DNA of 64,000 nucleotides, from NCBI RefSeq assembly GCF_002139935.1, contig NZ_CP015578.1:496001-560000 (forward strand), written 5' to 3'. Numbering within the stretch: position 1 is the first letter of the stretch; every line of letters starts with the position of its first letter. Below are positions 1 to 64,000 of the stretch, piece after piece. Under the pieces are notes generated by a model. It worked only from the letters and a program-made list of their open reading frames with translations, was not told the DNA's origin and made no database searches. The position numbers and the translations under genes are program-made. This stretch comes from Campylobacter lanienae NCTC 13004. GTDB taxonomy: Bacteria > Campylobacterota > Campylobacteria > Campylobacterales > Campylobacteraceae.

Positions 1-8222
<8,222 letters not shown>

Positions 8223-8240
8223 TTAACTTTATACAACTTA

Positions 8241-8272
8241 GTAAAATTTGGGTCTATGGATCCAAATTTTAC
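8241..8272 (+). terminator. hairpin terminator after rpoC
   Basis: A 14-bp stem (GTAAAATTTGGGTC / GATCCAAATTTTAC, one G-T wobble) closes a 4-base TATG loop. It lies 18 bases after the rpoC stop and probably ends the rpoBC transcript before the inserted restriction-like gene. No long T run follows, so efficiency is uncertain. Confidence 0.65.
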
Positions 8273-8326
8273 TTAAACCTGCAGCTAAAATTCTAATATA
8301 CAATTTGTTCTAAAAAAGGAGATAAA

Positions 8327-10069
8327 ATGCGATTTGAACCAAAACAGAGATTTATAGTAAATATAAGAGATAAAGAAAGTCAAAAATTTATTATTCCAGA
8401 ATATCAAAGGCCTTATAGATGGAAAATTGATGAGTGTCAAACGCTTTGGGACGATATTATAAATGCGTTCTATGAAAAGAAAGGTGATAAGAATGAAAAG
8501 GAAGGTAATGAAAAATTTGAATATTTTTTGGGCTCTATTGTAAGTTTTGAAAATGATCATGGTGATTTAGAAATCATAGATGGACAGCAAAGAATCACTA
8601 CTTTAACCTTGCTTTTTAGAGCGTTTTTTGAGAGCTTAAAAAGTGAAGACAAAAAGGATGAACAAGATGATTTTGGTAAGTTTATTTGGAAGAAAATTAG
8701 AAATAAAGGCTTTGAATTTGATAAGCCCTATTTAAGTTCTCAGGTTATTACTGACAAAGATAAAGAAGAATTAGAATATATTTTAATGGAAGATATTGAT
8801 ATTGAAAAATTAAGAAAAAACTTCAAATCTAATTATGCTAAAAATTTTATCTTTTTTCATGAAGCTATAAATGATTTTAAACTAAAAAACGCCCGTAGGT
8901 TTGAAGAATTATGTGATACTATTTTATCTGATACATTTTTTGTATTGTGTGTGACCTGCGATAGTCAAGAATCAGCAATGACTATTTTTAATACTCTAAA
9001 TTCTCGTGGTATGCCACTTTCAAATGCTGATATCATAAAAGGTTATATTTATAAAAATATAGAAAATAAAGAAGAATTTGCTAAAAAATGGCAAGAAATT
9101 AGCTCAAAATTTGAAGAATATAATCCAAAAGAAGATATGAGTGTGCTTTTTATCCAGGCAATGCATGCAATAAGGGCTATGAACAATCATACAGATAATA
9201 CTACGCCAAGCGTGTTGGACTTTTTTACAAAGATTAATAAAAATAATTTTGGAGCAATAGGTGGGTATCTTGTAAAAGAAGATCAGATAAAAGAGCTTAT
9301 GAAATTTATTGAAACTTTAGTATATTTTTGGGCTTCACCAAAGATATATTTAAAAGGAAAAGCTTATAGATATTTTAAAATTCTTTGTTTATATCAAAAT
9401 GATATGTGGAAATTTTTTGTAGCTTTTTTGATTTGGAGAAACAAAGATAATTTTATAAAAGGTGAATTTAAGGATAGTTTTAGTAATGAATTTGAGAGCA
9501 ATTTACTTGAATTATTAAAGGCGATAACTATTAAATTTTTAAACAATAGATCAAGTGCAAATGAGATAAGAGATTTAGTTTTTAAAATGAATGCAGAGCT
9601 AAATCAAAATATAAATTTTTCTTATAGCAAATCCTTACTAGAGGGATTTTTAAATAATTTTTCTAGTAATGATAAGGATATCAAGCCAGACGCTAGAAAA
9701 GTAAAATATCTTTTATATCTTTATGCTCATCTTTATGATGATTTCTCTAGTGATATAAAAAATTATAAGTTAGAAGTAGAGCATATTTTGCCTAAAACTT
9801 GGCAAAATGCAAATTTTGATGAGTGGGATAAGATAACCCATTCGGAGTATTTAGAGCAAATAGGTAATAAAATTTTACTTGATAAAGCCACAAATATCAA
9901 ATGCGCTAATAACTTTTTTTCTTTAAAACAAGAAACATATAAAGAGAGTCAAAACTCGCAAGAGGTAAGAGATCTTGGCAATAGAGATGATAAAATTTGG
10001 TCAAAAACTGATATAGAAACTAGAAATCAAGCAATAGAGCAAGCTTTAAAAAATTTTATAAACAAATAG
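8327..10069 (+). CDS. GmrSD-type DUF262/DUF1524 (HNH) restriction-like protein
   Basis: This 580-residue protein fuses an N-terminal DUF262 (ParB/Srx-like NTPase) domain to a C-terminal DUF1524 HNH nuclease domain, the layout of single-chain GmrSD-type modification-dependent (type IV) restriction enzymes. The DUF262 motifs are PEYQRPYRW at 24-32 and DGQQR at 85-89. The nuclease motif VEHILP has its histidine at 486 and is followed by GNKILLDKATN and a downstream Asn/Lys segment. A good ribosome site (AAGGAG) sits just before ATG. The gene has its own space between the rpoC terminator and the rpsL promoter, and its A/T-rich Lys/Asn codons differ from the flanking ribosomal genes, which suggests acquisition. 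The family targets modified phage DNA; the substrate of this protein is not shown by the sequence. Confidence 0.88.
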   Translation: MRFEPKQRFIVNIRDKESQKFIIPEYQRPYRWKIDECQTLWDDIINAFYEKKGDKNEKEGNEKFEYFLGSIVSFENDHGDLEIIDGQQRITTLTLLFRAFFESLKSEDKKDEQDDFGKFIWKKIRNKGFEFDKPYLSSQVITDKDKEELEYILMEDIDIEKLRKNFKSNYAKNFIFFHEAINDFKLKNARRFEELCDTILSDTFFVLCVTCDSQESAMTIFNTLNSRGMPLSNADIIKGYIYKNIENKEEFAKKWQEISSKFEEYNPKEDMSVLFIQAMHAIRAMNNHTDNTTPSVLDFFTKINKNNFGAIGGYLVKEDQIKELMKFIETLVYFWASPKIYLKGKAYRYFKILCLYQNDMWKFFVAFLIWRNKDNFIKGEFKDSFSNEFESNLLELLKAITIKFLNNRSSANEIRDLVFKMNAELNQNINFSYSKSLLEGFLNNFSSNDKDIKPDARKVKYLLYLYAHLYDDFSSDIKNYKLEVEHILPKTWQNANFDEWDKITHSEYLEQIGNKILLDKATNIKCANNFFSLKQETYKESQNSQEVRDLGNRDDKIWSKTDIETRNQAIEQALKNFINK

Positions 10070-10076
10070 ATATTAT

Positions 10077-10109
10077 TTAGCAATTTTGAATAAATTTTTG
10101 AATTGCTAA
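10077..10109 (+). terminator. weak hairpin after the DUF262/HNH gene
   Basis: A 9-bp inverted repeat TTAGCAATT / AATTGCTAA, separated by 15 A/T-rich bases, begins 8 bases after the stop codon. It has low GC and a large loop, so it is only a candidate terminator. Confidence 0.35.
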
Positions 10110-10157
10110 AGCATAGATTTATTTTAATATTTTAGCCTAGATTACTCTTTATTTCAT

Positions 10158-10163
10158 TATAAT
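10158..10163 (+). promoter_or_regulatory. candidate -10 box for rpsL-rpsG-fusA
   Basis: A TATAAT hexamer lies 60 bases before the rpsL start. A second TAAAAT-like element is closer, near 10180. These would let the ribosomal-protein/EF-G operon be transcribed independently of rpoBC and of the inserted restriction gene. Confidence 0.4.
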
Positions 10164-10222
10164 TTAAGATAATTTTTAGTAAAATTAGACTTTTTTAATA
10201 AATTTAGTTGAAAGGAAAAATT

Positions 10223-10606
10223 GTGCCAACCATTAATCAATTGGTCAGAAAAGAACGCAAAAAAGTGATCGTAAAATCTAAATCACCAGCGTTAAAAGAG
10301 TGTCCTCAAAGAAGAGGAGTTTGCACCAGAGTTTATACAACAACTCCTAAAAAACCAAACTCAGCTTTGAGAAAAGTTGCCAAAGTAAGGCTAACAAGTG
10401 GATTTGAAGTTATCAGCTATATAGGCGGTGAAGGTCACAATCTACAAGAGCACAGCATCGTGCTAGTGCGTGGCGGTAGGGTAAGAGACTTACCAGGTCT
10501 TAAATATCATATTGTCCGTGGTGCACTTGATACAGCTGGCGTGGCTAAAAGAACTGTATCTAGATCTAAATATGGTGCTAAACGCCCAAAAGAAGCTAAA
10601 AAGTAA
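10223..10606 (+). CDS. rpsL: 30S ribosomal protein S12, Arg88 variant
   Basis: This is ribosomal protein S12 of the decoding centre, 127 residues. The start is GTG 10223 ([15 protein letters not shown]), preceded by AAAGGAAAA; a TTG at 10208 is in frame but lies before that ribosome site. The [12 protein letters not shown] loop keeps Lys43. In the second streptomycin loop the usual GGRVKDLPG reads GGRVRDLPG: codon 88 is AGA, giving Arg88. K88R is an established streptomycin-resistance substitution in several bacteria including Campylobacter, so the strain is predicted to be resistant unless Arg is natural in this species. It is followed by rpsG and fusA, the classical str operon. Confidence 0.96.
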
Positions 10607-10666
10607 TCTTTTAGGACGCAGACTAGCCCTTAGATATGGCTTAGTTTGAGTAAAATTTAAATTTGA

Positions 10667-11146
<480 letters not shown>

Positions 11147-11158
11147 TAAGGAGTATCT

Positions 11159-13234
11159 ATGTCAAGAAAAACTCCATTAAATATGGTTAGAAATATCGGT
11201 ATCGCTGCGCATATCGATGCTGGTAAAACTACAACTAGTGAGAGAATTCTATTTTTTACAGGTATGAGCCATAAGATCGGCGAGGTTCATGATGGTGCTG
11301 CTACTATGGACTGGATGGAACAAGAAAAAGAGCGCGGTATTACGATTACTTCTGCTGCGACTACTTGTTTTTGGAAAAACCATCAAATCAATCTTATAGA
11401 CACTCCAGGACACGTTGATTTTACTATAGAGGTTGAAAGATCTATGCGTGTTTTAGATGGTGCTGTAGCTGTATTTTGTGCTGTTGGTGGCGTCCAACCT
11501 CAAAGTGAGACTGTCTGGAGACAAGCTAATAAATACCGTGTTCCAAGAATGGTTTATGTAAATAAAATGGATAGAATCGGTGCTAACTTCTATAATGTTG
11601 AAGAGCAGATCAAAAACCGCTTAAAAGCAAATCCGGTGCCTATCCAAATTCCAATTGGTGCTGAAGATGAGTTTAAGGGTGTTGTAGATCTAATTACTAT
11701 GAAAGCACTTGTTTGGGAAGATGATACAAAACCAACTGATTTTGTAGTTAAAGATATTCCAGCTGATCTTGTAGAAAAAGCTGAAGAGTATCGCAATAAA
11801 ATGATTGAAGCTGTAGCTGAGACTGATGATGCTCTAATGGAAAAATTCTTTGGTGGCGAAGAGTTAACTATTGAAGAGATTAAAAAAGGTATCAAAGCTG
11901 GTTGTCTATCTATGAGCATAATTCCTATGGTTTGTGGTACTTCATTTAAAAATAAAGGCGTTCAACCACTTCTAGATGCAGTTGTTGATTACTTACCAGC
12001 TCCAGATGAAGTTGAAGCTATTAGAGGTGAGCTTGAAGATGGTACTGAAGTAGTTGTAGATAGCACAGATGATGGCGAATTTGCTGGTCTTGCATTTAAG
12101 ATTATGACTGACCCATTTGTTGGACAACTTACATTCGTAAGGGTTTATAGAGGCCAACTAGAGAGCGGTAGCTATGCTTATAACTCAACAAAAGATAAAA
12201 AAGAGAGAATCGGCCGCTTACTAAAAATGCACTCAAATAAGCGTGAAGAGATTAAGGTGCTTTATGCTGGTGAAATTGGTGCTGTAGTTGGTCTTAAAGA
12301 TACTTTAACAGGTGATACTCTAGCTAGTGAAAAAGATAAAGTTATTCTAGAGAGAATGGACTTCCCAGAGCCAGTTATTAGTGTCGCTGTTGAGCCAAAA
12401 ACTAAAGCTGATCAAGAAAAAATGGGTATAGCTCTAGGCAAATTAGCTCAAGAAGATCCAAGCTTTAGAGTTAGTACCGATGAAGAGAGTGGTCAGACAA
12501 TTATCGCTGGTATGGGTGAGCTTCACCTTGAAATTATCGTAGATAGAATGCTAAGAGAATTTAAGGTTGAAGCTGAAGTTGGTCAGCCTCAAGTTGCTTA
12601 TCGTGAAACTATCAAAAAGACAGTTGAGCAAGAGTATAAATACGCTAAACAATCAGGTGGTCGTGGTCAATATGGTCATGTATTTTTACGCCTTGAGCCA
12701 CTTGAACCAGGTAGTGGATTTGAATTTGTCAATGATATCAAAGGTGGGGTTGTACCAAAAGAGTATATCCCAGCTGTTGAAAAAGGTTGTAATGAAGCAC
12801 TTCAAAGCGGTGTATTAGCAGGATATCCTGTTGAGGATGTTAAAGTTACGCTATTTGATGGTAGCTATCATGAGGTGGATTCATCTGAAATGGCATTTAA
12901 ACTAGCTGCATCTATGGGCTTTAAAGAGGGTGCTAGAAAGGCTGGTGCTGTTATTCTTGAGCCTATGATGAAAGTCGAAGTAGAGACTCCAGAAGAGTAT
13001 ATGGGTGATGTAATAGGCGATTTAAATAGACGCCGTGGTCAAATCAACTCAATGGATGAAAGAGGCGGCAACAAGATAGTTACTGCTTTCTGTCCGCTTG
13101 CTGAAATGTTCGGATATTCTACAGATTTAAGGAGCCAAACTCAAGGTCGTGCTTCATACTCAATGGAATTTGATCACTATGAAGAAGTTCCTAAAAATGT
13201 ATCTGATGAGATAATCAAAAAAAGAAATGGCTAA
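11159..13234 (+). CDS. fusA: translation elongation factor G
   Basis: EF-G is the GTPase that drives translocation and ribosome recycling, here 691 residues. The G1 motif AHIDAGKTT, the switch region [15 protein letters not shown] and NKMD are all present near the N-terminus. The C-terminal domain IV loop and the [10 protein letters not shown] end are intact. A ribosome site (AAGGAG) sits in the 12-base gap after rpsG. The operon is closed by the hairpin at 13243-13264. Confidence 0.97.
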
Positions 13235-13242
13235 TATCTTTT

Positions 13243-13264
13243 AACCCCGCTTTTGTGGGGTTTT
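13243..13264 (+). terminator. rho-independent terminator of the str operon
   Basis: AACCCC pairs with GGGGTT, extendable inward by two pairs around a TTTT loop, and is followed directly by a short T run. The T run ends at the first base of the tRNA-Arg gene. Confidence 0.8.
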
Positions 13265-13341
13265 CTCCTCATAGCTCAGCAGGATAGAGCGCAGAATTCC
13301 TAATTCTGAGGCCATAGGTTCAAATCCTATTGGGGAGACCA
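13265..13341 (+). tRNA. tRNA-Arg (anticodon CCU)
   Basis: The cloverleaf folds by eye: acceptor CTCCTCA with TGGGGAG (one G-U), D stem GCTC/GAGC, anticodon stem CAGAA/TTCTG around loop TTCCTAA, T stem ATAGG/CCTAT with TTCAAAT loop, discriminator A and encoded CCA. The anticodon at 13299-13301 is CCT, so it reads AGG arginine codons. It begins directly at the T run of the fusA terminator. Confidence 0.95.
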
Positions 13342-13433
13342 CTATTTATCTCCTACAAAAGTAATAAATTTTTATAATTCTTTAAATAGATAAATCTAGA
13401 TTTTTATATTATTATAATTGTTTATAAAACAAT

Positions 13434-13464
13434 AATCAAATTTAATTAAATATTAAATTTGATT
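13434..13464 (+). promoter_or_regulatory. perfect palindrome upstream of feoAB (candidate operator)
   Basis: Thirteen-base arms are separated by TAAAT: the left arm includes ATCAAATTTAAT and the right arm ATTAAATTTGAT. A TATAAT -10 box follows at 13469-13474, so the palindrome covers the -35 region of the feo promoter. A second imperfect repeat (ATTGTTT ATA AAACAAT) lies just upstream near 13417-13433. Iron-dependent Fur control of feo is expected from other bacteria, but neither repeat is a textbook Fur box. Confidence 0.55.
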
Positions 13465-13504
13465 TAGCTATAATTGATAATAAATTTCATTATTTGAGGT
13501 TTAA

Positions 13505-13729
13505 ATGACTTTAGATCTTTTAGAAAATGGTCAAATGGCTAAAATTTTAAATTTTAATGTAACTGAGAGATTGCTTGAGAGGTTTTTTAGTTTAGGGTTA
13601 TCTAAATTCAAAACTATTAAAAAGATAGAGAGTTCATTGGGGAGTTCGACTATCTTGATTGAGTGTAATAGAATGTTCTTGATGCTAAGATATGATGAGG
13701 CAAAGAGTATCGAGGTAGAGAGAATTTAG
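13505..13729 (+). CDS. feoA: FeoA-like small SH3 protein of ferrous iron uptake
   Basis: This 74-residue protein has the size and fold pattern of FeoA: a beta-rich SH3-like domain ending in a segment resembling the usual metal-dependent repressor C-terminal fold (MFLMLRYDEAKSIEVERI). FeoA supports the FeoB transporter from the cytoplasm. Its stop codon is followed with no gap by the feoB ATG, so the two are cotranscribed and coupled. Assignment rests mainly on position and size, since FeoA sequences diverge widely. Confidence 0.8.
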   Translation: MTLDLLENGQMAKILNFNVTERLLERFFSLGLSKFKTIKKIESSLGSSTILIECNRMFLMLRYDEAKSIEVERI

Positions 13730-15841
13730 ATGAAAAAGATTATTAAAATCGCACTTGTAGGCCAACCAAATGTAGGTAAAACTCTGCTTATAAATTCGCT
13801 TAGCGGATCGCATTTGAAGGTTGGGAATTTCCCTGGTGTGACGGTTGAAAAATCTGAAGCGAATTTTAAATATAAAGATTATGATATTAAGATTATAGAT
13901 CTTCCTGGAACTTACTCTATTAATGATTACTCGCTTGAAGAGAGGATAACTAAAGATTTTATCAATAAAAATGATTATGATATCATCATAAATGTGGTAG
14001 ATTCTACAAATTTAGAGCGCAATTTGATCTTGACTACCCAAATTATGGAGAGAAATAAAAAGATGATTTTAGCTCTAAATATGAGCGATGAAGCATCAAA
14101 AGAGGGGATAAATATTGATGCTAAGAAATTTGAAAATCTCCTTGGAGTGCCTTGCGTATCAGTATCTGCTAGTTTAAAATCAAATTTAAATGAGTTGATA
14201 GAACGGATAATAGAAATTTACAAATCACCATATATCCCAAATAAGCGAATTTATAGTGATGCGATTGAAAAAGAGATAGATAATATTTCGCAATTTTTAG
14301 AATCTAAAAATGATACAAATATAAAAGAGTTAAAATTAAGCAATAAAGATATAGCGATAGCTTTGTTAAAGCAAGATAATCAAATTTATAAGTATTTACA
14401 CGATAAGCCCATTTGGATAGAGCTATCAAAGGTGATCCAGACAGCTCACAATAACCTATATATCCACTACAAAACTCAATCTGTAAGTGAGATATTTATG
14501 CAAGAGTGTAGTAATTTTGTCAATGGTGCGATCGCTGAGAGCGTGAAATATCATAAACCTAAAGAGATTAATTATACTAGGATGATTGATAAAATTTTGA
14601 TAAACAAATATATTGGGATTCCGATATTTTTGTTTTTTATGTGGTTGATATTTCAGCTTACATTTACTCTTGGTGCGGTGCCTATGGACTATATCGAGGC
14701 TGGATATGTGGCGTTGGGTGATATGGTTAAAGAGAGTGTTAGTAGTGAGCTTTTGGCATCGTTATTGGCTGATGGCATCATAGGTGGGGTTGGGTCTGTG
14801 ATACTATTTTTGCCAAATATTATGATACTATTTTTTGGAATTGCGCTTTTGGAGACTACTGGATATATGTCTAGGGTTTCATTTTTGTTAGATGGATTTT
14901 TTCATAAATTTGGCTTGCATGGTAAAAGCTTTATCCCATTGGTGACTGGATTTGGGTGTTCTGTCCCAGCATTTATGGCTACAAGAACTCTCAAAAACGA
15001 AAAAGACCGCTTGCTTACTCTTTTCATAATTAATTTTATGAGTTGTGGTGCTAGGTTGCCTGTATATGTGCTATTTATAGGTGCTTTTGCTCCAAAAGCT
15101 CAAGCTGGAAATTGGCTATTTGGTATATATATTTTTGGTGCGATTTTAGGGCTTATAGCGGCTAAGGTTTTGCGTATGACGGCATTTAAAGGCCCTGATG
15201 AGCCTTTTGTTGTTGAGATGCCAAAATATAGAATGCCAAATTGGAAGCTCATTTGGTTTATGGTCTATAACAAAGCTAAAATGTATATCAAAAAGGCCGG
15301 TACCTTCATTCTAGCTGCAGCTGTGCTTATATGGTTTGCTAGTAGTTTTCCGTTTCAAGACTCTACTAAAGAGATTTATGAACAAAAAATAGAGATAGCC
15401 GCAACTGATGAAGACAAAGAGAGATTATCTAATGAATTAGAAAATATCTTAATAGAAAATAGCTATTTAGGAAAGGTGGGCAAATTTATTGAGCCATTTT
15501 TTGCTCCGTTGGAGTTTGATTGGAGATTGAGTGTTTCTATTGTTAGTGGTTTAGCAGCTAAGGAGGTTGCGATATCTACAATGGGTGTATTGTATTCGTT
15601 AGGTGGCGAAGTAGATGAAAATAACGATGGATTAATACAAAAAATTCAAGAAGCTATACCGATTGAGGTGGCTGTGGCGTATGTGCTATTTGTGATGTTA
15701 TATAATCCTTGTTTGGCTGCTACAATTGTCTTTGGCAAAGAGGCTGGCGGATATAAATATATAGCTTATCTATTCATTTTTACTACATTTGTTGCTTATT
15801 TGGTTTCGTTTATAGGGTTACATATAGCAAAGCTCTTTTGA
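13730..15841 (+). CDS. feoB: ferrous iron transporter FeoB
   Basis: This inner-membrane ferrous iron transporter has an N-terminal G domain, 703 residues. GQPNVGKT at 11-18, DLPGTYS and NMSD are the G1, G3 and G4 motifs. The membrane part carries the two Gate segments, including GFGCSVPAFMATR and NFMSCGARLPVY with their conserved cysteines. It follows feoA with no spacer. Under low oxygen this would be the main iron importer. Confidence 0.97.
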   Translation: MKKIIKIALVGQPNVGKTLLINSLSGSHLKVGNFPGVTVEKSEANFKYKDYDIKIIDLPGTYSINDYSLEERITKDFINKNDYDIIINVVDSTNLERNLILTTQIMERNKKMILALNMSDEASKEGINIDAKKFENLLGVPCVSVSASLKSNLNELIERIIEIYKSPYIPNKRIYSDAIEKEIDNISQFLESKNDTNIKELKLSNKDIAIALLKQDNQIYKYLHDKPIWIELSKVIQTAHNNLYIHYKTQSVSEIFMQECSNFVNGAIAESVKYHKPKEINYTRMIDKILINKYIGIPIFLFFMWLIFQLTFTLGAVPMDYIEAGYVALGDMVKESVSSELLASLLADGIIGGVGSVILFLPNIMILFFGIALLETTGYMSRVSFLLDGFFHKFGLHGKSFIPLVTGFGCSVPAFMATRTLKNEKDRLLTLFIINFMSCGARLPVYVLFIGAFAPKAQAGNWLFGIYIFGAILGLIAAKVLRMTAFKGPDEPFVVEMPKYRMPNWKLIWFMVYNKAKMYIKKAGTFILAAAVLIWFASSFPFQDSTKEIYEQKIEIAATDEDKERLSNELENILIENSYLGKVGKFIEPFFAPLEFDWRLSVSIVSGLAAKEVAISTMGVLYSLGGEVDENNDGLIQKIQEAIPIEVAVAYVLFVMLYNPCLAATIVFGKEAGGYKYIAYLFIFTTFVAYLVSFIGLHIAKLF

Positions 15842-15955
15842 GAGTTTTGCCCCTTTAAATGGACTTTTGATTAAATTTAAACCTTAATAATATATTTAGA
15901 TTTTATTTTTTTGCTTTTGCTAAAATTGTCCAAATTTAGATTTCAAGGTTGTATA

Positions 15956-16969
15956 ATGATAAAATACATAACTACAATAATTCTTGCCATTACTGCTTTA
16001 ATGGCTAATCCAAAAGGTGAAAATATGTCAAATTTAAAAGAGATATATCTAGGTGGGGGCTGTTTTTGGGGGACTCAAGGCTATTTTGATCGTATTAAAG
16101 GTGTTGAATTTACTCAAGTAGGTTACGCAAATGGAAAGAGCAAAGATACAAGCTATTATGAGATAAATAATACCGATCACGCTGAGGTTGTTAGAGTGAA
16201 ATTTAATGCTAATGTGGTGGATATAAATGAAATTTTAGAGCACTATTTTCGCATTATAGATCCATTTTCTATAAATAAACAAGGCAACGATATAGGTAGG
16301 CAGTATCGCACCGGAATTTATTATAATGATGAGAGTTTAAAACCGATTATAATTGAGTTTATAAGGGCTAAACAAGCTAAATTTGATAAGAAAATAGCCG
16401 TTGAAATAGAGCCTTTGAAAAACTATGTAGAGGCAGAAGAGTATCACCAAAAATATTTAGAAAAAAACCCAAATGGATATTGTCATATAGATTTAAATTT
16501 AGCCAATAAACCTCTATATGATGAGAGCAAATTTAAGCTCCCTAGCAAAGATGAGCTTAAAAATACTCTAAGTGATTTAGAGTATAGGGTAACACAAGAA
16601 AAGGCCACCGAACGCCCATATAGCAGCAAATATGATAAATTTGATGAGCGTGGTATATATGTGGATATAGTAAGCAAAAAGCCACTTTTTAGCTCTAGTG
16701 ATAAGTATGATGCTGGATGTGGGTGGCCTAGCTTTACTAAGCCTATAACCACTGATGCGACTGGCTATAATCGTGATCTAAGCCATGGTATGGATAGGAT
16801 AGAGGTAACTTCTAGACAGAGTGGAAGCCATTTGGGGCATGTCTTTGATGATGGGCCAAGCGATAAAGGTGGATTAAGATATTGTATCAATGGCGCTTCT
16901 TTGGAGTTTATCCCTTATGATGAGATGGATAAAAGGGGTTATTCTGAGTATAAGGTCTATGTGAAATAA
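15956..16969 (+). CDS. msrAB: fused peptide methionine sulfoxide reductase MsrA/MsrB
   Basis: This enzyme reduces both stereoisomers of methionine sulfoxide in oxidised proteins. From ATG 15956 it is 337 residues: a possible signal peptide (about 1-17, ending ALMA), an MsrA domain with catalytic C36 in GGGCFWG, and an MsrB domain with CGWPSF and catalytic C310 in RYCINGAS. A second ATG at 16025 (M24) has its own AAAGGTGA ribosome site, so a cytoplasmic form starting MSNLKEIYL is also possible. The gene stands alone between feoB and the DarT-like gene, behind a TAAAAT promoter-like box near 15920. Confidence 0.93.
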   Translation: MIKYITTIILAITALMANPKGENMSNLKEIYLGGGCFWGTQGYFDRIKGVEFTQVGYANGKSKDTSYYEINNTDHAEVVRVKFNANVVDINEILEHYFRIIDPFSINKQGNDIGRQYRTGIYYNDESLKPIIIEFIRAKQAKFDKKIAVEIEPLKNYVEAEEYHQKYLEKNPNGYCHIDLNLANKPLYDESKFKLPSKDELKNTLSDLEYRVTQEKATERPYSSKYDKFDERGIYVDIVSKKPLFSSSDKYDAGCGWPSFTKPITTDATGYNRDLSHGMDRIEVTSRQSGSHLGHVFDDGPSDKGGLRYCINGASLEFIPYDEMDKRGYSEYKVYVK

Positions 16970-17004
16970 TATTATATTAACAAGTAGTATCTAAAGGCAT
17001 ATAA

Positions 17005-18939
17005 ATGGCAATTTTCCAAGTAACTAACACAATTAGCATCCTAGAAAAGCTCCCACTCAAAAATGGCTACATCTATTATATTGCCAATCTTGATAATTTA
17101 AGTGATATAATGAGCCACGGCATTAGCGCTATCTCCACTGACCCAAAGCGCTCCCACGCTGAGCCGATATATGGCAAGGCAATTAGTGAATATGTAAGCC
17201 TATATTTCAACCCACGCAACGCCACCTTATACTCAGCACAAAAGAGTTACAGAAGTAAGGTTATAATCCTACAAATTCACAAAACTGCTCTACTAGCTGA
17301 TGGAGTGATATTTACTAACGCTAGTGCCACTGCTGCTAGATATGAATGTGCAAATGAGCTTAGCGACTTACTAAATACGCAGTTTATCAGCTGGAGTGAG
17401 GTGATGTCAAAAGACTGGAACCACGCCGATAGATCCATCAAACAATCTAAAATAGATAAAATGATGGCTGAGGCGCTTGTGCCTACGCATTTGTCAATTG
17501 ATATGATAGCTGGTATCATCTGTCAAGATAGCTCTATAGCTAAGAGTATTGCTAGTAATTACAACATTACAGCTGTAGCGGATATGGAGTATTTCTTTCC
17601 TATTAAGCTATATGCACCACAAAGCAAAGATGAGCTAAAGGGCTTAATTTATGATGAAGATATATATTTAGGCGATATAGATACTAGTGCTATAACTGAT
17701 ATGAGTGAGTTGTTTGCTTGGAGTGGGCGTGAAGATTTTAGCGGTATAGATAATTGGGATGTAAGCAGTGTGACTAATATGAGTGGGATGTTTGCTGGTC
17801 GCGAAAATTTCAATCAACCACTTGATAGCTGGAATGTAAGCAGTGTAGTTAATATGAGCTGGATGTTTTATAATTGTGAAAATTTCAATCAACCACTTGA
17901 TAACTTGGATGTAAGCAGTGTAGTTAATATGAGTGGGATGTTTTCTGGTTGCAAAAATTTCAATCAACCACTTAATAACTGGGATGTAAGTAGTGTAACT
18001 GATATGGGTGAGATGTTTGCTGGTTGCAAAAATTTCAATCAACCACTTGATAACTGGGATGTAAGCAGTGTAACTGATATGGGTCAGATGTTTATAGGTT
18101 GCACAAATTTTAATCAACAACTTAATAGCTGGGATGTAAGCAGTATAATTGATATGAGTGAGATGTTTGCTGTTTGCAGAAATTTTAATCAATCACTTGA
18201 TAACTGGAATGTATCTAATGTAAAGTATATGAATTCTATGTTTTATAAAGTTAAGAATTTCAATCAACCGCTTAATAACTGGGATGTAAGCAGTGTAACT
18301 GATATGAGTGAGATGTTTAGAAATTGCACAAAATTCAATCAACCACTTGGTAGCTGGAATGTAAGCAGTGTAGTTAATATGAGCTGGATGTTTTGCCTTT
18401 GCGATAATTTCAATCAACCGCTTAATAGCTGGGATGTAAGCAGTGTGACTGATATGGGTCAGATGTTTGCTGTTTGCAGAAATTTTAATCAACCGCTTAA
18501 TAACTGGGATGTAAGCAGTGTGGATGATATGAATGGGATGTTTTCTAGTTGCGAAAATTTCAATCAACCACTTAATAACTGGAATGTAAGCAGTGTAATT
18601 TATATGGAAAATATGTTTACTGGTTGCAAAAATTTCAATCAACCGCTTAATAGCTGGAATGTAAGCAGTGTAGCTGTTATGAGTTATATGTTTAGAGGTT
18701 GCAAAAATTTCAATCAACCACTTGATAGCTGGAATGTAAGCAGTGTAGTTAATATGATTAGGATGTTTGCTGGTTGCAAAAATTTTAATCAACCAATTAA
18801 TAACTGGGATGTATCTAATGTAACTAAAATGAGTGGGATATTTGATGATTGCAAAATCAATGATGAGAATAAGCCTAAATTTACTAATATGTATGATTTG
18901 ATGGAAAAAGATGATGATGAAGATGAGATACCATTTTAA
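17005..18939 (+). CDS. DarT-like ADP-ribosyltransferase domain fused to BspA/DUF285 repeats
   Basis: The 644-residue protein has two parts. Residues about 15-205 match the DarT (DUF4433) fold, which ADP-ribosylates bases in single-stranded DNA: the start IYYIANLDNLSDIMSHG, the YFNPRNATLY motif with R71, the central DGVIFTNASATAARYE segment, and the catalytic-glutamate motif MMAEALVP with E156. Residues about 225-640 are one cap plus fifteen BspA/DUF285 repeats of 25 residues (consensus WDVSSVTDMSEMFxGCKNFNQPLNN). No signal peptide or membrane segment is visible, so the protein is probably cytoplasmic, unlike secreted BspA proteins. DarT toxins normally pair with a DarG macrodomain antitoxin; none is present in the window. 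AAAGG lies before the ATG. Calling the first domain DarT is strong from motifs; what the repeats do is unknown. Confidence 0.85.
   Translation: MAIFQVTNTISILEKLPLKNGYIYYIANLDNLSDIMSHGISAISTDPKRSHAEPIYGKAISEYVSLYFNPRNATLYSAQKSYRSKVIILQIHKTALLADGVIFTNASATAARYECANELSDLLNTQFISWSEVMSKDWNHADRSIKQSKIDKMMAEALVPTHLSIDMIAGIICQDSSIAKSIASNYNITAVADMEYFFPIKLYAPQSKDELKGLIYDEDIYLGDIDTSAITDMSELFAWSGREDFSGIDNWDVSSVTNMSGMFAGRENFNQPLDSWNVSSVVNMSWMFYNCENFNQPLDNLDVSSVVNMSGMFSGCKNFNQPLNNWDVSSVTDMGEMFAGCKNFNQPLDNWDVSSVTDMGQMFIGCTNFNQQLNSWDVSSIIDMSEMFAVCRNFNQSLDNWNVSNVKYMNSMFYKVKNFNQPLNNWDVSSVTDMSEMFRNCTKFNQPLGSWNVSSVVNMSWMFCLCDNFNQPLNSWDVSSVTDMGQMFAVCRNFNQPLNNWDVSSVDDMNGMFSSCENFNQPLNNWNVSSVIYMENMFTGCKNFNQPLNSWNVSSVAVMSYMFRGCKNFNQPLDSWNVSSVVNMIRMFAGCKNFNQPINNWDVSNVTKMSGIFDDCKINDENKPKFTNMYDLMEKDDDEDEIPF
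17755..18879 (+). repeat. 75-bp in-frame tandem repeat array, 15 units
   Basis: Fifteen consecutive units of exactly 75 bases, with no insertion or deletion, encode the 25-residue DUF285 repeats. Each unit starts at a TGG or TTG codon (17755, then every 75 bases to 18805). Units share near-identical blocks such as GATGTAAGCAGTGT and AATTTCAATCAACC, so slippage or recombination could change copy number while keeping the frame. Confidence 0.95.
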
Positions 18940-18977
18940 AGCTACTTGCTTTGGTCTAATTATTAAAGCTTAGCAAA
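18922..18977 (+). repeat. dispersed repeat, copy 1 (tail of BspA-type genes)
   Basis: This covers the last codons and downstream region of the DarT-BspA gene. It recurs with few changes at 22105-22160 after the collapsed BspA gene. It includes a short GCTTT/AAAGC inverted repeat that may serve as a weak terminator. Confidence 0.85.
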
Positions 18978-19071
18978 CACTAGTAAATAATATAATAGAT
19001 AAAATTTTGTTCATATTTTCTCCTTGTTATTAAAATTAAGAATAATTTTACCCCCTATACTTAAAAAATAC

Positions 19072-19974
19072 TTAATAGGGATATATTTCCACTATTATAT
19101 GAACTAGTTCTTCGTGCTTTGATAGCTCTTTTTTGATAAGATTTATATCAATTGGATTAATGGAATTTAAAGAGATTATACAAGTATATTTGTCATTTGC
19201 TACTTTTAGAAGGTGTAGATCTTTGATTTCTATATCACTTCTAAATAGGCGTAAAATATCTACCACTTCGCTAACTATTGGCTCATTCATATTAGCATCA
19301 AGTAGTATTTTGCCCGATTGTTTTAATAGCCCTATAGCCCACACTAATACCAAAATAGCACCAATAATCCCCATAAGTGGATCTAAAAAATCAACTCCAA
19401 AAAGCAGCCCAAATCCCAAAGCCACAATAGCCAAAATAGAAGTAAGCGCATCAGTAAGGACATGTATATAAGCAGCTTTTAAATTTAAATCATCGTGATG
19501 ATGATGGTTATGATGATGATCGTGGCTAGACCTTAATAGCCAAGCACAGATTAAATTCACCATAAGTCCGATAATAGCTATCAAAATCGCCTCTTTATAT
19601 GCTATGGATTCTGGATTTATAAACTTTAAAATAGAGTGATAAATCATCAAAAATGCAATCACTAAAAGCGACAAGGCACTAGTGTAACTAGCTAGAATTT
19701 CCATCTTATAAGTACCAAAACTAAATCTAGCATCGCTTTTATATCTATTTGACATAATATAAGCAAAATACGCTAGTCCAAGTGCTAATGCGTGAGAGCT
19801 CATATGCCAACCATCGGCTAGTAACGCCATAGAGTTAAAGTATATACCGCCTATAATTTCAGCTATCATCATAGATATTGTGATTATCATCGCATATAGC
19901 GTGTTTTTCTTGGCGGTAAGATTAGCTGAGTGAAAATTGTGATTATATGAAAAATTTAAAATATTATTACTCAT
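19072..19974 (-). CDS. dmeF: cation diffusion facilitator, DmeF-like Ni/Co efflux
   Basis: This 300-residue protein is an inner-membrane proton-coupled metal exporter of the CDF family. The HMSSHALALGLAYFAY helix and the later HVLTDALTS helix carry the paired His/Asp metal sites, and a histidine-rich loop (HDHHHNHHHHDD) near residues 155-166 is typical of the DmeF branch, which exports nickel or cobalt. It is transcribed divergently from an RcnR-type repressor 69 bases away, a pairing that supports Ni/Co rather than zinc as the substrate. Confidence 0.88.
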   Translation of the reverse strand: MSNNILNFSYNHNFHSANLTAKKNTLYAMIITISMMIAEIIGGIYFNSMALLADGWHMSSHALALGLAYFAYIMSNRYKSDARFSFGTYKMEILASYTSALSLLVIAFLMIYHSILKFINPESIAYKEAILIAIIGLMVNLICAWLLRSSHDHHHNHHHHDDLNLKAAYIHVLTDALTSILAIVALGFGLLFGVDFLDPLMGIIGAILVLVWAIGLLKQSGKILLDANMNEPIVSEVVDILRLFRSDIEIKDLHLLKVANDKYTCIISLNSINPIDINLIKKELSKHEELVHIIVEIYPY

Positions 19975-20001
19975 ATTTAATCCTTTTTAAAAATATTATG
20001 A

Positions 20002-20016
20002 TACTATACCCCAGTA
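20002..20016. promoter_or_regulatory. RcnR/DmeR-type operator between dmeF and its repressor
   Basis: The site reads TACT-ATACCCC-AGTA. RcnR-type operators are known to have TACT/AGTA half-sites around a C- or G-rich 7-base centre. It is the only such site in the 69-base divergent region, so it could control both genes. Confidence 0.65.
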
Positions 20017-20043
20017 TAACTTATAAAAAGATAAAGGAAAATT

Positions 20044-20316
20044 ATGGCTCACATAGTAGCAAATAAAGATAAGCTTCTTTTGCGTATTAAAAAGATAAAA
20101 GGGCAAATTTCAGCTTTAGAAAAGGCTTTAGAAGATGAGAAAGATTGCTTTAAAGTACTTCAGCAAATTAGTGCCGCAAGAGGTGCTATCACATCTTTAA
20201 TGGCAGAAGTCTTGGATGGGCATATCAAAGAGCATCTTGGAAATAGCGTTAGCCAAGAGCAAAGAGAGCAAGAGATAGCAAATTTAACTTCGCTTTTAAA
20301 GAGTTTTTTTAAATAA
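20044..20316 (+). CDS. RcnR/FrmR-family metal-responsive repressor
   Basis: This 90-residue all-helical DNA-binding protein belongs to the CsoR/RcnR family. The metal-site residues H3, C35, H60 and H64 match those that define nickel/cobalt-sensing RcnR; FrmR-type formaldehyde sensors lack the last His. It is expected to release the operator at 20002-20016 when Ni or Co binds, derepressing the divergent dmeF gene. AAAGG precedes the start. Confidence 0.88.
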   Translation: MAHIVANKDKLLLRIKKIKGQISALEKALEDEKDCFKVLQQISAARGAITSLMAEVLDGHIKEHLGNSVSQEQREQEIANLTSLLKSFFK

Positions 20317-20358
20317 TTTTTAAAGGGTAAAATAGTCTATTTCACCCTTTAAATTATC

Positions 20359-20577
20359 TTAAATCATTTTAGCTTGGGCTTTTAAAATCTCTTTATAAAG
20401 TTCTCTAAGCTTTGTCGTAAATGGTCCGATTTTGCCGCCATTTATGGCCTTACCATCGGCTTTAATGACTGGCAAAAGGATTATAGTAGCAGCACTTATG
20501 AAGCACTCATCTGCGTTATAAACTTCATCCATGCTAAATTTACGCTCTTGTATTTGTAGGCCAATTTACTTAGCCAA
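20359..20577 (-). pseudogene. 3' fragment of a D-amino-acid aminotransferase gene
   Basis: Read on the minus strand this encodes about 70 C-terminal residues of Dat: LAK, a stop where the complete gene has Gln, then IGLQIQERKFSMDEV onward to LYKEILKAQAKMI. It is a diverged duplicate of 22246-22462, offset by 1887 bases. The upstream part of the gene is replaced by the PDDEXK reading frame, which enters the fragment in frame and stops at the new TAA (CAA changed to TAA). It fills most of the 250-base gap between the RcnR gene and the nuclease gene. Confidence 0.92.
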
Positions 20578-21864
20578 AGAGTATTTTTCTATAAGTTTTT
20601 TGTTTAATTTTTCTAAGACATCTTTTAATTTTTCCAAATCATCACAGATTTTATTAACGATTTCACTAATAATTTCATCATTGCTTAAATAATCCAAAAT
20701 CAAATTATCAGCATTGCTAAATTTTTTATTACAATAATACCATGCCCACCATTCGCCGCTCCCGTTCCATTCGTCGCTATTATTACTACTTTTATTTTTA
20801 TAATAATCACTTTCTTTTACAATATCTTGAAAACAATCATTATCTAATCTATTCTTTACTTTAATACTACGTTTTAGACCAAAAAATATATTATTATATC
20901 CGTTTTGCGGTTCTACACAATAATAAATATAATTGCCATCGTGGTTTTCTTCATTATATCCTTTTAATTTTATAGAAAAAATTTTATTACTCCGTTTTAT
21001 TTCGTGAAATTTTTCTATTTCCCAATCTTTTGTATTTTTTGTCTTTATTGTTTCTTTTAAAGTTTCATAAACTTTGCTAAACAATTCATTTAATAAATTT
21101 ATTTTTGCGTTTTCAAACTCATTATGTATATTTACACAAAGCTTATAATTTTTTTTGATTTGTTCTATTATTAAGTTATTTTCCATTTTCTCTCCATTTA
21201 TTAGATTTTTTACTGCTTTTTCGTATTGCGTGATTATTACATTTAAATCAGTTAAATTAACAATTTCAATTTTTACTTCATTTAGCCACTTTAAAATGTC
21301 ATTACAAATTATATGTTTGTAGGGAATTTTATCATTGCCTTTTTCTAAAAAGCCATCTTTGATTTTAAAGCCGTTTAAGCTTTCTTGGCTCGGTGTTTTA
21401 TCAAAATTAGGCGTAAGATATAAAACTAGAATTTCATCGTTATCTAATGATGAATTTTCTTTTTTAATAGTTTCTATATACCTATATATTTGCTTATATT
21501 GGTCTTTGGCATCCCAAATTTTATTTTCTATGATAATGTGTTTATTGCCATCAGTGATATAAATATCTATGTTTTTATACTCTCTATACACTTGCGAGTT
21601 TAAGGTATTAAGCCCAAAATCATCTATACCACATACTTCTATAAATTTATTTAAAAACAAATCACCTTGATAATGTAAGCCCTTAGGGTCTAGCAAAGAG
21701 GCTATAAATTTTGAGTGTTTTACTTCTCTTGTTTCAAGCACATCAAAAACATTATAATCATGAATTCCACGAGCTCTACGCTCTTTTACCTTATTTTCAT
21801 ATTCTTTATAAGCCTTTTCAAACTCATCAAAAAACTTTTGATATTTTTGTGTGAATTCAGCCAT
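20566..21864 (-). CDS. PD-(D/E)XK nuclease superfamily protein (PDDEXK_4-like)
   Basis: This 432-residue protein has the signature EVKHSKFIASLLDP at 47-60 and HYQGDLFL just after, then the nuclease core: D100 in NIDIYI and E113-x-K115 in IIIENK. This is the PDDEXK_4 type often found singly in accessory regions; its substrate is unknown. The ATG has a strong ribosome site (AGGAG). The last four residues (SLAK or LAK) come from the fused Dat fragment, so the natural C-terminus may be lost. High Asn/Lys content and the duplicated flanks point to acquisition. Confidence 0.85.
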   Translation of the reverse strand: MAEFTQKYQKFFDEFEKAYKEYENKVKERRARGIHDYNVFDVLETREVKHSKFIASLLDPKGLHYQGDLFLNKFIEVCGIDDFGLNTLNSQVYREYKNIDIYITDGNKHIIIENKIWDAKDQYKQIYRYIETIKKENSSLDNDEILVLYLTPNFDKTPSQESLNGFKIKDGFLEKGNDKIPYKHIICNDILKWLNEVKIEIVNLTDLNVIITQYEKAVKNLINGEKMENNLIIEQIKKNYKLCVNIHNEFENAKINLLNELFSKVYETLKETIKTKNTKDWEIEKFHEIKRSNKIFSIKLKGYNEENHDGNYIYYCVEPQNGYNNIFFGLKRSIKVKNRLDNDCFQDIVKESDYYKNKSSNNSDEWNGSGEWWAWYYCNKKFSNADNLILDYLSNDEIISEIVNKICDDLEKLKDVLEKLNKKLIEKYSLAK

Positions 21865-21973
21865 TTTAACTCCTAAAAAATATTTGTAATTTTACCATAA
21901 TTTTAAAAAATATAACCAAAAGCGTTCGTATTTTTGTATTATAATTGCAAAACCAAAAAAGAAAATAAAAAAA

Positions 21974-22122
21974 TGAGTAAATACACACTAAAAACAAAAG
22001 ATGAGCTAATAGAGCTTGTAAAAGATGTAAATTTGATTTTAAGCTATATAAATACTAGCAGTGTAACTAATATGAGTGGTATGTTTTATGGTTACAAAAT
22101 CAATGATGAGATACCATTTTAA
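21974..22122 (+). pseudogene. collapsed BspA/DUF285 repeat gene
   Basis: The reading frame encodes 49 residues from ATG 21974: an N-terminal module (MSKYTLKTKDELIELVKD) like the segment before the repeats in the DarT fusion, a single repeat core TSSVTNMSGMF, and the tail YKINDEIPF shared with the large gene. A TATAAT box lies just upstream near 21938. It looks like a BspA gene reduced to its two ends by recombination between repeats. Whether the short peptide is made is unknown. Confidence 0.75.
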
Positions 22123-22160
22123 ATCTACTTGCTTTGGTCTATTTATTAAAGCTTAGCAAA
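22105..22160 (+). repeat. dispersed repeat, copy 2 (tail of BspA-type genes)
   Basis: This matches 18922-18977 over 56 bases with a few substitutions, including the DEIPF-stop codons and the following region to TTAGCAAA. It shows the two BspA-type genes share ancestry beyond the coding repeats. Confidence 0.85.
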
Positions 22161-22245
22161 GGATATAGTATTAGCTTTGCTAGGCTTGAGTGATTTAAAT
22201 CTTTATCGTTTCTTTATAATTAGAAATTGGCAATTGTGCTATTTA

Positions 22246-23118
22246 TCAACTTATATTAGCCTCTAGTTTTAAAGCTCTTTTATATAGCTCTCTAAGTTTA
22301 GTTGTATATTCTCCGATTTTGCCGCCATTTATCGCCTTGCCATCGGCTTTAATGACTGGCAATAATATTATAGTCGCAGCACTTATGAAGCACTCATCTG
22401 CGTTATAGACTTCATCCATGCTAAATTTACGCTCTTGTATTTGTAAGCCAATTTGCTTAGCTAAATTTAAGAGTCTATTGCGTCTAATCCCAGGTAGAAT
22501 CTCATTGGATAGTGGTTTGGTGATGAGAGTGTGGTCTTTGATGATAAAAGCACTGCTACTGCCAGCTTCAGTTACATAGCCATCTTCTACCATAAAGCAC
22601 TCATCGGCCCCGGCTATCGTAGCTTGATTTTTGGCGTAGCATTGACCTAATAAGGATATGGACTTGATATCTCGTCGCTTCCACCTTATATCAGGTGTTG
22701 AAATGATGGTAATACCGCTTTTTGCTGCTGGATGCTCTAGCACACTATCACTAAAAGCAAAGGCCATAATCGTTGGTTTAACTCCTTTTACAAAGCTAAA
22801 ATCTCTTGGGGCTACACCACGGGTGATTTGGATATATAATCCACCTTCTTTAAGTGAGTTTATCTCTATTAGATTGTTTAATATACTCTCAAATTCATCA
22901 TGTGTATAGGGTAAATTTAAGCTAATCTCATTTAAGCTTCTTTGAAATCTATCCCAAAATCCATCTTTTTCTACTATAATTGAGTTTATCACCGGCACAA
23001 CCTCATAAATCCCATCCCCAAAGATAAATCCACGATCAAATATGCTTATTTTCGCACTATCTTTATCTATAAATTCACCATTTAAAAAGACCTTTTGCAT
23101 AGATATCAATGCCGCCAT
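22246..23118 (-). CDS. dat: D-amino-acid aminotransferase (PLP class IV)
   Basis: This 290-residue fold-type IV PLP enzyme is likely to interconvert D-alanine and D-glutamate for cell-wall synthesis. The FGDGIYEVV motif, the Schiff-base lysine in RRDIKSISLL and the EAGSSSAFI phosphate-binding region are present, and the pattern is closer to Dat than to IlvE. AAGGAG precedes the ATG at 23118. The 3' end is duplicated at 20359-20577, so this is the complete copy. Confidence 0.88.
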   Translation of the reverse strand: MAALISMQKVFLNGEFIDKDSAKISIFDRGFIFGDGIYEVVPVINSIIVEKDGFWDRFQRSLNEISLNLPYTHDEFESILNNLIEINSLKEGGLYIQITRGVAPRDFSFVKGVKPTIMAFAFSDSVLEHPAAKSGITIISTPDIRWKRRDIKSISLLGQCYAKNQATIAGADECFMVEDGYVTEAGSSSAFIIKDHTLITKPLSNEILPGIRRNRLLNLAKQIGLQIQERKFSMDEVYNADECFISAATIILLPVIKADGKAINGGKIGEYTTKLRELYKRALKLEANIS

Positions 23119-23205
23119 TTTGGCTCCTTTTTTAAATTTGAGCTATTTTATCAGATTTTGACTAATTTTTAGATATAATAACCTACCAAAAATTATTTAA
23201 AAAGT

Positions 23206-23724
23206 ATGAAAATGATAGAGAAAATTAAGCAATTTATGTTTAAAAATTTATTTGTAGTGTCTAAGCAGCCGGTGCTTTTTCGTGATCTTTTAGAGGCGAA
23301 TTGTCTGTATAATGAGGGCATGCTAATTGATCCTGCTAAGTTAAATTTCCGTTATAGAAATCGCAGATTTTATGCTATTTATGCTCTTCTTTGCTTTATT
23401 GTTTTGACGCTTTTTGTCTGGATACTTCATATTTTGTTTAGTAAATTTGAAGCTGATTTGCATATATCTGTTATTATTACAGTGATTTTAACTGCTTGCG
23501 TGTTTATCGGGTTTGATTATTTTAGAGTTTGGACTAGGAGACTCATTAGCCTTGAGCTGATTCGTGCGGCTTGGAGAGTTCATTTTCCATATTTTCCATA
23601 TGAGAAATACTCTCAAAAAATTGAGATAATCTACAATGAGGCTATAAAGCTTGAAATTCCACGCAAAGATTTAGAAAAATATGTCTTAGATAGATTGGTT
23701 CATGGCATATCATCTGATAAGTAG
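23206..23724 (+). CDS. conserved membrane protein of unknown function
   Basis: This 172-residue protein has two predicted membrane helices (about residues 55-78 and 85-105) and a basic, amphipathic C-terminal half. I do not recognise the family. Its last 21 codons and the following FUSC gene end are duplicated at 29301-29364. The start could also be the ATG two codons later. Its 3' end overlaps, on the opposite strand, the FUSC-gene fragment end by 15 bases. Confidence 0.75.
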   Translation: MKMIEKIKQFMFKNLFVVSKQPVLFRDLLEANCLYNEGMLIDPAKLNFRYRNRRFYAIYALLCFIVLTLFVWILHILFSKFEADLHISVIITVILTACVFIGFDYFRVWTRRLISLELIRAAWRVHFPYFPYEKYSQKIEIIYNEAIKLEIPRKDLEKYVLDRLVHGISSDK

Positions 23725-24020
23725 ATCGCTTTGGGATATTATCTTATCTTGTTTTTTAGCTATCTCTAAGAGCAAAAATCTTATTTTGCTATCTTGACTT
23801 AAAATTCTATCTTCCATATTTTCATAGAAGTAATATGGGAGTTTATTGACTCTTTTTTCTATCATTTCAAATCTAGTTGAGATTATGTTTATATCTGAAT
23901 TTAGCGCATCTTTGGTAGTAATTAGTTTATTTGATTGTTTGAGTGAATCGGTATAAACTTTAAGATTACTAAGTAGCGAGCTAATATCTTGTAGATTTTT
24001 ATAGATTTATAGATATCTTT
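23661..24020. repeat. direct repeat, left copy (bracket of sulfur/redox block)
   Basis: About 350 bases duplicate 29301-29655, with a constant offset of 5640 for the first 250 or so and only scattered substitutions, then more divergence and a shift of about 12 bases. The repeat contains the end of the 172-residue membrane protein gene and the convergent end of the FUSC gene. Confidence 0.93.
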
Positions 24021-24060
24021 TAAAATTGCAAAAATTCCAAGTATAATATATAATAAGAAG
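23710..24060 (-). pseudogene. 3' remnant of a FUSC-family gene
   Basis: On the minus strand this matches the end of the complete FUSC gene at 29350-29650. It then jumps to sequence resembling an internal part of that gene near 31050-31090 (ATTCCAAG...ATAATATATA). It has lost most of the coding region and has no start. It lies within the stretch of about 490 bases between the 172-residue membrane protein gene and the DUF2892 gene. Confidence 0.85.
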
Positions 24061-24077
24061 TAGTAAATTTTAATTTT

Positions 24078-24185
24078 TGTGAGTGTGTTCCAGTTACAAC
24101 TGCTGAAGTAGCTTATGTTAGCGTAGATGAAAAAGGTAATAAAAAATTAATAGATAAAGATTTAAAAAGATTACATGGATTTTAA
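24078..24185 (+). pseudogene. 3' fragment of an acyl-CoA thioesterase (YciA-like) gene
   Basis: The frame encodes CECVPVTTAEVAYVSVDEKG and continues to LKRLHGF-stop, which resembles the C-terminus of YciA-type hotdog acyl-CoA thioesterases. The rest of the gene is absent. A strong terminator follows directly, as expected at a true gene end. It is probably flanking DNA from the donor of the redox block. Confidence 0.75.
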
Positions 24186-24188
24186 GAG

Positions 24189-24214
24189 TATTATGCCTCG
24201 TTTGAGGCATAATA
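24189..24214. terminator. bidirectional hairpin terminator
   Basis: A perfect 11-bp stem TATTATGCCTC / GAGGCATAATA with a GTTT loop is followed on the plus strand by TTTTTT. It ends the thioesterase fragment and, on the other strand, sits just after the DUF2892 stop codon. Confidence 0.85.
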
Positions 24215-24215
24215 G

Positions 24216-24389
24216 CTATTTTTTACAACTTTTTTTGCCTATTAGTGAGTATAATGGGCAATATCCATATACTGCAGTAAGCAAAGGAACAAGTCCGATT
24301 AACCACCACCAGCATTGGCATACAAATCCAAATACAAAAAATATTATAGCTGCTATTATTAGTCTTATAGTTTTATCTAAGTTACTCAT
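24216..24389 (-). CDS. DUF2892 small membrane protein (YgaP-type)
   Basis: This is a 57-residue protein, MSNLDKTIRLIIAA to SLIGKKSCKK, with two hydrophobic segments around a CQCWWWLIGLVPLLTAVYG core and a CPLYSLIG end. This is the DUF2892 family, often linked to rhodanese and sulfur-transfer genes. AAAGGATATAAT precedes the ATG. It follows the SQR-like gene on the same strand by 20 bases, so the two are probably cotranscribed. Confidence 0.85.
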   Translation of the reverse strand: MSNLDKTIRLIIAAIIFFVFGFVCQCWWWLIGLVPLLTAVYGYCPLYSLIGKKSCKK

Positions 24390-24409
24390 ATTATATCCTT
24401 TTTTTATTT

Positions 24410-25759
24410 TTAAGCTTTAGCATGTATCATGGCTTGCATAACCATAGGCTTCATTAAATATACCTTAACAGCCCAGTTTAGCCAACTTTCTCTTGTAGAA
24501 CCCATACATTCTAATGTCGGTGCAGCTCCTTTATAATTAAACTCAACCATAACAGCCTTACCATATCTAGTAAGTAGCGGACAAGCTGTATAGCCATCGA
24601 ATTTAGCCTCTAAAGGTTTATTTTTTAAGTGAGATAATATATTTGCACCTACAACTGGATATTGTTTGCGTATACTTGCTCCTGTTTTGCCTTTTGGTAC
24701 TCCAGCGCAATCTCCTAGTGCAAATATATTTGGATATTTTTTGTGTTGTAATGTATATTGATCAACATCAACCCAATTGCCAGCTACATCGCCTTTGCTT
24801 GTGTTTAAACCAGCTTGAGTTATAAAATCAGCACTTTTCATTCTAGGCACTACAAATAGATAATCATATGGTATTTCTACTCTCTCTTTTGCTATTTTTT
24901 GTATTGAGTCTTGAGTATAAGGCATTAGTTTGTCAAATTTAGCTATTTGATTTATAGTATCAACTTCTACTAAAAGGTGGCGTGTTTTATACTCCATATC
25001 TCTTTGTATATACATTTGTTCAATCATCTTAGCGTGTAATGGGCTTGAGAGCATATTTGCACTACCTGTACATAGTATAGTTTTTAAAGATTTTTGGTTA
25101 TTTTTTTGACCTAAATCATTTAATAGCATATTTACCTTTTTATTTGCTCCACCGCATTTTGATGGTGTATTTGGCTCGGCAAATAGAGCATTACCACCAT
25201 TTTTAACCAATTCTTGAATAAATTTATTTGATTTTGTTGCTCCATTTGGAGTATATATACTAGTAATTTTAGAGTTAGGATCTTCTATAATATCAGCATT
25301 TAAACCTTTTACACTTTGAAAATCATAATACACCCCAGTAGAGATTATTAAATAATCATATTTATAGATATTGCCATCATTTGTTGTAAGTGAATTATTG
25401 TTTGGATCTACACTTTGTACATTTTGTTTTATCCATTTTACTTTTTCATTTATTAGATCTGCTTTATCATATTTTGTATCTTTGGTAGTATAAACACCAG
25501 CAGCAATTAATGTAAATCCAGGCTCATAATGCATTGTTTGATTTGCATCATATAAGGTAACATTTGCTTTTGGCATTATATCTATTAGATGAGCACTCAT
25601 TGTGATACCGCCAAGTCCAGCTCCTATGATAGCTATATTTGGAGATAAATCACTTGCAGCTTTGGCTTGTGTAGGTATAGTAACAGAAGTAGCTGCTAAG
25701 GCAGAACCTAAGGTAAATATTTTTAGAGCGTCTCTGCGGGATTTTTGAATTTCATTCAT
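24410..25759 (-). CDS. Tat-exported sulfide:quinone oxidoreductase-like flavoprotein
   Basis: This 449-residue FAD protein resembles type II sulfide:quinone oxidoreductases. A twin-arginine signal (SRRDALKIF at 7-15, then a hydrophobic stretch to AKA) predicts periplasmic location. The FAD Rossmann motif GAGLGG is at 46-51, ALGDCAGVP near 347-355, and the two candidate redox cysteines are C202 (PSKCGGA) and C393 (YTACPL). It is divergent in sequence from soluble NADH dehydrogenases, which lack these cysteines. The upstream palindrome at 25813-25827 suggests control by the adjacent Crp/Fnr protein. The substrate (sulfide or polysulfide) is inferred from family. Confidence 0.85.
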   Translation of the reverse strand: MNEIQKSRRDALKIFTLGSALAATSVTIPTQAKAASDLSPNIAIIGAGLGGITMSAHLIDIMPKANVTLYDANQTMHYEPGFTLIAAGVYTTKDTKYDKADLINEKVKWIKQNVQSVDPNNNSLTTNDGNIYKYDYLIISTGVYYDFQSVKGLNADIIEDPNSKITSIYTPNGATKSNKFIQELVKNGGNALFAEPNTPSKCGGANKKVNMLLNDLGQKNNQKSLKTILCTGSANMLSSPLHAKMIEQMYIQRDMEYKTRHLLVEVDTINQIAKFDKLMPYTQDSIQKIAKERVEIPYDYLFVVPRMKSADFITQAGLNTSKGDVAGNWVDVDQYTLQHKKYPNIFALGDCAGVPKGKTGASIRKQYPVVGANILSHLKNKPLEAKFDGYTACPLLTRYGKAVMVEFNYKGAAPTLECMGSTRESWLNWAVKVYLMKPMVMQAMIHAKA

Positions 25760-25812
25760 AATATATCCTTTATTAGGGAATAGATATTATGATTATATAT
25801 AGATTTTCTATT

Positions 25813-25827
25813 TTTATCAGTGATAAA
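25813..25827. promoter_or_regulatory. Crp/Fnr-type operator of the SQR-like gene
   Basis: TTTATCAGTGATAAA is a perfect palindrome with 7-base arms around one central base. Its centre (25820) is 23 bases upstream of the first base of a minus-strand TATAAT box (25797-25792). The second copy at 26483-26497 has the same spacing to its own -10 box. Confidence 0.7.
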
Positions 25828-25838
25828 GTCACAAAAGA

Positions 25839-26474
25839 TTATAAATTTAAAATAATTATTTTCCCACGCTCTAATTTTATTAGATTCTCTTTTTCTATAT
25901 CTTTTAAAATTCTTGATACCACCTCTCTTGCAGTACCTAAATGGCTAGCAAGTATTTCGTGGGTAATTTGAATTTGATTATTTGTAGCATTTTGTTTAAG
26001 AAAATCAATAATCCTTTGTGTAATTGGCGTAAATAGAGCTTGTGTCATAACTTTAATAGCGCTAGCTAATCTTATGGATAAAAGCTCTACTACAAAAGAT
26101 GCTATTGATGGGTATTTATCTTTTAATACTGAAAAGTAACTAGAGTGTAATAATAGTATTTTTGTATCTTTATTGGCTTGTAAATTTAATTCAAGTTGCA
26201 AATTATCAGTCATACAATTAGCACAAAGAATGCATTCATCTCCAGAGTTAAGATTAAATACTGTTATTTCTTTTCCTGTTGTAGATATTGCATATGCTCT
26301 TAAATTCCCTTTTAATACATATATAAAACCTTGACAGCTATTTTTATCGACTATTACATCATCACCTTTTTTAAATTCCATTATTTTAACATTTGAACTA
26401 ACGGTATCTAAATCTTCTTTAGACAAATTAAATTTTTTAAATTTATCTATAAATTGCTCTATATCTTTTTTCAT
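25839..26474 (-). CDS. Crp/Fnr-family transcriptional regulator, cysteine-rich
   Basis: This 211-residue protein has an N-terminal cyclic-nucleotide-binding-like beta-roll, a long dimerisation helix and a C-terminal winged helix-turn-helix (ITHEILASHLGTAREVVSRILK). A cluster C81, C84, C87 with C47 could bind an iron-sulfur cluster or sense sulfur or redox state, though the spacing is not that of Fnr. It lies between the SQR-like gene and the divergent Fe-S operon and is probably their regulator; palindromes occur on both sides, and one overlaps its own leader. Confidence 0.88.
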   Translation of the reverse strand: MKKDIEQFIDKFKKFNLSKEDLDTVSSNVKIMEFKKGDDVIVDKNSCQGFIYVLKGNLRAYAISTTGKEITVFNLNSGDECILCANCMTDNLQLELNLQANKDTKILLLHSSYFSVLKDKYPSIASFVVELLSIRLASAIKVMTQALFTPITQRIIDFLKQNATNNQIQITHEILASHLGTAREVVSRILKDIEKENLIKLERGKIIILNL

Positions 26475-26482
26475 TTGGTAAC

Positions 26483-26497
26483 TTTATCACTGAAAAT
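26483..26497. promoter_or_regulatory. Crp/Fnr-type operator in the regulator/Fe-S divergent region
   Basis: TTTATCACTGAAAAT matches the 25813-25827 palindrome in 13 of 15 positions on the opposite orientation. Its centre (26490) is 23 bases upstream of the TATAAT at 26513-26518 that serves the Fe-S operon. It is only 8 bases upstream of the regulator's own start codon, allowing autoregulation. Confidence 0.65.
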
Positions 26498-26547
26498 TTG
26501 CATTATTATAGCTATAATTCTTTAAAAATATATAAGGATATAAGAAG

Positions 26548-27489
26548 ATGAATAGGCGTAATTTTTTAAAATTTACCCTTATAACTAGTGCTACACCGCT
26601 TTTAGCTGATCAAGAAATATCAAAGCAGAATTCTCAGATGATGAGTATAATAGATCTTGATTTATGCGATGGGTGCGAAGGTTTTGAAGTACCAAAATGT
26701 ATAATTGCTTGCAAAACACATAATAAAGATAAATTCCCAGATCCTAAAAAGCCTATAATGAATTATTGGCCTCAAAAAAAATATGAAGATTATAGTGATA
26801 AAAAAGATATTATAGATAGATTAACCCCATATAATTGGACATATGTTCAAAAGATAGAGATAAATGGTAAAAAGATAAATATACCAAGACGCTGTATGCA
26901 TTGTGATAACCCTCCATGCCAAAAATTATGCCCTTTTGGCGTTATAAGCAAAGATAAATATGGAGCTGTAGATATTGATAAGGATTTTTGCTTTGGCGGT
27001 GCTAAATGTAGAGATGCTTGTCCGTGGCAGATACCGCAGCGTCAAGCTGGAGTTGGATTATATTTAAATATAGCACCAAAATTAGCAGGTGGCGGTGTAA
27101 TGTATAAATGCGATATGTGTAAAGATCTGCTAAATAAAGGCGATAAGCCAGCATGTCAAAATCAATGTCCAAAAAAAGCTATAAAATTTGCTCCAAAAAA
27201 TGAGATAATGAGTATAGTAAATAAAGAAAACAGGCATATATATGGATTAAAAGAAAATGGTGGAACATCTACAATATATTTAAGTAGTGTAGATTTTGAA
27301 TCTATAAATGAAGCAATAACAAAAAAATATGAAAATTTAACAAATAAAATAGGCAGACCTCATATGGCTAGAGTAGATAGTCCATTACAAAAGAGCGAAA
27401 ATTTAGCTATGGCTGCAATGATTACTCCACTAGCTGCAATAGGTGCGGGAGCTATATCTGCTATAAAATGGAATAAAAAGGATAAATAA
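26548..27489 (+). CDS. Tat-exported four-cluster ferredoxin-like electron transfer subunit
   Basis: This 313-residue protein begins with a Tat signal (NRRNFLKF) and contains four cysteine groups typical of DMSO-reductase/NrfC-type subunits: CDGCEG..., CMHCDNPPCQKLCP, CFGGAKCRDACP and CDMC...CQNQCP, enough for up to four 4Fe-4S clusters. A C-terminal hydrophobic segment (AAMITPLAAIGAGAISAI) may anchor it beside the cytochrome b. Its stop overlaps the next start (TAATG). No molybdopterin catalytic subunit lies beside it, which is unusual. Confidence 0.88.
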   Translation: MNRRNFLKFTLITSATPLLADQEISKQNSQMMSIIDLDLCDGCEGFEVPKCIIACKTHNKDKFPDPKKPIMNYWPQKKYEDYSDKKDIIDRLTPYNWTYVQKIEINGKKINIPRRCMHCDNPPCQKLCPFGVISKDKYGAVDIDKDFCFGGAKCRDACPWQIPQRQAGVGLYLNIAPKLAGGGVMYKCDMCKDLLNKGDKPACQNQCPKKAIKFAPKNEIMSIVNKENRHIYGLKENGGTSTIYLSSVDFESINEAITKKYENLTNKIGRPHMARVDSPLQKSENLAMAAMITPLAAIGAGAISAIKWNKKDK

Positions 27490-28163
27490 TGAAAATATAT
27501 AGACAGAGTTTGCAAAATCGTATCATACATTGGGGAGTTGCTATATCTACTTTTGGACTTATTTTAACTGGTATATTTCAAATGCCAGTGGCTAAAAGAT
27601 ATGGCGTAGCAAATATATGGGAATGGAGTGGCGAGTATTTTGAAGGTCTAGTATTGCATTATATCTTTGCTATAGGGCTTATATTTTTTGGAGTTTATCA
27701 TATAGTTTATCATAGTTTAAAAAAAGAGTTTGATATCATACCTAAAAAAGGCGATATAAAAAATAGTTATTTAGTTATAAAATCTATGATAACAAAAGAT
27801 CAAGAACCACCAAACCAAAAATATCTACCAGAACAACGCTTAGCATATATAGCAATTGCTTTTACGCTTTTTATACTAGTATTTACAGGATTAATAAAAA
27901 CATATAAGAATTTATTAGGATTTGATATAGCAAATTGGGCATATTTTTGGGCGGCACAATTGCATAATTTGGGTATGATACTTATCATAATATTAATTAT
28001 TGCCCATTTAGCAGCCTTTATACCTAAAATTAATCGCTTTTTGCTTATATCAATGTTTAGTGGCAATGTAGATGCAAAATACACATTAAAGCGTCATCAA
28101 TTGTGGAGAGAGGGTATAAAAGAGGCTAATAAAATATTAAAAAATGGCAAGGATAAAAAATGA
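27489..28163 (+). CDS. membrane cytochrome b subunit (FdnI/PhsC-like)
   Basis: This 224-residue integral membrane protein has about four helices and histidines placed as haem ligands: NRIIHWG in helix 1, HYIFAIG and YHIVYH in helix 2, and HNLGM...AHLAAF in helix 4. This is the formate dehydrogenase/thiosulfate reductase cytochrome b pattern, which passes electrons between the Fe-S subunit and the quinone pool. It is translationally coupled to the genes on both sides. Confidence 0.87.
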   Translation: MKIYRQSLQNRIIHWGVAISTFGLILTGIFQMPVAKRYGVANIWEWSGEYFEGLVLHYIFAIGLIFFGVYHIVYHSLKKEFDIIPKKGDIKNSYLVIKSMITKDQEPPNQKYLPEQRLAYIAIAFTLFILVFTGLIKTYKNLLGFDIANWAYFWAAQLHNLGMILIIILIIAHLAAFIPKINRFLLISMFSGNVDAKYTLKRHQLWREGIKEANKILKNGKDKK

Positions 28164-29089
28164 GTAGAATAAGTAATTTTCCTATTATGTTTTTTGCCAT
28201 TATAATGGGATTTGGTGGGTTTAGTATGGCTATAAGAAAAGTCAGTGTAGTATTTGAAATTAATAGTTTATATTTTGATATATTTAAAATTATTACATCT
28301 GCTATTTTTTTATTGGTTGTATTGTTGTATGCTATTAAAATATTTATAAATATAGATGAGGTAAAAAGTGAATTTAATCATCAAATAAGATTAAATTTCT
28401 TTGGTGCGATACCTATATCTTTTTTAATTTTAGCCAATCTATGGCAAAAAAGTATTGTATATGAGTGGTTATTTTATAGTGGTTTAATATTGCAAACCTA
28501 TATAACTTTTAGGGTTATTGCATTTTGGATTAATAAGAATTTAGAGATCAAGCACTCCAATCCAGCTTGGTTTATACCAGTAGTAGGTAATTTAATAGTT
28601 GTTATATCATCAGATAAAAACTATGAATGGTTATGGTATTATTTTAGCATAGGGGTATTTTTTTGGATTATTTTATTTTCTATAATGTTTTATAGAATAT
28701 TATTTCATGAGCAGCTAGCGCAAAAATTTATGCCTACACTATTTATTATGATAGCTCCTCCAGCTGTTGGGTTTTTGGGATATTATAAGCTTGTAGGATT
28801 TGATGTTGCTGCTAATATTATGCTTAATCTTACTATATTTTTTAGTTTTATGGTGATTTATATGTATAAAAATTTTTTAAAACTTAAATTTTTCTTATCA
28901 TGGTGGGCGTTTATTTTTCCTAGTGCTGCAGCTTCTATAGCGATGTTAGAGGGTTATAATATTAATAACAACATAGCTTTTCTCTATATAGGAATGACTA
29001 TTTTTATCTTGCTTTGCGTGATGGTTATATATGTATCTTATCATACTGTAAAAAATATTATAGCAAAAAATATATGCGTAATGGAATGA
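28160..29089 (+). CDS. TDT/SLAC1-family transporter (TehA-like)
   Basis: This 309-residue protein has about ten hydrophobic helices with the N-terminal FPIMFFAIIMGFGGFSMA motif of the tellurite-resistance/dicarboxylate transporter family, which also includes plant SLAC1 anion channels and the fungal sulfite exporter Ssu1. ATGA overlap couples it to the cytochrome gene. Given the SQR-like neighbour, export of sulfite or another small anion is a reasonable inference, but the substrate cannot be read from sequence. Confidence 0.82.
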   Translation: MSRISNFPIMFFAIIMGFGGFSMAIRKVSVVFEINSLYFDIFKIITSAIFLLVVLLYAIKIFINIDEVKSEFNHQIRLNFFGAIPISFLILANLWQKSIVYEWLFYSGLILQTYITFRVIAFWINKNLEIKHSNPAWFIPVVGNLIVVISSDKNYEWLWYYFSIGVFFWIILFSIMFYRILFHEQLAQKFMPTLFIMIAPPAVGFLGYYKLVGFDVAANIMLNLTIFFSFMVIYMYKNFLKLKFFLSWWAFIFPSAAASIAMLEGYNINNNIAFLYIGMTIFILLCVMVIYVSYHTVKNIIAKNICVME

Positions 29090-29146
29090 TTAAAGAATTT
29101 TAAAGTATAATTAGCACTTTTTAATCAAAATTTCAAAAGGTATATA

Positions 29147-29296
29147 GTGTTTGAACTTATTGGCGAATCATTAAAATCAGCTGTAAATAAACTTAAATTT
29201 GTTGATGATGAAAAGGCTTTAAAAACGCATTAGAAACACTTAAAAAGTCGCTTTTAAAGGCTGATGTCTATCACAAGGTAACAAAAGAGCACGAAG
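29147..29296 (+). pseudogene. ffh: frameshifted 5' fragment of ffh (SRP GTPase)
   Basis: From GTG 29147 the frame encodes the Ffh N-domain start (MFELIGESLKSAVNKLKF, then DDEKALK). Loss of one A in a run then leads to a stop at 29231. Restoring one base continues NALETLKKSLLKADVYHKVTKE. A TATAAT near 29105 and AAAAGG before GTG show that the promoter and ribosome site came with it. The fragment then joins the duplicated end of the 172-residue protein gene. It fills the 260-base gap before the FUSC gene. Confidence 0.88.
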
Positions 29297-29300
29297 TCTC

Positions 29301-29655
29301 ACGCAAAGATTTAGAAAAATATGTCTTAGATAGATTAGTTCATGGCATATCATCTGATAAGTAGATCGCTTTGGGATATTATCTTATCTTGTTTTTTAGC
29401 TATCTCTAAGAGCAAAAATCTTATTTTGCTATCTTGACTTAAAATTCTATCTTCCATATTTTCATAGAAGTAGTATGGGAGTTTATTTACTCTTTTTTCT
29501 ATCATCTCAAATCTAGTTGAGATTATATTGATATCTGAAATCAACGCATCTTTGGTGGTGCTAATATCAGTTGAGTCGCTATATGCTTTTAGATTGCTAA
29601 GAAGCGAGCTGATATCGTGTAGGTTTTTATAAATCTCTAAATATCTTTTTAAGCC
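29301..29655. repeat. direct repeat, right copy (bracket of sulfur/redox block)
   Basis: This is the second copy of 23661-24020. It contains the last 21 codons of the 172-residue protein gene, now without its body, followed by the intact end of the FUSC gene. The cargo between the copies is about 5.3 kb. Confidence 0.93.
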
Positions 29656-31290
29656 TTTTCTTCTGTCGCTTTGGATTATTGTGTTATGATAATTGGTAAG
29701 GCTATTTGATATCGCATTTTGCTCTATTGTAAATCTGCCTTCGATAACGCTATTACTAAGATTTTTAAATTTAGGTAAAAGATTGATATAGCTATTACTA
29801 AGTTTGATCTCATTAGTATGGCGAAATAGGATAAAAGTGATACCAAATGAGACTATAAATCCTATCAAAATATCAATAATCCTAAGATAAACAAGATTTA
29901 TATCATTGCCTAAAATCAGATAATATACTATAGTAAAAGCACTCATAAAAGCCGCCATCTCATACATGGGCGGAAAGTTTTTAAAGTAAAATGCCAAAAA
30001 TATAAAAATCACACAAATTATGGTAAATACAAGATCATTTGTTATTAAATTCAATAAAATAGATGTAAAAACAACACCTATAATAGTGCCCTTGATATTG
30101 CCAATACCTGTGATTTTGGTCATATATGAGCTATCTTTGGTTATGCTTATTACGCCAATTGCGATCCAAACTCCATTATGGACATCGCCAAAACTAGCGA
30201 TGATTATAGCGATACTCACGCCAATAGCTAGGCGAAGTGAGTGCTGGATAGTTGGGTTATTTATCGTGATATCTTTAAATATCTCTTTTATACTTTTATG
30301 CTTTTTATACTCTAAAGCGATTTTATCCTCGCCACCAGCTTTTATAAGATTAAATTTAGAGTATAAAACCTCCAAAGATGCCTTAAAAATCCCATAATCA
30401 CTCTGCCTGATTAGATTTAGTGCGTCATCTTTGATTGTGAAATTTCTATCTACAAAGATATTTTTTAGCTCTATTAGGTTGTTTGTGATTTCGCTATTTA
30501 TCAAATTTAAGAGATTTTGATCTTTAATTGATTTAAAATATCTTTGCATTGAGACTAATATATGATAGATATCTTCTAATTTATATAGATAAAATATCGC
30601 TCTTGAGTGGTGGATGATGAGCCTTTCATCTTTGATAGTTGAGCTTTTGTTGGCAAATACCTTTTTTATATCGTTGATATTTTTGTCACATTGTTTGGCT
30701 AAATTTAGAAATTCCTTATCGCTACTTATATTTTGGTTCATTTGGATTAGATTATCTAGTATCATTGTAGCGGATCGTTTGGTAAATTTACCATAAGTCC
30801 CAAACCTAGTAAGCCTAAAAATTATAGCAATAATGCTACCCATCACAAAACCTTCTAATGAGCTTTGTAGATCCCAATTTGGTTGATTGGAGGTAATAAT
30901 ACTAAGGAGGCCGGTGGCATTGACTATCGTTAGAATTTTATTTAAATTTGAATTAAATAGTTTGCTAAATCCCACAAATATCATCCAAATAAGCGTAAAA
31001 AAGCAAAACAATAGATGAAATTTAAAAAGAGCACTAACAAACAAAACCGAGCAAATTCCAAGAATAATATATAGTAACAAATAGCCTATTTTAACCCTTA
31101 TATCTCCATTAAGCGAAGATAAGAAAAAGATAATCATAGATGAATTTGACGCATATATCATCCCAAAAAATCCACCCACATAATATCCCAAAAACCCGCA
31201 TATCAATATAGATATAGTGGCTTTTAGCGAGTAGCTTAGAGCAAACCAAGCCGGATCATAGCGGTTGAAAAATTTGATAAATTTATGCAT
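29350..31290 (-). CDS. FUSC-family inner-membrane protein
   Basis: This 646-residue protein has two hydrophobic blocks (about residues 20-160 and 350-490), each followed by a soluble helical region, the layout of FUSC/YccS-type proteins related to aromatic-acid efflux (AaeB). A function as an exporter is inferred from the family only. Its ATG overlaps the ftsL stop (TAATG), so it is in the rsmH-ftsL transcript. Its 3' end is the duplicated segment found again at 23710. Confidence 0.82.
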   Translation of the reverse strand: MHKFIKFFNRYDPAWFALSYSLKATISILICGFLGYYVGGFFGMIYASNSSMIIFFLSSLNGDIRVKIGYLLLYIILGICSVLFVSALFKFHLLFCFFTLIWMIFVGFSKLFNSNLNKILTIVNATGLLSIITSNQPNWDLQSSLEGFVMGSIIAIIFRLTRFGTYGKFTKRSATMILDNLIQMNQNISSDKEFLNLAKQCDKNINDIKKVFANKSSTIKDERLIIHHSRAIFYLYKLEDIYHILVSMQRYFKSIKDQNLLNLINSEITNNLIELKNIFVDRNFTIKDDALNLIRQSDYGIFKASLEVLYSKFNLIKAGGEDKIALEYKKHKSIKEIFKDITINNPTIQHSLRLAIGVSIAIIIASFGDVHNGVWIAIGVISITKDSSYMTKITGIGNIKGTIIGVVFTSILLNLITNDLVFTIICVIFIFLAFYFKNFPPMYEMAAFMSAFTIVYYLILGNDINLVYLRIIDILIGFIVSFGITFILFRHTNEIKLSNSYINLLPKFKNLSNSVIEGRFTIEQNAISNSLTNYHNTIIQSDRRKGLKRYLEIYKNLHDISSLLSNLKAYSDSTDISTTKDALISDINIISTRFEMIEKRVNKLPYYFYENMEDRILSQDSKIRFLLLEIAKKQDKIISQSDLLIR

Positions 31291-31571
31291 TAATCACTCA
31301 TATTATCAATTATTTGATTTTTATATCTTATGAATTCTAGATCTTTTTTTAGGAGTTTATGCTCTTCTTTTAATACATTTAATTTGCTTTTTAGCTCTGC
31401 GATATCCTTGCTTGTGTAGTAAATTTCATTGCTAAAATAAACTTTAGGCAGACTCAAAGCAAGGATTAAAAGCAAAATAGCATAGCCTGTTAGCAAGGAT
31501 TTGAAATTTAGATTATTTTCATTTTTTATCCTTTGGTTATTTTGTTGGAGTAAATTCTCTTTATCTGTCAT
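31290..31571 (-). CDS. ftsL: FtsL-like cell division protein
   Basis: This 93-residue bitopic protein has a short cytoplasmic N-terminus, one membrane helix (about 27-45) and a periplasmic coiled coil (KDIAELKSKLNVLKEEHKLLKKDL). Size, topology and its position directly after rsmH, with a 4-base overlap, fit FtsL of the divisome. FtsL is poorly conserved, so context carries much of the call. Confidence 0.8.
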   Translation of the reverse strand: MTDKENLLQQNNQRIKNENNLNFKSLLTGYAILLLILALSLPKVYFSNEIYYTSKDIAELKSKLNVLKEEHKLLKKDLEFIRYKNQIIDNMSD

Positions 31572-32497
31572 TTTGGCCTCTTAATCTCAAAAACTCTCAT
31601 CTTAGCGCAGCTCGCTCTTGAGTTTGATCTTATTTCGCTATTGGTTGGGGTGATTGGTTTTTTGGTTATGATTTTACCTATTGCGTGGTTGTTGCCGCAC
31701 TCACAGCGTAGGGCCGCAGCTGGGCAGATACAGCTTGATTGCCACTTTTTGAATTTATCCTTAACTATCCTATCTTCAAGTGAGTGAAAGCTGATAATTG
31801 CTACTTTGGCGTTATTGATTTGGGAATTTTGGATTGAATTTAATAGCTCTTTTAAGACATCAAGCTCTTTATTTACCTCAATTCTTATGGCTTGAAATAC
31901 CAAAGTAGCGATATTTATAGAGCGATTTTGTAAATTTGAGCTTCCTACTATTTGGCTTAACTCCTTACAAGAGTTTATCTGCTTAATATTTCTAGCGGTT
32001 ATTATTTTTTGGGCTATGCTTTTGGCATTTGGCAACTCGCCATACTCATAAAATATCCTTTGAAGCTCATCTTTAGTATAGTTATTTACTATGGTTTTAG
32101 CATCAAGTGGATTTGAGCTATCCATTCTCATATCCAAAGTATCGCTTTTAAGGCTAAATCCACGCTCATTAAGATCTAATTGAAGTGAGCTTACACCGAT
32201 ATCAGCTAGGATTCCTTTAATATCATTTTGCGGGATTTGGTTTATGATTTGGCTGAAGTTGCTTTTGTGAATTTCGATTCTATTTTTATAATTTTTAAAT
32301 TTATCTTGGCAATATTTAATAGACATATCATCTTGATCGCAAGCGATAATTTTGATATTTGGCAAGGCATCTAAAAGTGCTTTTGAATGGCCACCATAGC
32401 CTAAGGTACAATCTAATATCACGCCACTATCAATATCTTTAAATGTATCGATAACTTCTTGGAGCAAAACAGGAATATGAATAGAATCCAAAAGCAC
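31568..32497 (-). CDS. rsmH: 16S rRNA (cytosine1402-N4)-methyltransferase
   Basis: This 309-residue SAM-dependent methyltransferase (MraW) modifies C1402 in the ribosomal P site. The SAM motif DCTLGYGGHSKALL, the DIGVSSLQLD motif and the C-terminal ISFHSLEDRIVK are all present. It is the first gene of the minus-strand rsmH-ftsL-FUSC unit, divergent from the aldolase-like gene. Confidence 0.96.
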   Translation of the reverse strand: MLLDSIHIPVLLQEVIDTFKDIDSGVILDCTLGYGGHSKALLDALPNIKIIACDQDDMSIKYCQDKFKNYKNRIEIHKSNFSQIINQIPQNDIKGILADIGVSSLQLDLNERGFSLKSDTLDMRMDSSNPLDAKTIVNNYTKDELQRIFYEYGELPNAKSIAQKIITARNIKQINSCKELSQIVGSSNLQNRSINIATLVFQAIRIEVNKELDVLKELLNSIQNSQINNAKVAIISFHSLEDRIVKDKFKKWQSSCICPAAALRCECGNNHAIGKIITKKPITPTNSEIRSNSRASCAKMRVFEIKRPK

Positions 32498-32559
32498 ACC
32501 TTTGCTAAATTTAGCAAAAATTCTATCATAAATTTAATGAATAGAGCCTTATATTTTGG

Positions 32560-32565
32560 TATAAT
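32560..32565 (+). promoter_or_regulatory. -10 box for the aldolase-like gene
   Basis: A TATAAT preceded by TTTTGG, the common Campylobacter extended -10 context, lies 35 bases before the start at 32600. Confidence 0.5.
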
Positions 32566-32599
32566 TTAGTCAATTTTGTATAAGAAATTAGGAATAATT

Positions 32600-33172
32600 A
32601 TGAATATAGAATACTCAATAGGCGAGATCAAAAAGATATCTTCTTCTATGTTTAAAAAGAATTTTTTGGGGATTTTTCACGGCTCTATCTCTGCTAGAAT
32701 CGAACATAATCAATTTGTGATTAATAGAAAAGATGCGATTTTCGATGGTCTTAGAGATGAGGATTTAACCCTTTTATACTCTAAAAAAGATTATAGATGG
32801 AATGATGCTAGCATAGATGCAGATATACATCTAAATATATATAAAAGCATAGCTGAAGCGAAATATGTTTGCTATGCTATCCCGCCTTATATGACTGCTT
32901 ATAGCATTAATCACTCATTTTTTGAGCCTAAGGATTACTTTGGCTATATGAAATTTGGAAATATCTTTATATATGATCCAAAGAGATTTGATGACTGGTA
33001 TGAGCGTGCTCCATCTGAAATTTGCCGTTATATGATAGAAAAAAATACAAATGTTGTAGTTATTAAGGGCTATGGATTATACATATATGAGCGAACGGCT
33101 CATGATTTGGCTAAATCTATAGCTTTATTAGAAAATAGTTGTAAATTGTTAAATTTATCAAATGGATTTTAG
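32600..33172 (+). CDS. class II aldolase/adducin-like protein
   Basis: This 190-residue protein starts at ATG 32600 (MNIEYSIGEIKKISSSMF) after TAGGAATAATT. It resembles the class II aldolase/adducin fold (SMFKKNFLGIFHGSISARI, later VVVIKGYGLYIYERTAHDLAKSIALLE), but the canonical cluster of three zinc-binding histidines is not evident, so it may not be catalytic. It sits before the PpiD-like gene and ftsA-ftsZ, as in other Campylobacter. Confidence 0.75.
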   Translation: MNIEYSIGEIKKISSSMFKKNFLGIFHGSISARIEHNQFVINRKDAIFDGLRDEDLTLLYSKKDYRWNDASIDADIHLNIYKSIAEAKYVCYAIPPYMTAYSINHSFFEPKDYFGYMKFGNIFIYDPKRFDDWYERAPSEICRYMIEKNTNVVVIKGYGLYIYERTAHDLAKSIALLENSCKLLNLSNGF

Positions 33173-33281
33173 CCTAAATTAAATTTAATGTTTAATTTCA
33201 AAGGCTATTTTAAGTTAATTTAAAAGCAATTATTGATACAATAACGCCGTTTAATTGTCTGTTTTATTAAAAGGGTAGTTG

Positions 33282-34754
33282 ATGATCACTTGGATGCAAA
33301 AGCATAAAAAATATTTAGTTGTTACTATTTGGGTTAGCACTATAGCTTTCGTAGGTGCTGGATTTGTGGGCTGGGGTGCATATGATATGAATACTAGTCG
33401 TGCCAAATCAGTAGCAAAAGTCGGAAGTAGAAATATCTCAATTAGCCAGTTTCAACAAAAATATAGCACAATGTATGAATATTATCTAAGTGCTTCAAAT
33501 GGTAAATTTAATCAAGAACAAGCTGAACAAATGGGGCTTGATAAGGTAGTTTTACAAAGATTAATCCAAGATAATGTAATGTTAAATTACGCTGATGAGC
33601 TAGGGCTTGGTATATCTGATGAGGAGATAATACTAGCTTTGATGGTAGATCCTAACTTTATGGTTGATGGTAAATTCGATAAAGCCAAATATGAAAATAG
33701 CTTAAAACAAGCTAGAATTTCGCCTAAAGATTATGAGAAAAATTTAGCCGATAGTTTGCTTTTGGATAAACTATTTAACGCTTTAAAGATAGATGCTAAC
33801 TCAAAAGATCTTGATATGTTAGCATCAAGTTACTTTATGGAAGATAGATTATCTTTAGAGATAATAAGCCTAAATAGAGCAGATATAAAAGTAGATGAAA
33901 ATGAGCTAAAATCAATTTGGGAAAAAAATAAAGATAAATATCTAACTAAGACAAAATACAATCTCAAAGGCAAATTTATACCAAAAGTTGTAAGTGATGA
34001 GAATTTAGCCTTATTACAAGAGTATTATGAAGAAAATAGAGCTCAGTATAGAGATGGATTTGATAAAATTTTAAGCTTTGAAGCGGCAAAAGAGCGTGTA
34101 AAAGATGATTACGATATGAGACAAACAAGAAAATTAGCCCTAAGCGAATATCTAAAAGCCAAAAAAGGTGAAGTAGAGCTTGAATTTGATCTAATTGCCT
34201 TAGATGATGACTATGAATTTGACTCACAAGAGTTGAAAAATGCTCAAATCGGCGAATATATAAAGCCAGTTAAATATAGAATGAACTATCAAGATGGATA
34301 TCTGATATCAAGATTGGATTCTAAAGATCTGCCAAAGCCTATGGATTATGAAGAGGCTAGAGAGCTTATAGTAGGTGAGTATATAGACAATAAGCTAAAA
34401 GAGAGCTTAGAAAATAGAGCTAAAAGCGCTTTGGAAAATTTTAAAGGTAGAGATATAGGATTTATATCTAGGGAGAATAGACCTAAAATTGATGAGTTAA
34501 ATGATGCCCAGAGTGCTATATTTATAAATTCAGTCTTTGAAAATAGCGCTAAAAGTGGATATGTAATTTTAGGTAATAAAATCGTAGTATATAAGATCAC
34601 AGATCAAAAATTACCAAATTTTAAAGATATATCTAAATATGAAGATTTGCTTAAAAATAGTGCTTTTAGTATCAAAAATGAGCAATTAATAGAAGATCTT
34701 CTCTCATCTCTTCAACATAGATATAAGATAGAACAATATTATAAAGGTCAGTAG
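33282..34754 (+). CDS. membrane-anchored SurA/PpiD-like chaperone
   Basis: This 490-residue protein starts at ATG 33282 after AAGGG. One N-terminal membrane helix (about 11-31) is followed by a SurA_N-type helical domain (KVGSRNISISQFQQKYS...) and a long periplasmic region, resembling PpiD. A clear parvulin isomerase domain is not obvious, so it may act mainly as a chaperone for exported proteins. It ends two bases before the ftsA GTG. Confidence 0.82.
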   Translation: MITWMQKHKKYLVVTIWVSTIAFVGAGFVGWGAYDMNTSRAKSVAKVGSRNISISQFQQKYSTMYEYYLSASNGKFNQEQAEQMGLDKVVLQRLIQDNVMLNYADELGLGISDEEIILALMVDPNFMVDGKFDKAKYENSLKQARISPKDYEKNLADSLLLDKLFNALKIDANSKDLDMLASSYFMEDRLSLEIISLNRADIKVDENELKSIWEKNKDKYLTKTKYNLKGKFIPKVVSDENLALLQEYYEENRAQYRDGFDKILSFEAAKERVKDDYDMRQTRKLALSEYLKAKKGEVELEFDLIALDDDYEFDSQELKNAQIGEYIKPVKYRMNYQDGYLISRLDSKDLPKPMDYEEARELIVGEYIDNKLKESLENRAKSALENFKGRDIGFISRENRPKIDELNDAQSAIFINSVFENSAKSGYVILGNKIVVYKITDQKLPNFKDISKYEDLLKNSAFSIKNEQLIEDLLSSLQHRYKIEQYYKGQ

Positions 34755-34756
34755 TC

Positions 34757-36184
34757 GTGGGAATTAAAATATTAGGTATTGATATCGGCTCTACGCAGAT
34801 TTGTGCTGTGATGGTGGAGCACGACTCAAATAACTCTGTTAAAGTTATCGGTATGGGAACTATCAAATCCCAAGGCCTTAAAAAAGGCTCAATCACAAAT
34901 ATCGAATTAGCGTCAAATTCTATTAAAACAGTAGTAAGCGATGTAGTAAGGATAGCTGGGACTAAATTTGATAAGGTTATAGTCTCAATATCTGGCAAAG
35001 ATGCTAAAAATATAGATTGTAAAGATGTGGTAAATATCCCTGAAAAAGAGGTAACTATCAAGCAGATTGAGCGTGCTATAAGCTCAGCTGAGTATAAGGT
35101 TAAGGTGCCTCATGATTATGAGATTTTACATACATTGCCTTATAATTTTAAGGTTGATGAGCAAGATAATATAGAAGATCCACTAGGTATGAATGGCACT
35201 AGATTAGAGGTACAAGCTCACATTATAGCGGTGCAAAAATCAGCTATTATGAATTTGAGAAAAGCCATACAAAAAGCTGGATTAAAGGCTGATAATATCG
35301 TTTTATCTGGTTATGCCTCGGCTATTGCCACTTTAAATGAAGATGAAAAATCTTTAGGAACCGTGTTAATCGATCTTGGTGGCTCAAGTTGTAATATGGT
35401 TATACACTCTGGAAATTCGATTAGGTATAATGATTTTTTAGCTGTTGGTAGTCTAAATATCACTACTGATATATCAACCGTTCTTCACACTCCGCCATCA
35501 GTTGCTGAAGAGATTAAGATCAAATATGGAACCCTAAAAGCCAAAAATAATGAGCTTATAGTTTTGCCTGATTTAGGCGATGAAAACTCAAGCCACGAAG
35601 TTGATATAAATGTTATTATAAATGTTATATATATGCGTGTAGAAGAGGCGTTAATGATCTTAGCTAAGATGCTAAGCGAGAGTGGATATAAAGATTACGC
35701 AGCAGCTGGGATAGTCTTAACTGGTGGTATGGCTAAGCTTGATGGATTAAAAGAGTTAGCGACTGCAATTTTCGATAATATGCCTGTAAGGATTGCTAGA
35801 CCAAGGGAATTTGAAAGCTCAATTGATGTATTTAAAGATCCAGCAAATTCATGTGCAATTGGTCTTTGCTTATATGGTGCTGGATATTTCACTCCATACG
35901 AGATAGATTCTGAAAGAAAACTTCGCTATAAAGATGAAATAGCCATAAAGCCAAATCCTTTTATCTCTATCAAAGAGTTAGATGAGAGTGTAAATAGACC
36001 AAATTTAGATAGCAGCTTTAGTGCCTATGATAATTTAGAGCTAAAGAGCGAATCTAAGCCAAAGGCGGAGTTGGATTTGAAAATCGATGATGATATCAGT
36101 AAAAATGATATCAAATCAAATGTTGAGTTAGATAAGGTTAATCCTGTATCTAAAATGGTTAATTATCTTAAAAATTTATTTTAA
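34757..36184 (+). CDS. ftsA: cell division protein FtsA
   Basis: This 475-residue actin-like ATPase tethers FtsZ to the membrane. GIDIGSTQICAV is the phosphate-1 motif and VLIDLGGSSCNM the phosphate-2 motif; the C-terminal VSKMVNYLKNLF forms the amphipathic membrane-targeting helix. The GTG start is preceded by AAAGG. It is directly upstream of ftsZ. Confidence 0.96.
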   Translation: MGIKILGIDIGSTQICAVMVEHDSNNSVKVIGMGTIKSQGLKKGSITNIELASNSIKTVVSDVVRIAGTKFDKVIVSISGKDAKNIDCKDVVNIPEKEVTIKQIERAISSAEYKVKVPHDYEILHTLPYNFKVDEQDNIEDPLGMNGTRLEVQAHIIAVQKSAIMNLRKAIQKAGLKADNIVLSGYASAIATLNEDEKSLGTVLIDLGGSSCNMVIHSGNSIRYNDFLAVGSLNITTDISTVLHTPPSVAEEIKIKYGTLKAKNNELIVLPDLGDENSSHEVDINVIINVIYMRVEEALMILAKMLSESGYKDYAAAGIVLTGGMAKLDGLKELATAIFDNMPVRIARPREFESSIDVFKDPANSCAIGLCLYGAGYFTPYEIDSERKLRYKDEIAIKPNPFISIKELDESVNRPNLDSSFSAYDNLELKSESKPKAELDLKIDDDISKNDIKSNVELDKVNPVSKMVNYLKNLF

Positions 36185-36198
36185 TAAGGGGGCTTGTG

Positions 36199-37350
36199 AT
36201 GAGTGGTTTTACTGTAGAAGAAAAACAAAATATTTATGGTGCTAAGATAAAAGTTGTTGGTGTAGGCGGCGGCGGTGGCAATATGATCAATCATATAATC
36301 AGAGAGGGTATAAATAACGAAGATGGTATGAAAACTGTGGATTTAATCGTTGCTAATACAGATGCTCAAGCCCTAGATAGCTCATCTGCGCCAACTAAAA
36401 TTCAATTAGGTGAGAAAAAGACTAGAGGCTTAGGTGCTGGTATGCAGCCAAGTGTTGGTAAAGAAGCTGCTATCGAGAGTTACGAAGAGATCAAAACTAC
36501 TTTAGAGTATTCTGATATTGTATTTATCGCTTCTGGATTTGGTGGCGGTACTGGTACTGGTGCGGCTCCTGTCGTGGCTCAAGCAGCCAAAGAGATTGGC
36601 GCATTGACAATAGCTGTAGTAACCACTCCATTTAAATTTGAAGGCAATAAGAGAATGCGTCTTGCTATCGAGGGTATCAATGAGCTTAAAAAAGAGTGCG
36701 ATAGCGTAGTGGTCGTCCCAAATGAGAAATTGAGTAATATCGTAGATAGAAAAGCTGGTATAAAAGATAGCTTTAAATTAGTTGATAGTATTTTAGCGCG
36801 CGCAGTAAATGGTATGAGCTCTATAGTTCTTAGCCATGGTGAGAGCGATATCAATCTTGACTTTGCTGATGTCAAAACTGCTATGAGCCATAGAGGGTTG
36901 TCGCTTATGGGTGTTGGCGAGGCTCAAGGTGATGGCGCAGCTCAAGAAGCCTTAAAATCAGCTATGCAATCTCCACTTTTAGATGATATGGATATAAAAG
37001 GCGCAATGGGTGCTATAGTTCATTTTACTATACATCCAGATTGTCCGATGAGCGATATGACCGAAGCTATGCAAATTATAGAGGCAGCTGCTGATCCTGA
37101 TGCTGATATATTCTGGGGGACAAAATGTGATATAACTATGCCAATTGACAAGGTTTTAGTAACATTAGTAGCTACTGGTTTTTCTGATAATAATGTATCA
37201 AAACTCCAACCAACTAAAGAGATCGCCCCAGCTAAGGTAGAAGAGCCAAAAGAGAGTATTTTTAGTCGTCGTAGGGTTTCAGGCTTGGATATAAATATTA
37301 GTAGCGAGGATTTGGATGTTCCGACTATTAGTCGCCATCAGTTAGATTAA
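36199..37350 (+). CDS. ftsZ: cell division protein FtsZ
   Basis: This is the tubulin-like GTPase that forms the division ring, 383 residues. ATG 36199 is chosen over the adjacent GTG 36196 by its spacing from AAGGGGG. The tubulin signature GGGTGTG begins at residue 115, the T7 loop NLDFAD is present, and the C-terminal peptide (DLDVPTISRHQLD) is shortened relative to some species. The second half is duplicated downstream at 37507-38160. Confidence 0.97.
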   Translation: MSGFTVEEKQNIYGAKIKVVGVGGGGGNMINHIIREGINNEDGMKTVDLIVANTDAQALDSSSAPTKIQLGEKKTRGLGAGMQPSVGKEAAIESYEEIKTTLEYSDIVFIASGFGGGTGTGAAPVVAQAAKEIGALTIAVVTTPFKFEGNKRMRLAIEGINELKKECDSVVVVPNEKLSNIVDRKAGIKDSFKLVDSILARAVNGMSSIVLSHGESDINLDFADVKTAMSHRGLSLMGVGEAQGDGAAQEALKSAMQSPLLDDMDIKGAMGAIVHFTIHPDCPMSDMTEAMQIIEAAADPDADIFWGTKCDITMPIDKVLVTLVATGFSDNNVSKLQPTKEIAPAKVEEPKESIFSRRRVSGLDINISSEDLDVPTISRHQLD

Positions 37351-37363
37351 TTATAATTTACTA

Positions 37364-37388
37364 GGTGGTTAAGCTGAATTTAACCACC
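37364..37388 (+). terminator. hairpin after ftsZ
   Basis: A 9-bp stem GGTGGTTAA / TTAACCACC with a 7-base loop begins 13 bases after the ftsZ stop. The T-rich tract is weak. It would separate ftsZ from the chimeric copy. Confidence 0.6.
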
Positions 37389-37458
37389 AAAATTCTTATA
37401 AATACTTCATTTATTTAATAAATTAATCAAATTAATATTAAATTTTTTAAGGATTTAA

Positions 37459-38109
37459 ATGGAAATTACACTCAATTTTTACTCCACTAATTATATTTAC
37501 CAAACTAGCATAGCTATAGTAACCACTCCATTTAAATTTAAAAATAATGAACAAATTCAACTTGCTACTAAAAATATTAATGAGCTTAAAAAAATGTGCG
37601 ATGGCGTTGTAGTTATCTCAAATGAGAAATTAAGTAATATCACAGATAGTAAAGCTGACCCAAAAGATAACATTGAATCATTTGATACTATTTTAGCGAG
37701 TGCAGTAAATGGTATAAGCTCTATATTTCTTAGTCATAGTGAGTTTGATATCAATATTGATTTTGCTGATATTATAACAGTTATGAGTAGTGTAGAATGT
37801 TTCTTGACGGGTATTGGCGAGGCTCAAGGTAACAAGGCAGCTCAAGAAGCCTTAAAATCAGCTATGCAATCTCCGCTTTTAGGTGGTATAGATATAAAAG
37901 GCACAATGGGTGCTATAGTTAATTTTACTATACATCCAGATCATCCGATGAGCAATATGTCTGAAGCTATGCAAATTATAGAAGCAACCATAGATCCTGA
38001 CGCTGATATATTTTGGAGTACAAAATGCGATGTAACTATGCCGATTGATAAGGTTTTGGTAACCTTAATGGTTACTGACTTTTTTGATAATGTATTTAAA
38101 CTCCAATAA
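37459..38109 (+). CDS. chimeric partial FtsZ: gltS leader plus FtsZ C-terminal half
   Basis: The 216-residue frame starts with the gltS ribosome site and its first ten codons (MEITLNFYST), then about ten junction residues, then FtsZ from the segment IAVVTTPFKF to KLQ. The GTP-binding half, including GGGTGTG, is missing. The T7 loop N99-I-D101-F-A-D104 is kept. DNA identity to ftsZ is roughly 80% by eye, and the frame has stayed open despite many amino-acid changes. It stops at a TAA where ftsZ has CAA, so the FtsZ C-terminal peptide is lost; degraded remnants of it follow. It may be a decaying duplicate or a small FtsZ-interacting protein. Confidence 0.8.
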   Translation: MEITLNFYSTNYIYQTSIAIVTTPFKFKNNEQIQLATKNINELKKMCDGVVVISNEKLSNITDSKADPKDNIESFDTILASAVNGISSIFLSHSEFDINIDFADIITVMSSVECFLTGIGEAQGNKAAQEALKSAMQSPLLGGIDIKGTMGAIVNFTIHPDHPMSNMSEAMQIIEATIDPDADIFWSTKCDVTMPIDKVLVTLMVTDFFDNVFKLQ

Positions 38110-38252
38110 AAAAAGAGCTCTAGCTAAGGCATAAGAATAGATATTAGTAGTGAGAATTTGGGTATTGGCTATTATCAAAAATTCTCATAAATGCTTTATT
38201 ATTTAAATAAATTAAATATAATAGATATTAATATTAAATTTTAAGGATTTAA
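38110..38252 (+). other. degraded ftsZ tail and gltS leader duplicate
   Basis: This stretch matches, with deletions, the end of ftsZ (GATATTAGTAGTGAG resembles ATAAATATTAGTAGCGAG) and then the intergenic region with TTAAGGATTTAA before the gltS start. It is the right part of the tandem duplication. No separate gene is seen. Confidence 0.75.
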
Positions 38253-39455
38253 ATGGAAATTACACTCAATTTTTATTCCACTCTTTGTGCGATGGTTTTT
38301 GTTTTGTTATTAGGTACTTTCATCATTAAACAAGTTAAATTCCTAAGAGTTTATAATATTCCTGAGCCAGTTGTGGGTGGGATTATTGTGGCTATTTTGT
38401 TATTTATAGCTAATAAATATATTGGGATTAGCTTTAGTTTTGATGGTTCGCTTAAAGATCCATTAATGCTTGCCTTTTATGCTACTATCGGTCTTAGTGC
38501 TGATTTCGCCTCTTTTAAAAAGGGTGGAAAGGTAATTATCGGATTTTTATTTATTGTAACTGGGTTATTGATTTTACAAAATTTAGCTGGTATCGGTGTG
38601 GCTTTGGCAATGGGTGAAAATCCTATTATAGGAATGCTATCAGGATCTATCACAATGAGTGGTGGGCATGGTACGGGTGCAGCATGGGCGGCTGAGTTTA
38701 TCAAAGAGCCTTATAACTACGCTCCAGCTATGGAAGTAGCGATGGCGGCGGCTACATTTGGTTTGATAGCAGGCGGAATCATAGGTGGGCCTGTGGCTAG
38801 ATATTTGGTTGTGAAAAATAGTCTAAGCGGACATCACTTAGAAGAGAAGGTCGATCCAACTCTTTTTGAAAAGCCTGAAAAACGAAGATTGATAACATCT
38901 TCTTCATTTGTGGAGTCTTTGGCGTTGATTGCTATATGTTTGCTAGTGGGGACTGAGCTTAAAAAAATTGTTACATTTGTAACTATGCCTACATTTGTTT
39001 GGTGTTTGCTTACTGGTGCTGTGCTTAGAAATGTCCTATCAGCAACCAAAATTCACACAGTATTTGATCGTGAAATTTCTGTGATTGGCAATGTGAGTTT
39101 ATCTCTATTTTTGGCATTTGCTTTGATGACTATCAATATCGCTCAACTTATCTCACTAGCGCTTCCAATGCTAACAATTCTTATAGTTCAAATTATCCTT
39201 ATGATCTTATATGTCATATTTATCACTTTTAGATTTTGTGGTAAGAATTATGATGCGGCTGTGCTATCGGCTGGGCATTGTGGATTTGGTCTTGGTGCTA
39301 CGCCTACGGCACTCGTAAATATGCAAACGGTAACAAAACATTATGGTCCAAGCCACATGGCTTTTATCGTTATTCCATTGGTTGGGGCGTTTTTCATAGA
39401 TATTATAAATGCCTTTATAATTTCAGCAATGATGGGATTGCCTATATTTAATTAA
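38253..39455 (+). CDS. gltS: sodium/glutamate symporter GltS
   Basis: This 400-residue inner-membrane transporter has about ten helices and the family motif MSGGHGTGAAWAAEF, plus the second GHCGFGLGATPTALVNM re-entrant loop. Both are diagnostic of GltS, which imports glutamate with sodium. TTAAGGATTT precedes the start. Its stop overlaps the stop of the convergent lipoprotein gene by 8 bases. Glutamate is a preferred carbon source in asaccharolytic Campylobacter. Confidence 0.95.
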   Translation: MEITLNFYSTLCAMVFVLLLGTFIIKQVKFLRVYNIPEPVVGGIIVAILLFIANKYIGISFSFDGSLKDPLMLAFYATIGLSADFASFKKGGKVIIGFLFIVTGLLILQNLAGIGVALAMGENPIIGMLSGSITMSGGHGTGAAWAAEFIKEPYNYAPAMEVAMAAATFGLIAGGIIGGPVARYLVVKNSLSGHHLEEKVDPTLFEKPEKRRLITSSSFVESLALIAICLLVGTELKKIVTFVTMPTFVWCLLTGAVLRNVLSATKIHTVFDREISVIGNVSLSLFLAFALMTINIAQLISLALPMLTILIVQIILMILYVIFITFRFCGKNYDAAVLSAGHCGFGLGATPTALVNMQTVTKHYGPSHMAFIVIPLVGAFFIDIINAFIISAMMGLPIFN

Positions 39456-41355
39456 CCCTTAAGGCGGCAAATTCGGGGCGATACTCAAAATGCATTGTAT
39501 CAAAATGCTCCCATCTGCCGCCCCAGATAAATCCATTTTTTTCAAATACCTCTACTATTTTATATGGAATTTTGTTTTGATAGCCATCTTTACTCCATAG
39601 CCAGTAGTGGCTATTTGCTACATTTATATCTATAGCGATTCCCCAGCTATGCGGTGATAGTCTGTTGGTTTGAGCTATATTTCTATATTTAAATGTTCCG
39701 CCGATATCTTGAAGATAGATAATTAAATTTGGCTCATTTTTTACCAATATATCAAGCTCATCGCTGACTTTTTGTAGTGCTTTGGCTGCGCCATTTAAGG
39801 AGTTGAATTTGATCTTTTGGTTTAGGCTATTTTTTAGCCAGATTACTTCACTTAGATTAGCCTCTACTGCTTCTTTGCTATCGCCATAAATTGCGTTAAA
39901 AAACTGCTCATTTCTTATCCGTCCAGCGTCTGTTAATTGAGAGTTTAAAGGCTTTAAAAGTGGGTAGTTTAGAGCAAACATATCTTTTATACTTGGGTTA
40001 TTTAAAATATCGCTACTACCTATCTCATACGGCATAGATGAGTTGTTGGCAAATATTATATTGTTGTTTTGAAATTTGATATTATAACTATTTTGTAGGG
40101 CTAGTTTTGGATTTGGGGTTAAGATATTCATAGACTCTACAAGGCTTAATAAAAGTGCTTTTATATCGCTTCTATCTTTGCCAATCTCGATATCAGTTAT
40201 AGCTGTGCGACCTATGATTGCTCTAGAGTTGTTTTTGGTTTTTAAACCCCATGAAGCGTGAGTAACGCTGATTTTGCCATCTACTACACCGGTGTAGAGC
40301 ATGATATGGCCACGCATATACAAAAGCGTAGCATAAGGCACGCCAAATTCAACTATTTTGGCCTTTTTGGCTTCATCTGATAACTCTTTTAAATCTATTA
40401 TTTGAGCGATTTGGGATTGTTGTTTGGAGTTTCGTGGTAGCCAAATTCCAAAACTAGCAAAATAGTCTTTGGTAAAAGCAGAGCAATCTCTAAGCTCATC
40501 TAATCCGCCCCAGCCGTAATTCATCCCTATCATCTCATTTAATATTAGTTTAGCGTTTTTGGAGTTTAGCTCTAAATTTATAGTGGCGATATCTTGGCTG
40601 ATTTTATAGCCTTGTGGGGTGATGAAGTTGCCATTTTCAATCTTTGTATATGGGACTAGACCGCCGATTCTTGAGTAAAATATAAATTTATTAGATTGAT
40701 CTTTTATAGCGACTCTATCTTTGATAAATATGCCAAATTTGGATTTTTTAAACTCATTAGCCTCTTTTTTGCTTAGAATCTTGATATCGTTACTGGCTAC
40801 AAAGCCGGTAAATGAGTCGCTTTGGATAAAGACCCACGCACCATCAAGGCTAAAATGTGATACCAAAACTGGATGAAAGGCTTCTAAATTTGAATCTTGT
40901 AAGTAATCAAATGGATATCCCTCGCCTGGCCTACTATCTAAAAATAGTCTCTCTTTGGTAGGAAAACCCCTAACAGCGGTATCTCTAAGGATTATTGCAG
41001 GTTTTAAAACTCTTTTATAAGATGCGAAATTCGCATTTTGTCTGTGTCTATCGAACCACTCTTGATCACGCAAGATATGGCTCTCTCCATAATATTTTTG
41101 CTTCTCATAAGTGTAGGTATCAAACGCCCACATAGCGTCATTTATATCTACATCAAATCCGCCATCCCAAACGCTAAAATATCTATTGATTAATTCATTA
41201 TTATTTGATTTGAAGTTTAGATCGGTATCGGGTAAGATATTTGCGCTTTGATTAAAATCCAAATCAAGCCTTAAATTTAACTCATTTAGCGTATAGCTCT
41301 GTTTAGCGCAGCCCAAAAATATAAAAATTATTAGAAATAGTAGTGAATTTTTCAT
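39448..41355 (-). CDS. lipoprotein with fused NlpC/P60 (SH3) and M15 peptidase domains
   Basis: This 635-residue protein has a lipobox FLGC (C16), an SH3-like region (about 115-255), an NlpC/P60 cysteine peptidase domain (C291 in RDCSAF, H350 in RGHIMLYTG) and a C-terminal VanY-type M15 metallopeptidase (H569 and D576 in HSWGIAIDIN, H622 in WEHFDTMHFEY). Together these could cleave two bonds of the peptidoglycan stem peptide: the NlpC part between residues such as D-Glu and diaminopimelate, the M15 part as an L,D- or D,D-carboxypeptidase. It is anchored in a membrane and faces the periplasm. Start after AAGGATAAAG. The domain fusion is the unusual point. Confidence 0.88.
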   Translation of the reverse strand: MKNSLLFLIIFIFLGCAKQSYTLNELNLRLDLDFNQSANILPDTDLNFKSNNNELINRYFSVWDGGFDVDINDAMWAFDTYTYEKQKYYGESHILRDQEWFDRHRQNANFASYKRVLKPAIILRDTAVRGFPTKERLFLDSRPGEGYPFDYLQDSNLEAFHPVLVSHFSLDGAWVFIQSDSFTGFVASNDIKILSKKEANEFKKSKFGIFIKDRVAIKDQSNKFIFYSRIGGLVPYTKIENGNFITPQGYKISQDIATINLELNSKNAKLILNEMIGMNYGWGGLDELRDCSAFTKDYFASFGIWLPRNSKQQSQIAQIIDLKELSDEAKKAKIVEFGVPYATLLYMRGHIMLYTGVVDGKISVTHASWGLKTKNNSRAIIGRTAITDIEIGKDRSDIKALLLSLVESMNILTPNPKLALQNSYNIKFQNNNIIFANNSSMPYEIGSSDILNNPSIKDMFALNYPLLKPLNSQLTDAGRIRNEQFFNAIYGDSKEAVEANLSEVIWLKNSLNQKIKFNSLNGAAKALQKVSDELDILVKNEPNLIIYLQDIGGTFKYRNIAQTNRLSPHSWGIAIDINVANSHYWLWSKDGYQNKIPYKIVEVFEKNGFIWGGRWEHFDTMHFEYRPEFAALRVN

Positions 41356-41378
41356 CTTTATCCTTAATATTTTTTGGG

Positions 41379-41384
41379 TATAAT
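41379..41384 (+). promoter_or_regulatory. -10 box for the helicase gene
   Basis: TATAAT preceded by TTTTTTGGG, the strongest Campylobacter-like promoter context in this part, is 25 bases before the TTG start at 41409. Confidence 0.6.
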
Positions 41385-41408
41385 TCTAACAAAAATAGGA
41401 TAAATAGT

Positions 41409-42716
41409 TTGTTAAATTGTATTATAGAGCTTCTTGGGAATAATAATCTATTTTTAACTGGCGGTGGTGGAGTAGGCAAGAGCTATACCACCAAAGAGAT
41501 TATGCGAATTTATAAAGATGATGGCAAGGATATTGTAGCACTTGGTAGCACTGGGATTAGTGCTGTTGGGATCGGTGGGGTGACTATACATAGCTTTTTT
41601 AAATTTGGGCTTTGTGCTAATCATATGGAGCTAAAAGCTCTTGATCTCAAGCAAAAATCAAAGCTAAAAGAGTTATTTGATATTATCAAAAATATCGATC
41701 TTTTGATAATCGATGAGATATCTATGGTAAGTGCTGAATTGATGGAGATGATAAATTACAGACTTATACAAGGTAATTTCAAAGGTCGTGTGATGGTGGT
41801 GGGGGACTTTTATCAATTACCACCGGTTAAAAAGCAAGACGATGGTAGCTTGATGAGTTTTTGCTATGCTTTTGACTCTACTGCTTGGCATAATTTGAAA
41901 TTTAAAAATGTTGAATTGGTGATATCTAAAAGGACTTCTGATATTAAATTTTATTCTATGTTATCACGCATTAGGCTTGGAATTATAGATGATGAAATTT
42001 ATCAAAATTTAAGATCTAAAATCACAAATGTAATTCCAGAAGATAGCATAGTTTTATTTGGGACAAATGCCCCAGCTGATATGCTAAATGCCAAGAGATT
42101 GGCTCAAATTCCAAATCCATTAATATCGCTAAAAGCTAGTGGTGAGATATATGATGAAAATTTAGATAAAAATGCCTATGAAAGGTGGGTAAATAGCCTA
42201 AATGTTTTGAGTGATTTACAGATTAAAATAGATGCTAGAATTATGTTTTTATCCAATAAAAGGGGCGAATACTATAACGGTGAACAAGGTATAATCAAAG
42301 AGCTAAATAGCGATGATGGCGGTAATATCGTTAGTATCAGTGTTTTAAAAGATAGTGGCGAGATGGCACAGGTAGAGCCTTTTACATACTCTTTGATTGA
42401 GTATGAGAGAGATGGCGAGAGTATAAATGAGAGATTAAGGGCGGAATTTACTCAATTTCCATTGAAATTAGCCTATGCTATTACGATTCATAAATCCCAA
42501 GGGATGAGTATTGATAGATTGGTGTGTAATTTGGATAATATTTTTGCCAATGGGCAGTTATATGTAGCGCTTTCAAGGGCGATTAGTTGGGATAATTTAA
42601 AGATAATATATACCAAAAGTAGGGATTTTGGCTCATATTTAAAAAGTGTTGTGAATATAGATGATAATGTAAAAGAGTTTTATCTAAAAGAGAAATTTAT
42701 AAGGGAAGATATATGA
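41409..42716 (+). CDS. PIF1/RecD-like superfamily 1B helicase
   Basis: This 435-residue ATP-dependent helicase has Walker A GGGGVGKS at 18-25, Walker B IDEISMVS, the motif GDFYQLPPV, and C-terminal AITIHKSQGMS and YVALSRA motifs. The TTG at 41409 is chosen because it follows AGGATAAATAG and the TATAAT at 41379; the in-frame ATG at 41343 lies before that promoter and inside the divergent lipoprotein gene. It is likely to act in replication or recombination. It overlaps the next gene by 4 bases. Confidence 0.88.
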   Translation: MLNCIIELLGNNNLFLTGGGGVGKSYTTKEIMRIYKDDGKDIVALGSTGISAVGIGGVTIHSFFKFGLCANHMELKALDLKQKSKLKELFDIIKNIDLLIIDEISMVSAELMEMINYRLIQGNFKGRVMVVGDFYQLPPVKKQDDGSLMSFCYAFDSTAWHNLKFKNVELVISKRTSDIKFYSMLSRIRLGIIDDEIYQNLRSKITNVIPEDSIVLFGTNAPADMLNAKRLAQIPNPLISLKASGEIYDENLDKNAYERWVNSLNVLSDLQIKIDARIMFLSNKRGEYYNGEQGIIKELNSDDGGNIVSISVLKDSGEMAQVEPFTYSLIEYERDGESINERLRAEFTQFPLKLAYAITIHKSQGMSIDRLVCNLDNIFANGQLYVALSRAISWDNLKIIYTKSRDFGSYLKSVVNIDDNVKEFYLKEKFIREDI

Positions 42717-43186
42717 AAAAAGCGATTTTATCTATGATGATTTTGTGTAGTTTGGGCTTTGGTGATGTGGTGAGTGTAGAGGGGTTTGAGAGTGATTTAT
42801 ACTCCAAATATGATACCAATAACCTTAAAAAAATCTCTATGGATTTGGAGATTATAACCAGAGATGATGATGTGGCAAGAGCACCTATTTATGATGCTTT
42901 GAATATCATTGTTGGGAGCTTTTATGCTGAGGATATCATGACTTCAAAAGGCAAAGAGAGCTTTAAGGCTACTTTAATCAAATATATCGATAAAAAGCAC
43001 TCAATTAGCATAGATGATATATATATTATTAAGCTTAAATTTGTTGAAGAGACCAATATCCAAAAGATACTTGATGCTATAAAAGCGATGAATAAAGATA
43101 GCTCAAGTAGCGCTCAACCAGCTATTCCAGAGCTACCAAAGATTGAAAATTTAATCCCAGATAATAACTTTGATAAGAATTTTTAA
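42713..43186 (+). CDS. predicted periplasmic protein of unknown function
   Basis: This 157-residue protein begins with a signal peptide (MKKAILSMMILCSLGFG) and ends in a Pro/Ser-rich tail. The middle (SKGKESFKATLIKYIDKKHSI) vaguely recalls FliL C-terminal domains, but I do not claim it. Other Campylobacter have a small periplasmic protein between this helicase and lolA. Its end overlaps the convergent lolA end by 4 bases. Confidence 0.75.
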   Translation: MKKAILSMMILCSLGFGDVVSVEGFESDLYSKYDTNNLKKISMDLEIITRDDDVARAPIYDALNIIVGSFYAEDIMTSKGKESFKATLIKYIDKKHSISIDDIYIIKLKFVEETNIQKILDAIKAMNKDSSSSAQPAIPELPKIENLIPDNNFDKNF

Positions 43187-43698
43187 TTGCTGATTATATC
43201 ATAATCAGATGGGATTTTAGGGGTTAATAGCTCTTTATTGATGGGGCTATTTTTGATTGTTTGGTGAAATTCGATAGTGGCTATATTGCCAAGTTTATCG
43301 GTATAGCTAATTAGCTTTGGATTGCTATTTTCTACTACTATATCGTAGGTTATATCATCGTATGTGGTTTGAAATTTATTATCAGATAGCTTTTGGGCGT
43401 TATTTAGAATTTGGGTTATATCGGGCGAGTTTTGTAGATTTGTGATTACGGCTTGTTGTAATTGTGGCTCTATTATTGTGATTTTGCTATTGCTAATGTA
43501 TATTGATTTTTGTGTTGGTGTATTGTATTGCCAAAATGCTCCAAAATCACTATCTATCGATATTGAGCCGGTGTAGATAATCTTTTGATTTTGGCTTGTG
43601 ATCGTTTGAGTAAATTTAGCACTTAAGCTTTTAAATTCAAGCTCACTATAGCCAAAAAGATTTAGAAATAGGGTAAAAATAATTATAAATTTTCTCAT
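43183..43698 (-). CDS. lolA: outer-membrane lipoprotein carrier protein LolA
   Basis: This 171-residue periplasmic chaperone ferries lipoproteins to the outer membrane. The start is ATG 43698 (MRKFIIIFTLFLNLFGYS, a signal peptide) after AAGGCAAATT. The GAFWQYNTPTQKSIYIS and later DKLGNIATIEF segments fit LolA. It is divergent from secA and near a LolC/E-type permease, consistent with lipoprotein sorting. Confidence 0.87.
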   Translation of the reverse strand: MRKFIIIFTLFLNLFGYSELEFKSLSAKFTQTITSQNQKIIYTGSISIDSDFGAFWQYNTPTQKSIYISNSKITIIEPQLQQAVITNLQNSPDITQILNNAQKLSDNKFQTTYDDITYDIVVENSNPKLISYTDKLGNIATIEFHQTIKNSPINKELLTPKIPSDYDIISN

Positions 43699-43816
43699 AA
43701 TTTGCCTTAAAATTGGTAATTTTTGGTTGTTTATTCTATCTAAATTTAGCAAATAAAAGGCTAAATTTAAGCGATTTTAGATAAAATAGCAGCTTATTTT
43801 AACTACAGGATAAGAG

Positions 43817-46351
43817 ATGCTTTCACTCATTGCTAGAAAAATTTTTGGGACAAAAAACGACAAAGAGATCAAAAAATATTATAAAAGAGTAGCCAAAATT
43901 GGCGCCTTAGAGCCAAAATATGAAGCTTTAAATGATGATGAGCTAAGGGCTGAATTCGTTAAATTACAAAGCTCTTTGATAGATGGCAAAGCTACTAAAG
44001 ATAGTATATTAAATGATGTTTTTGCTATTGTTAGAGAGGTCTCTAAAAGAGTTTTGAATATGCGACATTTCGATGTCCAATTAATAGGCGGTATGGTCTT
44101 AAATGATGGCCGCATAGCAGAGATGAAAACTGGTGAGGGCAAAACATTAGTAGCGACTTTGCCGGTGGTCTTAAACGCTATGGATAAAAAAGGTGTCCAT
44201 GTAGTTACAGTAAATGACTATCTAGCCAAAAGAGATGCTACGCAAATGAGTGCTATATATAACTTTTTAGGCCTTAGTGTGGGGATTATAGTAGGTGGTG
44301 AGTATGATGATGTAAAGCGTAAGGCCGCTTATGATGCTGATATAACTTATGGGACGAATAATGAATTTGGCTTTGATTACTTGCGTGATAATATGAAATT
44401 TGAATTATCTATGAAGGTTCAAAGGGAGCATAATTTTGTAATAGTAGATGAGGTAGATAGTATTTTAATCGATGAGGCTAGAACGCCTCTTATTATCTCA
44501 GGGCCTACTAATCGCACTCTTGATGGCTATATCAAGGCTGATGAGGTGGCTAGAGCTATGGTAAAAGGTGAGCCAGCAGCCACGCCTCAAGATAAGCCTA
44601 CAGGGGATTTTATAGTAGATGAAAAGAGCAGAACCATAATGATAACTGAAGCTGGTATTGCTAAGGCTGAAAAGCTTTTTGGGGTTGAGAATTTATATAA
44701 TTTAGATAATGCTATTTTAAGCCATCATCTAGACCAAGCCTTAAAAGCTCATAATCTTTTTGAAAAAGATGTCCATTATGTGGTGCGTGATTCTGGGGTT
44801 GTGATTGTGGATGAATTCACAGGCAGACTTAGCGAAGGTAGGAGATTTAGTGAAGGTCTTCATCAAGCCTTAGAGGCCAAAGAGGGTGTGAAAATTCAAG
44901 AAGAGAGCCAAACCTTAGCCGATATAACATTTCAAAACTATTTTAGAATGTATGAGAAAATAGCTGGTATGACAGGAACAGCCCAAACCGAAGCTACGGA
45001 ATTTTCTCAAATTTATAACTTAGATGTAATCTCTATCCCTACGAATTTACCTATTAAGAGATTGGATAAAGATGATTTAATATATAAGAGTGAAAATGAG
45101 AAATTCAAAGCTGTTATTGAAGAGATCAAAAGGGCAAATTCCATCGGTCAGCCTGTGCTTGTAGGGACTGCGAGTATAGAAAAGAGTGAAGTTTTTCATA
45201 ATATGCTTGTAAAAGAGAGAATAGCGCATTCAGTTTTAAATGCTAAAAATCATGAAAAAGAGGCTCAAATCATTGCTCAAGCTGGAGTAAAAGGCGCAGT
45301 CACAATAGCGACTAATATGGCTGGTCGTGGTGTGGATATCAGAATCGATGATGAGGTTAGAGCGCTTGGTGGGTTATATATTATAGGCACAGAGAGACAT
45401 GAGAGCCGCCGTATAGATAATCAATTAAGGGGTCGTGCTGGGCGTCAGGGCGATCCTGGTATTAGTAGATTTTATCTAAGCTTAGAAGATAATCTCCTTA
45501 GGATATTTGGTAGTGATAAGATAAAAGCTATTATGGAAAGACTAGGTATAGAAGAGGGTGAGAGTATAGAGAGTAGGCTAGTTACTCGTGCTGTAGAGAA
45601 TGCTCAAAAGAAAGTAGAGAGCTTGCATTTTGAGAGTAGAAAGCATGTCTTAGAATATGATGATGTAGCAAATGAACAGAGAAAAACTATATATAAATAT
45701 AGAGATGAGCTACTAGATCCAAATAGCGATCTAAAAGATAAGATTATATCTAATCGCCAAGATTTGGTCGCTATGTTTTTAGATGATGCTGATATTGTCG
45801 ATGGTGGGCTTAGCGAGGATTTTGATATGGATAAACTATGCTTGATAATAAAAGAAAATAGCCTAATAGATATAAATTCCAGCCAGCTAAAGGGGCTTGA
45901 TTATAATGAAATTAAATCTTTTATAGTTGATGAGCTTACTAAAGATTATGAGAATAAGATGTCAAATATAGATAGTGAGCAAAGAAAGAGTATAGAAAAA
46001 CTCTTATATCTACAAATTTTAGACGCAGCTTGGAGAGAGCATTTATATCAAATGGATATTTTAAAAACGGGAATTGGGCTTAGAGGATATAATCAAAAAG
46101 ACCCACTAACTGAGTATAAAAAAGAGAGCTATAATCTCTTTATGGAGCTTGTAAATAGGCTAAAAACTGAGAGTGTAAGAGCGTTACAAGTGGTTAAATT
46201 TAAAACAGAATTAACAAATATAGATGAGCCAAAAGATATGCCAAAAAGAGATAAAAAGCCATCTCGCAACTCGCCTTGCCCTTGCGGTAGTGGGTTAAAA
46301 TATAAAGAGTGTTGTGGTAAGAGTGGGCCAAAAATCGGAGTCTTTGCCTAG
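43817..46351 (+). CDS. secA: preprotein translocase ATPase SecA
   Basis: This 844-residue motor pushes preproteins through Sec[17 protein letters not shown] is Walker [21 protein letters not shown] Walker B, and the C-terminal [14 protein letters not shown] zinc motif binds SecB or ribosomes. A TAAAAT promoter box lies near 43783. Its stop overlaps the next gene's GTG by one base. Confidence 0.97.
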
Positions 46352-47541
46352 TGGTTAAGTATCTGCTATTTAAATATCTACGATTTGATAAGTCTCAGCC
46401 ATTTATCACACTATCGGCGATTTTAGCTTTTTTGGGGGTTAGTGTTGGGCTTATGGTGCTTATAATTGCTATGGCTATAATGAATGGTTTTGATAAAGAA
46501 TTTGAGCGTAAGCTATTTACTATGAACTATCCAATCACGATTATAAGCTATATGAAAGGCTCTATCGATGATAGCGATGTAATCAGGCTTAAAGAGCAGT
46601 TTAAAGAGCTTAAATTTAGCCCATATATCTCTACACAAGCTATTGTAAAATATGGCAACAAGCTAGAGGGCGGATTGCTGTTTGGTGTGAATTTTGATGA
46701 TGAAAAGCAGATAAACTCTGTAATTAATGAAGCCTTAAAAGATACCACGCCAAAGGGCTTTGAGATAGTTTTAGGTAAGGGGATTGCTGATGATTTTGCT
46801 CTATCTTTAAATGAGAAAATCACAACTTTGTTTATGGAGCTTAATCCAAGTGGATTGCTCTCTATGCCAGTTATGAAGAGATTTGAGTATGTAGCAAATT
46901 TTAGCTCAGGGCTCATCGCTTATGATAAGGCATACTCATACACAGATATAGATGCATTGGCTAAAATTTTAGGCTATGGGAGTAAAAAATATGATGGAAT
47001 TCACATCTACTCTAATAACCCAAAAGATGATATCATAAAGCTAAATCAACTCTTAAAACCAGGCCAAAGAGCCATCGGATGGTGGGAGCAAAATGGCAAT
47101 TTTTTTAGTGCTTTGGAGTTAGAAAAAAGGGCGCTTTTTATTGTTTTAATGCTTATAATTTTGGTTGCTAGTTTAAATATTATTAGCTCACTTCTTATGA
47201 CTGTTATGAATCGTCGCCAAGAGATCGCCTTGCTTTTGGCACTTGGGGCAAGTAAGAGCGAGATTAAAAAGAGCTTTTTTACTCAAGGTGTTGTGATTGG
47301 TGGAAGTGGGATTATATTTGGGCTGATTTTGGGGCTTTTTGGTGTTTGGCTTTTAGGTAGTTTTGATATAGTGAGTTTGCCAGCTGATGTCTATGGAAGC
47401 TCAAAACTTCCTATGGAGTTATCAATTTATGATCTAGCTATGATATTAGTTGGTGCTATAGTTATTGTCTTGTTATCATCATATTATCCAGCTAAAAAGG
47501 CTAGCAATATCGATATTTTGACAACTTTGAGAAATGAGTGA
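46351..47541 (+). CDS. LolC/LolE-type ABC transporter permease
   Basis: This 396-residue protein has the MacB/FtsX-like layout: one N-terminal helix (SAILAFLGVSVGLMVLIIAMAIMNGF), a large periplasmic domain and three C-terminal helices with SSLLMTVMNRRQEIALLLALGASKSEI. In the lipoprotein release complex the permease extracts lipoproteins for LolA, whose gene lies just upstream on the other strand. It starts with a GTG overlapping the secA stop. The cognate ATPase LolD is not in the window. Confidence 0.86.
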   Translation: MVKYLLFKYLRFDKSQPFITLSAILAFLGVSVGLMVLIIAMAIMNGFDKEFERKLFTMNYPITIISYMKGSIDDSDVIRLKEQFKELKFSPYISTQAIVKYGNKLEGGLLFGVNFDDEKQINSVINEALKDTTPKGFEIVLGKGIADDFALSLNEKITTLFMELNPSGLLSMPVMKRFEYVANFSSGLIAYDKAYSYTDIDALAKILGYGSKKYDGIHIYSNNPKDDIIKLNQLLKPGQRAIGWWEQNGNFFSALELEKRALFIVLMLIILVASLNIISSLLMTVMNRRQEIALLLALGASKSEIKKSFFTQGVVIGGSGIIFGLILGLFGVWLLGSFDIVSLPADVYGSSKLPMELSIYDLAMILVGAIVIVLLSSYYPAKKASNIDILTTLRNE

Positions 47542-47585
47542 ATTTAATAAATTTAGATTTAAAAAGCTTTATTTAAAGGGAATTT

Positions 47586-48482
47586 ATGGATTTAACGCTA
47601 TTTTTACAACAGATGGTTAATGGTTTTAGCTTGGGGTCTATGTATGCTTTGATAGCTATTGGTTATACTATGGTTTATGGGGTGCTTAGGCTTATTAACT
47701 TTGCTCATGGTGATATAATGATGGTTGGGGCTTATGTGGCGTTATTTTCTATGACTAGTATGTCGTTGCCATTTGGATTTGCTTTGATTGTTGCTGTGGT
47801 TGTATCTGCAATTTTAGGTATATCTACTGACAAAATAGCCTATAAACCACTTAGAAATGCGCCTAGAATTTCGCTATTAATTACCGCTATTGGGATTAGC
47901 TTTTTATTAGAAAATATCTTTCAAGTTGTATTTGGTGGGACACCTAGGTCTTTTAGCGTGCCACCATTTTTTGAAAATATTGTCAAGATTGGCGCTATAA
48001 ATTTGCCTGTTAGTGCGATATTAGTTCCTGTGATTACTATATTTTTGCTCTGTATTGTGCTATATCTACTTTATAAAACCAAATATGGAATTGCTATTAG
48101 GGCCTTAGCTTTTGATATTAATACCGTGAATTTGATGGGAATTGATGCGAATTTAATCATCGCAGTTGTATTTGCCATAGGCTCATCTTTGGCTGCTATC
48201 GGTGGGGTATTTTGGGCTATTAATTATCCTAGTATCGATCCATTAATGGGAGTTTTAATAGGACTTAAAGCTTTTGGGGCGGCTGTGCTTGGTGGTATCG
48301 GAAGCGTCGGTGGAGCTGTGCTTGGTGGATTTATCATAGGATTTAGCGAGGTTGTGGCGGTGGCTTTATTTCCAGATCTTGCAGGGTTTAAAGATGCTTT
48401 TGCTTTTATATTTTTGATTTTAGTTTTGTTATTTAGGCCAACTGGAATTTTGGGGATTAATTTTGAAAAGAGTAGGTTTTAA
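47586..48482 (+). CDS. livH: branched-chain amino acid ABC transporter permease LivH
   Basis: This 298-residue inner-membrane permease has the LivH signature GYTMVYGVLRLINFAHGDIMMVGAY and a GGIGSVGGAVLGGFIIG segment. AAAGGG precedes the ATG. It heads a tight livHMGF cluster importing leucine, isoleucine and valine. No periplasmic binding protein (LivJ/LivK) gene lies beside it. Confidence 0.92.
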   Translation: MDLTLFLQQMVNGFSLGSMYALIAIGYTMVYGVLRLINFAHGDIMMVGAYVALFSMTSMSLPFGFALIVAVVVSAILGISTDKIAYKPLRNAPRISLLITAIGISFLLENIFQVVFGGTPRSFSVPPFFENIVKIGAINLPVSAILVPVITIFLLCIVLYLLYKTKYGIAIRALAFDINTVNLMGIDANLIIAVVFAIGSSLAAIGGVFWAINYPSIDPLMGVLIGLKAFGAAVLGGIGSVGGAVLGGFIIGFSEVVAVALFPDLAGFKDAFAFIFLILVLLFRPTGILGINFEKSRF

Positions 48483-49526
48483 ATGGTGGGTAAATTTAAA
48501 TTTTGGTTAGCTACTATTTTGGCTATTGGATTTTTATTTGTTTGTGATAGATATTTGGGTGAATATAGCTTAGGAATTGCGAACAATATCGCTATTTTCA
48601 TAACTCTTGCGATTAGCTATAATCTCATAAATGGCGTAACTGGGCAGTTTAGCCTTGAGCCTAATGGATTTGTGGCTGTGGGTGCGTATGTGGCGGCTAT
48701 TTTGCTCTTAAATGCTGATTCTAAGCTATATCAATTTGACGCAGCCGAGCCATCAAGCGTGATATTAGCTCTATATACTAGCAACTTTATTTTGGCTATG
48801 ATTATAAGTGGAATTTGTGCTACCTTGCTTGCTTTGATTTTGGCTATTCCTGTATTTAGAGTGCGTGGTGATTATCTAGCTATTGTGACTTTGGGATTTG
48901 GCTTTATAATCCAGTTATTAGCTATAAATTTCCCAGCATTTACAAATGGCTCAATTGGCTTAAATGAGGTTATGAGAGCTGATGAAAATGGGAATTTAAG
49001 TCGCTTTACAAATATATTTTATAGCGGAGGAGTAGCCATTATCGCTACTATTGTGATACTAAATTTAGTATATTCTAAATTTGGCCGAGCCATGAAAGCC
49101 GTAAGAGATGATGAAGACGCAGCTATGGCTATGGGGATTAATACCTTTGCTACTAAGACTACGGCTTTTTGCGTGAGTGCGTTTTTTGAAGGGATGGGCG
49201 GGGCTTTATTGGTTGGGCTTTTAGGTAGTGTTAGCCCTGATCAATTTACATTTATGTTTACTTTCTTATTGCTTATTATTATTGTGCTAGGTGGCCTTGG
49301 TAGCACTAGTGGAGCGATTATCGCAACGGTGCTAGTAATGGGCGGTAGTGAGTGGCTTAGATTTTTAGATGAGCCGATGAATATATTTGGCCATCAAACC
49401 GAGGCTTATCCGGGGCTTAGAATGGTGGTATTTTCTTTGGTGTTAATCTTTGTTATGCTATTTGCTAGAAGTGGAATTATGGGTCAAAGAGAGTTAAGCG
49501 ATCTATTTAAAGGTAGGCGTAGATGA
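48483..49526 (+). CDS. livM: branched-chain amino acid ABC transporter permease LivM
   Basis: This 347-residue second permease has the family motif LINGVTGQFSLEPNGFVAVGAY (usually GQFSLGHAGF) and VVLGGLGSTSGAI. It starts directly after the livH stop and overlaps livG by 4 bases. It pairs with LivH as a heterodimer. Confidence 0.92.
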   Translation: MVGKFKFWLATILAIGFLFVCDRYLGEYSLGIANNIAIFITLAISYNLINGVTGQFSLEPNGFVAVGAYVAAILLLNADSKLYQFDAAEPSSVILALYTSNFILAMIISGICATLLALILAIPVFRVRGDYLAIVTLGFGFIIQLLAINFPAFTNGSIGLNEVMRADENGNLSRFTNIFYSGGVAIIATIVILNLVYSKFGRAMKAVRDDEDAAMAMGINTFATKTTAFCVSAFFEGMGGALLVGLLGSVSPDQFTFMFTFLLLIIIVLGGLGSTSGAIIATVLVMGGSEWLRFLDEPMNIFGHQTEAYPGLRMVVFSLVLIFVMLFARSGIMGQRELSDLFKGRRR

Positions 49527-50287
49527 TATTAGAGCTAGATAAAATTTCAAAAAATTTTGGCGGTGTTGAAGCTATTAAAGAGACGAGTTTTGGGGTTAAA
49601 AGAGGTGAAATTTTCGGTCTTATTGGGCCAAATGGAGCCGGTAAAACCACAATGTTTAATATCATCACCGGAGCATACAAACCAAGTAAAGGTGAGATTA
49701 AATTTGATGGGGTGATTTTAAATAGCATAAAACCAAATAAAATTGTAAATTTAGGTATCGCTAGAACTTTTCAAAATATACGCCTTTTTGGCTCTTTGAG
49801 CGTGGTCGAAAATGTCTTAATAGGGCTAAATCAATCAACAAAATATAGCTTTTTAGAAGCGTGTTTTCATTTAGGTAGATTTGCTAAAGCTGAAAAATTA
49901 GCCAAAGAGAGAGCTATGGCTATTTTGGAGCGATTGGGGATTGTTAGATATGCTAATGAATTTGCTAAGAATTTGAGTTATGGCACACAGCGTAAAGTCG
50001 AGATAGCAAGAGCCTTAGCTACTAATCCAAAGCTATTATTATTAGATGAGCCAGCAGCGGGGATGAATCCTAGCGAGAGTGATGAGTTGGCAAATTTGAT
50101 TTTTGATCTTAGGGCTAGTGATGGGTTATCTATTTTATTAATCGAGCATGATATGAAATTTGTAAATCATCTGTGTGATAGGGTTTTGGTGCTTGATTAT
50201 GGTAGGGTGATTTTTACAGGCTCCCCAAGTGAAGCTATAAATCACAAAGATGTTATCAGTGCGTATTTAGGGGATTTTATACAATGA
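49523..50287 (+). CDS. livG: branched-chain amino acid ABC transporter ATPase LivG
   Basis: This 254-residue ABC ATPase has Walker A GPNGAGKTT, the signature region LSYGTQRKVEIARAL and Walker B LLLLDEPAAGMNP. The LivG-specific ARTFQNIRLF follows the Q-loop region. It overlaps both neighbours by 4 bases. Confidence 0.93.
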   Translation: MILELDKISKNFGGVEAIKETSFGVKRGEIFGLIGPNGAGKTTMFNIITGAYKPSKGEIKFDGVILNSIKPNKIVNLGIARTFQNIRLFGSLSVVENVLIGLNQSTKYSFLEACFHLGRFAKAEKLAKERAMAILERLGIVRYANEFAKNLSYGTQRKVEIARALATNPKLLLLDEPAAGMNPSESDELANLIFDLRASDGLSILLIEHDMKFVNHLCDRVLVLDYGRVIFTGSPSEAINHKDVISAYLGDFIQ

Positions 50288-50979
50288 TAGAAGTTAAGAA
50301 TTTACATGTTTATTATGGGGTGATTGAGGCGGTAAAGGGGATTAGCTTTTCAGTCCAAACTGGTCAAATAGTAAGCCTTATAGGCTCAAATGGCGCAGGC
50401 AAAACTAGCACTCTAAATGCGCTTATAAATTCAGTCAAAAGAAGTGGCGAGATAAAATTTTTAGGCTATGATACTAGCAGACACAAGACTCACACAATCG
50501 TAAAGCAAGGTATAGCCTTAGTGCCAGAGGGCAGAAGAGTTTTTATAAATCTAAGTGTAGAAGAGAACCTTAAAATGGGTGCTTTTAACAATGATGAGAA
50601 TTACGAACACCTAAAAGATACAATGTATGAGCTATTTCCTAGACTCAAACAAAAAAGATATCAATTAGCTGGGACTTTAAGTGGTGGCGAGGCTCAAATG
50701 CTAGCTATCTCTAGGGCTTTGATGGGCGAGCCAAAGCTTTTAATGCTAGATGAGCCTAGTCTTGGCTTGGCACCTAAGATTGTTGGTGAAGTTTTTGATA
50801 TTATAGAGAGATTAAAAGAAGAGGGGATCACTATACTTTTAGTAGAGCAAAATGCCTTTTTGGCCTTAAAAGCCAGTGATTATACCTATGTTTTAGAAAA
50901 TGGCCATATAGTTATGGAGGGCGTATCAAAAGATATGACTAATAATTATGAGATTAAGAAAAAATATCTAGGTGGATAG
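50284..50979 (+). CDS. livF: branched-chain amino acid ABC transporter ATPase LivF
   Basis: This 231-residue ABC ATPase has Walker A GSNGAGKTS, the signature LSGGEAQMLAISRALM, Walker B LLMLDEPSLGL and the LivF motif LVPEGRRVF. It is the last gene of the liv cluster and is followed by a hairpin at 51011-51028. Confidence 0.93.
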   Translation: MIEVKNLHVYYGVIEAVKGISFSVQTGQIVSLIGSNGAGKTSTLNALINSVKRSGEIKFLGYDTSRHKTHTIVKQGIALVPEGRRVFINLSVEENLKMGAFNNDENYEHLKDTMYELFPRLKQKRYQLAGTLSGGEAQMLAISRALMGEPKLLMLDEPSLGLAPKIVGEVFDIIERLKEEGITILLVEQNAFLALKASDYTYVLENGHIVMEGVSKDMTNNYEIKKKYLGG

Positions 50980-51010
50980 ATTAAATTTAAATTTTAGAGA
51001 TTTTATTTCG

Positions 51011-51028
51011 GGGCGAAGAGATTCGTCC
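51011..51028. terminator. hairpin between livF and the outer-membrane barrel gene
   Basis: A 7-bp stem GGGCGAA / TTCGTCC (one G-T pair) closes a GAGA tetraloop. It sits between two convergent gene ends and may serve both. Confidence 0.5.
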
Positions 51029-51034
51029 GTTTGA

Positions 51035-51688
51035 TTAAAATTTGTAATTATAACCTACATATACACCATAGTTAAGTATGTTATCATAATCTTCTATATC
51101 AGTTATTTTGTAGTCGCCTTTTATACCAAATTCAATCTCATTATTTTCAACAACTTCATAGATACCACCAAGTTTTGCACCCCATATACTGCCTACACCA
51201 GTTATTGAATTATCGCTGAGTGTAAATTCGTAAGTACCATAACTATCTTGAGTAGTAAATTGAGCTTGACCAGTAAATTCTCCTCTAACGATAGAAATAC
51301 CGGTATAAGCACCAAGTGTTAGTTTGAAGCTATCTGTTAATGATGGAGTATAATCAGCTCCTACTAAAATATTGTGAGTTTGCCAGTTAAATTCACCATT
51401 TATAAAATCTGCGCCATCTTTCATATTATAATCTTCGCTGCCTTTAGTTCTATATGAGTAGCCACCCCAAACTCTAAAAACATCAAAGTCATAACCTGCT
51501 TTTAATCCAAGTTCAATCGAAGTATCTTTTGGATCGTCAAGTACTGATGGGTATATATCATCTAGTTTGACTTGACTTTGCAATAATGCACCTTCAACCC
51601 CTACAAATCCGCCTTGCGCTGCTGCACTGCTACTTAAAATAGCTGTAGCTGCTACAACTACAGCACCAAATTTAACCATATTTGCCAA
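51035..51688 (-). CDS. outer-membrane beta-barrel protein, probably phase variable
   Basis: This 217-residue protein has a signal peptide (MVKFGAVVVAATAILSSSAAA) and alternating hydrophobic strands ending in the typical C-terminal aromatic (VGYNYKF), as in small eight-stranded barrels related to OmpA or Opa-type proteins. The TTG at 51688 is 6 bases from AAGGA and the ATG at 51679 is 15 away, so the TTG start is preferred. A G8 tract abuts its -10 box (51735-51748). Confidence 0.82.
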   Translation of the reverse strand: MANMVKFGAVVVAATAILSSSAAAQGGFVGVEGALLQSQVKLDDIYPSVLDDPKDTSIELGLKAGYDFDVFRVWGGYSYRTKGSEDYNMKDGADFINGEFNWQTHNILVGADYTPSLTDSFKLTLGAYTGISIVRGEFTGQAQFTTQDSYGTYEFTLSDNSITGVGSIWGAKLGGIYEVVENNEIEFGIKGDYKITDIEDYDNILNYGVYVGYNYKF

Positions 51689-51734
51689 AGAAAGTCCTTG
51701 TATAATGAATTTGGATTACAAAAATCCATATAGC

Positions 51735-51748
51735 ATTATACCCCCCCC
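51735..51748 (-). promoter_or_regulatory. poly-G tract abutting a -10 box, candidate phase-variable promoter
   Basis: On the minus strand eight G residues (51748-51741) run directly into TATAAT (51740-51735), about 50 bases before the barrel-protein start. Slipped-strand changes in the tract would shift upstream contacts relative to -10. It is the only homopolymeric G/C run of this length seen in the window. Confidence 0.75.
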
Positions 51749-51800
51749 ATAAAAGTAAGCTGAAATTCGCTAAAAACCAGATAAAAATTTAAATATATTA

Positions 51801-51819
51801 CCCATAGTAACACTATGGG
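51801..51819 (-). terminator. hairpin at the end of lnt
   Basis: A perfect 8-bp stem CCCATAGT / ACTATGGG with an AAC loop overlaps the lnt stop codon. On the minus strand it is followed by T-rich sequence, so it is a good terminator candidate. Confidence 0.65.
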
Positions 51820-52988
51820 GTTATCATCTGGCTAGGGCTGCCATTTATACTATGATATATTGTGGTTTTGTGCTTGAAGGCTTTTAATTTTAGTATTTTG
51901 GATTGTAAATTTGGCTGAGTAGATGGGCTAAACCACGCATTATTGCTAATAGCTATCATAAATTTAGGATTATACTTAAATAGCTCATCTTTGGTAGCTT
52001 CGTAGCAGATGGCATTTCGTATTTTGACTCCATCAATCTCATAATCACTCACCCCATTAGCTTTGCTATAATCCACAGCTGAATCAAAAAAGATATTATT
52101 AATAGGATTTTTAATGAAATTTGGCAATGGAATCTCTTCGCCAAATGGCACTAAAATAAGCTTATCAAGCCTTTTAACCTCACCTTTGTCAAAGATATAA
52201 GTTGAGTTATAAAGCTTATTATCGCTAGCGCCCAAAGCACCAGTTATGATGGCTATTTGATGAGATTTTTGCCTAAGTTCGCTAAGTAGAATTTGGCTAC
52301 GATCCAAAAATAGTGGAAAGGCACTCTCAGGCAAAACCACAGCCCTAGAGCCATCCAAGATGGCTTGGTCGATTATATTTAGATTGCTTTTAATGATATC
52401 GTTTTTTGTGTTGCGATCCCAAATTTGATTTTGGTTAAGTTCGGTTGTGATAAGTGAGATATTAAAGGGCAAACTCTCAAAATTATCTGTGGATTTATAG
52501 CTGATTATAAGAGATAAAACCATAGCCCCAAGACCTAAATATCTACTAAATTTTATAGATATAATAATGGATATTAATACCAAAGCAAGAGTATAAATAG
52601 TAGGCTTAAAAAGCGTATCGACAAATATCAATTCAAAATTCAACCAATCAAAGCCAAAAGGTGCCACATAACTAGCAAATAGCAAGAAAATAGACTTGAT
52701 ATAGATACTCTCTAGCCAACTAACAGCTAAAAATATAGAGCCATATATTAAACAAATTCCCAAAATTTCAATAGGTATAAGATAGCCAAAATTATAATAA
52801 ATCAAACTAAAACTAATCCAATAAAACCAAAATAATCCGATAAAAAACCCACTCCAAAACCAAATTTTTCTATCGCTTTTTAAAAGGATATATAAACCTA
52901 TAATCGCACTTAAAAGCCCTAAATTTGCTATATATTTTAAATTTAGTAGATCCAAAAATATAAAAAGGGATAGCAAAATGGAGATCAT
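51813..52988 (-). CDS. lnt: apolipoprotein N-acyltransferase
   Basis: This 391-residue inner-membrane enzyme adds the third acyl chain to lipoproteins. The start is ATG 52988, after AAAGG, because upstream in-frame codons overlap yajC on the other strand. Several N-terminal helices precede a nitrilase-type domain with the catalytic Glu in PESAFP, Lys in KLILVPFGEEIP and Cys in AICYE. It is divergent from yajC-secDF, as in other Campylobacter. Confidence 0.9.
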   Translation of the reverse strand: MISILLSLFIFLDLLNLKYIANLGLLSAIIGLYILLKSDRKIWFWSGFFIGLFWFYWISFSLIYYNFGYLIPIEILGICLIYGSIFLAVSWLESIYIKSIFLLFASYVAPFGFDWLNFELIFVDTLFKPTIYTLALVLISIIISIKFSRYLGLGAMVLSLIISYKSTDNFESLPFNISLITTELNQNQIWDRNTKNDIIKSNLNIIDQAILDGSRAVVLPESAFPLFLDRSQILLSELRQKSHQIAIITGALGASDNKLYNSTYIFDKGEVKRLDKLILVPFGEEIPLPNFIKNPINNIFFDSAVDYSKANGVSDYEIDGVKIRNAICYEATKDELFKYNPKFMIAISNNAWFSPSTQPNLQSKILKLKAFKHKTTIYHSINGSPSQMITP

Positions 52989-53050
52989 AAAGCCTTTTAT
53001 TATAAATTTTAATGTAAAATAGGCAACTAATTTTTTCTTAAAGGATTCAC

Positions 53051-53341
53051 ATGGCAGAAAATTCAATGCTAACTTCATTATTACCTCTTGTTGTATTGTT
53101 TGCAATATTCTATTTTTTGGTTATTAGACCACAGCAAAAGCAGCAGCGTGAGCATAAAAATATGCTAGCAAATCTCCAAAAAGGTGATAAAATCATCACA
53201 AATGGAGGCTTAGTATGCGAAGTGGTAAAACCAGAAGATGATTTTATCAAAGTTAAACTTAATGATGATGTAATTGTCCGCATTGATAGAAATTTTGTCG
53301 CCAAAAAATTAGACAAAATAGAGTCAAGTGATGAGAAGTAG
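53051..53341 (+). CDS. yajC: preprotein translocase subunit YajC
   Basis: This 96-residue single-helix protein has the diagnostic FAIFYFLVIRPQQKQQREH segment and the GDKIITNGGLVCEV motif. It belongs to the SecDF-YajC accessory complex. TAAAGGATTCAC precedes ATG 53051. Its end overlaps the secD start by 11 bases. Confidence 0.95.
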   Translation: MAENSMLTSLLPLVVLFAIFYFLVIRPQQKQQREHKNMLANLQKGDKIITNGGLVCEVVKPEDDFIKVKLNDDVIVRIDRNFVAKKLDKIESSDEK

Positions 53342-54911
53342 GGTAACTTATAGGCTTATAGTTTTTATCCTTGCTTTAGTGTTTGGTATATTTTTTTCTA
53401 TACCAAGCTTTACTGATAGTCAAAATGGTAAAAAGGTAAGCCTAGGGCTTGATTTACAAGGTGGTTTATATATGCTATTAAGCGTCCAAACAGACGCAGC
53501 CTTAATATCTAAAATCAAATCAATAGCTTCAGCTATCAAATACGATACTGATAAAAATGATATCTTAGTAGATAGATTAAAAGCCGATGAGAGCGGGATT
53601 AGTATAGCTCTTTTAGATAGTGATGATATCAAGAAATTAGATGGAATTTTATCTAAAATCAGTGGTATTGAAATTCAAAAAGATGAGCTAAATTACAGAG
53701 TTTTACTCACCCCGCAAGAGAAGATCGACACAGCCAAATACGCAGTAGATCAAGCAGTAGAGACTATCAGAAATCGCTTAGATCAATTTGGCTTGGCTGA
53801 GCCTACGGTGATTAAGCAAGGTGAAGATAAAATTTTAGTTGAACTTCCTGGTATTAAAAATGCAGCCGATGAGCAAAGAGCTATGGATTTGATAGCCAAA
53901 TCAGCGCATTTACAGCTCATGGCAGTGGATGAAAAACGCCAAGATATGGCTCAAACTATGAACGAAGATGAGGCCGCAGCTTATGGAGATCTATTATTAA
54001 GCGATGCTAGAAATCCAAGATATAAGTATTTAGTTAATGAAATTCCAGTCTTAGATGGTAGTATGCTAGTAGATGCTAAGGTGGCATTTGATAATCAAAC
54101 AAATATGCCAATTATAAATTTTACTCTAAATGCTCAAGGCGCTAAGATATTTGGGGATTTTACTGGGGCAAATGTAGGTAAAAGACTTGCTATAGTATTA
54201 GATAATAGAGTATATTCAGCTCCATCTATTAATGAGAGAATTGGCGGTGGAAGCGGTCAGATAAGTGGTGGATTTAGTGTAGAAGAGGCTAGAGATGTGG
54301 CTATAGCTTTAAGAAGCGGGGCATTGATAGCTCCTGTGAATTTAGAAGAGAAAAGAAGCATAGGCCCAAGCCTAGGTCAGCAAAGTATCGATCAAAGTAT
54401 GGTGGCGCTATCTGTTGGTGCTATTTTGGTTTTGATATTTATGGTTATGGTGTATGGTCTAGCTGGAGTTTTGGCTAATATCGCTTTGGTTGTTAATATA
54501 GTGTTACTTATAGCGGTTATGGCTCTATTTGGTGCGACGCTTACACTTCCTGGTATGGCTGGTATTTTGCTTACTATCGGTATGGCCGTGGATGCCAATG
54601 TGATTATAAATGAGCGTATTAGAGAGCTTTTAAAAGAGGGTCACAATATCCACACTTGTATCCAAAAGGGCTATCAAAACGCTATGAGCGCTATCGTGGA
54701 TTCGAATTTAACCACGCTTATAACTTCAGCTGCTCTATATGCTTATGGCACTGGGCCTGTAAAGGGCTTTGCTGTAACTATGAGTATAGGTATTGTAGCC
54801 TCTATGCTTACAGCTATTTTAGGTACCCATGGGATGTTTGAGTTTTTAAGTCGCAAGATAGAAAAGGGTAGTAGCGTGCTGTGGTTTGGTTATAGGATTA
54901 AAAGGGGCTAA
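53331..54911 (+). CDS. secD: protein translocase subunit SecD
   Basis: This 526-residue inner-membrane protein uses the proton gradient to finish export. KVSLGLDLQGGLYMLL is the conserved SecD N-terminal motif. AQGAKIFGDFT, NIALVVNIVLL and GMAVDANVIINERIREL mark the periplasmic loop and RND-like helices, with the functional Asp in VDANV. ATG 53331 is used; a GTG lies one codon earlier. One base separates the secD stop from ATG 54913 of secF. Confidence 0.95.
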   Translation: MRSRVTYRLIVFILALVFGIFFSIPSFTDSQNGKKVSLGLDLQGGLYMLLSVQTDAALISKIKSIASAIKYDTDKNDILVDRLKADESGISIALLDSDDIKKLDGILSKISGIEIQKDELNYRVLLTPQEKIDTAKYAVDQAVETIRNRLDQFGLAEPTVIKQGEDKILVELPGIKNAADEQRAMDLIAKSAHLQLMAVDEKRQDMAQTMNEDEAAAYGDLLLSDARNPRYKYLVNEIPVLDGSMLVDAKVAFDNQTNMPIINFTLNAQGAKIFGDFTGANVGKRLAIVLDNRVYSAPSINERIGGGSGQISGGFSVEEARDVAIALRSGALIAPVNLEEKRSIGPSLGQQSIDQSMVALSVGAILVLIFMVMVYGLAGVLANIALVVNIVLLIAVMALFGATLTLPGMAGILLTIGMAVDANVIINERIRELLKEGHNIHTCIQKGYQNAMSAIVDSNLTTLITSAALYAYGTGPVKGFAVTMSIGIVASMLTAILGTHGMFEFLSRKIEKGSSVLWFGYRIKRG

Positions 54912-54912
54912 A

Positions 54913-55887
54913 ATGCAGATATTTGATAAGAGTAAAATATATAATTTTATGAGCATTAGATGGGTGATGTTTGCTCTTAGTGGTGTGCTGTTTTTTGGCT
55001 CTATTGCGCTTTTATTTACCAAGGGGTTAAATTATGGGATTGACTTTGCTGGTGGGACGCTAATTCAGGTTAAATATCATGATAAGGATGCGCCAATAGA
55101 TTTGATTAGGCAGAAATTTGCCACTAATGAAATTTTGAAAAATGCTAGTATCACAGAGTTTGGTTCAGCTAGCGAAATCACCATTAGATATACCACAACT
55201 AGTGATAGTTTGGGCAATAATCCTGGGGATTTTGTGGCTGATATGCTTAAAGGTAGTGGGGAATTTGAGATTCGCCGAGTTGATGTAGTAGGGCCAAAAA
55301 TCGGTAGTGAATTAAGGCAAAAAGGTATAATGGCTATTGTTGTTTCGCTTATTTTGATACTTATTTATATCGGTATTAGGTTTGAGTGGAGATTTGCACT
55401 AGCAGCTATATTTAGTGAAATTCACGATGTAGTTATCGTGCTTGGGGCTATTAGTTTGCTTAGTATTGATGTGAATTTAGATACCTTAGCGGCGGTTTTA
55501 ACTGTTTTAGGATACTCGCTAAATGATACTATTATTATATTTGATAGGATTAGAGAGAGGATTAGAGATAGTAAATTTATAGAGCTATTTGGGGTGATTA
55601 ATGAGTCTGTATCGCTTACTCTTTCTAGGACTTTGATGACTTCTGTGACTACGCTTTTAGCGGTGATTACGCTATTTTTCTATGGTGGAGATATGATACA
55701 TGGATTTTCTACTATTATGATAATTGGCATTCTAATCGGCACTATAAGCTCGATTTTTATAGCAGCACCTATGCTAAGTTGGTTTAGATTTAGTGTTGAG
55801 AGTTATAGAGCGTTGATTGCTGCTAAGGAGCTAAGAAAAAAAGAGAAAGAGAAAATTCGCGCTATGTATGAAAAAGGCAGATTATAA
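54913..55887 (+). CDS. secF: protein translocase subunit SecF
   Basis: This 324-residue partner of SecD starts MQIFDKSKIYNFMSIRW after AAAGGGGCTAAA. The LNYGIDFAGGTLIQV motif and the GYSLNDTIIIFDRIRE helix are typical. It follows secD with one base between the stop and ATG. Confidence 0.95.
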   Translation: MQIFDKSKIYNFMSIRWVMFALSGVLFFGSIALLFTKGLNYGIDFAGGTLIQVKYHDKDAPIDLIRQKFATNEILKNASITEFGSASEITIRYTTTSDSLGNNPGDFVADMLKGSGEFEIRRVDVVGPKIGSELRQKGIMAIVVSLILILIYIGIRFEWRFALAAIFSEIHDVVIVLGAISLLSIDVNLDTLAAVLTVLGYSLNDTIIIFDRIRERIRDSKFIELFGVINESVSLTLSRTLMTSVTTLLAVITLFFYGGDMIHGFSTIMIIGILIGTISSIFIAAPMLSWFRFSVESYRALIAAKELRKKEKEKIRAMYEKGRL

Positions 55888-55896
55888 GGAGTTTGT

Positions 55897-56235
55897 ATGG
55901 ATTGGGGTAAGGTTATATTTACATTTTTTGCGCTTATGAGCTTGACTACTACGGCTGGGTTTTTGTTTGAAGATAATGCTGTGGCTCTATTTATCGCTGC
56001 TAGTATAAATTTGATCTCAACTCTATTAAAAGTAGGAGTGAGAAATTTGCTCGCAGCGGAGCTTTTTGCTAGTTCATTGGTGGCTGATTTACACCTAATT
56101 CCTGCTTTTGTATTGCTAATAACTGGCTATAGCCAAAGTATGGTATATACGCTAGTTATAGGTGCGATTTTGGCAAATATATTTTCTATTATTTTGATAT
56201 TGATAGAAGCGTATAAAACTAGAGATGAATTTTAA
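55897..56235 (+). CDS. DUF6394-like small membrane protein
   Basis: This 112-residue protein has about three membrane helices (GKVIFTFFALMSLTTTAGFLF; LIPAFVLLITGY; GAILANIFSIILILIEAY). Similar proteins are common in Campylobacter between secF and leuS; the function is unknown. TAAGGAG precedes the ATG. Confidence 0.8.
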   Translation: MDWGKVIFTFFALMSLTTTAGFLFEDNAVALFIAASINLISTLLKVGVRNLLAAELFASSLVADLHLIPAFVLLITGYSQSMVYTLVIGAILANIFSIILILIEAYKTRDEF

Positions 56236-56244
56236 GGATAGATA

Positions 56245-58677
56245 ATGCAATATGTAGCTAAAGATATAGAGTATAAATGGCAAACTACTTGGAGAGATAG
56301 CGGTTATAGCGAGCCAAAAGATGATTATAGCTTACCTAAAAAATATATTTTATCTATGTTTCCATATCCTAGTGGCAGACTTCACATGGGGCATGTGCGA
56401 AACTACGCTATAGGTGATGCCCTATCTAGGTATTATAGAAATATGGGGTTTAATGTCCTTCAGCCAATGGGTTTTGATAGCTTTGGTATGCCAGCAGAAA
56501 ATGCCGCTATAAAGCATAAAATTCATCCTAAAAAATGGACATATGAAAATATAGAATATATGATAAAAGAGCTTGATACCTTGGGGTTAAGCTTTTCTAA
56601 AAATCGCTTATTAGCTACTAGCGATCCACTCTATACAAGATGGGAGCAAGAGTTTTTCATAAAAATGTATGAAAAAGGCTTGGTATATCGCAAATCTGCT
56701 GTGGTAAATTGGTGTGAAAATGACCAAACAGTTTTGGCAAATGAGCAAGTAGAAGATGGTAAATGCTGGAGATGTGGCCACGATGTAATTCAAAAAGAGA
56801 TGCCAGGATATTATCTCAAAATTACAGATTATGCTAATGAGCTTTTGGAGTGTTTAAAAGATTTAGATGGCAAATGGCCAAATCAAGTTATAACTATGCA
56901 AGAAAATTGGATAGGTAAAAGTAGCGGGCTTGAGTTTGAATTTAAGCTTGATGATCGTAGCAAGGAGATTGCTAGTGAAGATGGATTTATGGTCTTTACT
57001 ACTAGGGCTGATACTATTTATGGAGTTAGTTATTGTGCTTTAGCGCCAGAGCATAGCCTTACAAAAAAGATTTTAAATAGTGATAATACCTCAAAAGAGA
57101 TAAAAGATAAGATCAAATTTATGCTAAATCAAAGTCCAAAAGAGCGCCAAATAGCTGATAAAGATGGAGTCTATCTAGGCATTAATGCTATCCATCCGAT
57201 AACCAAAGAGCTAGTGCCGATATGGTGTGCGAATTTCGTCTTAGCTGAGTATGGTCATGGGGCTTTGATGGCGGTGCCTGCTCATGATGAGAGGGATTAT
57301 GAGTTTGCTATTAAATTTAATCTACCTATTAAAAAGATAATAGAGTGCGATGAGTTGCCATATACTCAAAAGAGTGGCAACCATATAAATTCAGATATGA
57401 TAAATAATATGGATTATGATGAGGCTAGTAAAACTATCATAAATTACTTCGAAAATAGCAGTAGCGGTAAAGAGGTTACAAACTACAAATTAAGAGATTG
57501 GGGTATCTCTAGACAGAGATATTGGGGTGCGCCGATCCCTATAGTGCATTGCGATAAATGCGGAGTTGTGTGCGAGAGTATTGAGAATTTGCCTGTTTTA
57601 TTGCCTGAAGATGTGAGTATCACAGGTGAGGGAAATCCGCTAGACAAGCATCCAAATTTCAAAAAATGTAAATGCCCTAAATGCGGCAATCAAGCTAAAA
57701 GAGAAACCGATACTATGGATACATTTTTTGAAAGTAGCTGGTATTTTGCTAGATATGCAAGTGATGAGAAAACTTGGGAAAAAGTAGCCTTTGATAAAAA
57801 AAGTGTTGATTATTGGATGAGCGTAGATCAATATATCGGTGGGATAGAACACGCTATACTTCATCTTTTATATGCTAGATTTTTTCAAAAAGTTTTAAGA
57901 GATCTTGGCTATTTGCGTGATAGTGAGCCTTTTGCTAGTTTATTAACTCAGGGTATGGTCTTAAAAGACGGCGCTAAAATGAGTAAAAGCAAGGGAAATA
58001 CGGTTGATCCAGATGAGATTATAGATAGATATGGTGCTGATACCGCAAGGCTATTTATACTTTTTGCAGCTCCACCACAAAAGGAGCTTGAGTGGAATGA
58101 TAGCGCTGTGGAGGGTGCTTTTAAGTTTATAAATAGACTTTATGATAGAAGTGTAAATGCCTATAAAACAGAGCAACTCCCATCTATAAATCACGCAAAT
58201 TTAAACAAAGATGAGAAATACGCAAGGCTAAAAGTCTATGAAGCACTTAAAAAATCAAGCGAGGTTTTTGAGAGTAGCTTTACATTTAACACCTTAATCG
58301 CTGCTTGTATGGAGGCTCTAAATGCCCTAAATGCTCAACAAAACAAAGATATATGGACGGAGGGGTATTATATAATTTTAAGTTTGCTTGAGCCTATTAT
58401 CCCGCATGTCTCTTGGGAGCTTAGTAGTGAGTTATTTGGGCTTAAAAATCTTAGAAAAATCGAGCTTAAAAGTGAAGTTTTTGAGAGTGATACTATAAAT
58501 TTAGCTATCACCATAAATGGCAAAAGACGAGCCGAGATAGAGATAGATAAGAGTTTAAGCGACCAAGAGATCATAAATCAAGCCAAAATCGCTGCATCTA
58601 AGTGGATTGGCTCATCTGAGATTATAAAAGAAATTTATGTGCCAAATAAGCTTGTAAATATCGTTATAAAGGGATAG
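56245..58677 (+). CDS. leuS: leucyl-tRNA synthetase
   Basis: This 810-residue class I synthetase has the HIGH motif as HMGH in [15 protein letters not shown], the editing domain between ([19 protein letters not shown]), a zinc-type CDKCG...CPKCG insertion, and KMSKS in [24 protein letters not shown] precedes the ATG. It is one base before lptE. Confidence 0.97.
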
Positions 58678-58678
58678 A

Positions 58679-59218
58679 GTGAGATTAATTGCCATTTTAT
58701 TGCTAGCTTTTTTTATTGTAGGTTGTGGCTATAAACCATCTAGCGTGGCAGCTAGAGATATTTTAGGTAGTAGTGTTTGGATCGATGTAATCATCAGCAA
58801 GATTGACCCAGAAAGCTCAGTAGCTATAAAAGATGGTATCAAATCAGCGATGTTAAGGCGCCTTGGCGTTAGCTTAACTCAAAAAGACAAAGCTGAAAGT
58901 ATCATTATAGCGTCTATAAAATCTTTGACATTTGATACTATATCATACGACCAGTTTGGCTACGCTACAGCCTATAAGGCAAATTTGATTATAGAGTATA
59001 AATTAAAGCAAAAAGATGGCAATATCAAGAGTGTTTTAGCTAGTGGGGATTATGATTTTCGTGTGACTAGAAGACTGAACGACAATAGATTTACAGATAG
59101 TGTAATTAGTGATAGTGAGAGGTTTGATGCGATCACAAATGCATCTTTACAGAGCTTTGATGAGTTTGTGAGCAAGTTAGCTATGCAAGGTCTTTTAAAT
59201 GGCAAGTCTAATCTCTGA
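58679..59218 (+). CDS. lptE: LPS assembly lipoprotein LptE
   Basis: This 179-residue lipoprotein has its lipobox cysteine at C16 (FFIVGC) and a LptE-type fold of alternating strands after it. With LptD it inserts lipooligosaccharide into the outer membrane. GTG start after GGGATAGA. It overlaps the next gene by 20 bases. Position after leuS matches other Campylobacter. Confidence 0.85.
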   Translation: MRLIAILLLAFFIVGCGYKPSSVAARDILGSSVWIDVIISKIDPESSVAIKDGIKSAMLRRLGVSLTQKDKAESIIIASIKSLTFDTISYDQFGYATAYKANLIIEYKLKQKDGNIKSVLASGDYDFRVTRRLNDNRFTDSVISDSERFDAITNASLQSFDEFVSKLAMQGLLNGKSNL

Positions 59219-60734
59219 TGTTATAAAAGATGTATTTAAAGAAGCAAGTCAAAAGAAGATCACTCTAACGCCTGATAATTATCATACGCTATTTTGTGCG
59301 GCTGCAGCTAGGCGTGGGCTAAGTGCGATGGAGTGTAAAAAGCTAGAAAATTATATATCCAAACTAGATCAAAGCTACCAAAACGAGCTTAAAAAGATGA
59401 ATGTAAGAAGCATTGATGAGCTTTTTGCTTTTATTAGCTCTAGGTTAAATCGTGCTAATCCAACTGATATAACCAAAATTAGTCTAGCTCAAACAATGCT
59501 TTTAAAGCGAATTCTTCACGCTATAAACTTAATGCACAATACCAAAGCCAAGGATTTAGCAAACTCTAGTATCTCTATGCTTGATGGGGTTGTGAGTGTT
59601 GAGAGTTTGAATTTGATTAGGGATAGGTGGTTTGAGTTTGTTTCGCATTTTGATGATAAATATTTAAAAAGATTAGAAAAATATGGTATAAAACAAAGCG
59701 ATGATATAGAGACAATAGTCGCTAAAATCGAGAAATTCAAAGATAATTCCAAAGAACAAGATTTGCAATATTTTAAAATTTGCGAACTTATAATAGCAGC
59801 CCTAGTCCCATCGATTGCTCCAAGTGCTGATGATGATATAGCTACTATTAGCGAGCATTTAAGGCAAGACCCAGCGCTATTAAGTAGCCCAGCTATGGAA
59901 GATGACATTAAAAGGTGTATATTAAAGCGAGTTAAGCTTGATCAAAATGAGATAAAGCATAAGATAGCTATTTTAGATGGAATTTTAAATGATTTAAATA
60001 TTGAAATTCAAAATTTCGCCGCAACTCTTTTAAATAATGGTAGTAGCGTAGATAGCGCTATTTTTGATATGGATAATATCAGCTCAATTGATGATTATAA
60101 CACCATAAAACAGAAGCTACAAAACACATCAAATTCACTTCGCAATGAGATATCAGCAATGGGATCTAGGCTAAGTAATGATAGTAGATTGATAAGTGAT
60201 TTAAAAGAGAGAATTAAAGAGCTTGAAGATATGATAGCTAAGGCCAATATCCAAAAAGATGAGCTAACAGGATTAAATAACAAAAGTAGCTTTGAGATGG
60301 AGTTAGCTAGTATCGAAGAGGCTAAAACCAAATACTCAATAGATTATTCTATTATGATTATCGGGATTAATGGTCTGGATGATATCGGCTCAAAATATGG
60401 CTTAAATGCCAAGGATGCGATCTTGTCTACAATGGCTAAAATCATACAGAATCGCTGCATAAATGGAGAATTTATCGCTAGGACAAAGGCGGATGAATTT
60501 GTGATATTAATAGCAAATTTAGATATAAATAGCTCTATGAGTTTAGCTCAAACTATGATAAATGATATATCTGGGTATAAATTTCGATATAAAGATGAGC
60601 ATATTGTAGTTAGTGTTAGTTGTGGTATTGCTATTAGATCTAGTGCTAATACTCAATCTGATATGATACAAAAGGCAAATTTGGGATTGAAATCTGCTAG
60701 GAGCGAGGGGGTTAATTGTATAAAAGTTCTTTGA
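59199..60734 (+). CDS. protein with degenerate GGDEF domain
   Basis: This 511-residue protein has a long helical N-terminal region (about 1-330, with coiled coil near 300-345) and a C-terminal GGDEF-type domain (DELTGLNNKSSFEMEL onward). The active-site loop reads RTKADEFVIL (K-A-D-E-F near residues 430-434) instead of GGDEF or GGEEF, so cyclic-di-GMP synthesis is doubtful; it may bind nucleotide or act structurally. It overlaps lptE and folC. Confidence 0.85.
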   Translation: MASLISDVIKDVFKEASQKKITLTPDNYHTLFCAAAARRGLSAMECKKLENYISKLDQSYQNELKKMNVRSIDELFAFISSRLNRANPTDITKISLAQTMLLKRILHAINLMHNTKAKDLANSSISMLDGVVSVESLNLIRDRWFEFVSHFDDKYLKRLEKYGIKQSDDIETIVAKIEKFKDNSKEQDLQYFKICELIIAALVPSIAPSADDDIATISEHLRQDPALLSSPAMEDDIKRCILKRVKLDQNEIKHKIAILDGILNDLNIEIQNFAATLLNNGSSVDSAIFDMDNISSIDDYNTIKQKLQNTSNSLRNEISAMGSRLSNDSRLISDLKERIKELEDMIAKANIQKDELTGLNNKSSFEMELASIEEAKTKYSIDYSIMIIGINGLDDIGSKYGLNAKDAILSTMAKIIQNRCINGEFIARTKADEFVILIANLDINSSMSLAQTMINDISGYKFRYKDEHIVVSVSCGIAIRSSANTQSDMIQKANLGLKSARSEGVNCIKVL

Positions 60735-61900
60735 TGGATTATGAGATATTTCTAAGCTCAAAACCATTGTATTATCAAGAGATTAATTATGAGAGATTTC
60801 CTAAAATTTATAAACTTATAAAATCCAAGCTCAATCCACCACCAATTATCCATGTAGTAGGCACTAATGGCAAGGGAAGCACCGGTAGATTCCTAACTCA
60901 AATTCTCACTTCTAGCGGTAAAAGAGTTGGTCACTATAGCAGTCCGCATATATTTGATTTTAGCGAGAGATTTTATAGTGGTTGTGAGGTGATTGATAAA
61001 GATAGATTAAATTTAGCTCATAATAGGCTTTTAGATATTTTTGGCTCTTTTGATGGCTTTGAGATGGTAGAGAGATTAAGCTATTTTGAGTGGGCGACTC
61101 TGCTTTGTGTGGTGCTGTTTGAGGGGTATGATTATTTGGTTATGGAAGCTGGAATGGGTGGAGAGTATGATGCTACAAATGTATTTGATAAAATTCTTAG
61201 TATATTTACGCCAATTGGATTAGACCATACAGATATGCTAGGTGATACCCTTAGCAAGATAGCCACAACCAAGCTTAATGCGATGGGAAAAGTAGCTTTG
61301 ATAAGTAGTGAATTTGCCTGTATGGAATTAGCCAAGGATATAGCAAAGAGCAAAAAGGCAAATTTAATAATCCAAAAAGATATATTTCAACATAGCATTG
61401 ATGAGTATGCTAAGAGATTTGAATTAGCGGATTTTTTAAAGATAAATTTATCCCTAGCAGTAAATGCGGCTAAAATTTTAGGTGTGGAGAAATTAGATAA
61501 TATAATTTTAAATTTAGATAGATTAAGCTTAATAGGCAGATGCCAAAGGATAAAAGATAACCTAATAATCGATGTCGGACACAATCCGCACGCAGCAAAA
61601 GCAATAGCTAAACACTTACAAAGTATAGGCTGGTATGGGGTGAATTTGATATATAATGCCTTTGATGATAAGGATATTTTTGGCGTTTTATTAAGCTTAA
61701 AGCCTTTTATTGCTACAATTTACATTTACAATTATGATAGTCAAAATAGAAAATTAGCAAAAAAACAGATTATTAAAGCAGCCAATGAGCTTGGTATTGA
61801 GTGTTTGGAGTTTAAGCATTTAGATAAAGATAAGCGTTATTTGGTTTTTGGGTCATTTATGTTGGTAGAAAATTTTATTAAGGATAAGATTGAAAGATAA
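60734..61900 (+). CDS. folC: bifunctional folylpolyglutamate/dihydrofolate synthase
   Basis: This 388-residue Mur-ligase-like enzyme adds glutamates to folates. ATG 60734 overlaps the upstream stop (TGATG). VVGTNGKGSTGRFL is the P-loop, GMGGEYDATNVFD and PIGLDHTDMLG are FolC motifs, and DVGHNPHA lies in the C-terminal domain. It overlaps the next gene by 11 bases. Confidence 0.94.
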   Translation: MDYEIFLSSKPLYYQEINYERFPKIYKLIKSKLNPPPIIHVVGTNGKGSTGRFLTQILTSSGKRVGHYSSPHIFDFSERFYSGCEVIDKDRLNLAHNRLLDIFGSFDGFEMVERLSYFEWATLLCVVLFEGYDYLVMEAGMGGEYDATNVFDKILSIFTPIGLDHTDMLGDTLSKIATTKLNAMGKVALISSEFACMELAKDIAKSKKANLIIQKDIFQHSIDEYAKRFELADFLKINLSLAVNAAKILGVEKLDNIILNLDRLSLIGRCQRIKDNLIIDVGHNPHAAKAIAKHLQSIGWYGVNLIYNAFDDKDIFGVLLSLKPFIATIYIYNYDSQNRKLAKKQIIKAANELGIECLEFKHLDKDKRYLVFGSFMLVENFIKDKIER

Positions 61901-62783
61901 AATTGTTGTTACAATAACTGATATTAATGGTTCTAGAAACTATCTCTTAAGTCAGGTATTAAAAAAAATTTTTATATATATCGTTGCGATTTTGCTATTG
62001 ATTTTTGTCTTTGGGGCTTTGTATATGGGGTATTTACAAGATGAGACAAATAGCCTTAGACAGACCAAAGAGGAGCTAATAAGCAGTAGCGAGAGCTTGA
62101 ATTTAGAGTATGAAAATATAAAACAAAAGCTCTCAACCAAAGAAGAAGAATTGATGGCTATCGAGGATAAAATTTCACTTTTAGAAGAGCAAATCGGCCT
62201 AAATGATGATATAAATAGCACCAATATCGATGATAGATTAGAAAATATTAAGCTTACAGTAGAGCAACAAAATATACTATTTTCAATGATTCCAAATGGC
62301 AAAGTAATGGAGGATGGCGGTGTAACGGCCTCTTTTGGGTGGAGGATTCATCCGGTTTTAGGCCATAGGCACCTACATCAAGGAATTGACCTTAGAGCAC
62401 CTATTGGCACACCAGTATATGCACCAGCTGATGGAGTTGTCCAAGTAGCGGGATTTAATATAGTTAGCGGATATGGATATTTAGTGGTTATAGAGCATAA
62501 TTTTGGCTTTAAAACTAGATTTGCTCACCTATCAAGAAAGGATGTTGTCCAAGAAGGGCAATTTGTCAAAAAAGGAGATCTGATAGGTTATAGCGGTAAC
62601 ACAGGTATAAGCACAGGGCCGCATCTACACTATGAAATACGCTTTGTTCAACGCCCATTAGATCCGGCTAATTTTATTAATTGGAATAGAAAAAATTATG
62701 AAGAAATATTTCAAAAGGAGAAGAGAGTATCATGGCAGTCTTTAGTAAAGGCAGTGGCAAATTTAACTCTGAAACAACCATAA
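61890..62783 (+). CDS. M23 peptidoglycan endopeptidase (cell-shape type)
   Basis: This 297-residue membrane-anchored protein has one helix (about 26-46), a coiled coil (about 50-105) and a LytM/M23 domain with zinc ligands in HLHQGIDLRA and GPHLHYEI. It starts at TTG 61890 after AAGGATAAGA. It is next to a bactofilin, as are the Csd1/Csd2 endopeptidases that give Helicobacter its helical shape, so a role in cell curvature is likely. It overlaps the bactofilin gene by 52 bases. Confidence 0.9.
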   Translation: MKDKIVVTITDINGSRNYLLSQVLKKIFIYIVAILLLIFVFGALYMGYLQDETNSLRQTKEELISSSESLNLEYENIKQKLSTKEEELMAIEDKISLLEEQIGLNDDINSTNIDDRLENIKLTVEQQNILFSMIPNGKVMEDGGVTASFGWRIHPVLGHRHLHQGIDLRAPIGTPVYAPADGVVQVAGFNIVSGYGYLVVIEHNFGFKTRFAHLSRKDVVQEGQFVKKGDLIGYSGNTGISTGPHLHYEIRFVQRPLDPANFINWNRKNYEEIFQKEKRVSWQSLVKAVANLTLKQP

Positions 62784-63151
62784 TATCAGAAGGAGCATAC
62801 ATAAAAGGGGAGCTAGCTTGTGGCTCGGTTTTATATATTGAGGGTCATATTGATGGTATGATCAAATCTAGCAACACAGTTGTAATTGGTAAAAACGGCA
62901 AGGTTACAGGCATTATCACGGCATCTAAGGTAGTGGTAAATGGTGTCTTTGAGGGCAATATCGATTCTGGGTCGGTTGAGATTTTAAGTGGTGGATTTGT
63001 CTTAGGCGATATCTGCTCTGGTAGTTTGAGTATTGAAGTTGGCGGAAGATTCGATGGCAAAAGCTCTCTTAAAGCTTCAGAGTCTATACAATCTTTAGAG
63101 AATTTAGAGATAATAGATACAGAGGAAAGTGGTGCAAGCAAGGGTATATGA
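62732..63151 (+). CDS. ccmA: bactofilin (CcmA-like)
   Basis: This 139-residue polymer-forming protein has a central beta-helix of short repeats (GAYIKGELACGSVLYIEGHIDG...). AAAAGGAG precedes the ATG. With the overlapping M23 gene it forms a cell-shape module. Its C-terminal tail is acidic and disordered. The mfd start lies within its end. Confidence 0.92.
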   Translation: MAVFSKGSGKFNSETTIISEGAYIKGELACGSVLYIEGHIDGMIKSSNTVVIGKNGKVTGIITASKVVVNGVFEGNIDSGSVEILSGGFVLGDICSGSLSIEVGGRFDGKSSLKASESIQSLENLEIIDTEESGASKGI

Positions 63152-64000
63152 GTTTTTTAAAACCCATAAAACTCAATTTCAAATTCTAATAGTCAATGAT
63201 GACAAAGAGGCTTTTAAGGCTCACGCAGCGGCTACTTATGCTGGGCGTGAGTGCTTTGTCTTGCCTGATTTTAGAGCTAAAAGGGATGATGATTTAAGAG
63301 CTTTTAATAGTGAGCTTTTAGATATTAGCAAAGAGTTAAGCAGATTTCATCTAAGCACTAATCCAAATAAGCTATTAATCACTCCATTTAGAACTATATT
63401 AAATAAACTCCCCAATGCAAATCAACTAAGTGTAAAAAATATAAATTTAAACGATACAATAGATTTAGCTAAATTCAAAGATGAAATTCTAGGATATGGA
63501 TATAACTTTGTCGATATTGTCCAAAGTAGGGGCGAGATTAGAATTAGTGGTGATATTATTGATATTTATAGCGTTGGTGATGAGTTGCCTTGTAGGATAG
63601 CTTTGGATATTGATATAGTCGAGAGTATTCGCCGATTTGACCCAGCTACGCAAAAGAGCATTAGTAGCGATGAGAGCATCACTATCACCCCTTATATAGC
63701 CGCACTTAGCATTGATGAGCTAAATAGTACTTTAGATAGTGCTAATAATATTGAATCAAATAATTTAGTAAATGATTTAGCCTCATTTGGATTTTGGGTT
63801 ATTGATGGATTTGTGGATTATTTAGAGCAGTTTGAGGCTATTAAGGATTGTGAGTTTGATTTTGATGATTGTGATATAAGCAAATTTGATAGCGTTACAT
63901 CCTTGCCAAAAGCTAAGATATATAGAGTCTTTGAAGGTAGCGTAAATAGCGATTTAATAGCATTTCATAAAGATAAAAAGATAGAGATTTTAAGCGCTAA
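63132..64000 (+). CDS. mfd: transcription-repair coupling factor Mfd, 3' truncated by window edge
   Basis: The frame opens at GTG 63132 (VQARVYEFFKTHKTQFQILIV) after AGAGGAAAG and stays open to the window end, giving 289 codons. The UvrB-like N-terminal motifs are visible: DDKEAFKAHAAATYAG, then VQSRGEIRISGDIIDIYS and RRFDPATQKS. The helicase part lies outside the window. It overlaps the ccmA end by 20 bases. Confidence 0.92.
   Translation, partial: MQARVYEFFKTHKTQFQILIVNDDKEAFKAHAAATYAGRECFVLPDFRAKRDDDLRAFNSELLDISKELSRFHLSTNPNKLLITPFRTILNKLPNANQLSVKNINLNDTIDLAKFKDEILGYGYNFVDIVQSRGEIRISGDIIDIYSVGDELPCRIALDIDIVESIRRFDPATQKSISSDESITITPYIAALSIDELNSTLDSANNIESNNLVNDLASFGFWVIDGFVDYLEQFEAIKDCEFDFDDCDISKFDSVTSLPKAKIYRVFEGSVNSDLIAFHKDKKIEILSA

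Follow-up and report, generated by a model that had tools for sequence, protein, structure and literature searches.

A DarT-derived domain on a PARCEL/DUF285 repeat protein of Campylobacter lanienae: a probably defused toxin without DarG

How does a bacterium come to carry a gene of the DarT toxin family without the antitoxin DarG? The question is raised by a gene of Campylobacter lanienae NCTC 13004 within the window, i.e., the whole stretch of 64,000 nucleotides analysed here, which corresponds to bases 496001-560000 of the complete 1,594,554-bp genome. The initial annotation described a DarT-family domain fused to 15 phased DUF285 repeats, with neither a signal peptide nor a macrodomain gene in the window, and proposed that the repeats replace DarG as a built-in inhibitor or sensor, or else that the toxin is delivered or inactive. 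The fusion itself is borne out: the gene is one ORF of 644 aa, in which the repeat period is exact (25 aa or 75 bp, 15 units).

17005..18939, plus strand: whole ORF (644 aa), a single open frame with profile matches, comprising a DarT-like domain, a PARCEL leader and 15 PARCEL/DUF285 repeats
17005..17604, plus strand: N-terminal DarT-like domain (aa 1-200), by Pfam, PADLOC, phmmer and hhalign
17611..17712, plus strand: PARCEL leader (YAPQSKDELKGLIYDEDIYLGDIDTSAITDMSELF), common to many Campylobacteraceae DUF285 proteins
17680..18874, plus strand: 15 PARCEL/DUF285 repeats of 75-bp period, a beta-solenoid in the predicted model

Over the remainder of the protein behind the DarT-like domain, DUF285 (Pfam) scores 535 bits and TIGR02167 (NCBIfam, PARCEL) 240 bits, above the cut-off. 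PARCEL repeats are built from a 25-aa unit, occur in many copies and spread horizontally (Roeske et al. 2010, PMC2996958). In other organisms, many DUF285/PARCEL proteins are membrane proteins or lipoproteins on the cell surface, and a class of PARCEL proteins without targeting signals has already been described (PMC2996958). A literature search for DUF4433/DarT joined to repeats retrieved no paper. The frequent surface location of the repeats elsewhere speaks for a delivered effector, a toxin that would pass into neighbouring or host cells and use the repeats for binding or delivery. We nevertheless regard delivery as highly improbable, since no signal peptide or lipobox of the kind that would mark a BspA-like secreted or surface protein is apparent on inspection of the 644-aa translation, and no immunity gene adjoins the locus. 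PARCEL proteins are numerous in Campylobacteraceae, and most of those read begin directly with the leader and carry no signal peptide. Moreover, the repeats also occur on cytosolic AAA+ ATPases of the bpMoxR type (genomes G001 and G146).

L101:3449-5488 and L101:7093-9246, minus strand: fusions of a bpMoxR-type AAA+ ATPase with PARCEL/DUF285 repeats
L079:1252-2934, minus strand: fusion of the same type

The MoxR-PARCEL proteins of G001 are tandem paralogs, which adjoin, as read from the translations, a vWA-like gene and dynamin-like GTPases. MoxR-vWA ternary systems have been described as conflict systems that acquire modules, typically inactive ones (PMC7159879), and the occurrence of PARCEL repeats on such conflict-type ATPases makes, by analogy, a binding or sensing role of the repeats plausible. 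In Campylobacteraceae, repeats usually assigned to surface proteins are thus joined to cytosolic conflict-type domains, namely DarT and MoxR ATPases.

Several further observations concern the repeats and the surroundings of the gene. At L104:1250-2809 and L069:102-1478 (both plus strand), PARCEL repeats are preceded by N-terminal domains that span 220-250 aa and match nothing in Pfam, and these proteins are possible further cytosolic PARCEL fusions. Elsewhere in the C. lanienae genome (C1:1575266-1578415, L007), DUF285 fragments lie near a truncated vWA-like ORF and are possibly the remnant of a MoxR-vWA-PARCEL system. A mini-ORF in the window (21934-22122, plus strand) comprises the PARCEL leader and one repeat, ends in a DEIPF-type tail as in the DarT fusion and looks like a collapsed PARCEL gene. 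Finally, a low-GC region at a distance of 1.6 kb from the DarT gene encodes a PDDEXK_4 protein (window 20566-21864, minus strand), which matches the PADLOC candidate defence family PDC-S26 (E 1.2e-52).

The N-terminal domain is a member of the DarT superfamily: Pfam DarT (PF14487) matches aa 35-185 with 81.6 bits (cut-off 22.5), PADLOC DarT matches aa 21-183 (E 5.7e-21), phmmer links the domain to PDB 7omu, and a profile of the three nearest copies aligns with a DarT2 profile in hhalign (probability 96.1%, E 3.3e-9). The Pfam alignment does not start until profile position 31, and against the NCBIfam toxin_DarT equivalog the protein reaches 62.2 bits, well short of the cut-off of 150. While the family assignment of the initial annotation stands, its statement that the DarT motifs occur in order does not, given the late start of the profile match, the score under the toxin_DarT cut-off and the degenerate motifs. 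In the full-length AlphaFold model the repeats alone were modelled (pLDDT about 75-91), not the DarT part, and a Foldseek search with this model yielded no significant match, which is uninformative on the DarT part. For the DarT domain alone, a model based on 20 sequences reached a pLDDT of 38, too low for use.

Within the genus, six of 16 genomes contain a DarT match, and five of these matches are PARCEL fusions: the C. lanienae protein, those of genomes G006 and G007, and those on a sheep contig (G010) and a yak contig (G011). Among named relatives, the nearest to the DarT domain (93-94% identical) come from Campylobacter MAGs obtained from the rectum of yak and the caecum of sheep. No other DarT with PARCEL repeats was present among the loci examined from 397-399 genomes each of the order and the phylum. 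Two unusual loci were recorded alongside. In G009 (L014/L015 and L020), a frameshift-split DarT lies at the end of one contig and a gene for a 338-aa macrodomain protein on another, and at G280:C7:1939-2571 two pieces of the DarT profile match within an open frame of 1559 aa, an unusually large protein.

Whether the domain can still act as a toxin was judged by aligning it to the chains of three DarTs in the PDB, those of Thermus (DarT2, 7omv), Thermosipho (7omu) and Mtb (7yk3), and to further DarTs from the same order; reference residues are numbered as in Thermus (Taq) DarT2.

17077..17088, plus strand: degenerate beta-1 motif YIAN (aa 25-28) where H-x-T-H is expected, by alignment with 7omv, 7omu, 7yk3 and the order DarTs
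17122..17163, plus strand: shortened NAD+-binding loop, about 12 aa missing, by alignment
17149-17151, plus strand: R49, aligned with catalytic Taq R51 next to the loop deletion
17224..17226, plus strand: T74 at the position of the essential Met that stabilises the intermediate (Taq M78, DarT1 M71), by alignment
17323..17325, plus strand: S107 at the base-coordinating position (Taq H119, DarT1 N104), by alignment
17470..17472, plus strand: E156 at the catalytic Glu position (Taq E160), kept, by alignment

The protein keeps E156 (E160), Y67 (Y71) and probably R49 (R51), and the core segments FNPRN, MMAE-LVP and DLLN-FI-W-EV are conserved. The glutamate was correctly placed by the initial annotation; its R71, taken as the catalytic arginine, belongs to FNPR and corresponds to Taq position 75, the probable R51 counterpart being R49, and its presumed motifs YYIANLDNL and DGVIFTNASA lack the H-x-T and the base-reading Asn/His, respectively. 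At Taq positions 13/15/51/71/78/119/160, the C. lanienae protein reads Y A R Y T S E, the yak and sheep MAG copies Y A R Y A S E and the G007 fusion C S T Y L S E, compared to H T R Y M N/H E in G006 and most canonical DarTs; position 119 is Asn in most DarTs and Ser in the C. lanienae protein. In DarT1, the substitutions M71A and N104A, at the M78 and H119 positions, abolish toxicity (PMC11543638). For EPEC DarT2, M84L combined with G49D gave the same behaviour as the dead E170A (PMC13368585); M84 equals Taq M78 by residue offset from R57/R51. Since the Thermosipho DarT likewise has Tyr at position 13, the case for lost activity rests on the combination of changes, which suggests that the domain is catalytically dead. 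A DarT profile match by itself thus overcalls active toxins in annotation.

The antitoxin is missing beyond the window. In the complete C. lanienae genome, a search for the Macro domain with E. coli among the positive controls gave 0 matches, which confirms and extends the earlier observation for the window, and a darG elsewhere in the genome, named by the initial annotation as evidence against its reading, was not found. NADAR and ADP-ribosylglycohydrolase (ARH) domains also gave 0 matches in this genome in searches that were positive in control genomes, and both were discarded as substitute antitoxins. No macrodomain gene was detected in G007, G010 and G011 (the latter two being fragmented MAGs), and no darG remnant was found adjoining the DarG-less copies.

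How unusual this combination is emerges from about 58 DarT loci, in which H13, R51, Y71, M78, N/H119 and E160 defined the canonical site. All 13 distinct canonical genome loci have an adjoining DarG, and so do 19 of 20 canonical-type viral loci; the contig of the 20th ends 3 bp after darT, and one of the 20 has a cut-off N-terminus. The viral loci came from a scan with one DarT query, while two other DarT queries gave 0 or 1 match. Among DarT2-type loci, replacement of both M78 and N/H119 together with loss of both H13 and T15 is confined to the four PARCEL copies without DarG; every one of these four has lost residues whose substitution abolishes or strongly lowers toxicity in studied DarTs. 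Decay without DarG loss also occurs, as a broken DarT with a stop codon and a missing N-terminus still adjoins DarG (L030). Several distant DarT-like proteins of other subfamilies, which are not comparable, have no DarG nearby.

The counterpart is the fusion of G006 (L010): its 421-aa protein combines a canonical active site with a frameshifted repeat tail, and a darG gene lies 11 bp upstream. The encoded DarG of 235 aa matches Pfam Macro and PADLOC DarG (153 bits), and its best PDB matches are 5m3i and 5m31. This is the one known DarG-linked fusion, the other four being DarG-less. Here the antitoxin gene persists next to a fusion whose site is intact, so in this genome DarG was not superseded by the repeats. 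This bears on the proposal of a one-chain toxin-sensor, according to which DarT remains active, perhaps on another substrate, but is kept inhibited by the repeats until a trigger such as a phage binds. The retention of E156, Y67 and probably R49, the lack of a separate antitoxin of known type and the junction of such repeats to conflict-type MoxR ATPases would all suit this proposal. Yet the equivalents of M78 and N/H119, the H-x-T and part of the NAD+ loop are lost in all DarG-less copies, and the repeats are insufficient as an inhibitor in G006, which renders an active toxin under control of its own repeats distinctly unlikely.

The G007 fusion occupies the same place as that of G006, after gpsA, and is without darG. 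The flanks of both are 97% identical until about 105 bp past gpsA; beyond, about 900 bp of G006 including darG stand against 37 bp in G007, and the first ~115 codons of darT have diverged, the remainder being 90% identical in protein. A nearly identical flank followed by a darG gap and a diverged 5' darT looks like recombination. From these alignments, it is probable that the fusions descend from a darG-darT-PARCEL operon as in G006, and at the shared gpsA locus darG and the 5' darT region would have been swapped out in G007. Among five sequences, the N-terminal site patterns unite the C. lanienae protein with G007 at 8 sites and with G006 at 13, and do not favour the view that the degenerate state of C. 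lanienae and G007 arose only once. The N-terminal halves of these two are not specifically alike, and the residue losses in the two lineages thus were probably parallel, as far as such weak evidence from five sequences indicates.

The fusions occupy three different chromosomal sites: G006 and G007 carry theirs after gpsA, the yak and sheep copies follow an acyl-CoA thioesterase gene, and the C. lanienae copy is flanked by msrAB and a cation-efflux gene, a slot occupied in the close relatives G008 and G015 by a small membrane-protein-like gene or what remains of it. Between C. lanienae and the sheep contig, the DNA of the DarT domain is about 96% identical and the MsrAB proteins 84%, which fits recent horizontal transfer. 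Neither a pattern scan nor 50,697 phage records yielded viral relatives of the C. lanienae DarT, and plasmid relatives are distant and mostly DUF4433 proteins.

Could the DarT part simply be a toxin fossil on a PARCEL gene, functionless, with selection acting on the repeats alone or on nothing? Among the C. lanienae, yak and sheep copies, dN/dS is about 0.34 with P about 0.13 when the null reproduces the base changes observed; purifying constraint is not claimed, and a selected role is not demonstrated. This lack of significant constraint fits a decaying remnant, as do the loss of catalytic residues in two lineages, the frameshifted repeat tail of G006, the split DarT of G009 and DUF285 remnants elsewhere in the C. 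lanienae genome. Still, although the lineages are about 45% identical, the DarT frame is fully open in the C. lanienae, yak, sheep and G007 copies, and the core segments mentioned above are kept, so that mere decay appears rather unlikely to us.

Instead, the sequence comparisons make it reasonably probable that the gene encodes a horizontally moving accessory PARCEL/DUF285 protein, whose DarT2-derived domain has been defused, leaving DarG dispensable, and now forms a non-catalytic module on a beta-solenoid scaffold. Its N-terminal domain would have lost key parts of the NAD+- and base-binding site, would probably no longer, or barely, be a toxin and would not transfer ADP-ribose to DNA; with this transfer most likely lost, DarG would be unneeded. 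The present protein may be a cytoplasmic, non-catalytic ART-fold module on a repeat scaffold, which would bind a partner through variable faces of the beta-solenoid and work, if at all, by binding. Of the alternatives first raised, an inactive DarT appears to fit best. By analogy with the inactive modules of MoxR-vWA conflict systems, whose ATPases carry PARCEL repeats in Campylobacteraceae, the inactive DarT might even be retained as bait or decoy for anti-DarT factors, DarG-type proteins or substrates of DarT, with a recombining scaffold to sense or bind invaders, a role we consider unlikely.

Compared to DarT2 of DarTG2 (Thermus PDB 7omv-7on0, EPEC, Mtb), the C. lanienae protein has a homologous ART domain that keeps the catalytic Glu, Tyr71 and probably Arg51; it differs by the loss of H-x-T, M78 and H/N119, the shorter NAD+ loop, the C-terminal PARCEL array and the absence of DarG. 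Its repeats resemble those of the horizontally spread, multicopy PARCEL/DUF285 proteins with their 25-aa unit, in the description of which (PMC2996958), unlike here, no ADP-ribosyl term occurs. The Thermosipho africanus DarT-macrodomain fusion (PDB 7omu) is likewise a single chain with a DarT domain and Tyr at position 13, yet its fusion partner is its macrodomain and not a repeat array. The darG-darT-PARCEL operon of G006 has the DarT-PARCEL fusion, the MAI[FY]QV start and the leader in common with the C. lanienae gene, whereas the canonical site and darG are found in G006 only and the DarT domains are 45% identical. Together, these copies constitute a natural series that begins with a toxin under guard (darG-darT-PARCEL) and leads to site-degraded copies lacking that guard, in apparently two separate lineages, which makes the loss of an antitoxin with retention of the toxin gene a directly testable question.
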